From: Pseudomonas sp. DY-1
GTDB taxonomy: Bacteria > Pseudomonadota > Gammaproteobacteria > Pseudomonadales > Pseudomonadaceae
Length of the DNA stretch: 64,000 bases
NCBI RefSeq assembly: GCF_003626975.1
Contig: NZ_CP032616.1
Span: 4,564,001-4,628,000, forward strand
Reading direction: 5' to 3'
Shown: piece by piece, positions 1 to 64,000 of the stretch
Layout: each line of letters opens with the position of its first letter
How positions within the stretch are numbered: the stretch's first letter is position 1
The notes under the pieces: model-generated
The model's input: only the letters and a program-made list of their open reading frames with translations
Databases searched by the model: none
What the model was told of the DNA's origin: nothing
Translations under genes and position numbers: made by a program

Positions 1-2463
1 GGGCAGGACTACGATAGGCTTTTGTCGAGCGCCATGGTTGACCAGGAGTTCTATCGAACCCAGTGCGACCAGACCCAGTTCGAAAATTATGATGCGGTAC
101 TCCACTATCTCCGATTCGGTGCGCATCTGGGGCTGGACCCTAGCGAGAGTTTTTCCACCCGGAAGTACCTCTGGCGCTATCCGGATGTCGCACGAGCCGG
201 CGTGAACCCCCTGGTTCACTACATAAAGTATGGAGCGGGCCGCCAGGCTACTCCCGTCTTGTCCAGCTCCCGGGGTGATGGTCGATATCGAGTCTTCGTG
301 TCGTGCTGGCTGAAGAACAAGGAGTCGATACACGACGGGCTATTGGAGCTCTCCGAAAGGTTACTGGCCGATGGCGTGAGGACGACCTTCGTCACCAATG
401 CTGCGACCTTGCTTTCGGAGCCCGGGGTCGAGGCGCTCTCGACGGACTTCCTAATTTCCAACCTGTACCCCAAGTTGTCTTCCTGCAACGTCAGTTTCCC
501 CGATTGGTTGACAGAAATTGTGGAGATGACGAGGTGTTGGGAAGAGGTAATGATGACGTCGGGAGGCGCGGGAGGAGACGTCGGCATTGAAGCGCGAGTC
601 AGATCCGCTTACGCCTTCTGGAAAGTACTTTTTGAAGAGTTCAAGCCGCGGATGATGCTTATCTGGGGCAGTACTGCGCCGCTGAGCAAGCTCCACTACA
701 GGCTCTGCCAGGATCTTTCCGTTCCTTCGCTGATTATTGAGCGCGGGCATTTCCCTGGAACTATTTCGATTGACCTGCTTGCTCAGTTCGGGCGAGGCGG
801 AATCAATCTCAGGCCTCACTCCGCCCTGCTCGCCAATGTGAACTGTTCGGAGAGTGACATTCGTCACTATGCTGAGTGGGTGCGCAAGAATCAGGAGTCG
901 CCCTATTCGAGCAAGAACTCCAAGGAGAACGTAGAGGAACTACTGTCGACCTTCCGTGCCGAGCACCGGAAAATTGTCCTGTTCATTGGCGTCAACGACC
1001 TGGGATCGGGCACGGCTTATGCGGGACGGGTGGGAGTGGAGGAGCACTCGAGTTTGTTCAGTTCCTCCTTGCAGGCGTTCCACGCGGTCAGGGATGCGCT
1101 GCGCGCTATCGATCCAAAAGCGGTGCTCATGTTGAAGCCGCATCCGTCCGACAAGACGAACTATTCAGCTCTGCTTTCGGAAAGCGATGTCCTGGTGGAC
1201 TCCCATAACATCAACTCGCTGATCGTGGCGGCTGATGTTTGCGTTTCCCTGTCCACTACGGCACTGGCCCGGTGCATGCTCGAAGCCAAGGCGACATTGA
1301 ATGTCGGGATATCCGATATCAGCATGAAAGGTGCTGCCTATGAGTGCTCGAGTCTGACCGATATTCCTGTACAGCTCAGGGCTGCGTTGCATGGGGAAGG
1401 GCTCGAAGAGCGTAGCCGTAAGGGCTTTGCGTTTATTAAATATATATTTGAAGAGCAGTTGGTTGGTATCGATGAAACCACTCCTGCGAGACTCGACATA
1501 AGAGATCTGAGTGAATTCATCAGTGGCCGGATAGCATCGAACCTGGTCGTGGGTAAAGTTGATGAGCGACTTCAGGGGCGGAACTTGCTTCGCCGACTCT
1601 TCAATCCTGCCAATCCCATCTTCTACAAGGAAGACTACAGTACGGCCGGCGTGAAGCCCTCCCGTGGTGTGGATGTGGTCATTCCGGTGTACGGCGACGC
1701 CGCCATCACTAAGGCATGCATAGATAGCGTGCTCCTGGCTAGGGGGCAGGATGATTACCGGATCGTCGTGATCTTCGACGCCAGCCCCTATGACGACGTC
1801 AAGGCGCTGCTGGAGGGCTATCGTTCGACGGAAGGCGTAGTCGTGCTTTTCAATCCCGTCAATGTGGGATATCCCGCTACAGCCAACAGGGGGATGGCCT
1901 ACTCGCAGGATAGGGATGTCATTCTGCTCAATAGCGATACGCTCGTTACCCCAGGGTGGGTAAGCAGGCTGCAGCGCCATGCGTATTCGTCGGACGAGGT
2001 TGCCACCGTTACGCCGTTCTCGAACAATGCGTCCATTTTCAGCCTTGCAGACTTCCCGCGAGGCGCAGAGCTCCATGGCGGTCTCGAGGAAGTCGCGAGG
2101 GTGAATGAGGTACTGGCTTCTGCCGGCGGCGATACGATCGACGTGCCAGTGGGCCACGGCTTCTGCATGTACGTGAAGCGCACCGCGTTACGGGAACTGG
2201 GTTTCTTCGACGAAATTCTCTTTGGGCGGGGCTACAGCGAGGAAGTGGACTTTTGTCTGCGCGCCCGCAGTCTCGGCTTCAAGAACGTCTGCGCAACGGA
2301 TGTGTATGTCGGCCATGTAGGTGGGGTGAGTTTCGCAGACACCGCCAATGCGCGGAAAGTGGCAGCTCGCAAGATAATCTCGGATAAATTCCCGGACTAT
2401 TTCCCCGAGATCAAGAAATTTGTGAGTGCGGACCCGTTCGCCAGCTACAGAAAGCTAGTTTGA
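1..2463 (+). CDS. Multidomain glycosyltransferase: Kdo-transferase-like domain plus GT2 domain (5' end outside window)
   Basis: The frame is open to the first base, so the N-terminus is missing; the TTG at 22 is probably internal. Visible residues about 5-85 hold two degenerate copies of the short repeat common at the front of surface-glycan glycosyltransferases (one reads RYPDVARAGVNPLVHYIKYG). Residues about 97-510 resemble the capsule/Kdo-transferase (KpsS or GT99-like) fold, with KPHPSD near residue 379 and an SLSTTALA segment. From about 557 a GT2 domain follows (VVIPVYGD, LNSDT as DxD-type metal site, then FGRGYSEEVDFC). The middle domain is closely similar to the whole protein encoded at 5303-6676. 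Likely a cytoplasmic enzyme adding two kinds of sugar to an O-polysaccharide or capsule. The acceptor and the exact sugars are inference. Confidence 0.8.
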   Translation, partial: GQDYDRLLSSAMVDQEFYRTQCDQTQFENYDAVLHYLRFGAHLGLDPSESFSTRKYLWRYPDVARAGVNPLVHYIKYGAGRQATPVLSSSRGDGRYRVFVSCWLKNKESIHDGLLELSERLLADGVRTTFVTNAATLLSEPGVEALSTDFLISNLYPKLSSCNVSFPDWLTEIVEMTRCWEEVMMTSGGAGGDVGIEARVRSAYAFWKVLFEEFKPRMMLIWGSTAPLSKLHYRLCQDLSVPSLIIERGHFPGTISIDLLAQFGRGGINLRPHSALLANVNCSESDIRHYAEWVRKNQESPYSSKNSKENVEELLSTFRAEHRKIVLFIGVNDLGSGTAYAGRVGVEEHSSLFSSSLQAFHAVRDALRAIDPKAVLMLKPHPSDKTNYSALLSESDVLVDSHNINSLIVAADVCVSLSTTALARCMLEAKATLNVGISDISMKGAAYECSSLTDIPVQLRAALHGEGLEERSRKGFAFIKYIFEEQLVGIDETTPARLDIRDLSEFISGRIASNLVVGKVDERLQGRNLLRRLFNPANPIFYKEDYSTAGVKPSRGVDVVIPVYGDAAITKACIDSVLLARGQDDYRIVVIFDASPYDDVKALLEGYRSTEGVVVLFNPVNVGYPATANRGMAYSQDRDVILLNSDTLVTPGWVSRLQRHAYSSDEVATVTPFSNNASIFSLADFPRGAELHGGLEEVARVNEVLASAGGDTIDVPVGHGFCMYVKRTALRELGFFDEILFGRGYSEEVDFCLRARSLGFKNVCATDVYVGHVGGVSFADTANARKVAARKIISDKFPDYFPEIKKFVSADPFASYRKLV

Positions 2464-2534
2464 AAGAACTATTTTTGATGTTGAGTATTCTTGGTCGTGT
2501 TATTTGATCTCCGGCCACCAAAGGAGGAAACTTG

Positions 2535-4151
2535 GTGATTCCCGATCGTAAAAAGTTAACGGTGCTGGATTGCACACTCCGCGATGGCGGCTATTACAAC
2601 AACTGGGATTACCCGACCGGCCTGGTTCGTCGCTATCTGGAGGTCATGAAGCGAGCGGGAATCGACTACGTGGAGCTTGGTCTGAGGACCGAGTCTGCGG
2701 ATTCATTCGCCGGGCCGTACGCATTCACGGTCGATGAATGGATCAGGCACATTGGCGTTCCTGAAGGAGTGCGCGTCGGTGTGATGTGCAACGCCAAGGA
2801 CCTCTTGAAAGGTGGCCCGGGTGCAGTAGAGCGATTTTTTGCGAAAGCTGAAGACTCTCCTGTCGAGCTGGTGCGAATCGCTGCTCATTTTTCAGAGATA
2901 GATAATTGCGCTGAAATTGTTCTGGCTCTGCATTCGCTGGGGTATCGAGTCGGCTTCAACTTCATGCAGTCGAATGGTCGCTCTGCAGAGGAACTGAGCA
3001 GCAAGGCCAGGCTGCTCTCCGAGTGGCCCGTCGATGTGCTTTATTTCGCCGATTCCATGGGGAACATGTCGGCGAAGGACGTTGCATTCATAGTTGCCGC
3101 CCTGCGCGATGGGTGGGACAGGGAGCTTGGCTTCCACGCTCACGACAATATGGGGTGTGCGTTGAGCAACTGCATGGCCGCCATCGAGCTGGGGGTGACC
3201 TGGATCGATGCGACGGTGCTGGGGATGGGGCGTGGCGCGGGTAACGCCCGGATAGAGAATCTCTTGCTGGCCCTTGCCGAAAATGGAGGTCATGACGTCG
3301 ACCTCAGCAGCTTGCTCAACCTGGTAGTCGAGGAATTCCAGCCACTGCAGAAGAAGTACGGCTGGGGGCCCAACCTCTACTACCACCTGTCGGCAATGTA
3401 CGGGGTGCACCCGACCTATGTTCAGGAGATGCTGAGCGACGACAGATACAAGCCCTCGGCAATCATCACCGCATTGCGCCGGCTGGGCGAGTCGGGCGCT
3501 ACGGGCTTCTCCCAGGATAGATTGCTGGACGCTACGCAAGAGCAAAGGGATTCCGTGCTGGGTACCTGGAGCCCGAAAGGATGGCTTCAAGGGCGGGATG
3601 TCCTCATGATCGGCCCGGGCTCGGGGGTAAAACAGCACCTTGAGGGGCTGCTGCATTACATAAGCACCAAGAAGCCGTACGTCATCTGCATCAACAGCAA
3701 TGATTGGTTCCCTGTCGACAAGGTCGACGCGTGGGTCGCCTGTAACCGGCAGCGCCTGCTGCTGGACCGGGACTTTTACGCGAACAACCAGGGAACCCTG
3801 GTCGTGCCGGTCGGCTTGATCGACGAGGAAGAGCTTTCCGTGTGGAAACACTGGAATATCCTCGACTATGGCATGGTCGTTCAGAAGGGCCATTTCGAAG
3901 TAGGTGAATTGACTGCCGTTCTTCCTGCGGCCCTGTCGGCCATTTATGGTCTCGGGATATGCAGTGTGGCTGGTGCCAATAGAGTCTTGCTGGCCGGATT
4001 CGATGGCTACGAGTTGGGCGATCCCCGTCATAGCCAGATGGAAATGGCGTTGAAGTGCTACCGGGATTATCAGGACTCCATACCGCTGGTAGCTATTACG
4101 CCAACTTCTCTTTCGCTGCCAGAGACGTCTCCGTACGCGCCGCGGATCTAG
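2535..4151 (+). CDS. HMGL-family (DRE-TIM) pyruvate aldolase with C-terminal Rossmann-like domain
   Basis: Protein of 538 aa starting at GTG 2535, seven bases after a strong AAGGAGG; the TTG at 2532 sits too close to it. Residues 1-300 carry the DRE-TIM metallolyase signature: DCTLRDGG near residue 12 and the metal-binding FHAHDN near 200, as in 4-hydroxy-2-oxovalerate aldolases. From about residue 353 (VLMIGPGSG) a second nucleotide-binding-like domain follows, which I do not recognise firmly (DUF115-like at best). Family enzymes join or split pyruvate and an aldehyde. In a glycan locus that also has a CMP-Kdo-synthetase-like gene, the plausible role is building a 3-deoxy-2-ulosonic acid from pyruvate and a sugar aldehyde. 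The substrate is inference. The gene is 71 bases after the upstream glycosyltransferase and probably co-transcribed. Confidence 0.8.
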   Translation: MIPDRKKLTVLDCTLRDGGYYNNWDYPTGLVRRYLEVMKRAGIDYVELGLRTESADSFAGPYAFTVDEWIRHIGVPEGVRVGVMCNAKDLLKGGPGAVERFFAKAEDSPVELVRIAAHFSEIDNCAEIVLALHSLGYRVGFNFMQSNGRSAEELSSKARLLSEWPVDVLYFADSMGNMSAKDVAFIVAALRDGWDRELGFHAHDNMGCALSNCMAAIELGVTWIDATVLGMGRGAGNARIENLLLALAENGGHDVDLSSLLNLVVEEFQPLQKKYGWGPNLYYHLSAMYGVHPTYVQEMLSDDRYKPSAIITALRRLGESGATGFSQDRLLDATQEQRDSVLGTWSPKGWLQGRDVLMIGPGSGVKQHLEGLLHYISTKKPYVICINSNDWFPVDKVDAWVACNRQRLLLDRDFYANNQGTLVVPVGLIDEEELSVWKHWNILDYGMVVQKGHFEVGELTAVLPAALSAIYGLGICSVAGANRVLLAGFDGYELGDPRHSQMEMALKCYRDYQDSIPLVAITPTSLSLPETSPYAPRI

Positions 4152-4222
4152 TTAATACACTATGTGGTCGGCTCGGGGGCTACTGCCATCGGGCCTTTTT
4201 ATCTCAGAGCCTACTTGAAATA

Positions 4223-5239
4223 ATGATAACTTCGAACGGCAGCTCGCCAACCCACAGGAACTGCTTTGATCTAGTCCGGCATTTTGCGGCGTTCATGGTG
4301 TTGTTCAGCCATCATTTTGCATTATCGGGAATGACAGAGCCTTCTTTTTTGGGTATGCATTCGCTGGGTGGACTGGCAGTTGTAATTTTCTTTTCGATAT
4401 CTGGCTATCTGGTCACCAAGAGCTTCGTCCGCTCGGCCAACTTCTATGATTATCTGGAGAAGCGGGCGAGGAGGATATTTCCTGGCTTGATTGCCTGCTC
4501 TGCGGTAGTCGTATTCGTTGTCATACCTTTTTATGTGGAGCTGGGCTATTTCGACTATCTCAGCGAAGAAAGGACCTGGAAGACCTTCCTTTCGGCGTCC
4601 ATGCTGCTGGGCATAAGGTATGCGGGAATTTTTTCTGATTTTATCTATAGCGGTACGATAAATGGCAGTCTCTGGACTTTGCCAATCGAGTTTCTGTGCT
4701 ACCTGATTGTTGGTGTCGTACTGGTTTTCTCCAGAACTGTAAAGGCACCTCTCGCTCTTCTTGTGGTCAGCTTCGTAGGTATGCTGGTTGTTCGGGAAAA
4801 CTCCATAAATTATACGTTCTATGCGATTTCCCTCGAGCGACTCATGATGTTCCTCATGGTCTTTTCGCTGGGTGGTGTGCTTGCGCTCACCGAGTCTATT
4901 TGGATGGCAAAGACCAGTAGGATATATCTGATAGTCGCCTCTATGGCTGTTCTCTTTGTTTTCAAGGGCCGGCCGGAAATGATGGTGCTTGGCAATATGG
5001 CGATCTGCGTCATTGTGATCGCATTTTGTACCTCCTTCTCTGAAAGCCTGATTGCCGGACGGTTCGATGTTTCGTACGGGGTTTATATTTACGCCTTCCC
5101 TGTGCAGCAACTGGTTATCAATAATTTCAGTTACGGACTTTATTCCGAAATGGCGCTTTCGGCGTTATTCACTCTTGTCCTCGCGATTGCGTCCTGGTTG
5201 CTCGTCGAGAAGCCTATGCTCAAGCGGGGCAAGGGCTGA
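4223..5239 (+). CDS. Membrane O-acyltransferase (acyltransferase 3 / OafA family)
   Basis: Protein of 338 aa. I choose the ATG at 4223 because the next residues (CFDLVRHFAAFMVLFSHH) are the usual N-terminal start of the family; the open frame extends back to 4055 without family-like sequence. About ten hydrophobic segments are visible. The conserved FFSISGYLV stretch and the Arg-rich RARRIFPGL follow within the first 100 residues, as in bacterial acyltransferase-3 proteins that O-acetylate surface glycans at the inner membrane. The gene is visibly more AT-rich than the chromosome backbone to its right, which fits horizontal transfer. It likely decorates the polysaccharide built by the flanking transferases; position and acyl group are not known. 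Confidence 0.85.
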   Translation: MITSNGSSPTHRNCFDLVRHFAAFMVLFSHHFALSGMTEPSFLGMHSLGGLAVVIFFSISGYLVTKSFVRSANFYDYLEKRARRIFPGLIACSAVVVFVVIPFYVELGYFDYLSEERTWKTFLSASMLLGIRYAGIFSDFIYSGTINGSLWTLPIEFLCYLIVGVVLVFSRTVKAPLALLVVSFVGMLVVRENSINYTFYAISLERLMMFLMVFSLGGVLALTESIWMAKTSRIYLIVASMAVLFVFKGRPEMMVLGNMAICVIVIAFCTSFSESLIAGRFDVSYGVYIYAFPVQQLVINNFSYGLYSEMALSALFTLVLAIASWLLVEKPMLKRGKG

Positions 5240-5302
5240 AGTGCAGGCAAATACTCAACGTGATCCTCAAGGCGCCATATTCGTGTTACAGATTCGAGCT
5301 GC

Positions 5303-6676
5303 ATGACTAGCGTTTTAATGAGGGTCCTGCGCAAGGCTTCCTCTTTGATGAGGAGCCTGTCCGGCCGGTTGCGCAGGAGCTTCTTTCAGCGCTGGCGAGC
5401 GCGTCAGTGGAAGGACAAGCATTCACGTGTCTTCATATCCTGCTGGTTGAAATCGACTGAGTCTGTCCATGGTGCGCTTGTTCAACTGGAGCGGAGTCTC
5501 GCGAATAAAGGAATTCGGCTGACCTTTGTTACAGATGCCCCCGTTCTTGTGAGTTCCTTGCGCCTGGATATCATTCGCTCAGGGTTCTTCGTCAGCTCTC
5601 CACGGCGCTATGACTCACCTGTCCCGGACAATGTGGCTCAATGGCTTTCAGGGATACTGAGCTACGAACGGTTCTGGCTCATGTCTTCCGGCAGGCCGTT
5701 GCCTGATCTGCAGCGGCATAGCGAGGCGATCAGCGATGGTTATCACTATTGGCTTGAAGTGCTGAGGGAAAACCGTCCGGCGCTAATGTTGGTTTGGGGA
5801 AGCACCGCGCCACTGAGCCAGTTGCATTTGAAACTGTGTGGCGAGTTATCCATCCCGGTGCTCGTACTCGAAAGGGGGCACTTCTCCGGAACCCTGATGC
5901 TGGATACGGTTGGCCAGTTTGCTTTCGGCGGCTTTGGGCTACAGCCTCAACGGGTATTGTTCGGTAAGTCGCAAGGGCAAGGCGGAGCATATCGCCACTA
6001 TTTGGAGTGGGTTAAGTCAAACACAGCGCTACCTTACGCATCGTATAACGTTGCTGCGCTGTCAGAATTCCGCGAAATGCTGGAAAGTACGAAGAAAAAA
6101 GTGATTCTCTTTATCGGGGTCAATGATCTTGGGACTGGCAGTCTTCTCTCCTCTTTTGGAAGTTGGCAAGAAAGTGACAATCCTTTCTCATCGACACGTG
6201 CGGGATTGAAGTCAGTCATAGATGCGATGAACGTGGTCGCCCCCAATGACATTCTGCTTTTCAAGCCTCATCCATCCGATCGTGGAAATTACGCTGACCT
6301 TGTCACAGGGAACGTCCATCTTGCCAAAGATGTAAACATCAATTTCCTGATAGAGAATGCGGACGTTTGCGTTTCTCTTTCGACTACCGCCTTGGCCAGG
6401 GTATTGGCCAGCGACAAGCCGCTGGTCACGCTGGGCTTCACCGAATTGAGCCAGAGAGGTGTTGCCTATGAGTGTCAAACGATGCAGGAAGTGCCCGCCA
6501 TGCTGCGGGCTGCGCTTTGTCGTGACAATTTCCCGGAGCGCGTTACCAACGGGCATGCGTACATTGGCTCTCTATTCGAGAATTACCTCATTGCAATCGA
6601 CCAGGATGTTCCTTGCCGGATTGATATGGAGGATCTGTGCGAGTTCATCGTCGAAAGGGTGAGACACTGTGGGTAA
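5303..6676 (+). CDS. Kdo-transferase-like (KpsS/GT99-like) glycosyltransferase
   Basis: Protein of 457 aa starting at ATG 5303. From about residue 45 to the end it parallels the middle domain of the protein encoded at 1-2463: RVFISCWLK, LVWGSTAPLSQLH, ERGHFSGT, LFIGVNDLGTG, KPHPSD and SLSTTALAR all recur in the same order. The KPHPSD and Ser/Thr-rich motifs are typical of the capsule polysaccharide Kdo-transferase superfamily, so a CMP-linked ulosonic acid is the likely donor (inference). No GT2 domain and no N-terminal repeats are present, so this is the single-domain paralogue. It lies in the same plus-strand run as the aldolase and acyltransferase. Confidence 0.75.
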   Translation: MTSVLMRVLRKASSLMRSLSGRLRRSFFQRWRARQWKDKHSRVFISCWLKSTESVHGALVQLERSLANKGIRLTFVTDAPVLVSSLRLDIIRSGFFVSSPRRYDSPVPDNVAQWLSGILSYERFWLMSSGRPLPDLQRHSEAISDGYHYWLEVLRENRPALMLVWGSTAPLSQLHLKLCGELSIPVLVLERGHFSGTLMLDTVGQFAFGGFGLQPQRVLFGKSQGQGGAYRHYLEWVKSNTALPYASYNVAALSEFREMLESTKKKVILFIGVNDLGTGSLLSSFGSWQESDNPFSSTRAGLKSVIDAMNVVAPNDILLFKPHPSDRGNYADLVTGNVHLAKDVNINFLIENADVCVSLSTTALARVLASDKPLVTLGFTELSQRGVAYECQTMQEVPAMLRAALCRDNFPERVTNGHAYIGSLFENYLIAIDQDVPCRIDMEDLCEFIVERVRHCG

Positions 6677-6745
6677 AGTAATCCAAGGCATCGTCCCTGT
6701 GGGTTGCTGCCATGTCTCATGCATGGACAAACCTGAGGGGCAGGT

Positions 6746-7333
6746 ATGATTCAGAAAGGTATCGTGTGGCATCAGGGTAATGTGACCCGCCAAGAGCGAG
6801 AAGGATTACTGCAGCAGGCCGGCGTCACGATCTGGTTGACCGGCTTGAGCGCATCCGGCAAGTCGACACTGGCATTCGCTCTGGAGCGTCGATTGCTTTC
6901 GGCCGGAAGGGCCTGCTTCACCCTGGACGGGGATAATGTCCGCCACGGCCTGAACAGGAATTTGGGGTTCTCCATTCAGGACCGCTCGGAAAATATCAGA
7001 AGGGTGGCTGAAGTTGCCCGGTTGATGAACGAGGCGGGACTGATAGTGGTCGTTGCGTTGATCTCGCCATTGCGTGCCGATCGGCTCATGGCAAAAGAGG
7101 TCATTGGTGCGGAGTGCTTCAAGGAAGTGTATGTCAGCACTCCACTCGAGGCCTGCGAGGCCAGGGATCCGAAAGGGCTCTATGGAAAAGCAAGGGCGGG
7201 AGAGCTCGCCGAGTTCACCGGGATATCTTCGCCCTACGAGTCTCCTCCTATGCCCGATCTGATCATCAATACACTTGAAGCGCATATTGATGATGCAGTC
7301 GAGCAGCTTTACGGACTTATCAAGAGTTCCTGA
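6746..7333 (+). CDS. cysC: APS-kinase-like protein (CysC family)
   Basis: Protein of 195 aa, ATG 6746 preceded by GAGGGG. P-loop GLSASGKST lies near residues 32-40; DGDNVRHGLNRNLGFS and the STPLEACEARDPKGLY segment are characteristic of adenylylsulfate kinase, which phosphorylates APS to PAPS. It ends ten bases before a convergent gene. Free-standing CysC in a polysaccharide locus can supply PAPS for glycan sulfation. In Campylobacter capsule loci a CysC homologue instead acts on a cytidine-diphosphoramidate for O-methyl phosphoramidate synthesis. I see no sulfotransferase and no phosphoramidate partner genes in the window, so its product here is open. Confidence 0.85.
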   Translation: MIQKGIVWHQGNVTRQEREGLLQQAGVTIWLTGLSASGKSTLAFALERRLLSAGRACFTLDGDNVRHGLNRNLGFSIQDRSENIRRVAEVARLMNEAGLIVVVALISPLRADRLMAKEVIGAECFKEVYVSTPLEACEARDPKGLYGKARAGELAEFTGISSPYESPPMPDLIINTLEAHIDDAVEQLYGLIKSS

Positions 7334-7343
7334 TTCGAGGTTT

Positions 7344-8021
7344 CTATGCCTGGCCGGCAATTTGCGTGTTGAGAAGCGACTCGATACTGTCCTGAATGAC
7401 AATTTTTTTGTCGCTGAAATATGCCGACCACTCTTTGAATTCGCTCCACGCGCTCAGGAACACGAAGTCCAGCCCAGCCGCCGCGGCGCACTGATGATCG
7501 AAGCGGCTGTCGCCAATGAACAACGCTGGCTTCTGAATGTTTTGCCGCTCGATTTCTCTTTCCAGTATGACGTCCTTTGGCGTTGGGCTGCCAAAGATGC
7601 CGCCGTCGAAGTATTCCGTCAGACCGCGGGCCATGAATACGTCCCCCAGCTCTGCCTGATCGCCGCCCGAAACAATCAGCCAGCGGCTGTCGGCAGTGAT
7701 CTCGCGCAGCTTTTCGAGGCCGGGCGCGATGGCGCAGGTCAGGAGTCCATCGCGGACAAAGTTTGCGTAGTTTTCAAGGACTACCTCGAGTTCGCTGTCC
7801 CACGATGTCCTGTTCAGGATGTCGCGGAAGAAATGCTCGAATTTTTTATAGCGAGAAATACCACCATTTGCGACGTGGAATTCCACAAGCTTGGTGGCTG
7901 GGTCCTTTCCATAGTCCAGCGCCGCTCGGTAGAAGGCATCGGTTTTTATCCGATTGGAGTCCAATATAACCCCGTCGCAGTCGAAGACCAGGCACTCGTA
8001 CTTGCTCAGAGTGGCATTCAT
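7344..8021 (-). CDS. HAD-family phosphatase, probably sugar-phosphate specific
   Basis: Protein of 225 aa. The start is ATG 8021, whose ATGA overlaps the stop of the upstream cytidylyltransferase gene; the longer open frame to 8234 reads through that gene and is not real. HAD motifs: DCDGVILDS near residue 12 (nucleophile and acid/base Asp), VSGG (motif II), a Lys in TPKDVI (motif III) and GDSRFDH (motif IV). The long helical insert after motif I is a C1 cap, so this is not a KdsC-type phosphatase. Translational coupling to the CMP-Kdo-synthetase-like gene suggests it dephosphorylates a precursor of the same sugar, by analogy with KdsC before KdsB. Substrate unknown. Confidence 0.8.
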   Translation of the reverse strand: MNATLSKYECLVFDCDGVILDSNRIKTDAFYRAALDYGKDPATKLVEFHVANGGISRYKKFEHFFRDILNRTSWDSELEVVLENYANFVRDGLLTCAIAPGLEKLREITADSRWLIVSGGDQAELGDVFMARGLTEYFDGGIFGSPTPKDVILEREIERQNIQKPALFIGDSRFDHQCAAAAGLDFVFLSAWSEFKEWSAYFSDKKIVIQDSIESLLNTQIAGQA

Positions 8022-8764
8022 GGGAGCTTGCCTTCCTGAATTGCAGCTTCGGCGCGCAACACGTCCTCGGGATTGTCCACGGCGATTGAACTGGTGGACA
8101 GTTCGATCATCCTTACTTCCCAGCCAAGTTCCAGGAAGCGAAGGATTTCGATGTCCTCTATGCTTTCCAGTGGAGTCTTTTTCGTTTGCGAGCTGAAAGC
8201 CTCGAGTGCTTTGCGGGGGAAGGCATAAACGCAAACCTGGCGATGGCCAGTAATGAACCTGTCGTCTTTCGTTCCGGGAATTGTCGCGCGGGACATATAG
8301 AGCAGTCGCCCATCAGGACGCATTACAACTTTCGGTGTACTGGTACTGCGGAAGTGCTCTTCCTCCAGTATGGGGCAGAAGCCGTTGAGGACATCACCCG
8401 GGAAATCACTGATCTTTTCGATAATCGATCTGAGGTCCTGCGGATTGAACAGGGGTTCGTCCCCCTGGACATTGATGAACACTTCAGAGTCAATCAATCT
8501 TGCGCATTCGGCGACCCGGTCCGTGCCGGTGAGGCAATCTTTCGAGGTCATCAGGACCTGGATGCCATGTGCTTCGCAGACGGTCTTGATTCTATCGTCG
8601 TCAGTTGCGACGAAGATCTTTTCCGGAGGGCAGGCCTTTGCACATTGATCATAGGTTCTTATGATCATCGGAATGCCGCATATCTCTACGAGTGGCTTTC
8701 CGGGAAGTCGGCTGGACTCATATCGTGCCGGAATGATAACGCTGAAATTGTGCTCTTTCTTCAA
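8018..8764 (-). CDS. CMP-Kdo synthetase-like cytidylyltransferase
   Basis: Protein of 248 aa, the normal length for KdsB. The start is TTG 8764 with GGAGAG nine bases upstream on the minus strand. Motifs: IPARYESSRLPGKPL (nucleotide-binding start), VATDDDRI, GTDRVAE, NVQGDEPL and SRATIPG, all in KdsB order. The reaction would be CTP plus a 3-deoxy-ulosonic acid giving the CMP-sugar and pyrophosphate in the cytosol. The housekeeping kdsB is expected elsewhere in the chromosome, so this copy is probably dedicated to the surface glycan here. It is first in a two-gene minus-strand operon with the HAD phosphatase, convergent with cysC. Confidence 0.85.
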   Translation of the reverse strand: MKKEHNFSVIIPARYESSRLPGKPLVEICGIPMIIRTYDQCAKACPPEKIFVATDDDRIKTVCEAHGIQVLMTSKDCLTGTDRVAECARLIDSEVFINVQGDEPLFNPQDLRSIIEKISDFPGDVLNGFCPILEEEHFRSTSTPKVVMRPDGRLLYMSRATIPGTKDDRFITGHRQVCVYAFPRKALEAFSSQTKKTPLESIEDIEILRFLELGWEVRMIELSTSSIAVDNPEDVLRAEAAIQEGKLP

Positions 8765-9363
8765 GTTGAAGCTCTCCGTCGCAGCAAGCGGAGCATGTTA
8801 CACCTCCCCCAGTCCGCGTGGCTACCGCACCCGAGGGGCGGCGCAATGCCCAGTGTATGTTCTGGTCCACCGTTAAAACAGGGGAGATGTCCTGCCGATC
8901 CTTTCGTCGGATGGCGAGTTATTTTGGACTGGCGACTTGCTTAGTGCGGGCGCTTTTCGATGTTCCTGTATGTATCTTGTCTACCGCTGCTCATTGATGA
9001 TGCTTGGTTTATTCGGATAGTGCGATTGTGCTTTAATGGGCGGCCATATTTGAGGCGCATGGCTGCTCGCACTACTACAGCGAGGGGCTTGTTAGCGCCA
9101 TCAAATGTCGTCGGTATGGACGGGGCCCCGCGGCATCAAAAGGTTCTCTGGGAGTATTCCGTGCACGAAAGTTGAGTGCGGTGTCCTTTTGTTCTTTAAG
9201 GGGGAGATCCCCAGCATCCGGAGTCGCGAGCGGGGCTTTCGAGTCCGCTGGCAGTGTTCGGGCTTATATTTGACGAGTGGGGACTTCCCATTTGCGCGTG
9301 TTTTTTTCAGATTTCTTGGCAGGACGATCTGCCTGCTATTGGTCCAACTATCAGAGGAAGGGT
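8765..9363. other. Intergenic gap between glycan locus and lipoprotein gene
   Basis: About 600 bases with only short open frames that lack a ribosome binding site and family features. It must hold the promoter of the minus-strand cytidylyltransferase operon and that of the plus-strand lipoprotein gene. Oligo-T runs and AT-rich patches near 9300 are compatible with a promoter for the latter, but I cannot assign hexamers. Nothing else is recognised. Confidence 0.5.
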
Positions 9364-9870
9364 ATGAAAAAAGAACTAATGGCGGTGCTTGTTGCAAGCG
9401 CCATGTTGAGTTTGCAAGGGTGTGGCGATGAGTCCAAGTCGGACAAGGTCGGCACTGCCGCGCCTTCTCTGACCGAAGCCGCCGTGGTATCCGCGGTGGG
9501 AGCCCCTGTGGTGAAGCGTATCGTCAAGCAGGGAGAGGCTTGCGCCATCAGTCGCTACAAGTTTTCTCGTGACACCGTTGGCATGACGCTGGAGTTCAGC
9601 TGCGGTCGCACCAATATTTCCTGGCACAAGGCTGAAGGGGAGTCTGCTAGCCAGGCCCAAGCCGGTCAGGAGCTCGCGCGGCGCGCGCTGGCGGGCATGT
9701 CGGGTGCCGATGGCGCCGAAGTGGACGCGGCTCTGAAGGGAGAGGTTTTCCGCCTCAAGAGTCTTGGTCGTGGCTTGAAACTGAGTGGCTCCTGCAAGTC
9801 CAATAATTGCCTCATTACCATCTCGGGAGAGGTTGCACGAGATTCTGAGGTTGCAAAGAGCAGCAGCTAA
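9364..9870 (+). CDS. Small predicted lipoprotein, function unknown
   Basis: Protein of 168 aa. I choose ATG 9364 (after AGAGGAAGGGT) because it gives a clean lipoprotein signal: MKKE, a hydrophobic stretch, then LQGC with the lipidated Cys near residue 19. An Asp two residues after the Cys (CGD) may favour inner-membrane retention by the Lol rule known from enterobacteria. The mature part has four further Cys (for example in GEACAIS and SCKSNNC) that could form disulfides. I do not recognise the family. It stands alone between the glycan locus and the integrase remnant. Confidence 0.65.
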   Translation: MKKELMAVLVASAMLSLQGCGDESKSDKVGTAAPSLTEAAVVSAVGAPVVKRIVKQGEACAISRYKFSRDTVGMTLEFSCGRTNISWHKAEGESASQAQAGQELARRALAGMSGADGAEVDAALKGEVFRLKSLGRGLKLSGSCKSNNCLITISGEVARDSEVAKSSS

Positions 9871-9990
9871 TATATTCCGCAATTCGGAGCATGGGGGCTG
9901 GGCGGGGGATAATGACGACCGGATCTGCCCCAATGCTTCATAGGTTGATTAAGCCAAAAGAAATGATGCCTGTATGTTTGAGTCTAATTC

Positions 9991-10236
9991 TCACAGGAGA
10001 ATGCCGGTTTCGGCTGCGGTCGCCTGGGAGTGGCATCCGTGACTGGTCGCCAACGCTAGAGCTTTTTTCGAGCTGCCTCGTTCGATGTAGGCACCGCGCA
10101 CCATTTCATCTTCGGTGCGTCGGGCACAATCCTGAGCGTCGCGTTTGGTGCGGAAGGTCTTGGAGGTGGTCGGCCGGCCGGTTTTTCGGATAACCGCTTT
10201 CCAGGTGCCTGAGGGGGACTTTACGAAGGTTGCCAC
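9991..10236 (-). pseudogene. Truncated tyrosine-integrase N-terminus (island remnant)
   Basis: Starting at GTG 10236 with GGAG at a normal distance, the frame encodes VATFVKSPSGTWKAVIRK, then SKTFRTKRDAQDCARRTEDE and a VRGAYIERG segment. This is the AT-rich-site/arm-binding N-terminus typical of phage and island tyrosine integrases. Homology fades after about 60 residues and the frame stops at 81, so the core-binding and catalytic domains (R..H-R..Y) are absent. It starts about 105 bases from the 3' end of tRNA-Thr and reads away from it, the classic layout of an integrase beside its attB. It is the scar of an integrated element. Confidence 0.7.
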
Positions 10237-10342
10237 ATGTTCTCCGAGGGTGGCTCGGCACAGGACTGTACCGATTGCGTACCTCGGGAACATCTGATTA
10301 CGGGGTCAAAAACGAAGAGTCGTTCCAAACCCTTGATGTATA

Positions 10343-10418
<76 letters not shown>

Positions 10419-10432
10419 CAGAAGGGGCCGCC

Positions 10433-10460
10433 ATTATAGCGATTGGGCGGGGCGAGTAAA
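10433..10460 (-). promoter_or_regulatory. Sigma-70 promoter of tRNA-Thr
   Basis: On the minus strand a perfect TATAAT (10433-10438) lies 14 bases before the tRNA, with TTTACT (10455-10460) as a partial -35 at 16-base spacing. A GC-rich discriminator follows, as usual for stable-RNA promoters. Confidence 0.65.
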
Positions 10461-10687
10461 CCTCTGCGAAGCAGGTTGGAGAGGTTTTGTGCATCAGCGG
10501 CGATCGGCTTATGCACAATGGTGATGCTTTTGGGTACGGTGGTTCTGGAAATTTGTGCGCTGTGTCTCGGAATTCGGCAGGTTGTTGTTTCTATTCGACT
10601 TTTGGTTTGCGATTAAAAAGTGATCAGTCCGCGTCGTTCGCGTAGACGGAGGCGTTTCGGCGGGTTGCCCAGATTTCATCAACAAAG

Positions 10688-10710
10688 TTATCCACAGGTT
10701 CTGTGGGTAA
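10688..10710. other. DnaA-box-like palindrome
   Basis: TTATCCACA (a consensus DnaA box) at 10688 faces CTGTGGGTAA, giving a 10-base inverted repeat with one mismatch around GTT. It lies four bases beyond the stop of the methyltransferase gene. It could bind DnaA or act as a weak transcription-end hairpin. The rest of the 10419-10713 gap holds only the tRNA promoter. Confidence 0.4.
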
Positions 10711-10713
10711 GGC

Positions 10714-11928
10714 TCAGCGTTCGGCCAGAATCAGGATGTTCCGTGGGGTGAGCTGAGTAGGGCAGAAGCTGCCGAGCCTCACCTGGTAGCCCTGCTCCTC
10801 GAGATACAAGGCTCGGTCCAGTAGCAGCCAGAGTTCCAGGGGCCGACGGAACAGGCTGCGGGGGAGTTCCAGGTTGCGCACCACGGCTAATCGTTGCCAG
10901 CCGGCGATTTCCAGTGCCTTCCAGTCGCATTCTGCTGGCTGAGGGAGTGCCTTTAGCTCGCAGAGGTCCACGCAGTACGCGGAGAATGGCTTGTCCAGCC
11001 AGTTGGTGGCGAGAGAGGGAACGGTTAGGTAGCTGTCTTCGCCAGTCAATTTCCGTTGCAGCAGGTCGAACGCCAGCCTTCGTGCCATGGAGTTGTCGCG
11101 CTGGCGGCGGTCGCGAGCGCCGGCGGTGACGGTTTCGCTCATCGGCAGGCGCAGGTCGGCTCGGCTGAGATGCAGTGTGGACGCCTTGGCTGCTGCGGAA
11201 AGCGGCTCATAGCTCGGCGTCCGGATGCGGTTGTAGCAGCAGGGGGCGACGGCCAGTTGGCGGCAACCGGCCTCGCTGGCCAGTTGCAGCAGGCGCACAT
11301 GCAGATCGCCACAGGCGTGCAGCGCAACCGCGGTGTGCTCGGCCGCAACGTGGCGTATGGCGTTGTCGGCCAGGGCATCTTGCTCGCGGTGCTGGGCGGC
11401 GAGACCAAGACGCTGGCTGAGTTGCTGGCCACCAGCTACCAGCCGCGGGTCGAGTTCGATGCAGGTCAGTGGTGTGCCGTCATGGGCCAGGCGCCGCCCC
11501 AGGTGCCCCTTGCCGGCGCACCAGTCCAGCCAATGCTCTGAGGACTGGCGAAAACCCAGTCGGCTGGCGAAGGCATTGATCTGCTGCCATTTGCGTCCGG
11601 GCACGTCCACCGTGAAGGCATTGGGTAGCGTTTCTGTCCATACCGCGGGCAGTTCGCCAATGCGGCAAAGTTCGGCGGAGCGAGCTGCAAGCTGTGGATA
11701 AGGGGCCGGCGCCTGCAATTCTTCAGGGCGATTGTGGATGGCGTCGGCATCGGCCAGGGAGCGTTCGCGGAGCCATACGGCCAGCTCAGGATGCTCGCTC
11801 TCCCAAGGCAGCGTCAGTTCGGTGAAGGGGGCCGGTCGCCAGATCGACTGATGCGCGCAGAGGAATTCATCGAGGGCGGTGAAGCGTTCCCGCAGGTGCG
11901 GGCCTTGGAGGGGCGCGGGGCTGGTCAT
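10714..11928 (-). CDS. SAM-dependent methyltransferase (Methyltransf_32-like), function unknown
   Basis: Protein of 404 aa. I use ATG 11928 (MTSPAPLQG); the in-frame ATG at 11988 would place the start inside a hairpin. The central part holds LDWCAGKGHLGRRLA near residue 150, a SAM-binding glycine loop, followed by CIELDP (acidic residue for SAM ribose) and ALHACGD, then VAPCCYN. That order is typical of the PF13679-type methyltransferases related to the GSTCD C-terminus and RNA methyltransferases. The substrate is not known. It is alone on the minus strand, downstream of the ABC operon but behind its own TATAAT. Confidence 0.7.
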   Translation of the reverse strand: MTSPAPLQGPHLRERFTALDEFLCAHQSIWRPAPFTELTLPWESEHPELAVWLRERSLADADAIHNRPEELQAPAPYPQLAARSAELCRIGELPAVWTETLPNAFTVDVPGRKWQQINAFASRLGFRQSSEHWLDWCAGKGHLGRRLAHDGTPLTCIELDPRLVAGGQQLSQRLGLAAQHREQDALADNAIRHVAAEHTAVALHACGDLHVRLLQLASEAGCRQLAVAPCCYNRIRTPSYEPLSAAAKASTLHLSRADLRLPMSETVTAGARDRRQRDNSMARRLAFDLLQRKLTGEDSYLTVPSLATNWLDKPFSAYCVDLCELKALPQPAECDWKALEIAGWQRLAVVRNLELPRSLFRRPLELWLLLDRALYLEEQGYQVRLGSFCPTQLTPRNILILAER

Positions 11929-11959
11929 GCTGGCGAAGCGATTGGCGTCAGGGGCGGCG

Positions 11960-12005
11960 ATTATAGCGCCGCCAAGGCCGCTCCTCATCCGGGGACGAGG
12001 AGCGG
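11960..12005 (-). promoter_or_regulatory. TATAAT element and hairpin between ABC operon and methyltransferase gene
   Basis: On the minus strand a 9-bp stem (11978-11986 with 11997-12005) follows the last permease gene. It lacks a T-run, so it may only weakly end transcription. A perfect TATAAT at 11960-11965, 32 bases before the methyltransferase ATG, is the likely -10 of that gene; no good -35 is seen. Confidence 0.4.
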
Positions 12006-12012
12006 TCGAGGC

Positions 12013-12702
12013 TCAGCGGCCCTGGAGGGCATCCACCCGCAGTTTGTGCTCGAGCAGGCGGAAGGCCCGAACCAACACGTAGGCGATCAGCAGGTAGAAG
12101 AGGCCGGCGGCAAAGAATATCTCCACCGGCAGGTAGGTGCGGGCGATGATCGTCCGCGCCATGCCGGTGAGTTCCAGCAAGGTGACGGTACTGGCCAGGG
12201 CGCTGGCCTTGATCATCAGGATCACTTCGTTGCTGTAGGCGGGCAGGCCGATGCGCGCGGCGCGCGGCAGGATGATGTAGACCAGTGCCTGGAAGCGTGA
12301 CATGCCGAGCGCCCGTGCTGCCTCGATCTCGCCTGGCGGAACGGCCTGGATGGCACCACGCAGGATTTCGGCGATGTAGGCCGCCGTGTGCATGGTCATG
12401 GTGATCACGGCGCACCAGAACGGGTCGCGCAGGTAGGGCCAGAGCGGGCCTTTGCGCACCGATTCAAACTGCGCCAGGCCGTAGTAGACCAGGAAGAGTT
12501 GCACCAGCAGCGGCGTGCCACGGAAGAAGAAAATGTAGCCGTAGGGCAGGGCGCGAACGTACCAGTGGCGCGATGCGCGGGCGATGCCCATTGGCAGCGC
12601 GAGGATCAGGCCGGCGACCACCGCAATGGTCACCAGCTCCAGGGTCAGGACTGCGCCTTGGGCCAGTTGCGGCAGGTATTTGAGGATGACTTCCCAGTTC
12701 AT
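12013..12702 (-). CDS. Polar amino-acid ABC transporter permease (HisM/GlnP type)
   Basis: Protein of 229 aa with about five membrane spans and the inner-membrane permease loop ARALGMSRFQALVYIILPRA (EAA motif) near residues 130-150. The early RGTPLLVQLF stretch is characteristic of HisM/HisQ/GlnP permeases. Its start ATG overlaps the stop of the preceding permease gene by ATGA, so the two subunits are translationally coupled and likely form a heterodimeric channel. It is the last gene of the four-gene minus-strand operon. Confidence 0.9.
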   Translation of the reverse strand: MNWEVILKYLPQLAQGAVLTLELVTIAVVAGLILALPMGIARASRHWYVRALPYGYIFFFRGTPLLVQLFLVYYGLAQFESVRKGPLWPYLRDPFWCAVITMTMHTAAYIAEILRGAIQAVPPGEIEAARALGMSRFQALVYIILPRAARIGLPAYSNEVILMIKASALASTVTLLELTGMARTIIARTYLPVEIFFAAGLFYLLIAYVLVRAFRLLEHKLRVDALQGR

Positions 12703-13394
12703 GCTGCGCTCCGCTTGAAGCCACGGCCTGCGCGCTTCTCAAGCCAATGCATGCCGATCATCGCAAGGATGGTCAGGCCCAGGTAGATGAAGGCGGCCAC
12801 CATGTAGAAGGTGAACGGCTGCTTGCTGGCGGTCACGGCGATCTGCGAACGACGCATGATTTCCTCGAGGCCGATCACGGAGACCAGTGCGGTGTCTTTC
12901 ATCAGGATCATGAACAGGTTGCCCAGACCCGGCAGAGCGATGCGCCACATCTGCGGCAGGATGACCCGCCAGAGGATGCGCGCCTTGGACAGTCCGAGGG
13001 CCATGCCGGCTTCTCTGTGTCCTTTCGGTATGGCCAGGATGGCGCCGCGGAAGACTTCGGTGGCGTAGGAGCCGAAGCACAGGCCCAGGGCAATGGTGCC
13101 GGCGGCGAAGGCGTTGAGTTCCAGTTCTGGAAGGCCCAGCCATTCGCCAAGGGTGCGCATCAGGTTGACCGTGCCGAAGTAGATCAGCAGCACCCAGAGC
13201 AGCTCGGGGACCCCGCGCACGATGGTGGAATAGGTGCCACCCAGCCACTGCAGTGGCTTGATGGAGGAAGTCCTGGCCAATGCACCGAGCAGGCCGAGCA
13301 CCAGTCCCACCGCCAGCGCGGAAAGCGCCAACTTGATGGTCATGAGGGTGCCCGCGGCCAGGGCTGGGCCGAATCCGTAAAGGTCGAGGGTCAT
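12699..13394 (-). CDS. Polar amino-acid ABC transporter permease (HisQ type)
   Basis: Protein of 231 aa with a first span at about residues 14-36, the family segment VRGVPELLWVLLIYFG and the EAA loop EAGMALGLSKARILWRVILP. It forms the membrane channel with the protein encoded at 12013-12702. It follows the binding-protein gene after a 48-base gap containing a strong hairpin, and overlaps the next permease gene. Confidence 0.9.
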   Translation of the reverse strand: MTLDLYGFGPALAAGTLMTIKLALSALAVGLVLGLLGALARTSSIKPLQWLGGTYSTIVRGVPELLWVLLIYFGTVNLMRTLGEWLGLPELELNAFAAGTIALGLCFGSYATEVFRGAILAIPKGHREAGMALGLSKARILWRVILPQMWRIALPGLGNLFMILMKDTALVSVIGLEEIMRRSQIAVTASKQPFTFYMVAAFIYLGLTILAMIGMHWLEKRAGRGFKRSAA

Positions 13395-13407
13395 GAGAGC
13401 TCAAGCG

Positions 13408-13433
13408 CCGGTGCCGCGCGAGGGCGGCACCGG
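13408..13433 (-). promoter_or_regulatory. Hairpin after the binding-protein gene inside the ABC operon
   Basis: A perfect 10-bp stem (CCGGTGCCGC with GCGGCACCGG) with a six-base loop and no T-run. Hairpins at this place often stabilise the upstream mRNA so that more binding protein than permease is made; that role is inferred. Confidence 0.5.
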
Positions 13434-13442
13434 ACGGGCAGG

Positions 13443-14195
13443 TCAGTAGATGCTGAAGGGGAAGTACTTGTCGTTGATCTTCTTGTAGGTGCCGTCGGCA
13501 ACGATTTCCTTCAGCGCGGCGTTCAGCTTCTCGCGCAGCGGGTCACCCTTGCGCACGGCAATGGCGATCTTGTCGTTGTCGAATACCGGGTCGCCCTTGA
13601 ACTCGAAGTCCTTGCCCGCGTCGCTCTTGAGCCATTCCCAGTTCACGAACTTGTCGGCCAACACGCCGTCGACGCGACCGGAGGACAGGTCGAGGTAGGC
13701 GTTTTCCTGGGTGTCGTACAGCTTGATGTCGACAACGTCCTTCATGTTGTCTTCCAGCCAGGTGCCGGCGATGGTCGCGCGCTGGGCGCCGATCACCTTG
13801 CCTTTCAGGCTTGCCTTGTCAGTCTTGAAGTCAGTGCCTTTCGGGGCAATGAACTGCAGCTTGTTGGTGTAATAGGGGTCGGTGAAGTCGACGGCCTGCT
13901 TGCGCTCTTCGGTGATGGACATGGAGGCGGCGAGGAAGTCGAATTTCTTGGCGTTCAGGGCGGGGATGATGCCGTCCCAGTCGGAGGTGACCACTTCGCA
14001 CTCGGCCTTCATCTTGGCGCAGAGAGCCTGGGCGATCTCGACGTCGAAGCCGCCGGCCTGGCCGCTGGCATCGATCAGGTTGAAGGGAGGATAGGCGCCT
14101 TCGGTGCCGATCTTGAGCTTGTCGGCGGCGACGGCGCTGGTGCCGAAGGCGAGGGTAGCGGCCGCGGCCAGCAGAATCTTCTTGTAGTTCTTCAT
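13443..14195 (-). CDS. Periplasmic polar amino-acid-binding protein (Lys/Arg/Orn/His family)
   Basis: Protein of 250 aa with a Sec signal peptide (MKNYKKILLAAAATLAFGTSAVAA, cleaved after AVA). The mature start has LKIGTEGAYPPFNLID and later GGFDVEIAQALC and DFLAASMSITEERKQAVDFT, the hallmarks of family-3 solute-binding proteins such as ArgT/HisJ. It delivers the amino acid to the permeases encoded downstream. The DWDGIIPALNAKKFDF context fits basic amino acids, but the specificity cannot be read from sequence alone. Second gene of the operon, 20 bases after the ATPase gene. Confidence 0.9.
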   Translation of the reverse strand: MKNYKKILLAAAATLAFGTSAVAADKLKIGTEGAYPPFNLIDASGQAGGFDVEIAQALCAKMKAECEVVTSDWDGIIPALNAKKFDFLAASMSITEERKQAVDFTDPYYTNKLQFIAPKGTDFKTDKASLKGKVIGAQRATIAGTWLEDNMKDVVDIKLYDTQENAYLDLSSGRVDGVLADKFVNWEWLKSDAGKDFEFKGDPVFDNDKIAIAVRKGDPLREKLNAALKEIVADGTYKKINDKYFPFSIY

Positions 14196-14215
14196 TACGC
14201 TCTTTGCTCCGTGTT

Positions 14216-14989
14216 TTAGCGATTGCTGGACATGAATTGTTTACAGCGCGCCGATTGCGGGTTGTCAAATACCTTCTCTGGCGGACCCTGCTCTTCTACC
14301 AGTCCCTGGTGAAGAAAAACCACTTCGCTGGAGACGTTCCGGGCGAAGTTCATTTCATGGGTGACCAGCAGCATGGTCCGGCCTTCCTCGGCCAGCGCGC
14401 GGATCACGTTAAGCACTTCTTGTACCATTTCCGGGTCCAGCGCCGAGGTGGGTTCATCGAACAGGATGACCTTCGGTTGCATGGCCAGGGTGCGGGCGAT
14501 GGCCGCACGCTGCTGCTGGCCGCCGGAAAGCTGGGTCGGATAGACATGGCGCTTGTCGGCGATACCGACCTTGGCCAGCAGGGCTTCGGCGATTTCGGTG
14601 GCCTCGGCCTTGCTCTGGCCAAGCACGCGGCGTGGCGCTTCGATGATGTTGTCGAGCACCGTCATGTGCGGCCAGAGGTTGAAATTCTGGAAGACGAAGC
14701 CGATCTCGCTGCGCATGCGATTGATCTGCTTGTTGTCGGCGGCGACCAATTCGCCTGTGCGGCTCTGCTTGAGCTTGAGCTCTTCGCCAGCTACGAGGAT
14801 CTGGCCCTGGTGAGGGTTTTCCAGGAGGTTGATGCAGCGCAGGAAGGTGGACTTGCCGGAGCCGGAGGAGCCGAGGATGGAGATCACATCACCGTCATTG
14901 GCGGTGAGGGATATGCCCTTGAGCACTTCGAGATCGCCGTAGCGTTTGTGCAGGTTGCGGATTTCAAGCGCTGGCGTGGCTTGGGCCAT
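14216..14989 (-). CDS. Amino-acid ABC transporter ATPase (HisP/GlnQ type)
   Basis: Protein of 257 aa. Walker A GSSGSGKST near residue 41, Q-loop in GFVFQNFNLWPHMTV, signature LSGGQQQR, Walker B VILFDEP and H-loop THEM are all intact. It powers import through the two permeases encoded downstream. Unusually for such operons the ATPase gene comes first, then the binding protein, then the permeases. It starts the operon, 245 bases after the end of the c-di-GMP gene and its terminator. Confidence 0.92.
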   Translation of the reverse strand: MAQATPALEIRNLHKRYGDLEVLKGISLTANDGDVISILGSSGSGKSTFLRCINLLENPHQGQILVAGEELKLKQSRTGELVAADNKQINRMRSEIGFVFQNFNLWPHMTVLDNIIEAPRRVLGQSKAEATEIAEALLAKVGIADKRHVYPTQLSGGQQQRAAIARTLAMQPKVILFDEPTSALDPEMVQEVLNVIRALAEEGRTMLLVTHEMNFARNVSSEVVFLHQGLVEEQGPPEKVFDNPQSARCKQFMSSNR

Positions 14990-15149
14990 GGGGGGTCCTC
15001 TTGTTTTTCGTGGGCACTCTGGCGGTGGGGCGGCCTTCCTGGCGAGGGCAAGCTAGCATAGCGCTTTGCCACGCGAAAGCCGACGAAGGCCCCTTGGATG
15101 GCTCTATGGGCGTGTTTGTCGCATCGCTGCAGTTGCTTGTCGCGGTAGC

Positions 15150-15171
15150 AAAAAAGCCTCGGCTGCAGGCT
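15150..15171 (-). terminator. Rho-independent terminator after the GGDEF-EAL gene
   Basis: On the minus strand AGCCT, a seven-base loop, AGGCT and six T. It sits 60 bases past the stop of the c-di-GMP gene and separates it from the ABC operon. Confidence 0.65.
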
Positions 15172-15233
15172 GAAGTGCCCGGAAGTTGCACCTTGGTGCA
15201 AGCTTTCTGCCTTTTTCCTTTTGGATCAATCAG

Positions 15234-17234
15234 TTATTGGATTGGCGTGACGAAAGCGCCGGGATCGGTCCCTGTTTGCCCAAGGGGCTGCGGTCTGTCC
15301 TGAAGCAGCGCGATGAGGGCGGGCTCGGGTAGGGGCTTGGCGAAGTAGTAGCCCTGGCCGAAATCACAGCCCAGGGATTTGAGAATCGTCAGGTGCCGTT
15401 GGGTCTCGACTCCTTCTGCTACGACTTCCAGTCCCAGGTTGCGGGCCAGGCTGAGGATGGTTTGCACGATTTGCAGGCCTTCCGGGCACTGGTCTAGCTG
15501 GATCATGAACGAGCGGTCGATCTTCAGGACGTCCAGCCGGAAGCGATGCAGGTAGCTCAGGGAGGAGTAGCCCGTGCCGAAGTCGTCGATGCTGATGCGT
15601 ACGCCGAGGTCGTGTAGTTGCTGGAGCACGATGATGGTCCGCTCGGAGTCGGCCATGGATACGCTCTCGGTGATTTCCAAATGCACGCAATCTGGAAGGA
15701 TGCCGGCTTCATTGATGATGGCGCCCACTTGCAGTACCAGGTCGTGTTGCGCGAACTGCCGGGCGGAGAGGTTGATGCTGACTGTCAGTGGCGGCTGAGT
15801 TGGCAGCTCGCGTTGCCAGCGAGCCACACTGCGGCAGGCTTCGCGCAGCACCCACAATCCGAGGGGCAGAATCAGTCCAGTATCTTCGGCAACCTGGATG
15901 AATTCGCCTGGGTAGACCAGGTCTCCTTCTGGAACCTGCCAGCGCACCAGTGCTTCGACACCGACCAGTTCCCCGCTGGCCAGGCAGACGATGGGCTGGT
16001 AATGGAGCACGAACTCGCCATTTTGCAGGGCGTTGCGCAGGCGTGTTTCCAGGGTCAGCCGGCCCACCGCCAGCTCGTGCAGGCTGTGGTCGAACATCTC
16101 GAAGCGGTGCTTGCCCAGCGTCTTGGCGCGATACATGGCGAGGTCCGCGTGGCGCAGGATTTCCTCGGCCGATTCGTAACCCAGGTCGCTTGGCGCGATA
16201 CCGATGCTGGCGCTGATATAGAGCTGCTCGCCATTGATCAGGAAAGGTGGCTCCAGGGCGTCGAGAAGGCGCTCGGCGACTCGTACCGGGGCGTCGGGAT
16301 TGCCGATGCAGTCCAGCAGGATGGTGAATTCATCGCCGCCCATGCGTGCCAGTGTGTCGGTCTGTCGCAGGCAGCCACCCAGGCGCGTGGCGACCTGGAT
16401 GATCAACAAGTCGCCGGCGAGGTGTCCGAGGCTGTCGTTGACCAATTTGAAGCGGTCGAGGTCGATGAACAGGACGGCGAAGGCTGCTTCCCGGTGCCGG
16501 TTGCAGCGAGCTACCGCGCGGGAGAGTCGATCAGAGAAGAGCGCGCGGTTGGGCAGGCCGGTCAGCGGATCATGGAAGGCGTCGACCAGTTGCTCTTCGG
16601 CGCGTTTGCGTTCGACCACTCGCCCCATCTGGACGCCGATCTGTGCCATCAGGTGCAGCAGCTTCTCATCGGGCTCCAGCACGCAGTTGGCGAAGAACTC
16701 CAGTACGCCGACGACCTCGCTGCCCGCCAACACAGGGAAGGCCGCCGCGGCCCGGAGGCCGGCTTGGCCCGCGGCATCCACGCGGCAAAATTCGGGGGTC
16801 TGACTGATATCGGCGATCCACGCCGGGGTGCCGCTGCAGAGCACGCGGCCAGGTAGGCCGAAGCCCGGAGGAAACTCCATGGTTTCGGTTACCTGGCGGA
16901 ATTCGTGGAAGCGCTGCTCATCGGCGTAGTGCCAGATTGCAGCCGAGCGCAGCCGCGCTTCGCCTTCGACTTGGTCGGTCAGGTAGGCGTGGCCGATCTG
17001 CCAGCCGGTGTACTGGCAGACGCTGGCTACAGTGAAACTCAGTCCGTCGGCTACGGTCGCGGCACCGTTGGCGGCATCGGCGATGGATTCGAGCAATTGC
17101 AGCTGCAGTTGTTTTTCGTAGAGTTCGCGCAGGCCGTGCTCGGCTATCTGCTCCGCTTCCAGGCGCGCCTGGTGTTCGCGTTGCAGGCGCCGGCGAAGTT
17201 TGTCGGCTTCCGGATCGCGCGATGCACCGTCCAT
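15234..17234 (-). CDS. GAF-GGDEF-EAL c-di-GMP enzyme, partner of H-NOX
   Basis: Protein of 666 aa, no membrane span. Order: a short coiled coil (residues 8-45, rich in Glu/Gln/Leu), a GAF-like domain (about 50-205), GGDEF (about 215-380) and EAL (about 395-645). The cyclase site MGGDEF is intact and has an RQTD product-inhibition site five residues ahead. The EAL domain keeps GVEALVRW, DDFGTGYSS (loop 6) and VAEGVE, so phosphodiesterase activity is likely. It starts six bases after the H-NOX gene, so both are co-transcribed. In Shewanella and Legionella such pairs tie NO binding by H-NOX to c-di-GMP turnover; the same role is inferred here. Confidence 0.92.
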   Translation of the reverse strand: MDGASRDPEADKLRRRLQREHQARLEAEQIAEHGLRELYEKQLQLQLLESIADAANGAATVADGLSFTVASVCQYTGWQIGHAYLTDQVEGEARLRSAAIWHYADEQRFHEFRQVTETMEFPPGFGLPGRVLCSGTPAWIADISQTPEFCRVDAAGQAGLRAAAAFPVLAGSEVVGVLEFFANCVLEPDEKLLHLMAQIGVQMGRVVERKRAEEQLVDAFHDPLTGLPNRALFSDRLSRAVARCNRHREAAFAVLFIDLDRFKLVNDSLGHLAGDLLIIQVATRLGGCLRQTDTLARMGGDEFTILLDCIGNPDAPVRVAERLLDALEPPFLINGEQLYISASIGIAPSDLGYESAEEILRHADLAMYRAKTLGKHRFEMFDHSLHELAVGRLTLETRLRNALQNGEFVLHYQPIVCLASGELVGVEALVRWQVPEGDLVYPGEFIQVAEDTGLILPLGLWVLREACRSVARWQRELPTQPPLTVSINLSARQFAQHDLVLQVGAIINEAGILPDCVHLEITESVSMADSERTIIVLQQLHDLGVRISIDDFGTGYSSLSYLHRFRLDVLKIDRSFMIQLDQCPEGLQIVQTILSLARNLGLEVVAEGVETQRHLTILKSLGCDFGQGYYFAKPLPEPALIALLQDRPQPLGQTGTDPGAFVTPIQ

Positions 17235-17240
17235 GCTCGA

Positions 17241-17792
17241 TCAGCCCTGGCAATTGCCGTAGAAGGTGATTCGGCAGCGGCATTCATTGTCGCCGCGGTG
17301 CATGCAGGCAAGGTGGTCGATGCCCAGAGACTCTCCAAAATGCATCGCCGCACCCTCGATGAAGCCGTGGGCCAGTGCACATAGGCGGCGTGGCGAGCGG
17401 TAGGTCATCATCAGTGTGCCGTCGGGGTCGTCGCGGAACCCGAAAGTGGGAACGTCCGCGCCGGGATAGATCATGCGAACTTCGGGATGAATGATCTGAT
17501 TGACGCTGAGGATGAAGGAGTGCGTCGAGTCGTGGGCATCGAAATAGGCCGGGTAGCGTTTGGCTAATAACGGCATGGCCTCGCGGCCGAACCAGCGCAG
17601 CACTTCGAAGGAGGGCATGTCGAGGGCCTCGGCGGCGGCGGCCACCAGGCGGTAGATGTGCTCGTCGGGGTAGCTGCCGAGGGCCGTGTATACACCGTCC
17701 AGGCCGCTGCCATCCAAAAGGGCGTCCCAGGCATCTTCGCCCTGGTGCCGGGTGACCACTTCTTCGAGCAGGTTGAAGACGATTCCCTTCAT
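17241..17792 (-). CDS. H-NOX heme protein (nitric-oxide sensor)
   Basis: Protein of 183 aa, the standard length for stand-alone H-NOX. The key residues fall at canonical positions: proximal heme ligand His102 (IIHPEV), and Tyr131-Ser133-Arg135 (YRSPR), the YxSxR motif that holds the heme propionates. Near the C-terminus His160, Cys163, Cys171 and Cys173 match the H-x2-C-x7-C-x-C zinc site known from Shewanella H-NOX. The distal pocket cannot be judged without a model, but facultative aerobes usually carry NO-selective forms. It is the first gene of a two-gene unit with the GGDEF-EAL protein. Confidence 0.93.
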   Translation of the reverse strand: MKGIVFNLLEEVVTRHQGEDAWDALLDGSGLDGVYTALGSYPDEHIYRLVAAAAEALDMPSFEVLRWFGREAMPLLAKRYPAYFDAHDSTHSFILSVNQIIHPEVRMIYPGADVPTFGFRDDPDGTLMMTYRSPRRLCALAHGFIEGAAMHFGESLGIDHLACMHRGDNECRCRITFYGNCQG

Positions 17793-17911
17793 GCAGCCCC
17801 CCCCAGGTGCCCTCGGGTCGAGTCCCGTTGGGGGCTGCTTCGAGGCGCTTCGCAGTGAGGTTAGCAGCGCCGTTCATATCGTGCCCGGCGGCTTTGAGGG
17901 GTGCTGAAAAC

Positions 17912-17938
17912 AAAAAGCCCCAGCACATGGCCGGGGCT
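17912..17938 (-). terminator. Terminator after tRNA-Phe
   Basis: On the minus strand AGCCCC pairs with GGGGCT around an 11-base loop and is followed by TTTTTG. It ends the tRNA-Phe transcript before the H-NOX gene. Confidence 0.65.
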
Positions 17939-17954
17939 CTTTGGATGGTATTAG

Positions 17955-18030
17955 TGGTGCCCAGGGACGGAATCGAACCGCCGACACGGGGATTTTCAAT
18001 CCCCTGCTCTACCAACTGAGCTACCTGGGC
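17955..18030 (-). tRNA. tRNA-Phe (anticodon GAA)
   Basis: 76-nt tRNA on the minus strand with encoded CCA. The acceptor stem GCCCAGG pairs with CCTGGGC; the D-arm has AGCTCAGTTGGTAGAGC; the anticodon loop TTGAAAA has GAA between GGGGA and TCCCC; the T-arm has GGTTCGATTCC. Confidence 0.97.
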
Positions 18031-18041
18031 AACGGGGCGCT

Positions 18042-18070
18042 ATTAAACGGATTTGCCGGCCCCTCGTCAA
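18042..18070 (-). promoter_or_regulatory. Sigma-70 promoter of tRNA-Phe
   Basis: On the minus strand TTGACG (18065-18070), a 17-base spacer and TTTAAT (18042-18047), followed by a GC-rich discriminator and the tRNA 11 bases on. Confidence 0.75.
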
Positions 18071-18106
18071 CACCCTTTTGAAAATTTTTTTAGTTATTAC
18101 GGGCGC

Positions 18107-18379
18107 TTACGCGCTTGGGGGGACGTAACCCTCTGCCTGGGCGTAGTCCTCGCCGGAAAGGAACTTGTCCATTTCAGCCTGTAGGAACTTGCGGTCCTCG
18201 GCGTTCATCATGTTCAGGCGGCGCTCGTTGATCAGCATGGTCTGGTGGGCCTGCCACTCATCCCAGGCCTTCTTCGAGACGTTGTTGAAGATGTCCTCGC
18301 CCTTGGCGCCCGGATACGGCGGACGCTCGAGGCCCGGCAGTTCCTCTTTGTATTTGCGGCACATGATGGTGCGGGTCAT
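18107..18379 (-). CDS. yggX: Fe(II)-trafficking / oxidative-damage protection protein YggX
   Basis: Protein of 90 aa, full length for the family. It opens with [20 protein letters not shown] and has the conserved Cys7, then [16 protein letters not shown] and [11 protein letters not shown]. YggX proteins protect iron-sulfur enzymes from oxidants and are linked to iron handling in the cytosol. Its ATG overlaps the stop of mutY (ATGA), and MutY itself is an iron-sulfur enzyme, a pairing conserved across gammaproteobacteria. Confidence 0.95.
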
Positions 18380-19443
18380 CGCGGTTCTCCTGCATTCAAT
18401 ACGTCGGCCGCGCGCTTGAGTAGCTTCTTCACCGGGGCTGCTAGCCCCAGGCGCGGCGGGGTGGCGAGGTTATACCAGAGCCAGTCGCCCTCGGCCACGG
18501 CGGGGGCGCTGCCTTCCACGGCCACCAGCCAGGGCTCGATGGCCAACTGGAAGTGACTGAACGTATGCGTCAGGCCGGGCAGTTCGCGGCGCTCGCCAAG
18601 GCGCAAGGCATGCTGGCTCGCCAGCGGGGCGAGCGCGTCGAGATCGTCCATTTCCGGCAGGCTCCAGAGCCCGCCCCAAAGTCCGCTCGATGGCCGGCGG
18701 TAAAGCAGGATGGAGCCATCTCGGCTGGCCAGCAGGGGCATCAGCGTGCGCTTCTGCGGCAGGGACTTGCGCGGCTTCGGGACGGGGTAGTGGGTCTCCC
18801 GGCCAAGCTGGTGCGCGCGGCAGCCTTTCTGTAGCGGGCACAGCAGGCAGCTGGGCTTGCTGCGGGTACAAAGGGTGGCGCCCAGGTCCATCATCGCCTG
18901 GGTGTAGTTGTTGACCCGCGCATGAGGGGTGAAGCGCTCGGCTACTTCCCAGAGCTGCTTTGCCACTTTCGGCTCGCCCGGGTAACCGTCCTGCGCGACG
19001 TAGCGGGCCAGTACGCGCTTGACGTTGCCGTCGAGAATCGGTGCGCGCAATCCCATGGACAGGCTGGCGATGGCGCCGGCGGTGGAGCGGCCAATGCCCG
19101 GCAGCTCCGCGAGTTGGTCTACATCGCGCGGGAATTCGCCGCCGTACTCGGCCACGACCTGCTTCGCGGTCTTCTGCAGGTTGCGGGCGCGAGTGTAGTA
19201 GCCAAGGCCGGTCCAGAGGTGCAGCACTTCGTCTTCCGGCGCTGCGGCCAGGTCCTGCACGCTGGGCAGGGCTTCCATGAACCGGTCGAAGTAACCCAGG
19301 ACCGTGCTGACCTGGGTCTGCTGCAGCATGATTTCGGATACCCAGACGCGATAGGGAGTAATGCCCTGCTGCCAGGGCAGATCCTTGCGGCCGTGGCCGT
19401 CGTACCAGTCGAGTACGGCGCCGGAGAACTGCTCGGGGGTCAT
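18376..19443 (-). CDS. mutY: Adenine DNA glycosylase MutY
   Basis: Protein of 355 aa from ATG 19443, which overlaps the asmA stop; the open frame beyond it lacks family sequence. It removes adenine mispaired with 8-oxoguanine. Visible: catalytic Glu37 in [12 protein letters not shown], the helix-hairpin-helix [12 protein letters not shown], the catalytic Asp in ILDGNVKRV, and the 4Fe-4S ligands C-x6-C-x2-C-x5-C (CTRSKPSC to KGC) near residue 195. The C-terminal third is the NUDIX-like 8-oxoG-recognition domain. Middle gene of the asmA-mutY-yggX operon. Confidence 0.96.
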
Positions 19444-21671
19444 CGTTTGAACAGCCCCTTGAGCGCGTCCTTGAGTTCCGGGCTGACCTTGTCGCCGAGC
19501 TTTTCTTCGAGTTTTTCGTTGAGCTTGTCTCCGGCCAGCTTGGCGGCGACCTTGCCCATGCCGTCCTTGTCCAGACGACAGGCCTTGGCGCCCAGTTCCA
19601 GCGGGCCGCGGCAGCGCAGTGGCCACTCGATGCCGACATAGCGCTCGTTGACCTGGCAGGCCGGGTCCGGCATTGCGCTCTTGTCACCTTCGATGATCAC
19701 GCCGACGCGGTAGTCCAGGCCAAGCACGCGCAGGTCCACGGCTCCGTCGCCCTTGACGCTCAGGCCGGGAATGCTGGCGAGCAGGTCGGGGTTGGTGGCT
19801 ACGCCGTTGTTGAAGGCGAGGGAGCCCTTGAGTTCGCGGAAGGGGGTCTCGCTGCCACCGCGGGTTTCACTCAGGCTCTTGCGATTAAGGGTGGCGATGC
19901 CCTGGCAAAGCTGCTGTTCGAGGTTGGCGTCGAGCAATGCCCCGTCGTTCAAGGCAAAGCTGGCCGTGCCGTTAAGGCCATCGATCCACGCCTTCTGGCT
20001 ATTGCCGCTGCTGGTGATGTTGGTGTTGAGGTCGAGCAGGCCGCGCACCGGGGGTTTCTGGTCCTGGGCCTGGAGGAGTTTCTCCACCGGCACGTTGTTG
20101 ATGCGTTTCTGCGCCTTGAGCAGCGGCACGGCCGGACGCGCGTCGATCTGCGCGTTGGCCACGAAGCTGCCGCCGAACAGGCCACCGCGCAGGTCTTCCA
20201 GTGTCAGCAGGCCGCCTTTGCCGTTGGCCTTGAGGCTGACGTCATCCATGGGCAGCTTGTCGACGGTGAGCTGGCCGAAGTTAAGGGTGGCCTCAAGGTC
20301 GACCTTGCGCAGCTGATCCACAGGCAGTACCGGGTTTTCGCTCCAGGCAGCCTGGGTAGGCGCATTGGGCAGAGGCGTGTTGCCCTGGCTGGCTGCGGCC
20401 ACGGCGGGCTTCACCTCGGCCTGGCGGGCGGTCTGGGCTTCCTGTTTGGCCTTGGACTTGGGCGGCAGGTAGCGATCGAGGTCCAGCTTGTCGCCCTTGA
20501 GCTGAATGCGTACGGCTTTCCTGGCGAAGTCAGCCACGGCCAGGCGGCCACTGAGGGTACTGTCGTCGAGCTTCAGGTTCAGGCCTTCAAGAGCGAGGCT
20601 GTTGGCGCTGCCGTTGAGCTTGGTGACCAGCTCGAGTTTCTGCAGGGTCGTGGCGTCGCTCATCGGCGGCAACTCCACACCGATGCCGGTGAGGAATTCG
20701 CGCAGATTGAGTGGGGCGATGGACAGGCCGCCTTCCAGCCGCGCGTCCTTGTCCAGGTCATGCACTTTCAGTTCGCCGAGGGCGCGCAACTGGTTGCCTG
20801 ACAGCTTGAGTCCGTTCCACTCGGCGACGTTCGCTGCCAGGTCGGCAAGCAGTTGGCCCTGGGCATTGAAGGTAAGGGTCTTGCCCTTGAACGGTTCGCC
20901 CGAGGCTTCGCCGTTCAGCTTCAGGTCTTCCAGCTGGTAGCGCTTGAGTGCGCGTTCGAAGCGCAGGTTGGCAACGAGTTCGGTCTTGGCGCGCAGTACC
21001 GGTTGGTTGGTGCCAAAGAAGGCGCTGAGCTTGAGTGGAATACTGGTGCCTTCGCGGATGGCGCCTGTGGTCAGCTCGATGCCTTCAGCGCTGAATTGCT
21101 TGCCGCTCTTGGCATCGGTGTAGTCGATGCGGGCGTTGTGCACGGTGAGGCTGTCGATATCCAATTTGATCGGGCGTGCGGGCTCTTCGTCACTGGGCGC
21201 CGGTTTGGTCTCTTCCGCAGGGGCGCTGGGCGTTGGGGTGCCTGTCTGGGCGGTTTCCGGCGCCTTGGCCGGGCGGCCGATATCTTCCCAATTACCGCGG
21301 CCTTTTTCGTCGCGCTGCAGGTCAAGGTTGAGACCTTCTACACGGATGTCGCTCATCTGCACTTCACGGCGCAGCAGTGGCAGTACGCGCACCGACAGGC
21401 CAATCATGTCGAGATTGGCGAAAGGTTTTTCCGGGGTGACGGCGCTGGCCAGGGTCGCCTGGTGCAGTTCGAGGCCAAGCCAGGGGAACAGGCTCCAGCC
21501 GATATCGCCGTTCAGGGTAAGTTCCAGGTTGGCCTTGTCCCGGGCCAGTTGCTGGATTTCATCCTTGTAGTCGTTCGGGTCGAACAGGTGGGTCAGGGCG
21601 AAGCCCAGGGCCACTATGATCAGCAACAGCCCGACGAAGATAAGGCCCAGAATTTTGCCGAAGGCTTTCAT
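19440..21671 (-). CDS. asmA: AsmA family protein (outer-membrane biogenesis / lipid transport)
   Basis: Protein of 743 aa. One N-terminal membrane anchor (residues about 6-28, [12 protein letters not shown] region), then [39 protein letters not shown] in AsmA order, a Pro/Ala/Glu-rich linker near residues 130-170, long beta-rich repeats and the C-terminal AsmA domain with [19 protein letters not shown] and [14 protein letters not shown]. AsmA-like proteins sit in the inner membrane facing the periplasm and are tied to phospholipid or outer-membrane homeostasis. First gene of the operon with mutY and yggX. A TATACT element at 21715-21720 may be its -10. Confidence 0.9.
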
Positions 21672-21829
21672 TGGCCAGTCCTTGTGGTGGATCGTGTGTG
21701 AATTGAAGGTGCCGAGTATAGCGCCGGGCCATTAGCGATGGCGCGTGGCGGCACGAGGCTCGGTGCCCTGGTCAGGGACTTTGGATGGTGATTTTCGCCG
21801 TCGGTTCAGCGCAGCGGCCGGGCGTTGGC

Positions 21830-22228
21830 TTAGAGGCTTTCCAGCGGCAGGTGCAGATGCGCGGCCAGTGCCTGGCATTCCAGGTGGTCCAGTGGAGCGG
21901 CCAGGTGCAGAGATTTGCCTGATTCCCGTGCCAGGCGTACGGCTTCTTCCACAATTCGACGGCCGACGCCGCGATGGCGGGTTACTTTGCGCACGCACAG
22001 ATGGGACAGTCGCCAATGAGTTTCGCCGCGCTCCAGAAGGGCTGCGCCCAGCAGGCGGTCGTTGAAACGCCCCGTAAAAAGCAGGCCATCGGCCTCGCCG
22101 CATGTCACCAGTTCCGCCGCGCTGGCGTAGGGCGCAAGCAACCAGTCAGGGGCGTCGGCGTAGATTTTCGCCAGGTCGCCACGGTCCTGTTCGGAGGGGC
22201 TGTTCGGGGTCTCGACGATCACGGGCAT
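21830..22228 (-). CDS. panZ: PanZ/PanM-like GNAT protein (aspartate decarboxylase maturation)
   Basis: Protein of 132 aa from ATG 22228 with GGAG upstream; the longer open frame overlaps the his promoter and hisB and is not real. SEQDRGDLAKIY, RFNDRLLGAAL and LCVRKVTRHRGVG match, in order, the E. coli PanZ segments around SDQDR, RFNERLL and LRVREVTRRRGVG. RHRGVGR is the acetyl-CoA pyrophosphate loop of the GNAT fold. PanZ binds acetyl-CoA and PanD, drives PanD self-cleavage and tunes beta-alanine/CoA supply. The gene is divergent from hisB. Family call made from remembered sequence; moderately sure. Confidence 0.7.
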   Translation of the reverse strand: MPVIVETPNSPSEQDRGDLAKIYADAPDWLLAPYASAAELVTCGEADGLLFTGRFNDRLLGAALLERGETHWRLSHLCVRKVTRHRGVGRRIVEEAVRLARESGKSLHLAAPLDHLECQALAAHLHLPLESL

Positions 22229-22315
22229 GGTGGCTCCTGGAGGGCATTGCGGGCGCGGCCCGGCAGTGTAAACGCCGCCGACCGTCGTCGGTAGCGGCGC
22301 TAATGGCCTGCGGCC

Positions 22316-22321
22316 TATAAT
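22316..22321 (+). promoter_or_regulatory. -10 element of the hisB operon
   Basis: TATAAT 38 bases before the hisB ATG. No convincing -35 lies 16-18 bases upstream, in the GC-rich gap shared with the divergent panZ-like gene. Confidence 0.5.
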
Positions 22322-22358
22322 GGCGCTCTTTTTCGTGAGCCTTTTTGTGGAGCTGGTG

Positions 22359-22952
22359 ATGGCCGAACGCACGGCGTCCGTCGAACGCAATACCCTGGAA
22401 ACCCAGATCAAGGTTTCGATCAACCTGGATGGCACCGGCAAGGCACGCTTCGATATCGGCGTACCTTTCCTCGAGCACATGCTCGACCAGATCGCCCGTC
22501 ATGGCCTGATCGACCTGGATATCGAGTGCAAGGGCGATCTGCATATCGACGACCACCATACCGTGGAAGACGTCGGTATCACCCTTGGCCAGGCCTTCAC
22601 CCAGGCGATCGGCGACAAGAAGGGCATCGTCCGCTATGGCCATTCCTATGTGCCCCTGGATGAAGCCCTGTCTCGCGTGGTCATCGACTTCTCCGGCCGT
22701 CCCGGCCTGCAGATGCACGTGCCCTTCACCCGTGCCGTGGTTGGTGGCTTCGACGTCGACCTGTTCCAGGAATTCTTCCAGGGCTTCGTCAACCACGCTC
22801 TGGTGAGCCTGCACATCGACAACCTGCGTGGCCATAACACCCACCACCAGATCGAGACCGTGTTCAAGGCATTCGGTCGTGCCCTGCGCATGGCCGTCGA
22901 GCGTGATCCGCGCATGGCTGGCCAGATGCCCTCCACCAAGGGCGTGCTCTGA
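22359..22952 (+). CDS. hisB: Imidazoleglycerol-phosphate dehydratase
   Basis: Protein of 197 aa from ATG 22359, the usual length of the monofunctional enzyme; no HisB-N phosphatase domain. Metal-binding motifs [16 protein letters not shown] and, near the C-terminus, GHNTHHQIE are intact. It converts imidazole-glycerol phosphate to imidazole-acetol phosphate, step six of histidine synthesis. Its stop overlaps the hisH start (TGATG). Confidence 0.97.
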
Positions 22953-23590
22953 TGCAGACGGTTGCAGTCATCGACTACGGCATGGGCAACCTGCACTCGG
23001 TCGCAAAGGCTCTGGAACACGTCGGTGCAGGCCGCGTCCTGGTCAGCAGTGACGCCAACGTGATCCGCGAAGCCGACCGGGTGGTTTTCCCCGGTGTTGG
23101 CGCCATCCGCGATTGCATGGCCGAGATCCGTCGCCTGGGCTTCGACGAGCTGGTACGCGAAGTCAGCAAGGATCGCCCGTTCCTCGGCATCTGCGTCGGC
23201 ATGCAGGCGCTGCTGGAGCGCAGCGAAGAGAACGACGGCGTCGATTGCATCGGCCTGTTCCCTGGCCAGGTACGCTTCTTCGGCAAGGGCCTGGTGGAAG
23301 ATGGCGAGCACCTGAAGGTGCCGCACATGGGCTGGAACGAGGTGGAGCAGAGCGTCGCCCACCCGCTCTGGCACAACATTCCCGACCGCGCGCGTTTCTA
23401 CTTCGTGCACAGTTACTACATCGAGGCGGGCAATCCCAAGCAGGTGGCCGGTCGCGGCCATTACGGCAAGGACTTCGCCGCGGCGCTGGCCGAGGGTTCG
23501 CGCTTCGCCGTGCAGTTCCACCCGGAAAAGAGCCACACCCACGGCCTGCAGTTGTTGCAGAACTTCGCCGCCTGGGACGGCCGCTGGTAA
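22952..23590 (+). CDS. hisH: Imidazole glycerol phosphate synthase, glutaminase subunit
   Basis: Protein of 212 aa. Class-I amidotransferase with the nucleophile Cys81 in GICVGMQ and the His/Glu pair in VQFHPEKS; the N-terminal [12 protein letters not shown] is characteristic of HisH. It feeds ammonia from glutamine to HisF. It is translationally coupled to hisB and followed three bases later by the DUF2164 gene. Confidence 0.97.
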
Positions 23591-23592
23591 GC

Positions 23593-23850
23593 ATGAGCCG
23601 CGCGAAGAAGGCCCCGGGCCTGCAACTCGACGCCGCCCAGACCGACACTGCGGTGCTGGCGATCAAGCGTTTCATGGCTGATCGCTTCGAGCTGGAGCTG
23701 GGGTCCTTCGAGGCTGAGGAAGTGCTCGACTTCTTCGCCCGGGAATTCGCGCCGCATTTCTACAACAAGGCGATCTTCGATGTGCAGGCGCACCTGAAAG
23801 ACAGGTTCGAGAGCATCGAAAGCGACTTGTGGGCGCTCGAGAAAGACTGA
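23593..23850 (+). CDS. DUF2164 protein inside the his operon
   Basis: Protein of 85 aa starting at ATG 23593, two bases after the hisH stop. It shows the DUF2164 pattern: a basic start, [40 protein letters not shown] and [15 protein letters not shown], all predicted helical with no membrane span. Its function is unknown. Its place between hisH and hisA makes it co-transcribed with histidine biosynthesis and I take it to be a passenger or minor accessory. Confidence 0.85.
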
Positions 23851-23890
23851 GCGTCAAGCCGATACCACTGACTTCGAACAGGTTGAACCG

Positions 23891-24628
23891 ATGCTGATTA
23901 TCCCCGCTATCGATCTGAAGGACGGCGCCTGCGTGCGTTTGCGCCAGGGCCGCATGGAAGACTCCACCGTATTCTCCGACGACCCGGTGAGCATGGCTGC
24001 CAAATGGGTGGAAGGTGGCTGCCGTCGCCTGCACCTGGTGGACCTCAACGGTGCCTTCGAGGGCAAGCCGGTGAACGGTGAGGTGGTCACTGCAATCGCC
24101 AAGCGCTATCCGAACCTGCCGATCCAGATTGGCGGCGGTATCCGCTCCCTGGAAACCATCGAGCACTACGTCAAGGCCGGTGTCAGCTACGTGATCATCG
24201 GCACCAAGGCGGTGAAAGAGCCTGAGTTCGTCACCGAGGCCTGCAAGGCTTTCCCGGGCAAGGTCATCGTCGGCCTGGATGCCAAGGATGGATTCGTCGC
24301 CACTGACGGCTGGGCTGAAGTCAGCAGCGTGCAGGCCGTCGACCTGGCCAGGCGTTTCGAGGCTGATGGCGTCTCCGCCATCGTCTACACCGACATCGCC
24401 AAGGACGGGATGATGCAGGGGTGCAACGTCGAGGCTACTGCAGCCCTGGCCGCTGCCAGCCGCATCCCGGTGATCGCTTCCGGTGGTATCCACAACCTCG
24501 GTGACATCGAGAAGCTGCTCGCCGCCAAGGCCCCCGGCATCATCGGTGCCATTACCGGCCGCGCCATCTACGAAGGCACCCTGGACGTCGCCGAGGCCCA
24601 GGCCTTCTGCGACAGCTACAAGGGTTAA
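23891..24628 (+). CDS. hisA: Phosphoribosylformimino-5-aminoimidazole carboxamide ribotide isomerase
   Basis: Protein of 245 aa, (beta/alpha)8 barrel. Catalytic Asp8 in IPAIDLKDG, the phosphate loops GGGIRS and ASGGIHN, and the second catalytic Asp in [12 protein letters not shown] are all present. It isomerises ProFAR to PRFAR for HisHF. It is 40 bases after the DUF2164 gene. Confidence 0.97.
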
Positions 24629-24666
24629 TCGACGGCTAACGGTGCGCGCGGCGCACCCTGCGATAG

Positions 24667-24807
24667 CTGAAGCCCTCTCTGGCCGAGCGAGCCGCTCAGC
24701 CACCAGGCGCCTGGCGCGCAGCGACGAGACAGTACTTCAGGACGGCGAGGAGCGAGCACCACGCAACGACGTGGATGTGCGGCGCAGCCGGTAACAGAGG
24801 GTTTCAG
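24667..24807. repeat. Inverted-repeat-bounded element between hisA and hisF
   Basis: CTGAAGCCCTCT (24667-24678) and AGAGGGTTTCAG (24796-24807) form a 12-base inverted repeat with one mismatch that frames about 117 bases. The right arm ends one base before the hisF ATG and supplies its only SD-like GAGGG. Contents show short internal GC-rich repeats and no open frame. Could be a small mobile repeat or an RNA structure. Confidence 0.4.
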
Positions 24808-24808
24808 T

Positions 24809-25579
24809 ATGGCTTTGGCAAAACGCATCATCCCCTGCCTCGACGTGGACAACGGCCGCGTGGTCAAGGGCGTCAAGTTCGAGAACATCCGCGACGCCGG
24901 TGACCCGGTGGAAATCGCCCGCCGCTACGACGAGCAGGGCGCCGACGAGATCACCTTCCTCGACATCACTGCCAGCGTCGACGGTCGTGATACCACCCTG
25001 CACACCGTCGAACGCATGGCCAGCCAGGTGTTCATCCCGCTGACCGTTGGCGGTGGCGTGCGCACCGTGCAGGACATCCGCAATCTGCTCAATGCCGGCG
25101 CCGACAAGGTATCGATCAACACGGCCGCGGTCTTCACGCCCGAGTTCGTTGGCGAGGCCGCCGCGCGTTTCGGCTCGCAGTGCATCGTGGTCGCGATCGA
25201 CGCCAAGAAGGTTTCCGCACCTGGGGAAACACCGCGCTGGGAAATTTTCACCCATGGCGGGCGCAAACCCACTGGCCTCGACGCCGTGGCCTGGGCGAAG
25301 AAGATGGAAGACCTGGGGGCCGGCGAGATTCTTCTCACCAGCATGGACCAGGACGGCGTGAAGAGCGGCTATGACCTTGGCGTGACCCGTGCCATCAGCG
25401 AAACCGTCGGGATTCCGGTGATCGCCTCCGGCGGCGTCGGCAATCTTGAGCACTTGGCGGCCGGTATTCTCGAAGGCAAGGCTGACGCCGTGTTGGCAGC
25501 CAGTATCTTCCACTTCGGTGAGTACACCGTGCCCGAGGCCAAGGCGTATCTCGCCAGCCGTGGAATCCTCGTGCGCTGA
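24809..25579 (+). CDS. hisF: Imidazole glycerol phosphate synthase, cyclase subunit
   Basis: Protein of 256 aa, (beta/alpha)8 barrel. Catalytic Asp11 in [15 protein letters not shown] and the second Asp in VVAIDAKKV, phosphate loops GGGVRT and ASGGVGN, and [14 protein letters not shown] are intact. With HisH it makes IGP and AICAR. It is the last his gene here; a 180-base gap with an inverted-repeat element separates it from hisA. Confidence 0.97.
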
Positions 25580-25713
25580 GCACGATTCTTGCCTAGCATT
25601 CGCCCAGGCTGTCTGCGTGACGGACTTCGCAGCCTGGGTTGCTGATGCCCGAGCCTTGCTCCCGCAAGGTTAAGCTCAGCGCATTTCCCATCTCTCCTGG
25701 AAGGTAGTCGCAT

Positions 25714-26469
25714 ATGTCGAAACGCCTGCTGCTGGCGCTGGCTGGCACCCTGATGGTGTTTGTCGGCGCCGCCCGCGCCGAAGTGGATGAGAACTACAGC
25801 GTCGTTCTCCTGACCGAAAACTTCCCGCCCTACAACATGTCGATCAACGGGAAGAACTTCGCCCAGGAAGACAACATCGACGGTATCGCCGTCGACATCG
25901 TGCGTGAGATGTTCAAGCGCGCCGGGGTCAAGTACAGCCTGACCCTGCGCTTCCCCTGGGATCGTATCTACAAGCTGGCGCTGGAGAAGCCGGACTACGG
26001 CGTCTTCGTGACTGCTCGACTGCCTGAGCGTGAGCAGTCCTTCAAGTGGGTCGGCCCGATCGGTCCGGATGACTGGATCATGCTGGCCCGTGCCGACAGC
26101 CAGATCGCACTCGGCAGCCTGGAAGATGCGCGCAAGTACAAGGTGGGTGCCTACAAGGGCGACGCTATCGCCGAATACCTGGGCCAGCAGAAGCTCGAGC
26201 CCATCACCGCCCTGCGCGACCAGGAAAACGCGAAGAAACTGGAGAAGGGGCAGATCGATCTCTGGGCAACCGGCGATCCGGCTGGCCGTTACCTGGCCAA
26301 GCAGGAAGGCGTGGGCGGCCTGAAGACCGTGCTGCGTTTCAACCAGGCCGAGCTGTTCCTGGCGCTGAACAAGGAGGTCCCCGACGAAGTGGTGAAGAAG
26401 CTGCAGGGCGCGCTGGACCAGATGCGCGCCGAAGGTTTCGTCGACGAGATTCTCAACAGCTACCTGTAA
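25714..26469 (+). CDS. Family-3 solute-binding protein (paralogue A), orphan
   Basis: Protein of 251 aa with signal peptide (MSKRLLLALAGTLMVFVGAARA, cleaved after ARA). The mature start VVLLTENFPPYNMSING and later GIAVDIVREMFKRAG and RFPWDRIYKLAL mark the SBP_bac_3 fold. No permease or ATPase gene is adjacent, so it may feed another transporter or act as a periplasmic sensor/ligand binder. It is closely related to the next gene; both keep the LRDQEN and GQIDLWAT segments. Confidence 0.85.
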   Translation: MSKRLLLALAGTLMVFVGAARAEVDENYSVVLLTENFPPYNMSINGKNFAQEDNIDGIAVDIVREMFKRAGVKYSLTLRFPWDRIYKLALEKPDYGVFVTARLPEREQSFKWVGPIGPDDWIMLARADSQIALGSLEDARKYKVGAYKGDAIAEYLGQQKLEPITALRDQENAKKLEKGQIDLWATGDPAGRYLAKQEGVGGLKTVLRFNQAELFLALNKEVPDEVVKKLQGALDQMRAEGFVDEILNSYL

Positions 26470-26503
26470 CGGGTAGCGCTTCGAAAGTAGTTACAAGACC
26501 TCA

Positions 26504-26526
26504 GCGACCGGCCAAAAGCCGGTCGC
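26504..26526 (+). terminator. Hairpin between the two solute-binding genes
   Basis: A perfect 9-bp stem (GCGACCGGC with GCCGGTCGC) around CAAAA, followed only by TTGCC. Terminator-like but with a poor T-run; it could also protect the upstream mRNA. Confidence 0.45.
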
Positions 26527-26623
26527 TTGCCATGGAAGGCAGGACGGGTCGAGCCGTACGTCCGTGGGTGGGGAGCCCACGCAAGGAAGCCGCTTAGCCA
26601 CAACCACAAATCAAGCGAGCGGT

Positions 26624-27385
26624 ATGACAATGCAGAAGTTGATCCAACGTGCCCTGACCCTGGGCCTGATGTTCCTCGCCTTCACAGCGCGCGCCGAAGT
26701 GCCGGCGGATTACAAGGTGGTGTTGCTCACCGAGAACTTCCCGCCGTTCAACATGGCGGTGGATGACAAGAACTTTGCCCGTGACGACGGCATCGACGGT
26801 ATCAGCACCGATATCGTGCGCGAGATGTTCAAGCGCGCCGGCATCAACTACAGCCTGACCCTGCGCTTCCCCTGGGACCGCCTCTATCGCCTGACCCTGG
26901 ACAAGCCCAGCTACGGCCTGTTCTCCACCACCTTCACCCCTGAGCGCCAGCCACTGTTCAAGTGGGTCGGCCCCATTGCCAAGACCGAGTGGGTGCTGCT
27001 TGCCGCACCGGGCAACAACCTCAGCGTCAAGGACCTGAAAAGCGCCTCCCAGTATCGAATCGGCGCCTACAAGAACGATGCGGTCAGCCAGCACCTGGAG
27101 AGCCAGGGCATGGCACCGCAGAACGCCCTGCGCGACCAGGAAAACGTGAAGAAGCTGCTCAAGGGCCAGATCGACCTCTGGGCCACCACCGATCCGGTGG
27201 GCCGTTACCTGGCCAAGCAGGAAGGCGTCACCGGTCTGCAGACCGTGCTGCGCTTCAACAGCGCCGAGCTCTATCTGGCCTTCAACAAGGACACGCCGGA
27301 CGAGGTCATCGAGCGCCTGCAGAAGGCTCTCGACCAGATGCGCAGCGACGGTTACGTCGACGAGATCACCCAGAACTATCTGTAA
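26624..27385 (+). CDS. Family-3 solute-binding protein (paralogue B), orphan
   Basis: Protein of 253 aa from ATG 26624 (a second ATG two codons on is also possible). Signal peptide MTMQKLIQRALTLGLMFLAF then TARA. The mature protein parallels the gene before it along its whole length: VVLLTENFPPFNM, DIVREMFKRAGINYSLTLRF, LRDQENVKKLLKGQIDLWAT and KALDQMRSDGYVDEI. This is a tandem duplication that has since diverged. Again no transporter partners are nearby. Confidence 0.85.
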   Translation: MTMQKLIQRALTLGLMFLAFTARAEVPADYKVVLLTENFPPFNMAVDDKNFARDDGIDGISTDIVREMFKRAGINYSLTLRFPWDRLYRLTLDKPSYGLFSTTFTPERQPLFKWVGPIAKTEWVLLAAPGNNLSVKDLKSASQYRIGAYKNDAVSQHLESQGMAPQNALRDQENVKKLLKGQIDLWATTDPVGRYLAKQEGVTGLQTVLRFNSAELYLAFNKDTPDEVIERLQKALDQMRSDGYVDEITQNYL

Positions 27386-27411
27386 TCGCCGGCTTATTCG
27401 CGATGCTTTTC

Positions 27412-27509
27412 TGTAGGGGCGATTTCAATCGCCAAGGGCGGCGAAGCCGCCCCGTGAGGGCTTGCAGGGCAGACCTGCGGCCTGCTTGGCGAATGAATTC
27501 GCCCCTACA
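27412..27509. repeat. Composite palindromic repeat (GTAGGGGCGA family)
   Basis: TGTAGGGGCGA at the left and TTCGCCCCTACA at the right frame further nested inverted repeats (CAATCGCCAAG with CTTGGCGAA, GGCGGC with GCCGCC). The same outer motif recurs at 33985-34018. Such paired intergenic palindromes are typical REP/BIME-like elements of Pseudomonas. Confidence 0.75.
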
Positions 27510-27524
27510 AGGTGTCCCGACCGC

Positions 27525-28289
27525 CTACCGGTAAACCCCCGCCTTGCCATGGGCCGCCATGGCTCGATTGCCGCGCAGGGCGATCAGCATTTCCACATCG
27601 ATCAGTTCGAAGCCCCTTTCCTTCAGGCGCGGCAACTCGCGCTCGAGCAGCTCCAGGGTCGCCGGATGCGGATGGCCGATCATCAGTGCCGAGCCTTGCT
27701 TTCGCGCGAGCTTGAGGGCGGCATCGAACTGCGCGGCTACGGCGGCCGGGCTCTGGTCGTCATCGAGGAAAATGTCCCGCGAGAGGCTGGGCAGCCCGAC
27801 TTTCTGGGCTTCGGCGGCGGCCACCGTGGCGGCGCTGGTGCGGCTGTCGATGAAGAAGCGGTGCTCCTGCTGCAGGCGATGCATCAGCCAGGACATGGCT
27901 GGGCGCTGGGCAGTCATGCGGCTGCCCATGTGGTTGTTCAGGCCGCGTGCGTAAGGCACCTGGCGCAGTGCGGAGTCGAGGCGCTTCTCAAGCTCGGCTG
28001 TGGATAACTCAGGGCGCCAGGCGTAAGGACCGGTGGCCGGGTCCATGGGTAGGTGCAGCATCACGGTCTTGCCTGCTGCGTGAGCGGCCTCGGCCAGTTC
28101 GCGGGAGTGGCGTGCATCCGGCAGGATGGAAAGCGCCACCGGGCCGGGTAGGGCAAGGACGCGACGGTCTCGGACGGGGGTCTGGCCCAGGTCATCGATC
28201 ACCAGGGCCAGCCGCGCGACAGGGGCGGCCCAGGCACCAGCTGCCGTCGCGCTCAACCACAGCGCCAGCAGCCAGATGCCCCATTTCAT
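27525..28289 (-). CDS. Divergent polysaccharide deacetylase (YibQ family)
   Basis: Protein of 254 aa with signal peptide (GIWLLALWLSATAAGAWAA). The mature start LALVIDDLGQ carries the paired Asp of the divergent deacetylase fold; LHLPMDP, LNNHMGS and FIDSRTS follow in the order seen in YibQ proteins, and IGHPHPATLELL closes the domain. Probably a periplasmic hydrolase acting on a cell-wall or surface polymer; substrate unknown. It starts one base after the ctpA stop, forming the end of an envC-ctpA-deacetylase operon. Confidence 0.88.
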   Translation of the reverse strand: MKWGIWLLALWLSATAAGAWAAPVARLALVIDDLGQTPVRDRRVLALPGPVALSILPDARHSRELAEAAHAAGKTVMLHLPMDPATGPYAWRPELSTAELEKRLDSALRQVPYARGLNNHMGSRMTAQRPAMSWLMHRLQQEHRFFIDSRTSAATVAAAEAQKVGLPSLSRDIFLDDDQSPAAVAAQFDAALKLARKQGSALMIGHPHPATLELLERELPRLKERGFELIDVEMLIALRGNRAMAAHGKAGVYR

Positions 28290-28290
28290 G

Positions 28291-29604
28291 TCAGTTCTTG
28301 CGAGTGACGTTCAGGCCTTTCAACAGGTTGAGGGCCTGACTGAGTTGGAAGTCGTCGTCCTGCGGGCGTGGTTCCGCGGATTTCTTGCTCGAACTCGGGC
28401 GGTCGGCGCCGCCATTGCCATTGCCGAGGTGGCCTGCGAGGTCGGCTTCCTTGAAGGTTTCGCCGTCCTGCTCGCGGGTTACCTTGGCACGTGCTACCTC
28501 GATATCCGGGACGATGCCCTGGGCCTGGATCGAGCGGCCGTTCGGGGTGTAGTAGAGCGCAGTGGTCAGCTTCAGGGCGCGGTCGTTGTTCAGCGGCAGA
28601 ACGGTCTGCACCGAACCCTTGCCGAAACTGTCGGTGCCCATCAGAACACCACGCTTGTGGTCCTGCAGCGCGCCGGCAACGATCTCGGCTGCCGAGGCAC
28701 TGCCGCCATTGATCAGCACCACCAGTGGTACGCCTTCACTGGCGTCGGCCGGGTCGGCGGAGAAGCGAAGCTCGGAGTTGGCGATGCGGCCCTTGGTGTA
28801 AACGATCAGACCCTTACGCAGGAAGTGGTCGGAGACTTCCACTGCTGACTGCAACACGCCGCCCGGGTTGTTGCGCAGGTCCAGGACCAGGCCGGAAAGC
28901 CGGCTGCCGTTGTCCTTGCGCAGCTTGGCCAGGGCCTTGCCGACTTCTTCGCCGGTGTTGACCTGGAACTGGGTGATGCGCAAGTAGCCATAGCCTTTCT
29001 CGAGCAGCTGGCTCTTCACGCTCTTGACCTTGATCGCGGCGCGCACAAGTTCAACGTCGAAGGGCTGCCCGCCATCGCGTACCAGGGTCAGGGTGATCTT
29101 GCTGCCGGCCTTGCCGCGCATCTTGTCGACCGCTTCCATCAGCGAGATGCCCTTGGTCGGCTGGCCGTCGATCTTCACGATCAGGTCGCCAGGCTGGATG
29201 CCGGCCTTGGATGCCGGCGTGTCATCGATGGGGGAAACCACCTTGACGAAGCCGTCCTCGGTGCCGACCTCGATGCCGAGGCCGCCGAATTCACCACTGG
29301 TGCTTTCCTGCAGCTCCTGGAAGTCTTCTGGCTCCAGGTAGGCGGAATGCGGGTCGAGGTTGCTGAGCATGCCCTTGATGGCGTTTTCCAGCAGGGTCTT
29401 GTCGTCAACTGGCTCGACGTATGCGGATTTGATGCGGTCCAGCACCTCGGCGAAGGTTCGCAGCTCGTCAAGTGGCAGCGGCGCCTTGCCGTTCACCGCG
29501 GTGGCAGGGAGGGTTGCCGGCTCCTCGGCGGCCAGCAGCTGCGAGGCGCCACCGAGCAGCGCCAGTGCCATGGCCAGGGAAGTGAGGCGGGACAAATGCG
29601 GCAT
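28291..29604 (-). CDS. ctpA: Carboxy-terminal processing protease CtpA (S41A)
   Basis: Protein of 437 aa with signal peptide (cleaved near LLAAEE). PDZ domain at about residues 105-185 (GGLGIEV, AGIQPGDLIVKIDG). In the catalytic core, GGSASAAE and DSFGKGSVQ hold the Ser/Lys dyad; by alignment with E. coli Prc I place it at Ser304 and Lys329, 25 residues apart. In P. aeruginosa CtpA with the LbcA adaptor degrades peptidoglycan cross-link hydrolases in the periplasm. Its position right after envC, another cell-wall-hydrolysis control gene, fits that role. Confidence 0.94.
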   Translation of the reverse strand: MPHLSRLTSLAMALALLGGASQLLAAEEPATLPATAVNGKAPLPLDELRTFAEVLDRIKSAYVEPVDDKTLLENAIKGMLSNLDPHSAYLEPEDFQELQESTSGEFGGLGIEVGTEDGFVKVVSPIDDTPASKAGIQPGDLIVKIDGQPTKGISLMEAVDKMRGKAGSKITLTLVRDGGQPFDVELVRAAIKVKSVKSQLLEKGYGYLRITQFQVNTGEEVGKALAKLRKDNGSRLSGLVLDLRNNPGGVLQSAVEVSDHFLRKGLIVYTKGRIANSELRFSADPADASEGVPLVVLINGGSASAAEIVAGALQDHKRGVLMGTDSFGKGSVQTVLPLNNDRALKLTTALYYTPNGRSIQAQGIVPDIEVARAKVTREQDGETFKEADLAGHLGNGNGGADRPSSSKKSAEPRPQDDDFQLSQALNLLKGLNVTRKN

Positions 29605-29632
29605 GCGAAACTCCTGCTAGATGGGATGGCGC

Positions 29633-30898
29633 CTATCCTTGCGCGCGGCACCACTGTGCCGGGTCGGTGGGTCGGCCCTGCTGGCGAATGGCGAAGTACA
29701 GCGCGGGCGTGTCCTGCCCGCCGCTGTTGCCGACGGTGGCGATGGATTCGCCCGCCTTCACGATATCGCCGGCACTTTTCAATAGACGCTGATTGTGTCC
29801 GTAGAGACTCAGATAGCCATTGCCATGATCGAGAATGACCAGAAGCCCGGCGCCGCGCAACCAGTCAGCGAAAACCACGCGACCGCCGTGTACAGCGCGG
29901 ACAGAGCTGCCTTCGCTGGCGCCGATCAGCACGCCATCCCATTTTGCGCGGGAGTCGCCGCCACGGGCCGAGCCGAAACGCGCCACCAGTCGGCCATCCA
30001 CCGGCCAGGGTAACTTGCCGCGCGCCTGGGCGAAGGGGCCACCGAAGTTGCCACCGGTGCTGGATACCATCGGTCCGCTAGTGGGCCTGGCTGGGCTGCC
30101 GGCTGGATGCTCGCGGAGCTGGCGCTGCTGTTCCGCGAGGGCACGCTTGCGGGCTTCCTCAGCCTCGCGGGCCTCACGCTCCTGGCGAGCCAGCGTCTCT
30201 TCGATGGTCTTGAGTACCTTGCCGAGCTGCTCCTGGTCCTGCTGGCGGGACTTGAGCTTCTTGTCGCGGTCGCTGACGTCCTGGTTGAGCTTGGCCAGGG
30301 CCTGCTGACGCTCCTTGCGCGCCGCCGCCAGTTGCTCGCGACGGCCATCGAGCGCTGCCTTCTGCTCGTTGAGCTGGTTCTGCTGGACAGTAATTTCCTG
30401 CTCGACGTTGTTCAGCTGGCGAAGGGTTTCGTTGAATGCGGCCAACTGCTCCAGGCGCGCCTTGCTCAGGTAGTCGTAGTAAGTAAGGGTGCGGGCGAAC
30501 TTCTCGGGGTGCTGCTGGTTGAGCAGCAGCTTGACATATTCCTGCTGGCCGCTCTGGTAGGCGGCGCGGGCCTGGATACCGATCAGGCGCTGCTGTTCAG
30601 CGCGCGCTTCCTGGAGTTTTTTTTTCTCCTCGCCCAGGCGCTGGACTTCGCCTTCGCTGTCCTTGAGCTCCTGCTGCAGGTCTTTGACCTGCTGCTCCAG
30701 GTTGCCCATTTCGGTTTCGGTCTTCTTCAGGTCGGCCTGGACGCCGGACTTTTCGTCCTGCAACTGCTTCAGCAGTTTCTTCAGTTCGGCGACATCCTTG
30801 CCGGCCTGGTCCAGCTGCTGCTGGGTTTCGGCGCGTTGGTCGGCCATGACCGGGGTGGTCAGGCTGGCGAAGATAACGAGGGCGAGGGCGCGAAGCAT
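29633..30898 (-). CDS. envC: EnvC-like murein hydrolase activator
   Basis: Protein of 421 aa from ATG 30898. Signal peptide (ALALVIFASLTTPVMA), then a long coiled coil (about residues 25-240, dense in Gln/Glu/Lys/Leu) and a C-terminal LytM (M23) domain. The LytM metal ligands are degenerate: KWDGVLI stands where active enzymes have HxGxD, and ALYFAIR replaces LHFEVR. Loss of the zinc site is the mark of EnvC, which activates amidases for septal splitting rather than cutting itself. It leads the operon with ctpA and the deacetylase. Confidence 0.9.
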   Translation of the reverse strand: MLRALALVIFASLTTPVMADQRAETQQQLDQAGKDVAELKKLLKQLQDEKSGVQADLKKTETEMGNLEQQVKDLQQELKDSEGEVQRLGEEKKKLQEARAEQQRLIGIQARAAYQSGQQEYVKLLLNQQHPEKFARTLTYYDYLSKARLEQLAAFNETLRQLNNVEQEITVQQNQLNEQKAALDGRREQLAAARKERQQALAKLNQDVSDRDKKLKSRQQDQEQLGKVLKTIEETLARQEREAREAEEARKRALAEQQRQLREHPAGSPARPTSGPMVSSTGGNFGGPFAQARGKLPWPVDGRLVARFGSARGGDSRAKWDGVLIGASEGSSVRAVHGGRVVFADWLRGAGLLVILDHGNGYLSLYGHNQRLLKSAGDIVKAGESIATVGNSGGQDTPALYFAIRQQGRPTDPAQWCRAQG

Positions 30899-30952
30899 GG
30901 GGGGTGGGGTACCAGGGGGGAGGACCGGCCTAGTATGCCCGTGGCGCGGGGC

Positions 30953-30987
30953 AAAAAAAACGCCCGGAACCAGAGGTTCGGGGCGTT
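30953..30987 (-). terminator. Rho-independent terminator after gpmI
   Basis: On the minus strand a 13-bp stem with one mismatch (AACGCCCCGAACC / GGTTCCGGGCGTT), a TCT loop and eight T. It separates gpmI from envC, so the latter needs its own promoter. Confidence 0.9.
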
Positions 30988-31048
30988 TCCTGACAAGGCG
31001 CGCAGATTTGCTGCGCCTGGGCCGCGCCATGGCGTCGGCCCGGGTCGA

Positions 31049-32584
31049 TCATTGCAGTTCGACGATGGTCTTGCCGGACATCTCGGCCGGTACCGGCAGG
31101 CCCATCAGGGTCAGCAGGGTCGGGGCCACGTCGGCCAGCACGCCGCCTTCGCGGATCTTCGCCGGGCGCTTGCCAACATAGATGAAGGGCACCGGCTCGC
31201 AGGTGTGCGCTGTATGGGCCTGACCGGTCATTTCGTCTTCCATCTGCTCGACGTTGCCGTGGTCGGCAGTGATCAGCGCTTCGCCGCCGACCTTGTCCAA
31301 TGCTTCGACGATGCGGCCGACGCAGTTGTCCAGGCACTCCACGGCCTTGACCGCAGCTTCGAACACGCCGGTGTGGCCGACCATGTCGCCGTTGGCGTAG
31401 TTCACCACGATCACGTCGTAGCGCTGGTTCTCGATGGCATCGACGATCTTGTCGGTGACTTCGGGGGCGCTCATTTCCGGCTGCAGGTCATAGGTGGCGA
31501 CCTTGGGCGACGGGATCAGAATGCGCTCTTCGCCTTCGAAAGGCTCTTCACGGCCACCGGAGAAGAAGAAGGTCACGTGAGCGTACTTCTCGGTCTCGGC
31601 GATGCGCAGCTGGGTCTTGCCGTTCTTCGCCAGGTATTCGCCCAGCACGTTTTCCAGGGATTCCGGCTTGAAGGCGCTGGGAGCGGGGATGCTCGCCGCG
31701 TACTGGGTCAGCATCACGTAGCCGGCCAGTTTCAGCTCGCGCTGGCGGGCGAACTCCTTGAAACCGGGCTCGACGAAGGCGCGGGACAGTTCACGGGCGC
31801 GATCGGCGCGGAAGTTCATGAAGATCACGGCGTCGCCATCTTCCACTTTCACCTGATCGCCAATGCGGGTGGCTTTCACGAACTCATCGCTCTCGCCGCG
31901 CTCATAGGCCGCGGCTAGGCCTTCAACCGCGCTGGCAGCGGTGAATTCGGCCTGGCCTTCGGTAATCAGGTTGTAGGCGGCTTCCACGCGGTCCCAGCGA
32001 TTGTCGCGGTCCATGGCGAAGTAGCGGCCGATGAGGCTGGCGACGCGACCCTTGCCGAGGCGGGCGAAGGTTTCGTCCATCAGCTTGATGGAGGGCTCGG
32101 CGCTCTTGGGCGGCGTATCACGGCCGTCGAGGAAGGCGTGCAGGTAGATCTTCTCGGCGCCGCGCTGGGCGGCCAGTTCGGCCATGGCAACCAGGTGGTC
32201 CTGATGGCTGTGCACGCCGCCATCGGAAAGCAGGCCCATGAAATGCACGGCCTTGCCGGCAGTCACGGCCTTGTCCACTGCGGTGGTGATTTCCGCGTTG
32301 GTGAAGAAGTCACCGTCGCGGATCGACTTGGTCACGCGGGTGAAGTCCTGGTAAACCACGCGGCCTGCACCCAGGTTCATGTGGCCGACTTCGGAGTTGC
32401 CCATCTGTCCGTCAGGCAGGCCGACGTCCATGCCGCTACCTGAAATCAGGCCATGGGGCTGGGTGGCGCGCAGGCGATCGTAGACTGGGGTGCTGGCGGC
32501 GTAGATGGCGTTGTATTCGGGGCTGTCACTGTGACCGAAACCGTCCAGGATGATCAGGACCAGGGGTTTGGGCGTGGCTGTCAT
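31049..32584 (-). CDS. gpmI: 2,3-bisphosphoglycerate-independent phosphoglycerate mutase
   Basis: Protein of 511 aa, full length. The alkaline-phosphatase-like metal sites are clear: [10 protein letters not shown] at the start, the phospho-serine in [11 protein letters not shown] near residue 64, FLDGRDTPP, and late [11 protein letters not shown] with a second His cluster [11 protein letters not shown]. It interconverts 3- and 2-phosphoglycerate with two Mn ions. A strong terminator follows; the gene diverges from the rhodanese-grxC-secB unit. Confidence 0.96.
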
Positions 32585-32692
32585 AGTGTCCGACTCGTCT
32601 GCGGCAATAGAAGGAAAGTTGCGGGCAAGGCCCCGGAAAAAGGACGCGGCATTCTACGTTCTGGTTCCATCGGCGTCACCGCCGGACGGGGT

Positions 32693-32720
32693 TTGGCCGA
32701 CCTGTGGGGCTGTGTATACT
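32693..32720 (+). promoter_or_regulatory. Sigma-70 promoter of the rhodanese-grxC-secB operon
   Basis: TTGGCC (32693-32698), a 16-base spacer and TATACT (32715-32720), 32 bases before the rhodanese ATG and in the gap divergent to gpmI. Confidence 0.6.
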
Positions 32721-32751
32721 GGCCGGCATTTTACCGTCCCGGAAGCCGACG

Positions 32752-33165
32752 ATGCTCGCTAAGCTGATTGAATTTGCCACTAACCACTATGTACTGAGTG
32801 GATCGTTCGTGCTGCTGCTGGCCCTGCTGCTGGCCCACGAACTGCGCCGCAGTGGCCGCGCCATCTCCACCCGCGAGCTGACCTCGCTGGTCAACGGCGG
32901 TCAGGCCGTAGTGCTGGACGTGCGCGGCACCAAGGATTTCTCCGGCGGCCATATCGTCGACGCCCTGAACATCCCCTACGAAAAGCTCGCCAGCCGCCTC
33001 GCCGAACTGGAGAAGCACAAGGACAAGGCCATCATCGTGGTCGACTCCATGGGTCAGCACGCCGGCACTGTCTGCCGCGACCTGAAAAAGGCCGGCTTCA
33101 ATGCCATCAAGCTGTCCGGCGGTATCGGCACCTGGCGTGGCGACAACCTGCCGCTGGTGAAGTGA
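32752..33165 (+). CDS. Membrane-anchored rhodanese-like protein (YibN-like)
   Basis: Protein of 137 aa from ATG 32752. One N-terminal membrane span (FVLLLALLLAHEL, residues about 18-32), then a rhodanese domain with VVLDVRGTKDFSGGHI and LSGGIGTWRG. Where active sulfurtransferases carry the Cys loop (YCxxGxR), this protein reads VVDSMGQHAG, so the catalytic Cys is missing, as I recall for E. coli YibN. YibN has been linked to membrane-protein insertion; the same neighbourhood with grxC and secB is widely conserved. Confidence 0.85.
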   Translation: MLAKLIEFATNHYVLSGSFVLLLALLLAHELRRSGRAISTRELTSLVNGGQAVVLDVRGTKDFSGGHIVDALNIPYEKLASRLAELEKHKDKAIIVVDSMGQHAGTVCRDLKKAGFNAIKLSGGIGTWRGDNLPLVK

Positions 33166-33166
33166 G

Positions 33167-33442
33167 ATGGCCGGGACAGTCATCTATTCGAGCGCCTGGT
33201 GCCCTTTCTGCATCCGTGCCAAGCAGCTGCTGGACAGCAAGGGCGTGCGCTATGAAGAGATCAGCGTCGACGGCAACCCCGCAATTCGTGCCGAGATGAC
33301 CCGCAAGGCCGGGCGCACCTCGGTGCCGCAGATCTGGATCGGCCAGACCCACGTGGGCGGCTGTGACGATCTGTACGCCCTGGAACGTGCCGGCAAGCTC
33401 GACGCGTTGCTCCAGGCCAGCCCGCAAACGGAAACGCACTAG
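33167..33442 (+). CDS. grxC: Glutaredoxin 3
   Basis: Protein of 91 aa. Dithiol active site Cys12-Pro-Phe-Cys15 in [10 protein letters not shown], cis-proline in RTSVPQIWI and the GSH-binding GGCDDLYAL segment. It reduces protein disulfides with glutathione in the cytosol. It starts two bases after the rhodanese stop and precedes secB. Confidence 0.95.
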
Positions 33443-33456
33443 AACAAGGCAGAACC

Positions 33457-33927
33457 ATGACCGAACAAGCAAGCAACGGCGCCAACCAGAACCCTCAGTT
33501 CTCCCTGCAGCGCATCTACGTGCGCGACCTGTCCTTCGAAGCGCCGAAGAGCCCGGAAATCTTCCGCCAGGAGTGGGCGCCGAACGTTGCCCTGGACCTG
33601 AACACCCGTCAGAAGCAACTGGACGGCGACTTCCACGAAGTCGTGCTGACCCTGTCCGTGACCGTGAAGAACGGCGAAGAAACCGCCTTCATCGCTGAAG
33701 TGCAGCAGGCCGGCATCTTCCTGATCAAGGGCCTGGATGCGGCTTCCATGAGCCACACCCTGGGTGCCTTCTGCCCGAACATCCTGTTCCCCTACGCCCG
33801 TGAAACCCTGGATAGCCTGGTTATCCGTGGCTCCTTCCCGGCGCTGATGCTCTCCCCGGTGAACTTCGACGCCCTGTACGCCCAGGAACTGGCGCGTCTG
33901 CAGGCTGCTGGCGAAGCCCAGGCCTGA
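33457..33927 (+). CDS. secB: Protein-export chaperone SecB
   Basis: Protein of 156 aa. [20 protein letters not shown] and the acidic SecA-contacting strand, followed by [18 protein letters not shown] and [15 protein letters not shown], are diagnostic. It is a cytoplasmic homotetramer that keeps precursors unfolded and hands them to SecA. Last gene of the operon, followed by a strong bidirectional terminator. Confidence 0.97.
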
Positions 33928-33940
33928 TTATCAGGCTCCA

Positions 33941-33970
33941 TGAAAAAGCGCCCTTCGGGGCGCTTTTTCA
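33941..33970 (+). terminator. Terminator after secB
   Basis: Perfect 13-bp stem TGAAAAAGCGCCC / GGGCGCTTTTTCA with a TTCG loop; it works in both directions and also faces the end of trmL. Confidence 0.92.
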
Positions 33971-33984
33971 TTGGGGTGAGGAAA

Positions 33985-34018
33985 CCCTGTAGGGGCGAAT
34001 GAATTCGCCCCTACAGGG
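33985..34018. repeat. Perfect palindromic repeat (GTAGGGGCGAA family)
   Basis: A 15-bp perfect stem (CCCTGTAGGGGCGAA) around TGAA, lying between the secB terminator and trmL. The same GTAGGGGCGA/TTCGCCCCTAC motif bounds the composite repeat at 27412-27509. Confidence 0.8.
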
Positions 34019-34047
34019 AAAGTGCGTCCGGAAACGCTCTGCGCCAT

Positions 34048-34509
34048 TCAATCCAGGCTGAAATCATGCTGCCGCCACGCCTCGTAAACCGCCACGGCAA
34101 CGGTATTGGACAGGTTCAGGCTGCGGCAGTTGGGGCGCATCGGCAGGCGCAGGCGTTGTTCCGGGGGCAGGCTTTCACGGACTTCCTGGGGCAGGCCACG
34201 GCTTTCCGGACCGAAGAGGAAGGCGTCGCCCTTCTCGAAGGCCACTTCATGGAACAGTTTGGTGCCCTTGGTGGTGAAGGCGAATACCCGAGGTTGGCCC
34301 AGGGCCGCCAGGCAGCTTTCCAGGTCGCTGTAGCGCTTGAGCGTGGCGTACTCGTGGTAGTCCAGCCCGGCACGGCGCAGACGCTTGTCGTCCAACTCGA
34401 AACCGAGGGGTTCGATCAGGTGAAGGTGGCAGCCAGAATTGGCGCACAGCCTGATAATGTTGCCGGTGTTCGGCGGAATTTCCGGTTGAAACAGGATGAC
34501 GTGAAACAT
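34048..34509 (-). CDS. trmL: tRNA (cytidine/uridine-34 2'-O) methyltransferase
   Basis: Protein of 153 aa, SPOUT fold. FHVILFQPEIPPNTGNIIRL at the start, LFGPESRGLP and the C-terminal SLNLSNTVAVAVYEAW (SAM-binding trefoil knot) are diagnostic of TrmL, which methylates the wobble ribose of tRNA-Leu isoacceptors. It is divergent from the next gene, the two start codons nearly touching. Confidence 0.95.
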   Translation of the reverse strand: MFHVILFQPEIPPNTGNIIRLCANSGCHLHLIEPLGFELDDKRLRRAGLDYHEYATLKRYSDLESCLAALGQPRVFAFTTKGTKLFHEVAFEKGDAFLFGPESRGLPQEVRESLPPEQRLRLPMRPNCRSLNLSNTVAVAVYEAWRQHDFSLD

Positions 34510-34948
34510 GGGTAGCCCCGGGCCCGAAGACGGGCGGCATTCTACTCCCGATGATGATCCGCGACCGAGCCTATGGCCGCGCTTTTTGTTCTCCCTTGCC
34601 CTGCTGGGGCTGCTGGTTGGAATGATGCTCGGCCGCCTGACAGCGCCGGAGCCCGTGCACCTGGAGCGGATCGAAGTGCGCCAGGGTGGCCTGGCTCTCT
34701 GGTTCGACCACGAACCCGAAGTGCGCGAGGAAGCGTTGGAAGGCGCCTACGCACTGGTGATGGGTGCGGATGGGCAGTCTGCCAAGGGCCAATTGATCCT
34801 GGGCGATGCGCCGGTGAGCTGGAAAGTGTTGCGCTCGACCCACGGGGTGATGGTGCGCTTCGTTGCGGCGCGGCCACTGCACGGAGAGTGGCGCGGTGCC
34901 GCGGAGAATGGACGCTGGCGGCTGGAGGTCAGCCTGCGCGCCGAATAA
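34508..34948 (+). CDS. Single-span membrane protein, function unknown
   Basis: Protein of 146 aa. A charged Pro-rich N-terminus (about 27 residues) precedes one membrane span (FLFSLALLGLLVGMMLG), so a small periplasmic beta-rich domain follows (HLERIEVRQGGLALWFDHEP onward). I do not recognise the family; its place next to trmL is typical for pseudomonads. Its last codons and stop lie in the first, degenerate copy of the tandem repeat that follows. The start overlaps the trmL start by two bases, so translation initiation is ambiguous. Confidence 0.6.
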   Translation: MGSPGPEDGRHSTPDDDPRPSLWPRFLFSLALLGLLVGMMLGRLTAPEPVHLERIEVRQGGLALWFDHEPEVREEALEGAYALVMGADGQSAKGQLILGDAPVSWKVLRSTHGVMVRFVAARPLHGEWRGAAENGRWRLEVSLRAE

Positions 34949-34952
34949 GAAA

Positions 34953-35390
34953 GGGGATTCCCCGGCCTGCCTGTACCAAGGCCCCCTGAAGGGTGGTCAC
35001 CCGCCGTGACGAGTGACGCGGTCCTGCATCGGGCCTTGGCGTGGCCCGAGGCGACTGGATTCCAGTGCGCCTGTGGATAAAAGAGGGGATTCCCCGGCCT
35101 GCCTGTACCAAGGCCCCCTGAAGGGTGGTCGCCCGCCATGGCGAGTGACGCGGTCCTGCATCGGGCCTTGGCGTGGCCCGAGGCGACTGGATTCCAGTGC
35201 GCCTGTGGATAAAAGAGGGGATCCCCGGCCTGCCTGTACCAAGGCCCCCTGAAACCTGGTCGCCCCAGGGCGACGCTGTCTTGCTTAGCCCCTTCTGGGG
35301 CCGTGGCGGCTAGAGGTCAGCCTGCCTGTCATAAGAGTGGGGATTCCCTGGCCTGCCTGAACCAGGGGCCCCAAAACCGCTGTTGCCTGG
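34953..35390. repeat. 132-bp tandem repeat array
   Basis: Units start at 34953, 35085 and 35217 (GGGGATTCCCCGGCCTGCC), an exact period of 132; the first two are almost identical and the third is cut after about 45 bases. A degenerate further copy starts near 35334. The end of each unit (GGCGACTGGATTCCAG to GATAAAAGA) resembles the 3' end of the gene that precedes the array, stop codon included. Copies contain CCACCCTTCAGGGGG and CGGGCCACGC-type inverted stretches. No gene is seen from 34949 to 35649. Confidence 0.85.
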
Positions 35391-35614
35391 ACTATTGCAG
35401 GGGGCGTGCCAGTTTTCCGGAGAGTCGTCCGATGAGCCTTATGACCCAGCGGTAAGCCGCGCCATTGCTGACGTTGACGATGGTGTGCGGGCTTCTGGAT
35501 AGGTGCTTTGGGGTGGATTTCATACCAGCCGTGAAGCACTTTTTTGAGGCGGGAAGGTGAATCTGGCACCAGGGATGATCCTTTTTCCTGGTCCGAACCG
35601 GCTGGGAACGATTG

Positions 35615-35640
35615 AAAAGGACCCCGTCGAGGCGGGGCCC
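35615..35640 (-). terminator. Terminator after the RsmN-like gene
   Basis: On the minus strand GGGCCCCG, loop CCTCGA, CGGGGTCC (one mismatch) and TTTTC, ten bases past the stop. Confidence 0.7.
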
Positions 35641-35649
35641 ATTTCGGCA

Positions 35650-35892
35650 TCAGTGCTTGGGGGAGGCGAGGTAGTCTTCGGTGGATTGGCACTTGCGCAG
35701 CCGCTCCACCTTCAACGAGAAACCCTTCGGCGCGCGAATGCCGATACGTGAACGGCCGCCTTCCATTGGGCCTACCACGATCTCGATGCCTGTCGTTCGA
35801 AGCATCTGCGCCAGTTCGGCGTCGCTACAGCCGTCCAGCGCCTTGAGTCTCAGAACGTCTCCTTCCTTTCGAATACCCATATGTAACTGCAT
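35650..35892 (-). CDS. CsrA-superfamily RNA-binding regulator, RsmN/RsmF-like
   Basis: Protein of 80 aa. I choose ATG 35892 over ATG 35901 because the AGG lies at proper distance and the N-terminus then aligns without gaps to P. aeruginosa RsmN as I recall it. Shared pattern in order: basic-EG near residues 8-11 with LxLKA, an inserted helix with EL...LR (about 26-32), GIxIxV, then G-x-R-x-RIGIRAPKG. Arg49 corresponds to the RNA-contacting Arg of CsrA/RsmN. CsrA-type proteins bind GGA in mRNA leaders and control translation. This differs clearly from RsmA, which lacks the helix insert. It stands alone, downstream of a repeat array and with a terminator. Family call is inference from remembered sequence. 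Confidence 0.65.
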   Translation of the reverse strand: MQLHMGIRKEGDVLRLKALDGCSDAELAQMLRTTGIEIVVGPMEGGRSRIGIRAPKGFSLKVERLRKCQSTEDYLASPKH

Positions 35893-36099
35893 GGTTTTCA
35901 TCCTGTCTCTGGTTCAGGTCCGGGCAGCATCACGCCCTGATTCGCCGGGGTCCACGACCTCAGGGAAAACCAGATTTTTCATACGGGGGAGTTGGAGAAG
36001 GAGCGCAGCTGTGATGGCGCAGGTGGCCGGTGTGATAGGCGGAAAGCGCAGCGGGTGTCGGAAGGGGAGTGACGGGGCGCATGGCCCCGCCAGGGTGGA

Positions 36100-37536
36100 T
36101 CAGGCGTCGTCACCGTCGTCGTCGTCGCCGCCGTCCACCTTCATGCCCAGTTCCTTGATCTTCCGCGTCAAGGTGTTGCGGCCCCAGCCCAGTAGTACGG
36201 CAGCGTCTCGGCGACGTCCTGCGGTGTGCTTGAGGGCGGTCTCGATCATGATTCGCTCGAAGGCCGGCACGGCGGAGTCGAGCAGGCTGGACTGGCCACG
36301 GGCCAGGGACTGATCGGCCCATTGGCGCAAGGCCTGCTCCCAGTTGGTCACCGGGGTGGCGTCCTGGGGCTGGGTGAGCAGTTCCGGAGGCAGGTCGTCG
36401 ACGTGCACCTCTCGACCCGAAGCCATCACGGTGATCCAGCGGCAGGTGTTCTCCAACTGACGCACGTTACCCGGCCAGGGCAGGTGCTTGAGGTAGTCCT
36501 CGGTCTCGGCCTTCAGCAGCTTGGGCTCCACCGCCAGTTCCTGGGCGGCGCGGGCGAGGAAGTGCCGCGCCAGTGCCGGGATATCTTCGCGGCGGTCGGA
36601 CAGGCGCGGAATATGAATGCGGATGACGTTGAGGCGATGGAACAGGTCTTCGCGGAACTTGCCGGCCTGCACCAGGTTTTCCAGGTTCTGGTGAGTGGCG
36701 GCGATGATACGCACATCCACTTTCACCGGGGTGTGGCCGCCGACCCGATAGAACTCGCCATCGGCCAGCACTCGCAGCAGGCGGGTCTGGGTATCCGCCG
36801 GCATATCGCCTATCTCGTCGAGGAACAGCGTGCCGCCGTCGGCCTGCTCGAAGCGGCCGCGCCGCTGGTTGGCCGCGCCGGTGAAGGCGCCCTTTTCATG
36901 ACCGAACAACTCGGACTCCATCAGATCCTTCGGGATTGCCGCCATGTTCAGGGCGATGAAGGGTGATGCGGCGCGCGGGCTATGGCGGTGCAGGGCGTGG
37001 GCCACCAATTCCTTGCCGGTACCGGATTCGCCGTTGATCAGTACGGTGATGTTGGAGTGGCTGAGACGGCCAATGGCGCGGAAGACCTCTTGCATGGCCG
37101 GGGCTTCGCCGATGATTTCCGGAGTGCGCGCCTGGCTTGCTGGTGCCTCCAGGCCTTGCTGCTCCTGGGCGTGCTGGAAGGCGCGCTTGACCAGGGACAC
37201 CGCTTCGTCCACGTCGAATGGCTTGGGCAGGTACTCGAAGGCACCGCCCTGATAGGAGGCGACCGCGCTGTCCAGGTCGGAATGAGCGGTCATGATGATC
37301 ACCGGCAGACGCGGATGCGCCTCGCGGATCTGGGCCAGCAGATCGAGGCCGCTGGCGCCGGGCATGCGGATGTCCGAGATGATCACGTCCGGCTGTTGCC
37401 TGGAGAGGCGTCCGAGCAGGCTGTCGGCACTCTCGAAACTCTGGGTGGTCATGCCTTCCTGCTGCAGGGCCTTCTCCAGGACCCAGCGGATGGAACGGTC
37501 GTCGTCGACGATCCAGACGGTTTCACTACGGCTCAT
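36100..37536 (-). CDS. ntrC: Nitrogen regulation response regulator NtrC
   Basis: Protein of 478 aa. Receiver domain (1-120) with the acidic DDD near residue 11 and phospho-acceptor Asp55 in [11 protein letters not shown]+ domain with Walker A GESGTGKE, the sigma-54-contacting GAFTGA and Walker [12 protein letters not shown]-terminal Fis-type helix-turn-helix ([21 protein letters not shown]). Phosphorylated NtrC activates sigma-54 promoters such as the glnA promoter in this window. An unusual Asp-rich tail ([12 protein letters not shown]) ends the protein. ATGA overlap with ntrB. Confidence 0.97.
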
Positions 37537-38618
37537 GACGAGGAAGCTCCTTGTTCCAGCGGCAGGAAGATCGAGAAGACGGTATGGCCGGGATGGCTTT
37601 CACACTCGATCAGGCCCTGGTGCTGACTGATGATGTTCTGGGCGATGGCCAGGCCCAGCCCGGTACCGTCCGGACGACCGCTGACCATGGGATAGAAGAT
37701 GGTTTCCTGGAGCTCGGCCGGGATGCCCGGGCCGTTGTCGATGATTTCCACCTTGGTTACCAGCCGATGGCGCGTATGGCCGATGGTGAACTGGCGCAGG
37801 GTGCGGGTGCGCAGGGTAATGCGGCCGAGGCGCAGATCGCTCTGGGCGGAGAGGGCCTGCATGGCGTTGCGCACGATATTGAGCACGGCCTGGATCATCT
37901 GCTCCTTGTCGATGAACACGTCAGGAATGCTCGGGTCGTAGTCGCGCACCAGATTGATGCCGCCCTGGCTTTCCGCTTCCACCAGGCTGAAGACCCGCTC
38001 CAGCACTTCGTGGACGTTGGTCATGGCCAGCGACGGCAGCTTGTTCGAACCGAGCATGCGGTCCACAAGGTTCCGCAGGCGATCGGCCTCTTCGATGATG
38101 ACGTTGGTGTAGTCCTTCAAGTGCTCTTCCGGCAGTTCCCGGGAGAGCAGCTGCGCGGCACCACGGATACCGCCGAGGGGGTTCTTGATTTCGTGGGCGA
38201 GCCCGCGTACCAGCAGCTTGGTGGTTTCCTGTTTGGACAGCTGCGCCTCTTCCTTGGTTATCCGCAATAGGCGGTCACGCGGATGGACTTCCAACAGCAA
38301 CAGGGTTTCGCCGCGATTGAGGATAGGCGTCACCGCATAGTCCACGGTCAGGGTCTGGCCCGAAAGCGAAGTCAGCATCGCCTCGCGCTTGGTGAAGGGG
38401 TGCGCCTGTTCAACCGCCTGGCGTAGCGAGGTGAGGGCTTCGGGAGATTCGGTGAAGAGTTCGCTGATGAACTGGCCATGGCTGCGCTGGCCGCTGACGG
38501 CCAGGAGCATTTCCGCCGCCGGGTTCATGTACTCAAGGCGCAGGTCGGCGTTGAGCAGGATCACCGCGGTGGTCAGGTTGTCGAGCAACAGTCGGTGCAG
38601 GGCGTCGTTGATGGTCAT
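37533..38618 (-). CDS. ntrB: Nitrogen regulation sensor kinase NtrB
   Basis: Protein of 361 aa from ATG 38618, no membrane span. PAS domain (about 5-115), H-box His142 in GLAHEIKNPLGG, N-box NIVRNAMQAL, and ATP-lid glycines DNGPGIP and GTGLGLAI. It phosphorylates NtrC under nitrogen limitation and is held in check by PII proteins. It overlaps ntrC by ATGA, so both proteins are made together. Confidence 0.96.
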   Translation of the reverse strand: MTINDALHRLLLDNLTTAVILLNADLRLEYMNPAAEMLLAVSGQRSHGQFISELFTESPEALTSLRQAVEQAHPFTKREAMLTSLSGQTLTVDYAVTPILNRGETLLLLEVHPRDRLLRITKEEAQLSKQETTKLLVRGLAHEIKNPLGGIRGAAQLLSRELPEEHLKDYTNVIIEEADRLRNLVDRMLGSNKLPSLAMTNVHEVLERVFSLVEAESQGGINLVRDYDPSIPDVFIDKEQMIQAVLNIVRNAMQALSAQSDLRLGRITLRTRTLRQFTIGHTRHRLVTKVEIIDNGPGIPAELQETIFYPMVSGRPDGTGLGLAIAQNIISQHQGLIECESHPGHTVFSIFLPLEQGASSS

Positions 38619-38852
38619 GGCTTCGGCGCTCGTGGCGATGACAGGAAAATGCAAGAAGCAAACCAAAGCCCTGAAAAGTCGCGTTGATACAGGATTTATG
38701 CCGGTGGCGGCCGCTTTTCAGAGCAGATCGTCCGGTTCGAGGTGAACCAAAATGGGGAGAGTATAGAAAGCGGTGCAGTGCGTTGCACCGCAATGGTGCG
38801 CATTGGTCGGGTGGGCCAGGGCGAACCTCAGCCCACCGCTGGGAGGGTGGGA

Positions 38853-39479
38853 TCAGATGAACGGCAGGATGGCGATGTCGTCATCCTCTTCCTCGGGCTT
38901 GTCCTTGAGTGGGCATTCGGGGCGTACGCCGTAGTCGTCTTTCTCGCAGGGGCGGGCCAGACGCTTCTGCGATAGCGATATACGCACGATATGCACTGGC
39001 TGACCGGGGGTGCGCTCAACCATTCGGCCCTGAGCGTCGATGATCTCAACTGCCAGTTGATGGGTGCCGCGGTCCAGGTTCTTCAGCGGGAACACCGGGC
39101 TGCGGCCCGGTTCGCCCACAGGTTTGCCGTCCAGCAGCAGGCGATAGCTGTGATTGGCGCGCAGGCCGGGTTCGCTCACCGCACTGACGATCAGGTTGCC
39201 TTCGCCATCGCGAATAGTGGCGTCGGGCTCGGGTACCAGGATACGCAGGACCTGATAGCCCTGTTCGCGGGGAATGGGCTTGGGGTAGAGAGGCGGCGGC
39301 TGGATATCCCTGGGTGCGTTCATTTCGTTGGGAGCGGGGGCGATTTCCAGGCGCTTGGCGTTGCCCGGCTTGGGCTGGTCGGTGAAGACGCGGTTACCTT
39401 CATCGTCGATGTAGGTGTAGACCTCGGCCAGCGCGGGCTGGCCGAGGAGCAGCAGGGCGAGGAGCAGGAATCGGGTCAT
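38853..39479 (-). CDS. DUF4124 exported protein (second of two)
   Basis: Protein of 208 aa with signal peptide (FLLLALLLLGQPALAE). The DUF4124 core follows: VYTYIDDEGNRVFTDQPKPG. After it comes a fibronectin-like region with HSYRLLLDGKPVGEP and RGTHQLAVEIIDAQGRMV. The end is very acidic (KPEEEDDDIAILPFI). Function unknown; probably periplasmic. It follows its paralogue by three bases and precedes ntrB, a neighbourhood conserved in pseudomonads. Confidence 0.82.
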   Translation of the reverse strand: MTRFLLLALLLLGQPALAEVYTYIDDEGNRVFTDQPKPGNAKRLEIAPAPNEMNAPRDIQPPPLYPKPIPREQGYQVLRILVPEPDATIRDGEGNLIVSAVSEPGLRANHSYRLLLDGKPVGEPGRSPVFPLKNLDRGTHQLAVEIIDAQGRMVERTPGQPVHIVRISLSQKRLARPCEKDDYGVRPECPLKDKPEEEDDDIAILPFI

Positions 39480-39482
39480 CAG

Positions 39483-40034
39483 TCAGTTACTGGGCCGTGG
39501 AGTGGGAGCTGGCGGCGGGCGCAGCGCTGGGCTGCTGGTGTTGACCCGCTGGACGGTGAAGGAGACGGGGGCGCTGCTCTGCACCACAGTGGTGCCGGAG
39601 AGAACATCCACCGCCACGCTGTGTTCGCCGCGGTCGACGTTCGTCAGTTGCAGGCGCGGCACGTTGGTTGGCGGCCCATAGGGCTCGCCGTCCAGGCGCA
39701 GGCGCAGGCTGTGGCCGGGTTGCAGGCGCGGTTCCAGGCGCACGCCGACGCTGAAGGTGCCGTTGTTGGCGCGCAGGGCCTCTTCATCCGGAATGTCGGT
39801 CAGTTCTAATACGCGGTAGGCCGCCTGCTGTTCCGCGCTGGCGTCGTTGATCGGTTGGCTCGGCGGCTGGATCTGGACGGCGTTGGTTGGTGGCAGCTCT
39901 ACCTTCTCGGTGGCGGTGCCATCCGGAGGCTGGTTGGTGAATACCGTGTTGCCGTTGGCGTCCGTGTACTTGTAGATCTGTGCGGCGGCTGGCAGCGCGA
40001 CGGCAAGCAGCAGGCAACTGATGATGAGGCGCAT
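39483..40034 (-). CDS. DUF4124 exported protein (first of two)
   Basis: Protein of 183 aa from ATG 40034; the open frame upstream of it overlaps the MscS start and lacks a family match. Signal peptide (RLIISCLLLAVALPAAA), DUF4124 core IYKYTDANGNTVFTNQPPDG, then HSLRLRLDGEPYGPP and RGEHSVAVDVLSGTTVV, parallel to the next gene. A Pro-rich tail (PPPAPTPRP) closes it. Tandem paralogues; function unknown. Confidence 0.82.
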   Translation of the reverse strand: MRLIISCLLLAVALPAAAQIYKYTDANGNTVFTNQPPDGTATEKVELPPTNAVQIQPPSQPINDASAEQQAAYRVLELTDIPDEEALRANNGTFSVGVRLEPRLQPGHSLRLRLDGEPYGPPTNVPRLQLTNVDRGEHSVAVDVLSGTTVVQSSAPVSFTVQRVNTSSPALRPPPAPTPRPSN

Positions 40035-40312
40035 GGTGGCGGTCTCCGGAAGGTCATGCCAAGCCTTGCACCCGGATGGCGGGCTGGCAAGTCGGGCATT
40101 GTGCGACAGCGTCGGGGCCGCCGGTGTGCGCTGCAACACGTTGGGACATTTCTGGAATTCCCGTGCTACTCCCGGCCCGAGCGAACTGTGGGCGACCGCC
40201 GCTGTCAGTCTTGCCTTCGTGGCCTGCTCCGCCGCCCGCTGCTTGCGGATGGGCCGGGAGCCGGCTTTTGTATGATGCGGATCGCTTTCATCGTTTGTTG
40301 GATGACTCTCTC

Positions 40313-42514
40313 GTGCCGATACCATCCTTTTTCGCCCCCCGTTTCCTGTATCCGTTGCTCCTCTGCCTGCTCGTCGGACTGCTCTGTCCGGCGCAGGGGC
40401 AGGCGGCGCTGCCCAATCCGCTGGCGGGGAGTACCTCGGGCGGCGAGCAGGTCAGCAATGCCCAGCTCGAACAGTCGCTCAACCAGGTGATCAAGACCCT
40501 GGAGAACGATCAGCAGCGCACCGACTTGCTGAAGAAACTGAAGCAATTGCGTGACGTTACCGGCAAGGAGAAGGAGAGCGAGAGCGGGGTGCTCGGCTTG
40601 ATCGGCGATACCCTGGGCAGCCTGGAGAAGCAGTTCCAGGGCGACAACAGTCCGTTGGTGATCTGGAGTAACCAATTCCAACTGGCGCGCGCGGAGGTGG
40701 AGGAGCGCCTGCCCGGATGGCGCGACTGGCCGGGCATCGTGTTCAACTTCGCCGTGGTCATCCTGCTCTGGGCCTGCCTGGCCAGCGCCCTGCTCTGGCT
40801 GGGGCGGCGCATGCGCGAGCGTTTCGGACTGTCGGCTGAGCTGCCACAGCATCCGAAGACTCGCGACCTCGTGCTGTTCGCACTGCGCAAGCTGGGCCCG
40901 TGGCTGATCGCCTTCTTCATAACCCTGTACCTGTCGTTCGTGTTGCCAAGTTCACTGAGCAAGATGCTGGCGATGCTGATGGCCTACGTGCTGGTTTGCG
41001 GCACCTTGTTCTCCGCGCTCTGCGTGATCTGCCTGTCACTGCTCAGCGGTCCGCACCGTATTCGGGCACTGGACATCCTGCGTCGCCAGGCTTTCCGACC
41101 GCTGTGGTTGATTGGCAGCCTGGCTGCGCTCGGTGAGGCGGCCCATGACCCAAGGCTGATCGCCGGCCTCGGCGAGCACACGGCGATTTGTCTTAGCACC
41201 CTGGCCAACGCCACTGCCGCCGTGCTCACTGCGCTGTTCGTGCTGCGTTTCCGTCGTCCCATCGCCCACCTGATCCGCAACCAGCCGCTGGAGCGCCGCC
41301 TCAAGCGCCGGGGCCTGCACGAGCTGGTGGAGCTGGTCGGCTCCCTGTGGTTCGTGCCGGTGCTGCTGCTGGTAGGGACCTCGCTGTTCGCCACTTTCGT
41401 GTCCGCGGCCGACAGCAGTGTCGCCTTGCGCCGCGCCCTGGTCTGCGCCGTGCTGGCAGTGGTGGCCATGACGGTGATCGGCTTGCTCAGTCGCCGCTCC
41501 GGTCGCAGTGGCGATGGGGGCCGGCGCAGTGCTCCTTACATCGAGCAATTGCAGAAGTTCGGTCTCACCCTGGTGCACCTCTTCGTGGTGCTGTTCTTCA
41601 TCGAGGTGGGGCTGAGGGTCTGGGGCATGTCGCTGATTCGCTACGCCGAAGGCGAGGGTTCGGAAATCAGCATGAAGATGGCCAGCTTCGGCACCACCTT
41701 GCTGGTGGCCTGGCTGATCTGGATCCTCACCGACACGGCCGTACAGCACAGCCTCGGCGTTGGTGGCCGGAGCCGGCCGAATACCCGCGCCCTGACCATG
41801 CTGCCGCTGATTCGCAATGTGCTGTTCGTTACCATCGCGGTGATCGCCCTTATCGTTGCCCTGGCCAACATGGGCATGAATGTCACGCCGCTGCTGGCCG
41901 GCGCCGGCGTAATCGGCCTGGCGATCGGTTTTGGTGCGCAGTCTCTGGTGGCGGACCTGATCACCGGCCTGTTCATCATCATCGAGGACTCGTTGTCCAT
42001 CGACGACTACGTCGACGTCGGCGGGCACCTTGGCACGGTGGAGGGGCTGACTATCCGCACCGTCCGTCTGCGCGACCTGGATGGTGTGGTGCACACCATC
42101 CCGTTCAGTGAGATCAAGAGCATCAAGAACTACTCTCGGCAGTTCGGCTACGCCATGTTCCGCTGGCCAGTGCCGTCGAGCATGCCGATCGACGATGCCG
42201 TTTCGCTGGTGCAGGAGGTGGCGAAAGAGCTACGCGGCGATCCGTCGGTCTACCGGAGCCTGTGGTCACCCCTGGAGTTGCAGGGCGTGGAAAGCTTCGA
42301 CAATGGCCAGGCAATCCTGCGCTTCCGCTTCAAGACCGCTCCGATCAAGCAATGGGAAGTGCAGCGGGCGTTCAACCTGCGCCTGCGCAGGCGTCTCGAC
42401 CAGAGTGGCCTGGAGTTGGCGATGCCGCGCCTGAACGTGCAGCTCAGCCGGATGCGCCAGCCAAGGGCTGAACCGTCGGAAGGGCAGGGCGTGCCGGCGG
42501 ATGGCGGGATCTGA
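40313..42514 (+). CDS. Large MscS-family mechanosensitive channel
   Basis: Protein of 733 aa if it starts at GTG 40313, the first codon that gives a clean signal peptide (FLYPLLLCLLVGLLCPAQGQA) with GGATG upstream; no in-frame ATG lies between 40076 and there. Periplasmic helical segment (about 40-130), then seven or more membrane spans. The MscS core is VTPLLAGAGVIGLAIGFGAQSLV near residue 520 (pore helix), GLFIIIEDSLSIDDYVDVGG and TIPFSEIKSIKNYSR (beta domain). It should release solutes on osmotic down-shock. Divergent from the DUF4124 pair. Confidence 0.88.
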   Translation: MPIPSFFAPRFLYPLLLCLLVGLLCPAQGQAALPNPLAGSTSGGEQVSNAQLEQSLNQVIKTLENDQQRTDLLKKLKQLRDVTGKEKESESGVLGLIGDTLGSLEKQFQGDNSPLVIWSNQFQLARAEVEERLPGWRDWPGIVFNFAVVILLWACLASALLWLGRRMRERFGLSAELPQHPKTRDLVLFALRKLGPWLIAFFITLYLSFVLPSSLSKMLAMLMAYVLVCGTLFSALCVICLSLLSGPHRIRALDILRRQAFRPLWLIGSLAALGEAAHDPRLIAGLGEHTAICLSTLANATAAVLTALFVLRFRRPIAHLIRNQPLERRLKRRGLHELVELVGSLWFVPVLLLVGTSLFATFVSAADSSVALRRALVCAVLAVVAMTVIGLLSRRSGRSGDGGRRSAPYIEQLQKFGLTLVHLFVVLFFIEVGLRVWGMSLIRYAEGEGSEISMKMASFGTTLLVAWLIWILTDTAVQHSLGVGGRSRPNTRALTMLPLIRNVLFVTIAVIALIVALANMGMNVTPLLAGAGVIGLAIGFGAQSLVADLITGLFIIIEDSLSIDDYVDVGGHLGTVEGLTIRTVRLRDLDGVVHTIPFSEIKSIKNYSRQFGYAMFRWPVPSSMPIDDAVSLVQEVAKELRGDPSVYRSLWSPLELQGVESFDNGQAILRFRFKTAPIKQWEVQRAFNLRLRRRLDQSGLELAMPRLNVQLSRMRQPRAEPSEGQGVPADGGI

Positions 42515-42572
42515 GGGGAGGGATCGGCTCCCACGGTACAGGGTGTCCGGGCAACAAAATGGCTTCCCGGAC

Positions 42573-42679
42573 GTAGGTTGGGTAGAGGAGCGAAACCCAA
42601 CAATAGGGGCATCCAGGCCCGGCGTATGTCGAACCGCACCGCTAATCGTTGGGTTTCGCTGCGCTCTACGCCAACCTAC
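42573..42679. repeat. Inverted repeat element (GTAGGTTGG family)
   Basis: GTAGGTTGGGTAGAGGAGCG with AAACCCAAC at the left faces GTTGGGTTTCGCTGCGCTCTACGCCAACCTAC at the right. One arm of the same family recurs near 50033-50064. No coding; an intergenic repeat downstream of the MscS gene. Confidence 0.75.
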
Positions 42680-42706
42680 CTTGCGGTCACGCTCCGCGTT
42701 TCCTCA

Positions 42707-42734
42707 ATAAAAAAGGCCTCCCGAGGGAGGCCTT
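42707..42734 (-). terminator. Terminator after glnA
   Basis: On the minus strand AAGGCCTCCC / GGGAGGCCTT (10 bp, tight loop) followed by TTTTATT, 31 bases after the glnA stop. Confidence 0.9.
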
Positions 42735-42765
42735 AATGTTGACGCTATTTATAGGTATTCGTGGA

Positions 42766-44169
42766 TCAGACGCTGTAGTACAGGTCGTATTCCAGCGGGT
42801 GCACGAAGGTGCGCACCTTGATTTCTTCTTCGCTCTTCAGCTCGATGTAGGCATCGATGAAGTCGTCGCTGAACACGCCGCCCTTGGTCAGGAACGCGCG
42901 GCCCTTGTCCAGCTCTTCCAGGGCTTCTTTCAGGCTGCCGCAAACCTGCGGGATTTCCTTGGCCTCTTCCGGCGGCAGGTCATACAGGTTCTTGTCAGCG
43001 GCATCGCCGGGGTGAATCTTGTTCTGGATACCGTCCAGACCGGCCATCAGCAGAGCTGCGAAGCACAGGTAGGGGTTGGCAGCCGGGTCCGGGAAGCGCG
43101 CTTCGATACGGCGGGCTTTCGGGCTGTTCACGTACGGGATACGGATCGAGGCGGAGCGGTTGCGGGCGGAGTAGGCCAGCATTACCGGGGCTTCGAAGCC
43201 CGGGACCAGACGCTTGTAGGAGTTGGTCGACGGGTTGGTGAAGCCGTTCAGGGCCTTGCCGTGCTTGATGATGCCGCCGATGAAGTACAGGGCGGTGTCG
43301 GACAGGCCGGCATAGCCTTCGCCAGCGAAGGTGTTCTTGCCATCTTTGGAGATGGACATGTGAACGTGCATGCCCGAACCGTTGTCGCCGTACAGCGGCT
43401 TCGGCATGAAGGTCACGGTCTTGCCGTAAGCGTCAGCCACGTTGTGCACGCAGTATTTCAGGGTCTGAACTTCGTCAGCCTTGGCAACCAGGGTGTTGAA
43501 CTTCACGCCGATTTCGTTCTGGCCGGCAGTCGCCACTTCGTGGTGGTGAACTTCCACGACCAGGCCCATTTCTTCCAGTGCGTTGCACATGGCGGTGCGG
43601 ATTTCGTGGTCGTGGTCGACCGGCGGTACCGGGAAGTAGCCGCCTTTGACGCCCGGACGGTGGCCTTTGTTGCCGCCTTCGATGTCAGCGTCGGTGTTCC
43701 AGGAAGCCTGCTCGGAGAAGATCTTGAACATGGAACCGGAAATGTCGGACTTGAACTTCACTTCGTCGAAGATGAAGAACTCCGGCTCCGGGCCTACGAA
43801 TACGGTGTCACCGATGCCGGTGGTCTTGAGGAACTCCTCGGCGCGGCGGGCAATGGCGCGCGGGTCGCGATCGTAGCCTTGCATGGTGCTCGGCTCGATG
43901 ATGTCGCAGACCAGGATCACGGTCGGCTCTTCGGTGAACGGGTCCAGAACGGCGGTGCTGTCGTCCGGGAGCAGGATCATGTCGGAGGCTTCGATGCCTT
44001 TCCAACCTTCGATGGAGGAGCCGTCGAACATCTTGCCGTGTTCGAAGAAATCGTCATCGGCGTCACGGGCCGGCATGGTCACGTGCTGCTGCTTGCCTTT
44101 GGTATCGGTGAAGCGCAGATCAATCCACTTCACGTCGTGTTCTTTAATCAGTTGAAGCGACTTCGACAT
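42766..44169 (-). CDS. glnA: Glutamine synthetase type I
   Basis: Protein of 467 aa from ATG 44169, with AGGACAAC upstream. [11 protein letters not shown], the metal/ATP site [21 protein letters not shown] and the C-terminal adenylylation loop NLYDLPP with Tyr near 396 show a GS-I beta enzyme controlled by GlnE. It makes glutamine from glutamate and ammonia. A sigma-54 promoter and an NtrC palindrome lie upstream, so ntrBC, 4 kb away in this window, should control it. Confidence 0.97.
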
Positions 44170-44268
44170 GTTGTCCTCCAGGTGGTTGGGGGCAGGGACC
44201 TTGCCTCCCAAAAAATCGGGGTGAAGCCGGAGCGGGATAGTCCGCCAGGGCGACCTGCCTCACAAGGG

Positions 44269-44284
44269 AGCAAATTGCGTGCCA
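44269..44284 (-). promoter_or_regulatory. Sigma-54 promoter of glnA
   Basis: On the minus strand TGGCACGCAATTTGCT, matching TGGCAC-N5-TTGCW exactly, 100 bases before the glnA ATG. Confidence 0.92.
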
Positions 44285-44356
44285 GTGCCCCGGAATGGGC
44301 AGATGGCCCTAAACTCGCGGCTGGCGGGGGCTTCGCTCCGTTTGTGCACAGTTTTG

Positions 44357-44373
44357 CGCACCGTTTTCGTGCC
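44357..44373 (-). promoter_or_regulatory. NtrC-binding palindrome upstream of glnA
   Basis: GCAC-N7-GTGC (44358-44372), the core of the NtrC consensus, about 75 bases upstream of the sigma-54 promoter. Further half sites (GGTGC) lie at 44379-44404. Confidence 0.7.
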
Positions 44374-44452
44374 ATGCGTGGTGCGCGTGATCCAATTTGG
44401 TGCAGAGAAAGCTTTGCTGAATGATTTTGGTCAAACCTTGAACAATTTCCGC

Positions 44453-44458
44453 TATAAT
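44453..44458 (+). promoter_or_regulatory. -10 element of thiI
   Basis: TATAAT 42 bases before the thiI ATG, preceded by AT-rich sequence (GGTCAAACCTTGAACAATTT) but no clear TTGACA at 17 bases. The gap is shared with glnA. Confidence 0.55.
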
Positions 44459-44500
44459 CCGCGCCCCTCTTTTTCGGCCGCCGTCGCAAGCGCTGTTTTC

Positions 44501-45955
44501 ATGAAACTCATCGTCAAAGTCTTCCCGGAAATCACCATCAAGAGCCGGCCGGTGCGCAAGCATTTCATCCGTCAGCTCTCGAAGAACATCCGCGCGGTCC
44601 TTAAAGACCTGGACCCGGAGCTCGAGGTGACCGGCGTTTGGGACAACCTGGAAGTGCAGACGCGGCAGACCGAGCCGAAGCTGCTGCGCGAGATGATCGA
44701 GCGGCTCACTTGCACTCCGGGCATCACGCACTTCCTGGAAGTGCACGAGTACCCGCTGGGCGACTTCGACGACGTACTGGAAAAGTGCAAGCTGCACTAC
44801 GCCGACCAGATCCCCGGCAAGATTTTCGCCGTGCGCTGCAAGCGCGCCGGCAAGCACGAATTCACCTCCATGGAGCTGGAGCGCCATGTCGGCAGCCGCC
44901 TGCGCCAGGAGTGCAACGCAGCCGGCATCTCGCTGAAGAACCCGGAAGTGGAAGTGCGGATGGAAGTGCGCGACCAGCGCCTGTTCGTCATCCACCACCA
45001 GCACAATGGCATGGGCGGCTATCCGCTTGGTTCCCTGGAACAGACCCTCGTACTGATGTCCGGCGGCTTCGACTCCACCGTCGCCGCCTATCAGATGATG
45101 CGTCGCGGCCTGATGACCCACTTCTGCTTCTTCAATCTGGGCGGGCGTGCCCACGAACTGGGCGTGATGGAAGTGGCCCACTACCTGTGGGAGAAATTCG
45201 GCCGTTCCCAGCGCGTGCTATTCATCAGCGTGCCCTTCGAGGAAGTGGTCGGCGAAATCCTCAGCAAGGTCGACAACAGCCAGATGGGCGTGGTGCTCAA
45301 ACGGATGATGCTGCGCGCCTCGACTCACATGGCGCGCAAGCTGACCCTGGATGCACTGGTGACCGGCGAAGCCATTTCCCAGGTATCCAGCCAGACCCTG
45401 CCCAACCTCTCGGTGATCGATTCGGCCACTGACATGCTGGTGCTGCGTCCGCTGATCGCCAGCCACAAGCAGGACATCATCGACACTGCCACTCGCATTG
45501 GCACTGCCGAGTTCGCCAAGCACATGCCCGAATACTGCGGCGTGATCTCGGTGAACCCGACCACCAAGGCCAAGCCCGGTCGCATCGAGCACGAGGAAGA
45601 ACAGTTCGACATGGCCATCCTCGAGCGCGCCCTGGAGCGTGCTCGGCTGGTGCCCATCGATCGCGTGATCGATGAACTGGGCCAGGATGTAGCCGTGGAA
45701 GAAGTGTGCGAAGCCCTGCCGGGACAGATCGTCATCGACATCCGTCACCCCGATGCTCAGGAAGACGACCCTTTGGAGTTGCCTGGCATCGAAGTGCAGG
45801 CGCTGCCGTTCTATGCGGTCAACAACCGATTCAAGGAACTGGACGCCAATCGCCAGTACCTCCTGTATTGCGACAAGGGCGTAATGAGCCGCCTGCATGC
45901 TCACCACTTGCTCAGCGAGGGGCACGCCAATGTGCGCGTTTATCGCCCGGCCTAA
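44501..45955 (+). CDS. thiI: tRNA 4-thiouridine synthase / thiazole sulfurtransferase ThiI
   Basis: Protein of 484 aa from ATG 44501 ([20 protein letters not shown]). N-terminal ferredoxin-like and THUMP domains (to about 165), PP-loop [11 protein letters not shown] near 190, and a C-terminal rhodanese domain whose persulfide Cys sits in [11 protein letters not shown]; the partner Cys in PEYCGVIS is also present. It thiolates U8 of tRNA and passes sulfur to thiamine thiazole synthesis. Full length. Confidence 0.97.
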
Positions 45956-46081
45956 GCAACCCGGGCTGTTCGGCGGCAGCATCCGCCACCGCCCTCCCGA
46001 TTGCCGGCCCTGAGTCGCAGTTCATTCATCTGCGCCGCATAGACTTCGCGGCAAACCGAATCCTCTGATCGAGATACAAAC

Positions 46082-47899
46082 GTGATCGAAAAACTCCGCA
46101 ATATCGCCATCATCGCCCACGTCGACCATGGCAAGACCACCCTGGTGGACAAGCTCCTGAAGCTGTCCGGCACCCTCGACCGCAAAGAAGCGGAAAGCGA
46201 GCGCGTGATGGACTCCAACGACCAGGAAAAAGAGCGCGGCATCACCATCCTGGCGAAGAACACCGCCATCAAATGGAACGGCTACAACATCAACATCGTG
46301 GACACCCCCGGCCACGCCGACTTCGGCGGTGAGGTTGAGCGCGTGATGTCCATGGTGGACTCCGTACTGCTGGTGGTCGACGCCCAGGACGGCCCCATGC
46401 CGCAGACCCGCTTCGTGACCCAGAAGGCCTTCAAGGCCGGCCTGCGTCCGATCGTGGTGGTGAACAAGATCGACCGTCCGGGCGCGCGTCCTGACTGGGT
46501 CATCGACCAGATCTTCGACCTGTTCGACAACCTCGGCGCCACCGACGAGCAGCTGGACTTCCCGATCGTCTATGCCAGCGCCCTGAACGGCATCGCCGGT
46601 CTGGACCACGAGAAGATGGACGACAACATGGACGCCCTGTTCCAGGCCATCATCGACCACGTGCCGGTACCGGACGTAGACGTCGACGGTCCGTTCCAGA
46701 TGCAGATTTCCCAGCTGGACTACAACAGCTTCCTCGGTGTGATCGGCATCGGCCGTATCGCCCGTGGCCGCGTCAAGGCCAACACCCAGGTCGTCGCCGT
46801 GAGCGACGACGGCACCAAGCGCAACGGCCGTATCCTGAAAATCATGGGCCACTCCGGCCTGCAGCGCGTGGAAGTGGCTGAAGCCGAAGCCGGCGACATC
46901 GTCTGCGTCAGCGGCATGGAAGAACTGTTCATCTCTGACACCCTGTGCGACCCGCAGAACGTCGAAGCGCGTCCGCCGCTGACCGTTGACCAGCCGACCG
47001 TGAGCATGACCTTCCAGGTCAACGACTCGCCGTTCGCCGGCAAGGAAGGCAAGTTCGTCACCAGCCGCAACATCAAGGACCGACTGGACAAGGAACTGCT
47101 GCACAACGTCGCCCTGCGCGTTGAAGCCGGCGAATCCGCCGAGAAGTTCAAAGTCTCCGGTCGTGGCGAGCTGCACCTCTCCGTACTGATCGAAACCATG
47201 CGCCGCGAAGGCTTCGAGATGGCCGTTGGCCGTCCGGAAGTGGTGATCATCGAGAAGGACGGCGAGAAGCAGGAGCCTTACGAGAACGTCACCATCGACA
47301 TCGAAGAGCAGCACCAGGGCTCCGTGATGGAGCAGATGGGCCTGCGCAAGGGCGATCTCACCAACATGATCCCCGACGGCAAGGGCCGCGTGCGCCTGGA
47401 ATACACCATCCCGGCGCGTGGCCTGATCGGCTTCCGTAACAACTTCCTGACCCTGACCTCGGGTACCGGCATCCTGACCTCGACCTTCAGCCACTACGGC
47501 CCGATCAAGGCTGGCGAAGTCAGCAACCGTCAGAACGGCGTACTGGTCTCCATGGCCACTGGCACCGCACTGACCTACTCGCTGGAAACCCTGCAGAGCC
47601 GCGGCAAGCTGTTCCTCGCCCCGGGCGACGAGATCTACGAAGGCCAGCTGTGCGGTATCAACAGCCGTGACAACGACCTGGTGATCAACCCCACCAAGGG
47701 CAAGAAGCTCGACAACATGCGCGCTTCCGGCAAGGACGAAGTCATCGCCCTGGTTCCGCCGATCAAGTTCACCCTGGAACAGGCGCTGGAATTCATCGCC
47801 GACGACGAGCTGGTGGAAGTGACTCCGAAGTCCATCCGCCTGCGCAAGAAAATGCTGAACGAGAACGACCGCAAGCGCTACGAGCGCACCAAGGTCTAA
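46082..47899 (+). CDS. typA: Ribosome-dependent GTPase TypA/BipA
   Basis: Protein of 605 aa starting at GTG 46082 ([19 protein letters not shown]). G1 [10 protein letters not shown], switch [13 protein letters not shown]4 [12 protein letters not shown], then EF-G-like domains and the BipA C-terminal domain ([11 protein letters not shown] near the end). It is a translational GTPase for 50S assembly and stress adaptation. Followed by a strong terminator. Upstream gap of 126 bases holds no visible -35/-10 pair. Confidence 0.97.
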
Positions 47900-47918
47900 C
47901 TCGACCCGCTGCTGAAAT

Positions 47919-47957
47919 CGCCCCCGCCGGCCCTGCCTGCGGGGGCGTTTTCGTTTT
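47919..47957 (+). terminator. Terminator after typA
   Basis: CGCCCCCGC / GCGGGGGCG stem with an 11-base loop, followed by TTTTCGTTTT. Confidence 0.88.
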
Positions 47958-48089
47958 GGGCAAGGTCGGCCCGGAAGGCTCAGCTTTCAGTCTTCGTGCG
48001 CTCGCTTCGTGCCGCAGCGCTCGTCGTGCGCACCTGTCAGGGGTGGGGATATCCATCAGGTGGAGCCTGCGAAGCTGAGGGAAATATTT

Positions 48090-49394
48090 GGTTCATCGCG
48101 CTTTCCCGGGGAAGGCGGCCTTGATCTTCAGGAAGAAGTAGGCTGAGTCCCGGAAGCCATAGGCCATGCGTTTGATCACCTTGATGCGGTTGTTCACGCC
48201 CTCGAGGACGCTGGTGTGCAGGGGGAAGCGAGCACTGGCGAGGATGCCCCGGACGTATTTGCGCAGGTTGCGGGCAAAGCGTTGCAGCGGCGCGAGGCCG
48301 CTGTCCCGGGCGTGCCGCAGCCAGGTTCGCCAGCGCCGCCAGCCCTCGCGTACGCTGGGGGCGTACCAGAGGTCCTTTAACGCATCCTTGAGCACATAGA
48401 CCGTGGCCAGTGGCTGATTGGCCGCGAGCAGTTCCTGCAACTGCACGGCCTGCCCGTCCTTGAGGTTTTCGCGATTGCGCAGCAGCAGCCAGCGGCTCTG
48501 CTTGACCACCTTGCGCGCCGGTTTGTCTTCGCGCAGGAGGTTGGCCTGGTCGACCCGAATACGGTCGATCACCTCGCGGCCGTAGCGCGCCACCACATGG
48601 AACAGGTCGTACACCACTTCGGCCTGCGGGCAGTGCTGCTGCACTTCCAGGTCGAAAGCGGTGTTCATGTCCATGGCCACCGCCTCGATCTGCTGGCAGC
48701 GCGCACCGAGGAGCTCGAAGAACGGGCGAATGGCCTCGCGGCTATTGCCGTGGCCGACCCACAGCACTCGCGTGCGCTCGGCATCCATGATCACCGTGGC
48801 GTAGCGATGGCCCTTGTGCAGGGCAAACTCGTCCATCACCAGGCGGCGTACGTCGCCCGGCTCGAAGGCCCCTACTTCAGCCTCCAAACGGCGCTGGTCG
48901 AGGGTCTTGAGGGTGTGCCAGTGCAGGCCGGTGAGGCGGCTGACCTGGCTGATCGGCAGCAGTTGCAGCAAGCCCTCGAGCCAGACCCGCAAGCGCTGGG
49001 TCAGGCGGGAGGCCGGCGCCAGCCAGTCGATCCGCTCCGTCACGCGCCCGCAGCTGAGGCAGTCGAGGCGACGCACCGGCAATTGCAGCAGCACCCGCTG
49101 GTCCAGCAGGTCACGCTCGCGCACCTGGCGCATGCGCCGCTCGTGGATCAACGGGCAGGGCTGGTGGCAGCGGCCACACACCGGCAGACGCTCGGCTTGG
49201 GGCTCCAGGCTGATCAACAGCGTGTGGGGATCGGCTTGGCGACAGGCAACGACGTCGTAGCCTGGCCAGAAAGCGGCAAGATCAATAGGATGCACGGCGA
49301 CAGCAGGGGGTGGGGATTGGTGTGTTTGGCGACTGCCAATCTACCCGCTTCCCTGACTGTCAACTCGCTCTTCCCCCAGACTCCGCGAAGAACC
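48090..49394 (-). mobile_element. ISL3-family insertion sequence (1305 bp)
   Basis: Imperfect terminal inverted repeats: GGTTCATCGCG at the left and, on the other strand at the right, GGTTCTTCGCG, with similarity running on to a GGGGAAG block about 20 bases in. They match the GG-TTC start usual in ISL3. One transposase gene fills the element. The intact repeats, open transposase frame and intact 8-bp duplication suggest a fairly recent insertion. Confidence 0.9.
48093..49295 (-). CDS. tnp: ISL3-family transposase
   Basis: Protein of 400 aa, full length. The N-terminal zinc-finger region has CGRCHQPCPLIHERRMRQVR and CLSCGRVTERIDW, followed by a helix-turn-helix (ISQVSRLTGLHWHTLKTLD) and the DDE catalytic core (VMDEFALHKGHRY, AVAMDMNTAF, late SVLEGVNNRIKVIKRMAYGFRD). 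All are in the order seen in ISL3 transposases. It reads on the minus strand, opposite to the gene it interrupts. Confidence 0.95.
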   Translation of the reverse strand: MHPIDLAAFWPGYDVVACRQADPHTLLISLEPQAERLPVCGRCHQPCPLIHERRMRQVRERDLLDQRVLLQLPVRRLDCLSCGRVTERIDWLAPASRLTQRLRVWLEGLLQLLPISQVSRLTGLHWHTLKTLDQRRLEAEVGAFEPGDVRRLVMDEFALHKGHRYATVIMDAERTRVLWVGHGNSREAIRPFFELLGARCQQIEAVAMDMNTAFDLEVQQHCPQAEVVYDLFHVVARYGREVIDRIRVDQANLLREDKPARKVVKQSRWLLLRNRENLKDGQAVQLQELLAANQPLATVYVLKDALKDLWYAPSVREGWRRWRTWLRHARDSGLAPLQRFARNLRKYVRGILASARFPLHTSVLEGVNNRIKVIKRMAYGFRDSAYFFLKIKAAFPGKAR

Positions 49395-49766
49395 AAATAT
49401 TTGGGGCGGACGCCGCCCTGTATCTCTCGGTCAAGGAGTACGGCACCAGTTACAAGCTGATCGCCAGCGAGACGGTGGTAACCGTCAGCGCCAGGTTGGT
49501 CGACACCAGGACCGGAGTCGCGCTCTGGACGGGCAGCGCACGGGCTTCCAGCGAAGAGAACAACCAGAACAGCGGTGGTCTGGTGGGCATGCTGGTGGCC
49601 GCTGCGGTCAAGCAGATCATCAACAGCGTCCAGGAGGATGCGGCATACCCGATCGCCGGCCTGGCGGCCGGGCGTTTGCTGCTTCCCCGGCAACCCGCTG
49701 GCATCCTGCATGGGCCTCGCTCACCCCACTACATGACCGACTAGGGCATCGTGGCTCTATGAAGCA

Positions 49767-49800
49767 AGCCCCCGCCGAATCACCTCGGCGGGGGCTTTCT
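49767..49800. terminator. Terminator after the broken DUF799 gene
   Basis: Perfect 12-bp stem AGCCCCCGCCGA / TCGGCGGGGGCT with a six-base loop, followed by TTCTT on the plus strand; on the other strand it also ends in a short T-poor run. Confidence 0.85.
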
Positions 49801-49815
49801 TATGGGGGCAGTTCT

Positions 49816-49905
49816 TTAGTTCGCTGCATCCAGCAACCGCAGCACCGCCTTCTCCCCGCTGTCCAGCGCGCTTTCCACCAAGCGCGGGTGGCTGCCGTCG
49901 TCGGA
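49816..49905 (-). pseudogene. 3' remnant of an oxidoreductase-like gene
   Basis: Minus-strand reading gives DDGSHPRLVESALDSGEKAV then LRLLDAAN and a stop. The HPxxVExALxSGxxA pattern is the usual C-terminal end of FAD-dependent amine oxidase-like proteins. Upstream of it (right of 49905) the reading frame has no matching sequence, so only about 28 codons survive. Weak evidence from a short match. Confidence 0.35.
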
Positions 49906-50146
49906 CGGAAATGGGGACAGATTTATTCTCCCTACTCCAATTTGGGGGGAAGAGCAGGCTTTATCTATCCATGGAGAGAGAATCTAGTCCCCTCTCTCGC
50001 AGACACGAAACCCACCAACTCGTCCGTCAAACGTTGGGCTTCGCTGCGCTCTGCACCAACCTACAAAGACCGGTACGCACAGGTGCTGTGTTCGTCCCCT
50101 TCCCGAACGCGCGACACTTTGACAAGCGCTGCGTGGTCAATTCCGG
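49906..50146. other. Repeat debris between broken genes and the esterase gene
   Basis: Holds AAATGGGGACAGATTTATT (49909-49927), a motif I know from sequence around REP-associated Y1 transposase elements, and at 50033-50064 an arm of the GTAGGTTGG repeat family seen at 42573-42679. No credible gene. Confidence 0.45.
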
Positions 50147-51904
50147 TCATTCGTAAGACACGTCTGCATCCTCCAACTGAACCTGCTGCCCCGCCATCAC
50201 ATCCAGCACCCTCTGCCGGTCATCGGTGCCGAGCTGGTTCAGTGCGTTGTTCACGTCCGATAGCCAGACGTCGTGTGAGCTGGTCTTCACCGTGTTATCC
50301 AGGATCAGGCGTTTCTGGAAGATCCAGAAGTTCGACCAGTCGTACCAGTCGGGCAGGGCATCGAAGGCCTTGTTGGGGTTGCCGGTGCGCATGAATTGGG
50401 ACGTGTACTGGGTGAACTTGGCGGATAGCGCGGTGCGCTGGCCTTGGTTGGCGGTGGTGCTGATGAAGCGCAGCAGGTCCTGCTGCGGTGCCACGGGGAA
50501 GTTACCGAAGAGGAAGGGCAGGTCCATGCCGTGCACTGCGCCGAAGGCTTCCTGCCAGGGGGCTGGCGAGTCGTCCCAGTCGAAGTTGTAGCGGTAGATG
50601 CTGCCTTGCAGCAGGCGCAGGTAGCGGCAGATGTTGTCCACCGTCAGGTCCACGCCCAGGCTCAGGGCGCGGTGCACCGGGCGGTAGGTGGGGTAGAGCT
50701 CCGGTTTGACGATGTCGGTGATGGCGAGGCTGGCAGGGTTCTGGTTGTTGACCATGTCCCACATCTGCGCGTGGCTGGGTTTGTAGTAGCGGAGCAGTTC
50801 GCCGGCGAAGTAGGTGCCTTCGTCCTTGGTGGTGCCGAGGATCATCGGCACCTTGTGGTAGCCGCCGGCGATGAGGTCGACGTAGCCGGCCCAGGGAATC
50901 ACGTGGCCGTCGGTGAAGTGGCCCATGACAACGGGCGTCGGCGTATGGCGCACGATGTCGGTCGCCGGCAGCCCCCTCAGGAAGCTGCGAACCCAGGTCG
51001 GGCCCTGGCTTGCGCGATAGGCCGCCGCCTGCAGCTTGTCGCTGGCATAGCCCTTCTCCACCAGCAGGCCGTCGATCATGTCGTTGGATTGCAGCTCGCC
51101 CAGGGCCTTGGGGTAGGCGTTGGGCAGGCCGGACATGCAGATCATTCGGTCCACCAGCGAATCGGCCAGGGGTGATTGCAACAGGCCCCAGGCATTGATG
51201 CAGCCGGCGGATTGCCCGGCGATGGTGACGCTGTTCGGATTGCCGCCGAACTGGGCGATGTTGTCGCGCACCCATTCCAGGCCCTTGATCAGGTCCAGGG
51301 TTACGTAGTTACCAGAGTCGTCTTTGGCGTTGCCTTCTTGCAGGGCGGAGTTGTACAGCCAGCCCAGGCTGCCGAGGCGGTAGTTCACCGTCACCACCAC
51401 CGCGTTGGCGTTGCGGGCGAAGTTGGCGCCGTTGTAGAGCAGTTCCGAGCCAGCACCCTTGAGGTTCGAGCCGCCGTGTATCCAGAACAGCACGGGCAGG
51501 TTGCTTTCAGTGCTCTTTGGTCGCCAGACGTTGAGGTAGAGGCAATCTTCCGAGCCAATGGGTTGGCCGAAGGTGGTCGGGTTGGGTGCTCCAAAGAAGC
51601 TGCCCAGTTGCGAACAGATGTTGGCGAACTGGCTTGCAGGACGCACGCCGGTCCAGGTCGCGGGGTCGCGAGGCGCCTTCCAGCGCAGCTCCCCAACGGG
51701 CGGCGCCGCATAGGGAATGGCGCGCCAGGACTGGGTGTTGTTGGCATCAGTCACGCCCTGCACTTGAGCGCCGCCCAGGGAAGTGATCGAGCGTGTGAGG
51801 GACTGGTTGTCGGCGCCTTGACTCAGCTGGGAGAGGGCGGAAAGCACCAGTATCGAGCTGCCGAACAGGCAGCCACGGAAACGCAGCTTTGCAATCGAAT
51901 TCAT
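50147..51904 (-). CDS. Exported type-B carboxylesterase
   Basis: Protein of 585 aa from ATG 51904; the GTG eight codons earlier would spoil the signal peptide. The signal has CLFGSSILVLSALSQLSQGA. The alpha/beta hydrolase shows SEDCLYLNVWRP (Cys pair), the oxyanion WIHGGSN, nucleophile Ser in AGQSAGC (Gln replaces the usual Glu of GESAG), the acidic residue in TKDEGTYF and catalytic His in GAVHGMDLPFLFG. A periplasmic or secreted esterase; substrate unknown. It diverges from the phosphoethanolamine transferase gene. Confidence 0.9.
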   Translation of the reverse strand: MNSIAKLRFRGCLFGSSILVLSALSQLSQGADNQSLTRSITSLGGAQVQGVTDANNTQSWRAIPYAAPPVGELRWKAPRDPATWTGVRPASQFANICSQLGSFFGAPNPTTFGQPIGSEDCLYLNVWRPKSTESNLPVLFWIHGGSNLKGAGSELLYNGANFARNANAVVVTVNYRLGSLGWLYNSALQEGNAKDDSGNYVTLDLIKGLEWVRDNIAQFGGNPNSVTIAGQSAGCINAWGLLQSPLADSLVDRMICMSGLPNAYPKALGELQSNDMIDGLLVEKGYASDKLQAAAYRASQGPTWVRSFLRGLPATDIVRHTPTPVVMGHFTDGHVIPWAGYVDLIAGGYHKVPMILGTTKDEGTYFAGELLRYYKPSHAQMWDMVNNQNPASLAITDIVKPELYPTYRPVHRALSLGVDLTVDNICRYLRLLQGSIYRYNFDWDDSPAPWQEAFGAVHGMDLPFLFGNFPVAPQQDLLRFISTTANQGQRTALSAKFTQYTSQFMRTGNPNKAFDALPDWYDWSNFWIFQKRLILDNTVKTSSHDVWLSDVNNALNQLGTDDRQRVLDVMAGQQVQLEDADVSYE

Positions 51905-52146
51905 TGTTGTTATCTCGATTCGAGCCACTGGATTGGCGGAGCGCTGACTGTTCTAGCCCCGCCGTCGGGTCCATGTGAGTCCAACTGCGAATCCCGAATA
52001 CGGATATGGCACTCGGGTGCCAGTACTAGTCAGGCTGTGCCCTTCGGTCAAACGCTGGAGCCCCCCGAACCGCTGACCGGTTGGTCACATGTCGTGTCGG
52101 AGGAATGAACCGAAGCTGGCGAATTTCTGACCAAAACCGCCGGCCT

Positions 52147-52162
52147 TTGACGAACTTTTCAC
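52147..52162 (+). promoter_or_regulatory. Possible ColR-binding site
   Basis: TTGACGAACTTTTCAC matches 14 of 16 positions of the ColR consensus as I recall it from P. putida, ending in the key TTTTCAC. It lies 63 bases before the start of the phosphoethanolamine transferase gene, a known class of ColR target. Confidence 0.4.
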
Positions 52163-52225
52163 ACATTCACAGTCATATTCCCTGCTTTTCGATCAGATGG
52201 ACTGGTCAAGGCTCGACTAGGGCGG

Positions 52226-54004
52226 ATGTCTATGAAGTTCGATCTAAACAACACTGGCGAGCGTCGGTTCGACTGGGCCGGGCTCGGCTGGCTCTTTCTC
52301 TTCTTCTGGTATTTCTCGGGTGTCACGCAGCTCCTGATTCAGGTCACCGGTACCAGCGGCTTCACCGGCTTTCGCCAGGCGTTCCTGCTGAGCGGACTGT
52401 GGCTGATCCCGGTGCTGTTGTTCCCGGGGCGCACGCGGACCGTCGCGGCGGTCATCGGCGGGCTACTCTGGCTGGCCTCTCTGCCGGCCTTCGGTTACTT
52501 CCTGGTATACGGCCAGGAGTTCTCCCAGAGCGTCATCTTCATCATGTTCGAATCGAACGTGGCCGAAGGCTCGGAATACCTGGCCCAGTACTTCGCCTGG
52601 TGGATGGTGCCGGCGTTTCTTGGCTATGCACTGGGCGGTGTATTGCTGTGGACGCGGCTGCGTCCGGTCTATCTGCCACGAAACAAGGCGATGGTTGCGA
52701 GCCTGGCACTGCTGGCGGCGCTGGTGGGCTATCCGGCGGTCAAGCAGGGACTTGGCAACGATACCTTCGCGGCGGCGCGCGACAGTTTCGAGAAGCGCAT
52801 GGAGCCGGCAGTGCCCTGGCAGTTGCTGGTCGGCTATCGCCAGTACCGCCAACAACTGGCGGACATGCATGACTTGCTGGAGAACAGCGCCAATATCGCT
52901 CCCCTGGCCAACCTGCAGGACGCCAATGCCGGGCTGCCGGCGACCCTGGTGCTGGTGATCGGCGAATCCACCAATCGTCAGCGGATGAGCCTCTATGGCT
53001 ATCCGCGTGCGACCACGCCGAAGCTCGACCGCATCCGTGACCAGCTGGACGTCTTCGACAACGTCATCACACCGCGCCCCTACACCATCGAAGCCCTGCA
53101 GCAGGTTCTGACCTTCGCCGACGAGCGCAATCCAGACCTCTATCTGACCAAGCCTTCGCTGCTGAACATGATGAAGCAGGCCGGGTACAAGACCTACTGG
53201 ATCACCAACCAGCAGACCCTGACCAAGCGCAACACCATGCTCACCACCTTCTCCAAGCAGGCGGACGATCAGTTCTACCTGAACAACAACCGCAACCAGA
53301 ACGCGCGCCAGTACGACGACGACGTGCTCCCGCCGTTCGAGAAGGTGCTGGCCGACCCTGCGCCGCGCAAATTCATCGTGGTGCACCTGCTGGGCACCCA
53401 CATGAGCTACCAGTACCGTTATCCGCCGGAGTACGACCGCTTTACCGATCGCCAGGGCGTTCCGGACTCGGTCACCGACGATCAGCTGCCCACCTACAAC
53501 AGTTACGACAATGCCGTGCTCTTCAACGACCACGTGGTTTCCAGCCTGATCGAGCGCTTCTCCGGCAGTAACTCCAACGGCTTCCTGCTCTACCTCTCCG
53601 ACCACGGTGAGGCGGTGTTCGACCCTGAGCAGCCGGATGTCCTGGGGCGCAATGAGGCGGCGCCTACCGCGCCCATGTACACCATCCCCTTCATGCTTTG
53701 GCGCTCCCCGCAATGGCGAGCCGCCCATCCACGGGAGCTGTCCTCCAGCCTGCAGCGGCCCTACAGCAGCTCCAGCTTCATCCATACCTGGGCGGATCTG
53801 GCCGGTATCGGCTTCGATGACTTCGACCCCAGTCGCAGTGTGGTCAATGCCCGCTTCCAGCCGCGCCCGTTGCTGATCGGCGACCCCTATCAGCCGAAGA
53901 CGCTGATCGACTTCAGCCTGATCAAGCCCAAAACCAAGGCGCCCGATATGGAAGTGGTCAGCGGGGAGCGTGAACCGACTGGCAGAAAGGCTCCGCCGGG
54001 TTGA
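52226..54004 (+). CDS. cptA: CptA-like phosphoethanolamine transferase
   Basis: Protein of 592 aa. ATG 52226 is used; ATG 52232 is as likely. Four to five N-terminal membrane spans (to about residue 165) precede a periplasmic sulfatase-like domain: [19 protein letters not shown] (first metal site), the nucleophile Thr near 286 in [20 protein letters not shown] and [12 protein letters not shown] (second metal site). It moves phosphoethanolamine from lipid onto lipopolysaccharide (CptA: core heptose). Length and N-terminus fit CptA better than EptA. A possible ColR box lies upstream. Confidence 0.85.
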
Positions 54005-54080
54005 CCGCCGGGGCGTTTTTGTCTGTAGTTCGCCTTCGCCGGACTACGGCGCCCCGTCACTCCCTCTGCAAGGACATCCC

Positions 54081-54995
54081 ATGGCCGGAGCCAGCCTGCT
54101 GACCCTGATCGACGACATCGCGACCCTGCTCGATGACGTCTCGGTAATGACCAAAGTCGCCGCGAAGAAAACCGCGGGTGTCCTGGGCGATGACCTGGCG
54201 CTGAACGCCCAGCAGGTCAGCGGCGTGCGGGCCGAGCGCGAGTTGCCGGTGGTCTGGGCGGTGGCCAAGGGTTCCCTGGTGAACAAGGCCATCCTGGTGC
54301 CCGCAGCCCTGCTGATCAGCGCCTTCATTCCCTGGGCGGTGATCCCGCTGCTGATGCTGGGCGGCGCTTTCCTCTGCTTCGAAGGCTTCGAGAAGCTGGC
54401 GCACAAGTGGCTGCACAGCGACGAGGAAGACGCGCAGCACCATGCGGAGCTGGCCGAGGCCGTGGCCAACCCGGAAGTGGATCTGGTGGCCATGGAGAAG
54501 GAAAAGATCAAGGGCGCCATCCGCACCGATTTCATCCTTTCCGCCGAAATCATTGTCATCACCTTGGGTACGGTGGCCGATGCCGCCTTCGGCAGGCAGG
54601 TGGCGGTTCTCGTGGGCATCGCGCTGATCATGACGGTGGGCGTGTATGGCCTGGTGGCCGGCATCGTCAAGCTGGATGACCTCGGCTTCTACCTGGTGCG
54701 CCAGGCCAGCTCGACGGCACAGGCCATCGGCCGCGCCATCCTTGCCGCCGCACCCTGGATGATGAAGGGGCTGTCGGTACTGGGAACCGCTGCAATGTTC
54801 CTTGTGGGGGGCAGCATCATCCTCCACGGCATCCCTGCGGCCCATCATCTGCTGGAGCCGGTGCTGGCCGCGGTTGGCGGCTTTGCCTGGCTGGTACAGA
54901 TTCTGGTGGATGGCCTGGCAGGTATCGCTGCCGGTGCGCTGGTTCTGGCCGGGGTGAGCCTGGTGAAGAAGGTGCTGTCGGCCGTGAAGGGCTGA
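54081..54995 (+). CDS. DUF808 membrane protein
   Basis: Protein of 304 aa from ATG 54081, with AAGGA upstream; the frame open back to 53970 lacks family sequence. [40 protein letters not shown] and [22 protein letters not shown] are the standard start of DUF808 (YedI-like) proteins. Six to eight hydrophobic segments; acidic [14 protein letters not shown] in a loop. Function unknown. It follows the phosphoethanolamine transferase after 76 bases and may share its transcript. Confidence 0.88.
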
Positions 54996-55103
54996 ACTAT
55001 TGGCTGTACGGGGGGCCAAGGGCAGATGCGCCGCCTTTGGCGATTGAATTGGCTCTGTCTGCGTTAGCTGTTGCGAGAAATTGACCATCGGGCCAAGAGC
55101 CTT

Positions 55104-55158
55104 GTAGGAGCTGGCTTGCCAGCGAAACGCGGCCATTCGCTGGCAAGCCAGCTCCTAC
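55104..55158. repeat. REP-type palindrome (GTAGGAGCTGGCTTGCCAGCGAA)
   Basis: A perfect 23-base inverted repeat with a nine-base loop, in the gap between the DUF808 and channel genes. It is of the GTAGGAGC-type REP sequences widespread in Pseudomonas. The rest of 54996-55269 holds nothing I can name. Confidence 0.88.
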
Positions 55159-55269
55159 GGGCAATGCAGACATAGCCATTGAAATCCCGCCACAGTGTTT
55201 CGACGCTGATGCGGCGCGATTCCTGGGGCTTTGGGCTAGGCTGAAAATCCGTACCCCGGGTTTGCCAAC

Positions 55270-56199
55270 ATGCTCGACATCCCACCTGAGGACGACTTCT
55301 GGCGGGATGCCAAACAGGACAAGTCGCAAGCGCCCGAACTCGGCTCGGCCTTGGAGGCGCGGGCCCGCAGCGGTATGCCGATGCGCGGTTTCTGCCTGAA
55401 GAAATGCCAGTTGGCGGGCCTCGATCTGGTGCACCGTGGCAGCCACACCGGGTACGACCTTTCCGGAAGCGATTTCTACCGCGCCAATTTGCGCGGTGCC
55501 CATCTGTTCGCCATAAACCTGCGCGGCGCCTCGCTGATGAAGGCCGATCTACGTGATGCCAACCTGCACTGCGCCGACCTGCGTGACGCCAATCTGCTCG
55601 GGGTGAAGCTCGACGGTGCCCGTCTGGATAACGTGGTCTGGGACGAGCGGGTGCTACAGGAACGCGAGGCCCGTGACGCCTGCAAGAACAGGCAGCCGGC
55701 GTTGATGCTGGACTTCCTGCAACAGGCCGAGGAGGTCTATCGCAACCTGCGCATTCATCTGGAGAAGGCCGGGTTGTTCGAGGAAGCGGGGCGCTTTTTC
55801 TATCGCGAAATGGTCATGCGCCGCCTGCAAATGCCGCGTTGGTCAGCCCAGCGGCTGTTTTCCTGGCTGGTGGACCTGTTCTGCGGCTACGGCGAGCAGC
55901 CCCTGCGCGTGGTGCTGTTTTCCCTGGGCTTCGTGCTGTTCTGCGCGCTGCTTTATTTCCTGACGGGGATTCACCACGGCGATGTGCGGCTGGCCTTTTC
56001 CCTGGAGCAGGACCTGTTGACCAACCTCGAGGAGCTGGGCGCCTGCATGTACTTCAGCGTGGTGACCTTCACCACGCTCGGCTACGGCGACATCGCGCCG
56101 CTTGGCTTGTCGCGACCGCTGGCTGCCTTCGAGGCCTTCGTCGGCAGCTTCACCATGGCGCTGTTCGTGGTGGTGTTCGTGAAGAAGATGACGCGCTGA
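55270..56199 (+). CDS. Pentapeptide-repeat potassium channel
   Basis: Protein of 309 aa. Residues about 60-120 form pentapeptide repeats (DLSGSDFYRANLRGAHLFAI, then ADLRDANL twice), a right-handed beta-helix. A charged helical linker follows, then two spans: about 214-236 (VVLFSLGFVLFCALLYFLTG) and about 280-305 (AFVGSFTMALFVVVFV). Between them lies a pore loop with the filter TTLGYGDIAP near residue 270, the K+ channel signature TxGYGD. So an inner-membrane two-span K+ channel with a cytosolic repeat domain; tetramer inferred. The gating signal is unknown. Confidence 0.88.
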   Translation: MLDIPPEDDFWRDAKQDKSQAPELGSALEARARSGMPMRGFCLKKCQLAGLDLVHRGSHTGYDLSGSDFYRANLRGAHLFAINLRGASLMKADLRDANLHCADLRDANLLGVKLDGARLDNVVWDERVLQEREARDACKNRQPALMLDFLQQAEEVYRNLRIHLEKAGLFEEAGRFFYREMVMRRLQMPRWSAQRLFSWLVDLFCGYGEQPLRVVLFSLGFVLFCALLYFLTGIHHGDVRLAFSLEQDLLTNLEELGACMYFSVVTFTTLGYGDIAPLGLSRPLAAFEAFVGSFTMALFVVVFVKKMTR

Positions 56200-56241
56200 G
56201 GCTTTGTCCGAAAGACGGCTTATTGCTGAAAAACCTGGAAA

Positions 56242-56637
56242 TCAGTCCTTCGGCTTGAACGCGCAGTAGCCGGGGCGCGGGCCGATTCTCGGGTGGTTTC
56301 GGCAGGTATCCGGGCGCTTGTCGTACACGGTGCACAGGCGACTCTTGCGGTCGAGGAAGTAGCAATCGTTGTTGCCCATGCGGGTGAGCGTGAAAATGCC
56401 GGACTTCTGGTTGAAGCGCTCCACCACGCCGTCCTTCATCAGCCTTTTCGCGATGTTCTTCGGCGGTTCGCCACGCTCGAACTCGGCCACCAGTTCCAGG
56501 CGGATCAAGTCGTTCAGGCGCGCTTCGACCGGCATGGTGCAGCAGCTGGAAACGCATGCGTGGCACATGGTCTTTTCGTATTTGATCCAGGTGTCCGTCC
56601 GGTCGAGGTCGGCACCGACGATCATCATGGTCTTCAT
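56242..56637 (-). CDS. YkgJ-family Cys-cluster protein
   Basis: Protein of 131 aa. The Cys pattern MCHACVSSCCTMP near residue 25-35, then CYFLDRKSRLCTVYDKRPDTC RNHP and a late GYCAF make a probable zinc or iron-sulfur cluster fold, as in YkgJ/FliB-like family proteins. Its role is unknown. It is convergent with the channel gene and separated by 42 bases. Confidence 0.85.
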   Translation of the reverse strand: MKTMMIVGADLDRTDTWIKYEKTMCHACVSSCCTMPVEARLNDLIRLELVAEFERGEPPKNIAKRLMKDGVVERFNQKSGIFTLTRMGNNDCYFLDRKSRLCTVYDKRPDTCRNHPRIGPRPGYCAFKPKD

Positions 56638-56900
56638 GGTCGGCGAGCAGGCTAGGGTAGAAGGGCGGGCATCATAGCGATGTCGGTGAAAAAGTGAACA
56701 GTTTCCCGTCGGGGAACGCGAAATTTCCCTTTGTCTCAGCGGATTTGTGTCTATACGACACCGGGTTGTAGGAATCTTCTGTGTCTGTGAGCCAGGACTC
56801 AGGCGTCTCTATTGGGACGATGCCGGTTTCCTGTAGCTTCCGGCCGTTCGTGGCTGCGATGGATGCGGCCCCAGTGCTCAATCATCCGGGTAATCGCTGC

Positions 56901-59900
56901 ATGCAATGGATCTTCATGCTGGTTGGCCTGGCCTTCGGGGCCGGGATTGATGAAAGCGTCACCGGAGCCCTGCTCGGCGGCCTGATGGGGCTGGGGCTGG
57001 GGCAGGCTATCCGCCTCCAGTGGCTGACGCGGGAAAATGCCGAGCTGCGCAAGTCGCTCGTCAGTTTTGCCGCACGGTTCGACAAGGGCACCCAGGCCAT
57101 CCATGAGCGCCTGCTCAAGGTGGAGCAGGGAAGGGCGCAGTCGGCCGAGACAGCACCGCCTCAGGCTGTCGAACCCGCCGTGCCGGTTGCCAAAGCCGCG
57201 CCCGAGACCGTGGCCGAAGACGATGCCGACCTCGTCTGGGAACTGCCGGCGGATGTGCTGGCCGAGCCTGCGGCTGCCGCATCGCCAGCGCCCACACCTG
57301 CACCAGCGGCTGCGGCGCCCGCTGACGCCTGGGGCCGGGAAGCCCGCCCCGCTGTTCCTCCCAAGGCGCCGCCGCGTCCGCCGAAACCCCGCGAACCTTC
57401 TCTGCTCGAACGGGGCTTCGCCGCTGCCCGTAACTGGCTGTTCGGCGGCAACACCGTGCTGCGCATCGGCGTCGTGCTGCTGTTCCTCGGCCTGGCCTTC
57501 CTGCTGCGCTACGCCACCGAAGGCATGGTGGTGCCCGTGGAGCTCCGCTACGCCGGCGTGGCCCTGGCCGCCATCGCGCTGCTAGGCCTTGGCTGGTGGC
57601 TGCGCAGACGCAATCCGAGTTATGGCTTGATGCTTCAGGGCGCCGGCATTGCCGTGCTCTACCTGACAGTGTTCGCTGCCATGCGCCTGCATCCGTTACT
57701 GGACCCGAAGATGGCCTTCGGGCTGCTGGTCGCGGTAACCCTGTTTTCCGCCATCCTCGCCGTGGCCCAGGACGCCCTGGGCCTGGCCGCTGCCGCCGCG
57801 CTTGGCGGGTTCGCCGCGCCCATCCTCACCTCCAGTGGCAGTGGCAACCATGTGGCGCTGTTCAGCTATTTCGCGCTGCTCAACGCCGGCATCTTCGCCA
57901 TTGCCTGGTTCAAGGCCTGGCGTCTGCTCAACCTGATCGGCTTCGTCGGCACCTTCGGTATTGGATTTGCCTGGGGCCTGCGTTCCTACCAGCCGGAGCT
58001 TTTCGCCAGCACCGAACCTTTCCTGGTGTTGTTCTTCCTGATGTATGTCGGCATCGGTCTGCTGTTCGCCCGGCGCAAGCTGGCAGAGGCGATGGACGCG
58101 CCGGCGGAGCGGGACGAGCTGTTGCGCTGGTCGGCGCGCCAGGGCGACACGGTGGACGGCACGGTGCTGTTCGGTCCGCCGATCATCGGCTTCGGCCTGC
58201 AGGTGGCGCTGATCCGCCATATCGAGTTCGGCGCGGCCTTCAGCGCGCTGGCCCTGGGGCTGTTCTACATCGTTCTGGCACGGGTCCTGGCCGGCCGTAC
58301 CGCCGGGCGCGCCTTGCTGCTGGTGGAAACCTGTCTGGCCCTCGGTGTGGTGTTCGGCAGCCTGGCCATCCCGCTGGGGCTGGATGCGCGCTGGACTTCC
58401 GCTGCCTGGGCGGTGGAAGGCGCTGGCATCTACTGGCTTGGTCTGCGCCAGGGTCGGCCGCTGGCGCGGGCCTTCGCGCTGTTGCTGCAGTTCGGCGCCG
58501 CGATTGCTTTCCTCGGCGGGCTGCGCACCGGCGCCTATACATTGCTCGACGGTTCGCCCCTGGGCGCCCTGATGCTGGGCGCGGCACTGCTGTTCGTGTT
58601 CTGGCAACTGCGCCAGGCGCCAGATGACGCTGCCACCGACCTGGAGCAACGCCTCTCGCCGGCTCTCGCTTGTGCCGGGCTGGCGTTCCTTTATCTGATG
58701 GCGCCGCTCGCCTTCGCGGCGGAAGGCACCGCCATTGCCTGGGCACTGGCCGGGCTGGCGACGCTTTTCGTCGGGTTGCGACTGAACTCGCGCACCTTCC
58801 TCTTCAGCGCGTTCGCCGTGCAGTTGCTCGGCGGCGCGATCTTCTTGCTCGACCTGGACGGCTCGGGCCTGGGCAGCGGCTCCATGCCGGGCTGGCGTGG
58901 GCTGATGGTGGCGTCGCTGATCGGTCTGGCGCTGATCGCCGGGATGATCCTGGCTGCTCGCCACCCGCTGGCACGCAGCGATGCGCGATTGTTGCGTGGT
59001 CTGTCGCTGGTGCTGCTGGCGGGGCTGGCTTTCGTCAACCTGGCGGTGCTCTTCGTGTTGCCTTGGCGCACCGCCGCTGGGGTCTGGGCCGGCAGCGGTC
59101 TGCTGATCCTCTGGCTCAGCTTGCATCTGCAACAGCGCGCCGGGTTCTGGTTCGGTCTGTTCCTGCAATTGTTGGCTGGCATGAGTTTCCTCGCGGTAAG
59201 TCCGCTTCTACTGGGCGAGCTGAGTAGCGAAGGCCTGCGACCGCTGGCCCACGCCGGTTTCTGGACGCCGACCGTGCTCGCTCTGGCAGCCTTCGTCGGT
59301 GCCTGGCGCTTACAGCGTGCCGCCCGTGCGGAAGCGGCATTGGGCGGGCTGAGCCTCGCACATCTGGCCCAATTGCTGCTGGCCTGGAGTGCCGGCTGGT
59401 GGGCGCTGGCCTGGCTGGCGGAGATCGCGCGCTTTGCCAAGCCTGAACTGCAAGTGCCCCTGGCCCTGTTGCTGGCGGCGGCCAGCGTCGCCTTCACCAC
59501 CTGGCTCGCGGGGCGCGAGCAGTGGCGTGCACTGGCCTTGCTCTGCCTGGTGCTGGCGCCTGCCGGCGTTGTGGCGCTGGCGGTTGCCTGGGACCCGCAG
59601 TATCACCCGGCAGCCAGCTTCGGCTGGGCCGGTTGGGGTGCCCTGTTCCTCGTGCACGTGCTGGCCCTGCGCAGGTTGGATCACCTCTTGCCCGCGGGGG
59701 CACGTAGTGCCGCCCATGTGCTGGGCTGTTGGTTGCTGCTCGGCGTGCTGGCGCTGGAGTTGCGCTACCTGTTGATGCTGCTCTCCGAGCAATACAACGC
59801 CTGGCGCTGGCTGGGTTGGGCCCTGCTGCCGAGCGCCTGGCTGTTGCTGGTGGCTCTGCGTCCGCGCCTGCCTTGGCCGGTGGCGGCTTATCCGCGTGAA

Positions 59901-60503
59901 TACCGTCTGTGGGCGTCGTTGCCGCTGGCGCTGCTGATGCTCGCCTGGTTCTGGATCGCCAACGCCTGGAGCGATGGAGCAGCCGAACCGCTGCCGTACC
60001 TGCCGCTGCTCAACCCGCTGGAGCTGGGCCTGCTGTTCGCGCTGCTGGGTATCTGCCTCTGGCTGCGTGACTGCCTGCCGCAGTTCGGTGTGCGCGCACT
60101 GCCGGCATGGCTGCCCCAGGGCGTGGCCGGTGTATCGCTGTTCGCCCTGGCGACCGCGGCGGTGTTCCGCTGCGCGCACCATTGGGGTGGCGTGCCCTAT
60201 CAACTGGAAGCACAACTGGATTCCATGCTGGTGCAGGCTGGCCTGTCCATCGTCTGGACCAGCATCGCCCTGGGCCTGATGGTTGGCGGTCACCTGCGGG
60301 CGCGGCGCGAACTCTGGCTGGTGGGCGCGGCGTTGATCGCGTTGGTGGTGGCCAAGTTGTTCTTCGTCGAACTGGGCAATCGCGGTGGCCTGGAACGCAT
60401 CGTTTCTTTCATTGGCGTCGGCGTCCTGCTGCTGGTCGTCGGCTACTTCGCGCCGCTGCCGCCAAAGCGCGCGGAATCTCAACAGGAACAGGTCAACGCA
60501 TGA
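56901..60503 (+). CDS. DUF2339 polytopic membrane protein
   Basis: Protein of 1200 aa from ATG 56901 (MQWIFMLVGLAFGAGIDESV); the frame opens at 56781 but the earlier part is not family-like. First a span, a coiled coil (about 55-75), an Ala/Pro-rich linker (about 85-170), then a stretch ELSLLERGFAAARNWLFGGN before more than 25 hydrophobic segments to the C-terminus (GVLLLVVGYFAPLPPKR). This is the DUF2339 architecture. Function unknown; cell-envelope role suspected. Its stop overlaps the start of the DUF3999 gene, so the two are a unit. Confidence 0.88.
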   Translation: MQWIFMLVGLAFGAGIDESVTGALLGGLMGLGLGQAIRLQWLTRENAELRKSLVSFAARFDKGTQAIHERLLKVEQGRAQSAETAPPQAVEPAVPVAKAAPETVAEDDADLVWELPADVLAEPAAAASPAPTPAPAAAAPADAWGREARPAVPPKAPPRPPKPREPSLLERGFAAARNWLFGGNTVLRIGVVLLFLGLAFLLRYATEGMVVPVELRYAGVALAAIALLGLGWWLRRRNPSYGLMLQGAGIAVLYLTVFAAMRLHPLLDPKMAFGLLVAVTLFSAILAVAQDALGLAAAAALGGFAAPILTSSGSGNHVALFSYFALLNAGIFAIAWFKAWRLLNLIGFVGTFGIGFAWGLRSYQPELFASTEPFLVLFFLMYVGIGLLFARRKLAEAMDAPAERDELLRWSARQGDTVDGTVLFGPPIIGFGLQVALIRHIEFGAAFSALALGLFYIVLARVLAGRTAGRALLLVETCLALGVVFGSLAIPLGLDARWTSAAWAVEGAGIYWLGLRQGRPLARAFALLLQFGAAIAFLGGLRTGAYTLLDGSPLGALMLGAALLFVFWQLRQAPDDAATDLEQRLSPALACAGLAFLYLMAPLAFAAEGTAIAWALAGLATLFVGLRLNSRTFLFSAFAVQLLGGAIFLLDLDGSGLGSGSMPGWRGLMVASLIGLALIAGMILAARHPLARSDARLLRGLSLVLLAGLAFVNLAVLFVLPWRTAAGVWAGSGLLILWLSLHLQQRAGFWFGLFLQLLAGMSFLAVSPLLLGELSSEGLRPLAHAGFWTPTVLALAAFVGAWRLQRAARAEAALGGLSLAHLAQLLLAWSAGWWALAWLAEIARFAKPELQVPLALLLAAASVAFTTWLAGREQWRALALLCLVLAPAGVVALAVAWDPQYHPAASFGWAGWGALFLVHVLALRRLDHLLPAGARSAAHVLGCWLLLGVLALELRYLLMLLSEQYNAWRWLGWALLPSAWLLLVALRPRLPWPVAAYPREYRLWASLPLALLMLAWFWIANAWSDGAAEPLPYLPLLNPLELGLLFALLGICLWLRDCLPQFGVRALPAWLPQGVAGVSLFALATAAVFRCAHHWGGVPYQLEAQLDSMLVQAGLSIVWTSIALGLMVGGHLRARRELWLVGAALIALVVAKLFFVELGNRGGLERIVSFIGVGVLLLVVGYFAPLPPKRAESQQEQVNA

Positions 60504-61885
60504 TCGGATTGTCTTGTCTGCGCCGCCCCGGCCTGGCCTTGCTGGCCAGCCTGGGATTGCTCTGCCAGCCGCTGCTCGCCGCTGAACAGCCAGACGACTT
60601 CACTACGCGCGTCGAGCTGCGGCTGGACGGGCAGGGCCCCTGGTATCGCATGGACCTGCCCATGGCTCTGCACTTCGCCGCGCAGCATGCCGACCTGCGC
60701 GACCTACGCGTGTTCAACGCCGAGGGCGAGTCCCTGGCCTATGCCCTGACTCGCAGCAGCGCAAGCGAACGCCGTGCCCGTCACGAACAGACCGTACGCT
60801 GGTTCCCCTTGCGTGGTCCGGCGGACGGGAGTGGTGCCTTGCCCAGCGTAAGGATCGAGCGCAGTACTACCGGAACGGTCGTGCAGGTGGTGCCGGAGAA
60901 TCCCGTGGCCGAAGGTGAGCAATTGCGTGGCTGGTTGCTGGACGTCAGCGGTGTGGGAGCTCCGCTGGAGAAGCTCAGTCTGGAGTGGAACAGCGCAGCT
61001 GACGGCTTCCAGCACTTCAGCATCGAGGCCAGCGATGACCTGCAACATTGGGAGTCATGGGGTGATGGACAGGTGGCGCGCCTGTCGTTCGCCGATCAAC
61101 GCATCGACCAGCGCGAAGTGGCCCTTCCCGGGCGTTCCGCGCGGTACCTCAGGCTTCTCTGGCAGAGCCCTCGGCACGCGGCGGAACTGACTGCGGTGAA
61201 GGTATCGAGCGCCAGCCGTGAAAGCCTGCCGGCGGCCATGGCCTGGTCCGCGCCGCTGGACCCGGTCAGCAGCAAGGATGGCCAGTACATCTGGGACCTG
61301 CCGCTGGGGTTGCCCATCGAGCGACTGCGCGTTGCCGTGGAGCGGCCCGGCAGCCTGCTGCCGGTGCAGGTGGAGGCTCGCCGCGATGGCGCTCCGCAAT
61401 GGCAGCCGGTAATGTCCGGCCTGCTTTACCGGTTACCGCAGGACGGAAAGGAGGTCGCCCAGGAGGAGCTGGACCTGCCGGGATGGATGGCGATCAAGCA
61501 GCTGCGCCTGACGGTTGATCAGCGTGCCGGCGGCTTCGGCCAGCAGGTACCCCGTCTGGAAGTGGGCATGCATGCCACCCAGGTGGTATTCCTCGCTCGT
61601 GGCAATCCGCCGTTCACGCTCGCCCTGGGCAATCTTGAGGCCAGCCGCGCGGAACTGCCCCTGTCCACGCTGGTGCCGGGTTTCGACAGCGCCAGTCTGG
61701 AGAAGATGGGGCGCGCCGAAGCAGTGGCGATTCCTGCGCAGACTGGCGTCCATCCGGCAGAGCGGCAGGCGGCCGGTCAGATCGTCTGGAAACGTGTCGG
61801 CCTCTGGGCCGTCCTGCTGCTGGGTGTCGGTCTATTAGGGGGCATGGCGTTCAGCTTGCTGCGTCGCCCGGCGGCGCGGTCTTGA
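60500..61885 (+). CDS. DUF3999 exported/membrane protein
   Basis: Protein of 461 aa from ATG 60500, whose ATGA overlaps the DUF2339 stop. Signal peptide (GLALLASLGLLCQPLLAAE), a beta-rich periplasmic region (WYRMDLPMALHFAAQHADLRDLRVFN, SLEWNSAADGFQHFSIEASDDLQ) and a C-terminal span (GLWAVLLLGVGLLGGMAFSLL) with Arg-rich cytosolic tail. DUF3999 genes are usually next to DUF2339 genes; the pair likely forms a periplasm-facing complex. Function unknown. Confidence 0.88.
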   Translation: MIGLSCLRRPGLALLASLGLLCQPLLAAEQPDDFTTRVELRLDGQGPWYRMDLPMALHFAAQHADLRDLRVFNAEGESLAYALTRSSASERRARHEQTVRWFPLRGPADGSGALPSVRIERSTTGTVVQVVPENPVAEGEQLRGWLLDVSGVGAPLEKLSLEWNSAADGFQHFSIEASDDLQHWESWGDGQVARLSFADQRIDQREVALPGRSARYLRLLWQSPRHAAELTAVKVSSASRESLPAAMAWSAPLDPVSSKDGQYIWDLPLGLPIERLRVAVERPGSLLPVQVEARRDGAPQWQPVMSGLLYRLPQDGKEVAQEELDLPGWMAIKQLRLTVDQRAGGFGQQVPRLEVGMHATQVVFLARGNPPFTLALGNLEASRAELPLSTLVPGFDSASLEKMGRAEAVAIPAQTGVHPAERQAAGQIVWKRVGLWAVLLLGVGLLGGMAFSLLRRPAARS

Positions 61886-62057
61886 TGAATTGCGAATGAC
61901 CATACGGTGATAGTGGCTTTTTGATGTATCTTTGTTCGGTCATTCCAAAGGCCGCAGCAGGCGGCTCCACGTCAGGTCAGGACGATCAGGTGCCCAGCCT
62001 TCAGCCGCTCCATCCGGAACCCTTGCCCCCAATTGCCGTGCCCTCCGGGGAGCTGCG

Positions 62058-63707
62058 TTGAACACCTGCCTGGCCAGTGGATGGAGCTTCAGCGGGCCGG
62101 TGGCGCTGACCATTGCCGTCGGTATCGGCGTGGTGTTCATAGCGCTCTGGGTCCGCCGCCAGCCTCATTTTCCTGGTCGCGAAAGCTTTCTCGTCCTGCA
62201 TGCCGGCATCTGTTGGTGGCTTGCGGCCGCCTGCCTGGAGCTGGCAGCGCAGGGTCCGCAGTGCAAGGTCTTCTGGGCCAGCATGGCCTGGCCGGGCATT
62301 ATCGGCGTACCGACCTTCTGGGCCGTGTTTCTCTGGCAGTACGTCAACAGCATCCGTGAACCCCTGAGCCCGCGAGCCTTCCTGTTCCTGGGTATTGGTC
62401 CGCTGGTCGCCTCCGCCATGGCCCTTAGCAACCCCTGGCACCAACTGTTCTACGGCCCCGGCACCCTGCCGGCGGACGATACGCTGGGGGCGGCGATCCG
62501 CTACGACCATGGGCCGCTCTTCGATGCCGTGGCCGTCTACGTCTACGTGTTCATGGTTTTCTGCCTGGCCGTGGTGACCCGCGCCGCCCTGGCCAGCCAT
62601 GGCCTGCACCGCCGTCACTATCTGGCATTCGTGCTGGTCACCTGCGTGCCCTGGGGCGTCAACCTGAGCTACGTCGTTTACGGCTGGACCTTGTTCGGCT
62701 TCGACCCGACGCCGTTCAGCTTCGCCTTCACCCTGGTGGCCTTCACCTTCCTGATTCTCGGCGTTCGTCTTTTCGACCTGGTGCCGGTGGCGCGCCATCT
62801 GCTGCTGGAGGAGCTGCCCGACCCGGTGCTGGTGGTTGACCCCAAACGCCGGGTGATCGATGCCAACCCCGCCGCACTGACACTGGCCGGGCAACCCGTG
62901 GGCTGGCAGGGCATGGCGCTCTCCAGGTGGCCGGTGTATGGCCTGGAGCTGGAAGCGATGCTGGTGGCGGGGGAGAAGGAGATGCTGCTGGTCCCGGCCA
63001 GTTCTTCGCGCTACTTCGAGGTCCGCTCCCGCGATATCGAGCGGGTGACCCGCAGCGGCACATCGATTCTCGGACAGATGCTCTACCTGCGTGACATCAC
63101 CGAGCGCCACTGCAGTGAACTCAAGCTGGCTGAGGCCCTGGCGACCAGCGAAGAGCGCCTGCGTACCATCACTCGTCTGCATGAACAGTTGCAGGAGCAG
63201 GCGCTGCGGGACCCGCTGACCGGTCTCTACAACCGCCGACATCTCGGCGAACTGTTCGCTCGCGAGCAGGCTCGCAGCCAGCGCGAGCGCACGCCCATCG
63301 CCCTGGCATTGATCGACCTCGACCACTTCAAGCAACTCAACGACCGTCACGGTCACCTGGTCGGCGACGATGTGTTGCGCGCGGTGGCCATCCATCTCAC
63401 CGGCAACCTGCGCGGCAGCGACGCGGTATTCCGCATTGGCGGTGAGGAGTTCCTCCTGCTGCTGCCCGGCGCCAGCGGCGATGAGGCGTACGCGCGGTTG
63501 CAGGCGCTCTGCCAGGCACTTGCCGGCCTACCGCTGCCGACCCGGGAAGGGCCAGTGTCGGTGACCCTGTCCGCCGGCCTGGCGGTCTGGCCGATGCAGG
63601 GCCAGACCCTGGAAGAGCTGATGCAGGTGGCCGATGCCGCGCTCTACGAGGCCAAACGCAACGGCCGTAACCAGGTGCGGAGACTCGCCGCGAACGATGT
63701 CGGCTGA
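62058..63707 (+). CDS. Membrane-bound diguanylate cyclase (7TM-PAS-GGDEF)
   Basis: Protein of 549 aa if it starts at TTG 62058, which has GGGGAG at good distance; the frame is open from 61932 without a better start. Seven spans (about 15-225) form a histidine-kinase-type 7TM sensor domain (IGVPTFWAVFLWQYV, VYVYVFMVFCL), a PAS domain (about 235-350, LEELPDPVLVVDPKRRVIDANPA) and GGDEF (about 375-545). The site RIGGEEFLLL is intact, with an RGSD inhibition site five residues ahead. It makes c-di-GMP in response to a signal read in the membrane. No EAL domain. Confidence 0.9.
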   Translation: MNTCLASGWSFSGPVALTIAVGIGVVFIALWVRRQPHFPGRESFLVLHAGICWWLAAACLELAAQGPQCKVFWASMAWPGIIGVPTFWAVFLWQYVNSIREPLSPRAFLFLGIGPLVASAMALSNPWHQLFYGPGTLPADDTLGAAIRYDHGPLFDAVAVYVYVFMVFCLAVVTRAALASHGLHRRHYLAFVLVTCVPWGVNLSYVVYGWTLFGFDPTPFSFAFTLVAFTFLILGVRLFDLVPVARHLLLEELPDPVLVVDPKRRVIDANPAALTLAGQPVGWQGMALSRWPVYGLELEAMLVAGEKEMLLVPASSSRYFEVRSRDIERVTRSGTSILGQMLYLRDITERHCSELKLAEALATSEERLRTITRLHEQLQEQALRDPLTGLYNRRHLGELFAREQARSQRERTPIALALIDLDHFKQLNDRHGHLVGDDVLRAVAIHLTGNLRGSDAVFRIGGEEFLLLLPGASGDEAYARLQALCQALAGLPLPTREGPVSVTLSAGLAVWPMQGQTLEELMQVADAALYEAKRNGRNQVRRLAANDVG

Positions 63708-63861
63708 CCGCTGAACCAGTGGCTGACACCGGCGTCAGATATTTTCGTGGCCTGTGTGGCCCGCATTCACTGCCGATTCAGCACCTTCCATCCCGCTGAG
63801 AGGCAATGCCATTCGACTCGCGCTAAACTGCGCGCATTTTTCCACCCTCCGGAGCCATTCC

Positions 63862-64000
63862 ATGTCCCGCGTTACCCTGAGTCGCTACCTGATCGAGCAG
63901 ACCAGAAGCCACAACACCCCTGCCGATCTGCGCTTCCTCATCGAGGTTGTCGCGCGCGCCTGTAAGGAAATCAGCCATGCGGTGTCCAAGGGCGCGCTGG
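63862..64000 (+). CDS. fbp: Fructose-1,6-bisphosphatase, N-terminus (3' end outside window)
   Basis: ATG 63862 with GGAG upstream. The first 46 residues, [18 protein letters not shown] then [20 protein letters not shown] and HAVSKGAL, match class-I FBPase. The gene continues past the right edge. It is the gluconeogenic bisphosphatase. The 154-base gap before it shows no clear promoter hexamers. Confidence 0.92.

What the first reader, a model, noticed from the sequence alone, without database searches (positions are those of the whole stretch)
2535..8764. Possible pathway for an unusual ulosonic acid: pyruvate aldolase, HAD phosphatase, CMP-synthetase and two Kdo-transferase-like enzymes
One compact locus encodes a DRE-TIM pyruvate aldolase (DCTLRDGG, FHAHDN), a HAD phosphatase translationally coupled to a KdsB-like cytidylyltransferase, and two Kdo-transferase-like glycosyltransferases. 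The known routes to Kdo and sialic acids use PEP-dependent synthases (KdsA, NeuB), and none is seen here. A pyruvate aldolase making a 3-deoxy-2-ulosonate, then dephosphorylation, CMP-activation and transfer, would be a different logic. The fused second domain of the aldolase has no clear role and could hold the sugar-phosphate partner. All links are inferred from context.
Basis: partly seen in the sequence, partly recalled or inferred. Interest (0 to 1): 0.75.

Follow-up and report, generated by a model that had tools for sequence, protein, structure and literature searches.

The report
Aldolase-made CMP-activated acidic sugar cassette
A small, repeatedly reused set of three bacterial genes looks like an unrecognised way to make an acidic surface sugar from pyruvate and prepare it for attachment to the cell coat, bypassing the enzymes used for the known sugars of this class.

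Summary
At 2535-8764 lie a two-domain DRE-TIM aldolase, an acyltransferase, a KpsC/KpsS-like glycosyltransferase, an APS kinase and, on the other strand, a HAD phosphatase overlapping a KdsB-like cytidylyltransferase (CTase), within an ABC-transporter-type O-antigen locus. The CTase is not the sole kdsB; the genome also has KdsA, but no NeuB hit. In 298 Pseudomonadaceae genomes the aldolase-type CTase occurs in 19, all aldolase carriers; the other two carriers have a PseF-like CTase in that slot. These CTases form their own clade. One Bacillota genome has the trio without a KdsA over cut-off and with only a weak NeuB hit. The aldolase's second domain folds like Maf/GT42 CMP-sugar transferases. 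Best explanation: pyruvate plus an aldehyde (probably phosphorylated) gives a 3-deoxy-2-ulosonate; the HAD dephosphorylates it, the CTase activates it, KxHP-type transferases attach it. Product and reactions are untested. The GTs keep KPHP but lack QXXXD, so 'Kdo-transferase' is unproven.

The parts
1..2463 (+). C-terminal part of a 1229-aa multi-domain glycosyltransferase (starts upstream, outside the window): module related to the short GT, with KPHP, then a GT2 domain
2535..4151 (+). two-domain pyruvate-type aldolase (GTG start, strong Shine-Dalgarno)
2556..3317 (+). DRE-TIM (HMGL-like) aldolase domain, residues 9-262 (numbered from the TTG at 2532); R17, D18, H202, H204 and R234 in 73 of 73 aligned sequences, Y21 in 72 of 73
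3549..4148 (+). second domain, residues 340-539: MptE/Maf/GT42-like fold
4223..5239 (+). membrane acyltransferase (Acyl_transf_3); longest ORF from 4055
5348..6676 (+). single-module KpsC/KpsS-like glycosyltransferase (ORF from 5303); KPHP present, QXXXD absent
6746..7333 (+). adenylyl-sulfate kinase (CysC); may serve the sulfotransferase-like protein upstream of the window rather than the ulosonate cassette (inferred)
7344..8021 (-). HAD phosphatase; start overlaps the stop of the CTase gene (ATGA)
8018..8764 (-). KdsB-like CMP-sugar cytidylyltransferase of the aldolase-linked clade

Best explanation
The aldolase, CTase and HAD genes form a laterally spread three-gene cassette that makes a CMP-activated 3-deoxy-2-ulosonic acid by a PEP-independent route. 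The metal-dependent aldolase adds the enolate of pyruvate to an aldehyde, most likely a sugar phosphate of central metabolism because no fourth gene is shared (inferred); the HAD phosphatase removes the phosphate (inferred); the KdsB-like or, in other loci, PseF-like CTase makes the CMP-ulosonate (enzyme class shown by family; that its substrate is not Kdo is inferred); glycosyltransferases with the KxHP CMP-binding motif place it in or on the exported O-polysaccharide (inferred). The second domain of the aldolase has the Maf/GT42 fold of CMP-sialate-type transferases (shown by prediction) and probably binds the CMP-ulosonate end product, either as a feedback sensor or as a transferase (inferred).
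For: Neighbourhood: 54 of 61 loci have a CTase within 3 kb (53 on the same strand), 44 a HAD, 41 both; CTase density 0.156 per kb within 3 kb against 0.024 per kb in the rest of the same loci. 20 of 20 further Pseudomonadaceae loci have both; one of the 20 (L156) repeats L027, so 19 are new. Phylogenetic profile: linked CTase type in 19 of 298 genomes, all 19 among the 21 aldolase carriers; the other two have a PseF-like CTase there. Two CTase types share one slot. Gene counts: of 12 loci that also hold a NeuB-cluster gene, 10 have two or more CTases; of 67 without one, 47 have one, 7 two and 13 none (2 of the 12 NeuB genes were named by NCBIfam). Rossellomorea aquimaris has the trio, no KdsA over cut-off (127.5 of 314 bits), a 32-bit NeuB hit at that same place, and besides the linked CTase only a 471-aa PF02348 frame of GlmU size. 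Bacillus sp. ISL-41 has KdsA and another CTase a few kb from the trio. CTase clade and residues. Second-domain fold. Aldolase: closest solved relatives 3dxi and DmpG, metal site invariant.
Against: No reaction, product or glycan structure is known. Seven of 61 loci lack a CTase within 3 kb (one has it at 3.4 kb), and 17 of 61 lack a HAD within 3 kb. Of 11 loci with Pelagibacter-type titles, 8 have a CTase within 3 kb but only 1 a HAD by my profiles, so the phosphatase step is not universal. In the window the CTase-HAD pair is on the opposite strand. The His that solved HOA aldolases have at position 21 is Tyr here, so the chemistry may differ. Seven of 79 loci add an HpaI-type aldolase, for which this scheme has no place. 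QXXXD of known retaining Kdo transferases is missing in both window GTs. The Rossellomorea NeuB hit (32.1 bits) formally passes Pfam's cut-off of 22.1; I read it as a DAHP-synthase relative (inferred). Nearly all checked carriers have KdsA somewhere (27 of 28), so Kdo as the CTase substrate is not excluded.
Confidence: 0.72

Rival explanations
1. PEP-independent Kdo: the aldolase joins pyruvate and arabinose 5-phosphate to Kdo 8-phosphate, and the trio is a second supply of ordinary CMP-Kdo for Kdo-transferase-like GTs.
For: Among solved structures the CTase is nearest to the CMP-Kdo synthetase of the 1gq9 set (146 bits; recalled to be KpsU) and passes PRK13368; the short GT matches Capsule_synth weakly; extra Kdo in surface polymers is common (PMC12887879, passages).
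Against: 27 of the 28 carrier genomes checked already have KdsA and the window's genome has KdsA and another KdsB; 53 linked CTases form a separate clade (100/98), and differ from the other KdsB-type proteins, e.g. Q176 in 54 of 57 against H in 26 of 27; PseF-like CTases replace them in some loci.
Confidence: 0.13
2. The CTase and HAD make a CMP-sugar from an ulosonate supplied by other genes, and the aldolase makes something else (for example a hydroxy-oxo acid side group or a catabolic step).
For: KdsA exists in 27 of 28 carriers checked; NeuB in 14 of 29 genomes at over 100 bits.
Against: The profile in 298 genomes, no NeuB hit in the window's genome, and Rossellomorea, where no PEP synthase for an ulosonate is evident.
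Confidence: 0.08
3. The protein works in the cleaving direction or as a retro-aldol/aldol enzyme that remodels a ready-made ulosonate before activation; loci with an added HpaI-type aldolase would fit.
For: Pyruvate aldolases are reversible (general knowledge); an HpaI-like aldolase lies near the two-domain aldolase in 7 of 79 loci.
Against: No other ulosonate source is evident in Rossellomorea; 72 of 79 loci have no HpaI-type hit.
Confidence: 0.05

Closest known systems
4-hydroxy-2-oxovalerate (HOA) aldolases (DmpG, BphI)
   Different: below the family cut-offs (128.8 against 286 and 138.8 against 229 bits); Tyr for His21, Arg for Ala at 234; a Maf-like second domain, where DmpG pairs with a dehydrogenase
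KdsA-KdsC-KdsB route to CMP-Kdo and NeuB-NeuA routes to CMP-nonulosonates (established knowledge)
   Same: C-C bond formation, dephosphorylation (Kdo and some others), CMP activation, transfer
   Different: pyruvate-type aldolase in place of the PEP synthase; a different HAD type from KdsC (recalled); a dedicated CTase clade
KpsU / KdsB CMP-Kdo synthetases
   Same: family and CTP-binding motifs; 146 bits to 1gq9
   Different: 12 columns differ between 57 linked and 27 other KdsB-type proteins at the thresholds used
Maf flagellin glycosyltransferase, MptE-like kinase, GT42 sialyltransferases
   Different: fused to an aldolase; activity unknown; the window's own domain has no Pfam match
GT99 WbbB, GT107 KpsC, GT140 KrkA retaining Kdo transferases
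   Same: KPHP motif in both window GT modules; weak Capsule_synth match of the short GT
   Different: no QXXXD in either; only a chance-level hit of the short GT among solved structures
3dxi, N-terminal domain of BVU_2661 (Bacteroides vulgatus)
   Different: titled 'putative aldolase', no assigned function; second domain not in the structure

Membership tests
4-hydroxy-2-oxovalerate aldolase (TIGR03217 / NF006049) | score over the curated cut-off | tested here: not met
   128.8 of 286 and 138.8 of 229 bits
4-hydroxy-2-oxovalerate aldolase (TIGR03217 / NF006049) | His at DmpG position 21 | tested here: not met
   His in 1nvm, 8ih7, 4lrs; Tyr in the window and in 72 of 73 aligned sequences, window included
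DRE-TIM metal-dependent pyruvate aldolase superfamily | barrel fold with R-D and H-x-H metal site | tested here: met
DRE-TIM metal-dependent pyruvate aldolase superfamily | pyruvate as nucleophile | not testable with these tools
   needs an assay
CMP-Kdo synthetase KdsB (TIGR00466) | score over the curated cut-off | tested here: not met
   154.0 of 155.2 bits, a near miss; the broader PRK13368 subfamily is met
CMP-Kdo synthetase KdsB (TIGR00466) | groups with the other (presumed housekeeping) KdsB proteins of the same genomes | tested here: not met
   separate clade of 53 linked CTases, 100/98; Q for H at 176
CMP-Kdo synthetase KdsB (TIGR00466) | uses Kdo | not testable with these tools
   needs an assay
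GT99/GT107/GT140 retaining Kdo transferases | (K/R)XHP CMP-binding motif | tested here: met
   KPHP at residue 321 of the short GT and 788 of the giant GT (motif from PMC12887879 passages, where GT140 itself has Ser for K/R)
GT99/GT107/GT140 retaining Kdo transferases | QXXXD nucleophile motif | tested here: not met
   no QXXXD in either protein
GT42 / Maf / MptE-like fold (second domain) | fold | tested here: met
GT42 / Maf / MptE-like fold (second domain) | transferase activity | not testable with these tools
   needs an assay
HAD phosphatase (PF00702) | family match and catalytic motifs | tested here: met
   40.9 bits, cut-off 26.4; DCDGV and GDSRFD in the window protein; motif I pattern in 39 of 39 and motif IV pattern in 29 of 39 members of the HAD cluster
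PEP-dependent ulosonate synthases KdsA/NeuB | such a gene beside the trio | tested here: not met
   window's genome: KdsA at C2:5540226, far away, no NeuB hit. Elsewhere NeuB-cluster genes share 12 of 79 loci; of the 28 genomes checked KdsA falls inside the fetched locus only in L059 (coordinates)

The most novel reading that the evidence does not exclude
A PEP-independent class of CMP-ulosonic acid biosynthesis exists in bacteria, including a Gram-positive with no evident Kdo or sialic acid synthase: a pyruvate aldolase fused to a CMP-sialyltransferase-fold domain builds the ulosonate, a HAD and one of two interchangeable CTase types finish it, and an unknown ulosonic acid (not Kdo, not a nonulosonic acid) is displayed in surface glycans of several phyla.
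Probability: 0.55. Interest if true: 0.85.

Novelty: new variant of a known kind. Interest (0 to 1): 0.76.

Why it matters
The established routes to CMP-activated ulosonic acids begin with a PEP-dependent synthase. A laterally spread aldolase-based route would mean that a class of acidic surface sugars has been missed, since curated models name the nearest relatives of its CTase 'KdsB' and of its aldolase '4-hydroxy-2-oxovalerate aldolase'. It gives a three-gene unit small enough for one-pot reconstitution, and a possible new aldolase for making 3-deoxy-ulosonates. It also puts a CMP-sialyltransferase-type domain onto a biosynthetic enzyme.

Tried and rejected
Rejected: 'sole kdsB of the genome' (one search shows another), and 'ordinary redundant KpsU' as the leading reading. 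The idea that the Gram-positive carriers lack Kdo altogether was dropped: Bacillus sp. ISL-41 has KdsA. GT99 membership was dropped on QXXXD. Its only hit among solved structures was at chance level. A by-eye match of aldehyde-pocket residues (BphI Leu87/Leu89, PMC3962088) was not used because HMMER's register there disagrees. Prevalence at phylum level is low: 2 of 398 genomes, the window's included (only up to three candidates per genome were scored there, four, nine, so absences are at that depth). Foldseek's list for the second domain is led by SteA (E 5.7e-5, TM 0.41), with CstII at E 0.16; the Maf match comes from the second look. Of the 102 proteins found with the second domain alone most lie on short contigs or carry the aldolase domain, but nine without it lie on contigs over 10 kb; whether free-standing copies exist was not followed up.

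Literature: ten searches. Judged from titles, starts of abstracts and the passages below, no listed paper links this aldolase to CMP-sugar genes. The library holds open papers only; one search matched 6,769 papers and listed 12. Papers seen as found passages only: PMC9736851, PMC3149649, PMC13171606, PMC12887879, PMC3962088, PMC12409901, PMC7371886; other listed papers were seen as listings. Recalled, from no call: roles of CstII and KdsB residues, KdsC being a different HAD type, 1gq9 being KpsU, 3-deoxy-L-glycero-pentulosonic acid in Klebsiella K38 as a possible product class (one search listed no capsule paper for it).
Full report
WHAT IS THERE. The window is G000:C2:4564001-4628000 of a 5.9-Mb genome; the closest aldolase, 97% identical, is named Metapseudomonas lalkuanensis. 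Bases 1-8764 have 54.1% G+C against 63.5% for 10700-64000. Just upstream, outside the window, are genes that read like the dTDP-rhamnose set, a Wzm/Wzt-type ABC transporter, a sulfotransferase-like protein with a long helical-looking tail, and the start of the giant GT (names from reading the translations, except Sulfotransfer_3 at 22.5 bits, below its cut-off of 27). So this reads as an ABC-exported O-polysaccharide locus. The window part holds, in order, the end of the giant GT, the two-domain aldolase, an acyltransferase, a second GT, CysC, and, on the other strand, HAD and CTase.

THE OBSERVATION. Aldolase start GTG 2535 after AAAGGAGG; HAD ATG at 8021 overlaps the CTase stop. The CTase is not the only KdsB-type gene: another is at C2:1878448, KdsA at C2:5540226, and NeuB (PF03102) has no hit.

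NEIGHBOURHOODS. Homologues of the aldolase were aligned and 80 loci fetched from public genomes by aldolase similarity alone. 79 have an aldolase ORF as best hit; 61 of these have full length (490 codons or more) and 3 kb on both sides (18 dropped). Of the 61, 54 have a CMP-sugar CTase within 3 kb, 53 on the same strand; 44 have a HAD; 41 both (profiles built from the loci's own clusters). Misses for the CTase: L011 (at 3.4 kb), L037, L040, L067 (SAR11), L052, L085, and L063 (Streptomyces, where only residues 5-334 match). Of 11 loci with Pelagibacter-type titles, 8 have a CTase within 3 kb and only 1 a HAD. CTase genes are 0.156 per kb inside 3 kb (57 in 366 kb) and 0.024 per kb outside (19 in 798 kb). 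The loci include gamma- and alphaproteobacteria, Bacillota, Bacteroidota and Omnitrophota (titles). Next to the aldolase (2.5 kb) the KdsB-like, PseF-like and HAD clusters occur in 37, 24 and 38 loci; the next clusters, apart from the aldolase itself, in nine, so no dedicated aldehyde-making gene is shared. As a further set, 21 of 298 Pseudomonadaceae genomes have the aldolase; the 20 loci besides the window, three of the same genus and 17 others, all have CTase and HAD beside it. One (L156) repeats L027. In two (L144, L149) the CTase is of the PseF-like type. The window and its near relatives L123 and L125 share the inverted CTase-HAD pair.

PROFILE. A profile of 18 linked CTases finds 21 of the 298 genomes at E 1e-60: 19 at 375-399 bits, all among the 21 aldolase carriers, and two at 219-221 bits in genomes where one search found no aldolase. 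The two carriers not found (G075, G315) are those with the PseF-like CTase. The genomes are related, so this is not a p-value, but the aldolase carriers are scattered over eight genera.

TWO CTASE TYPES AND A COUNT. The slot beside the aldolase holds a KdsB-like or a PseF-like PF02348 protein (the one PseF-like protein scanned against NCBIfam, L013, has TIGR03584 as best hit at 68.8 bits, below its cut-off). Twelve of 79 loci also hold a gene of the NeuB cluster (two of the twelve named by NCBIfam; two are fragments); ten of these have two or more CTases by my profiles, against 7 of 67 loci without it (47 have one, 13 none). The aldolase thus behaves, in gene counts, like one more ulosonate-forming enzyme with its own CTase.

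A NATURAL TEST. The genomes of 28 of the 80 loci were checked for KdsA: 27 have it over the cut-off. The exception, Rossellomorea aquimaris, has a 127.5-bit hit (cut-off 314) in a 365-aa frame; at the same place lies its only NeuB hit, 32.1 bits, which formally passes Pfam's 22.1. I read that gene as a DAHP synthase (inferred). Its only PF02348 proteins are the aldolase-linked one and a 471-aa frame of GlmU size. There the aldolase is the only evident source for the CTase. Completeness of that assembly was not measured. In Bacillus sp. ISL-41 KdsA and another CTase lie a few kb from the trio, so the trio is not simply a stand-in for KdsA there.

THE CTASE. 57 linked CTases and 27 other PF02348 proteins from carrier genomes and the window's own (presumed housekeeping KdsB for the most part) differ at 12 columns, e.g. 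Q176 in 54 of 57 against H in 26 of 27, and C178 in 52 of 57 against G in 27 of 27. In the tree 53 linked rows form one clade (100/98) and 26 of the 27 others lie apart; L053, L064, L087 and L084 lie outside that clade, and L084 pairs with the second CTase of Bacillus ISL-41. That these columns touch Kdo is recalled, not tested.

THE TRANSFERASES. Known retaining Kdo transferases share QXXXD and (K/R)XHP (PMC12887879 passages). Both window modules have KPHP and neither has QXXXD. ORFs of 280 aa or more with a [KR][PLAT]HP string occur in 37 of 79 loci, some plainly by chance, but several flank the cassette directly (L019, L026, L030, L044, L070, L083). Four of these six have no Pfam match up to E 0.1; L026 has only matches below cut-off, L044 has GT2 and Capsule_synth. 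They are candidates, not shown transferases.

MECHANISM. Shown: conserved trio, dedicated CTase clade, CMP-transferase-type fold of domain 2 (prediction). Inferred: pyruvate as donor, phosphorylated aldehyde, order aldolase-HAD-CTase, transfer into the O-polysaccharide. Not known: the sugar. Candidates run from C5 to C8 3-deoxy-2-ulosonates. The main rival, a second route to Kdo itself, is less likely but not excluded.

NOVELTY. Ten searches of the open library listed no paper that I could see to tie this aldolase to CMP-sugar genes (details in Tried and rejected). The kind of pathway is known; the carbon-carbon bond step and the fusion would be new.

Noticed in passing
L005:11520-13769 (just upstream of the window): A sulfotransferase-like protein (PF13469 22.5 bits, below cut-off) with a long coiled-coil-looking tail sits between Wzt and the giant GT, and CysC lies in the same locus: possibly a sulfate-capping chain-length ruler, by analogy with WbdD (recalled). 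Relatives occur beside the cassette in L044 and L034, L123 and L125.
   Followed up: partly
L011:11623-15791, L015:11624-14964, L023:11394-14998: A second aldolase-type group after the two-domain aldolase, in varying order: LdpA-like Fe-S protein, HAD, HpaI/GarL-like aldolase and a divergent KdsB-like CTase; may be another PEP-independent CMP-ulosonate cassette.
   Followed up: partly
L014:11648-12385, L024:11615-12364, L077:11549-12259, L085:11743-12495: An HpcH/HpaI-type aldolase follows the two-domain aldolase; in L014, L024 and L077 it comes before the PseF-like CTase, so two pyruvate-type aldolases share one gene run.
   Followed up: no
L037, L040, L067 (SAR11) and L010, L020, L083, L064: A B12-binding radical SAM protein (annotated in L037, L010, L083; the rest by cluster) lies next to the aldolase; in the three SAR11 loci no CTase lies within 3 kb and no HAD was found.
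   Followed up: no
L059:5102-5842 and 11586-12341: A Bacillus locus holds a KdsB-like gene next to KdsA as well as the aldolase trio: Kdo-type genes in a Gram-positive surface locus.
   Followed up: partly
window 9277-9870 and 10343-10418: Between the CTase and a tRNA-Thr (minus strand) an ORF at 9277-9870 reads like a lipoprotein with no family over cut-off.
   Followed up: no
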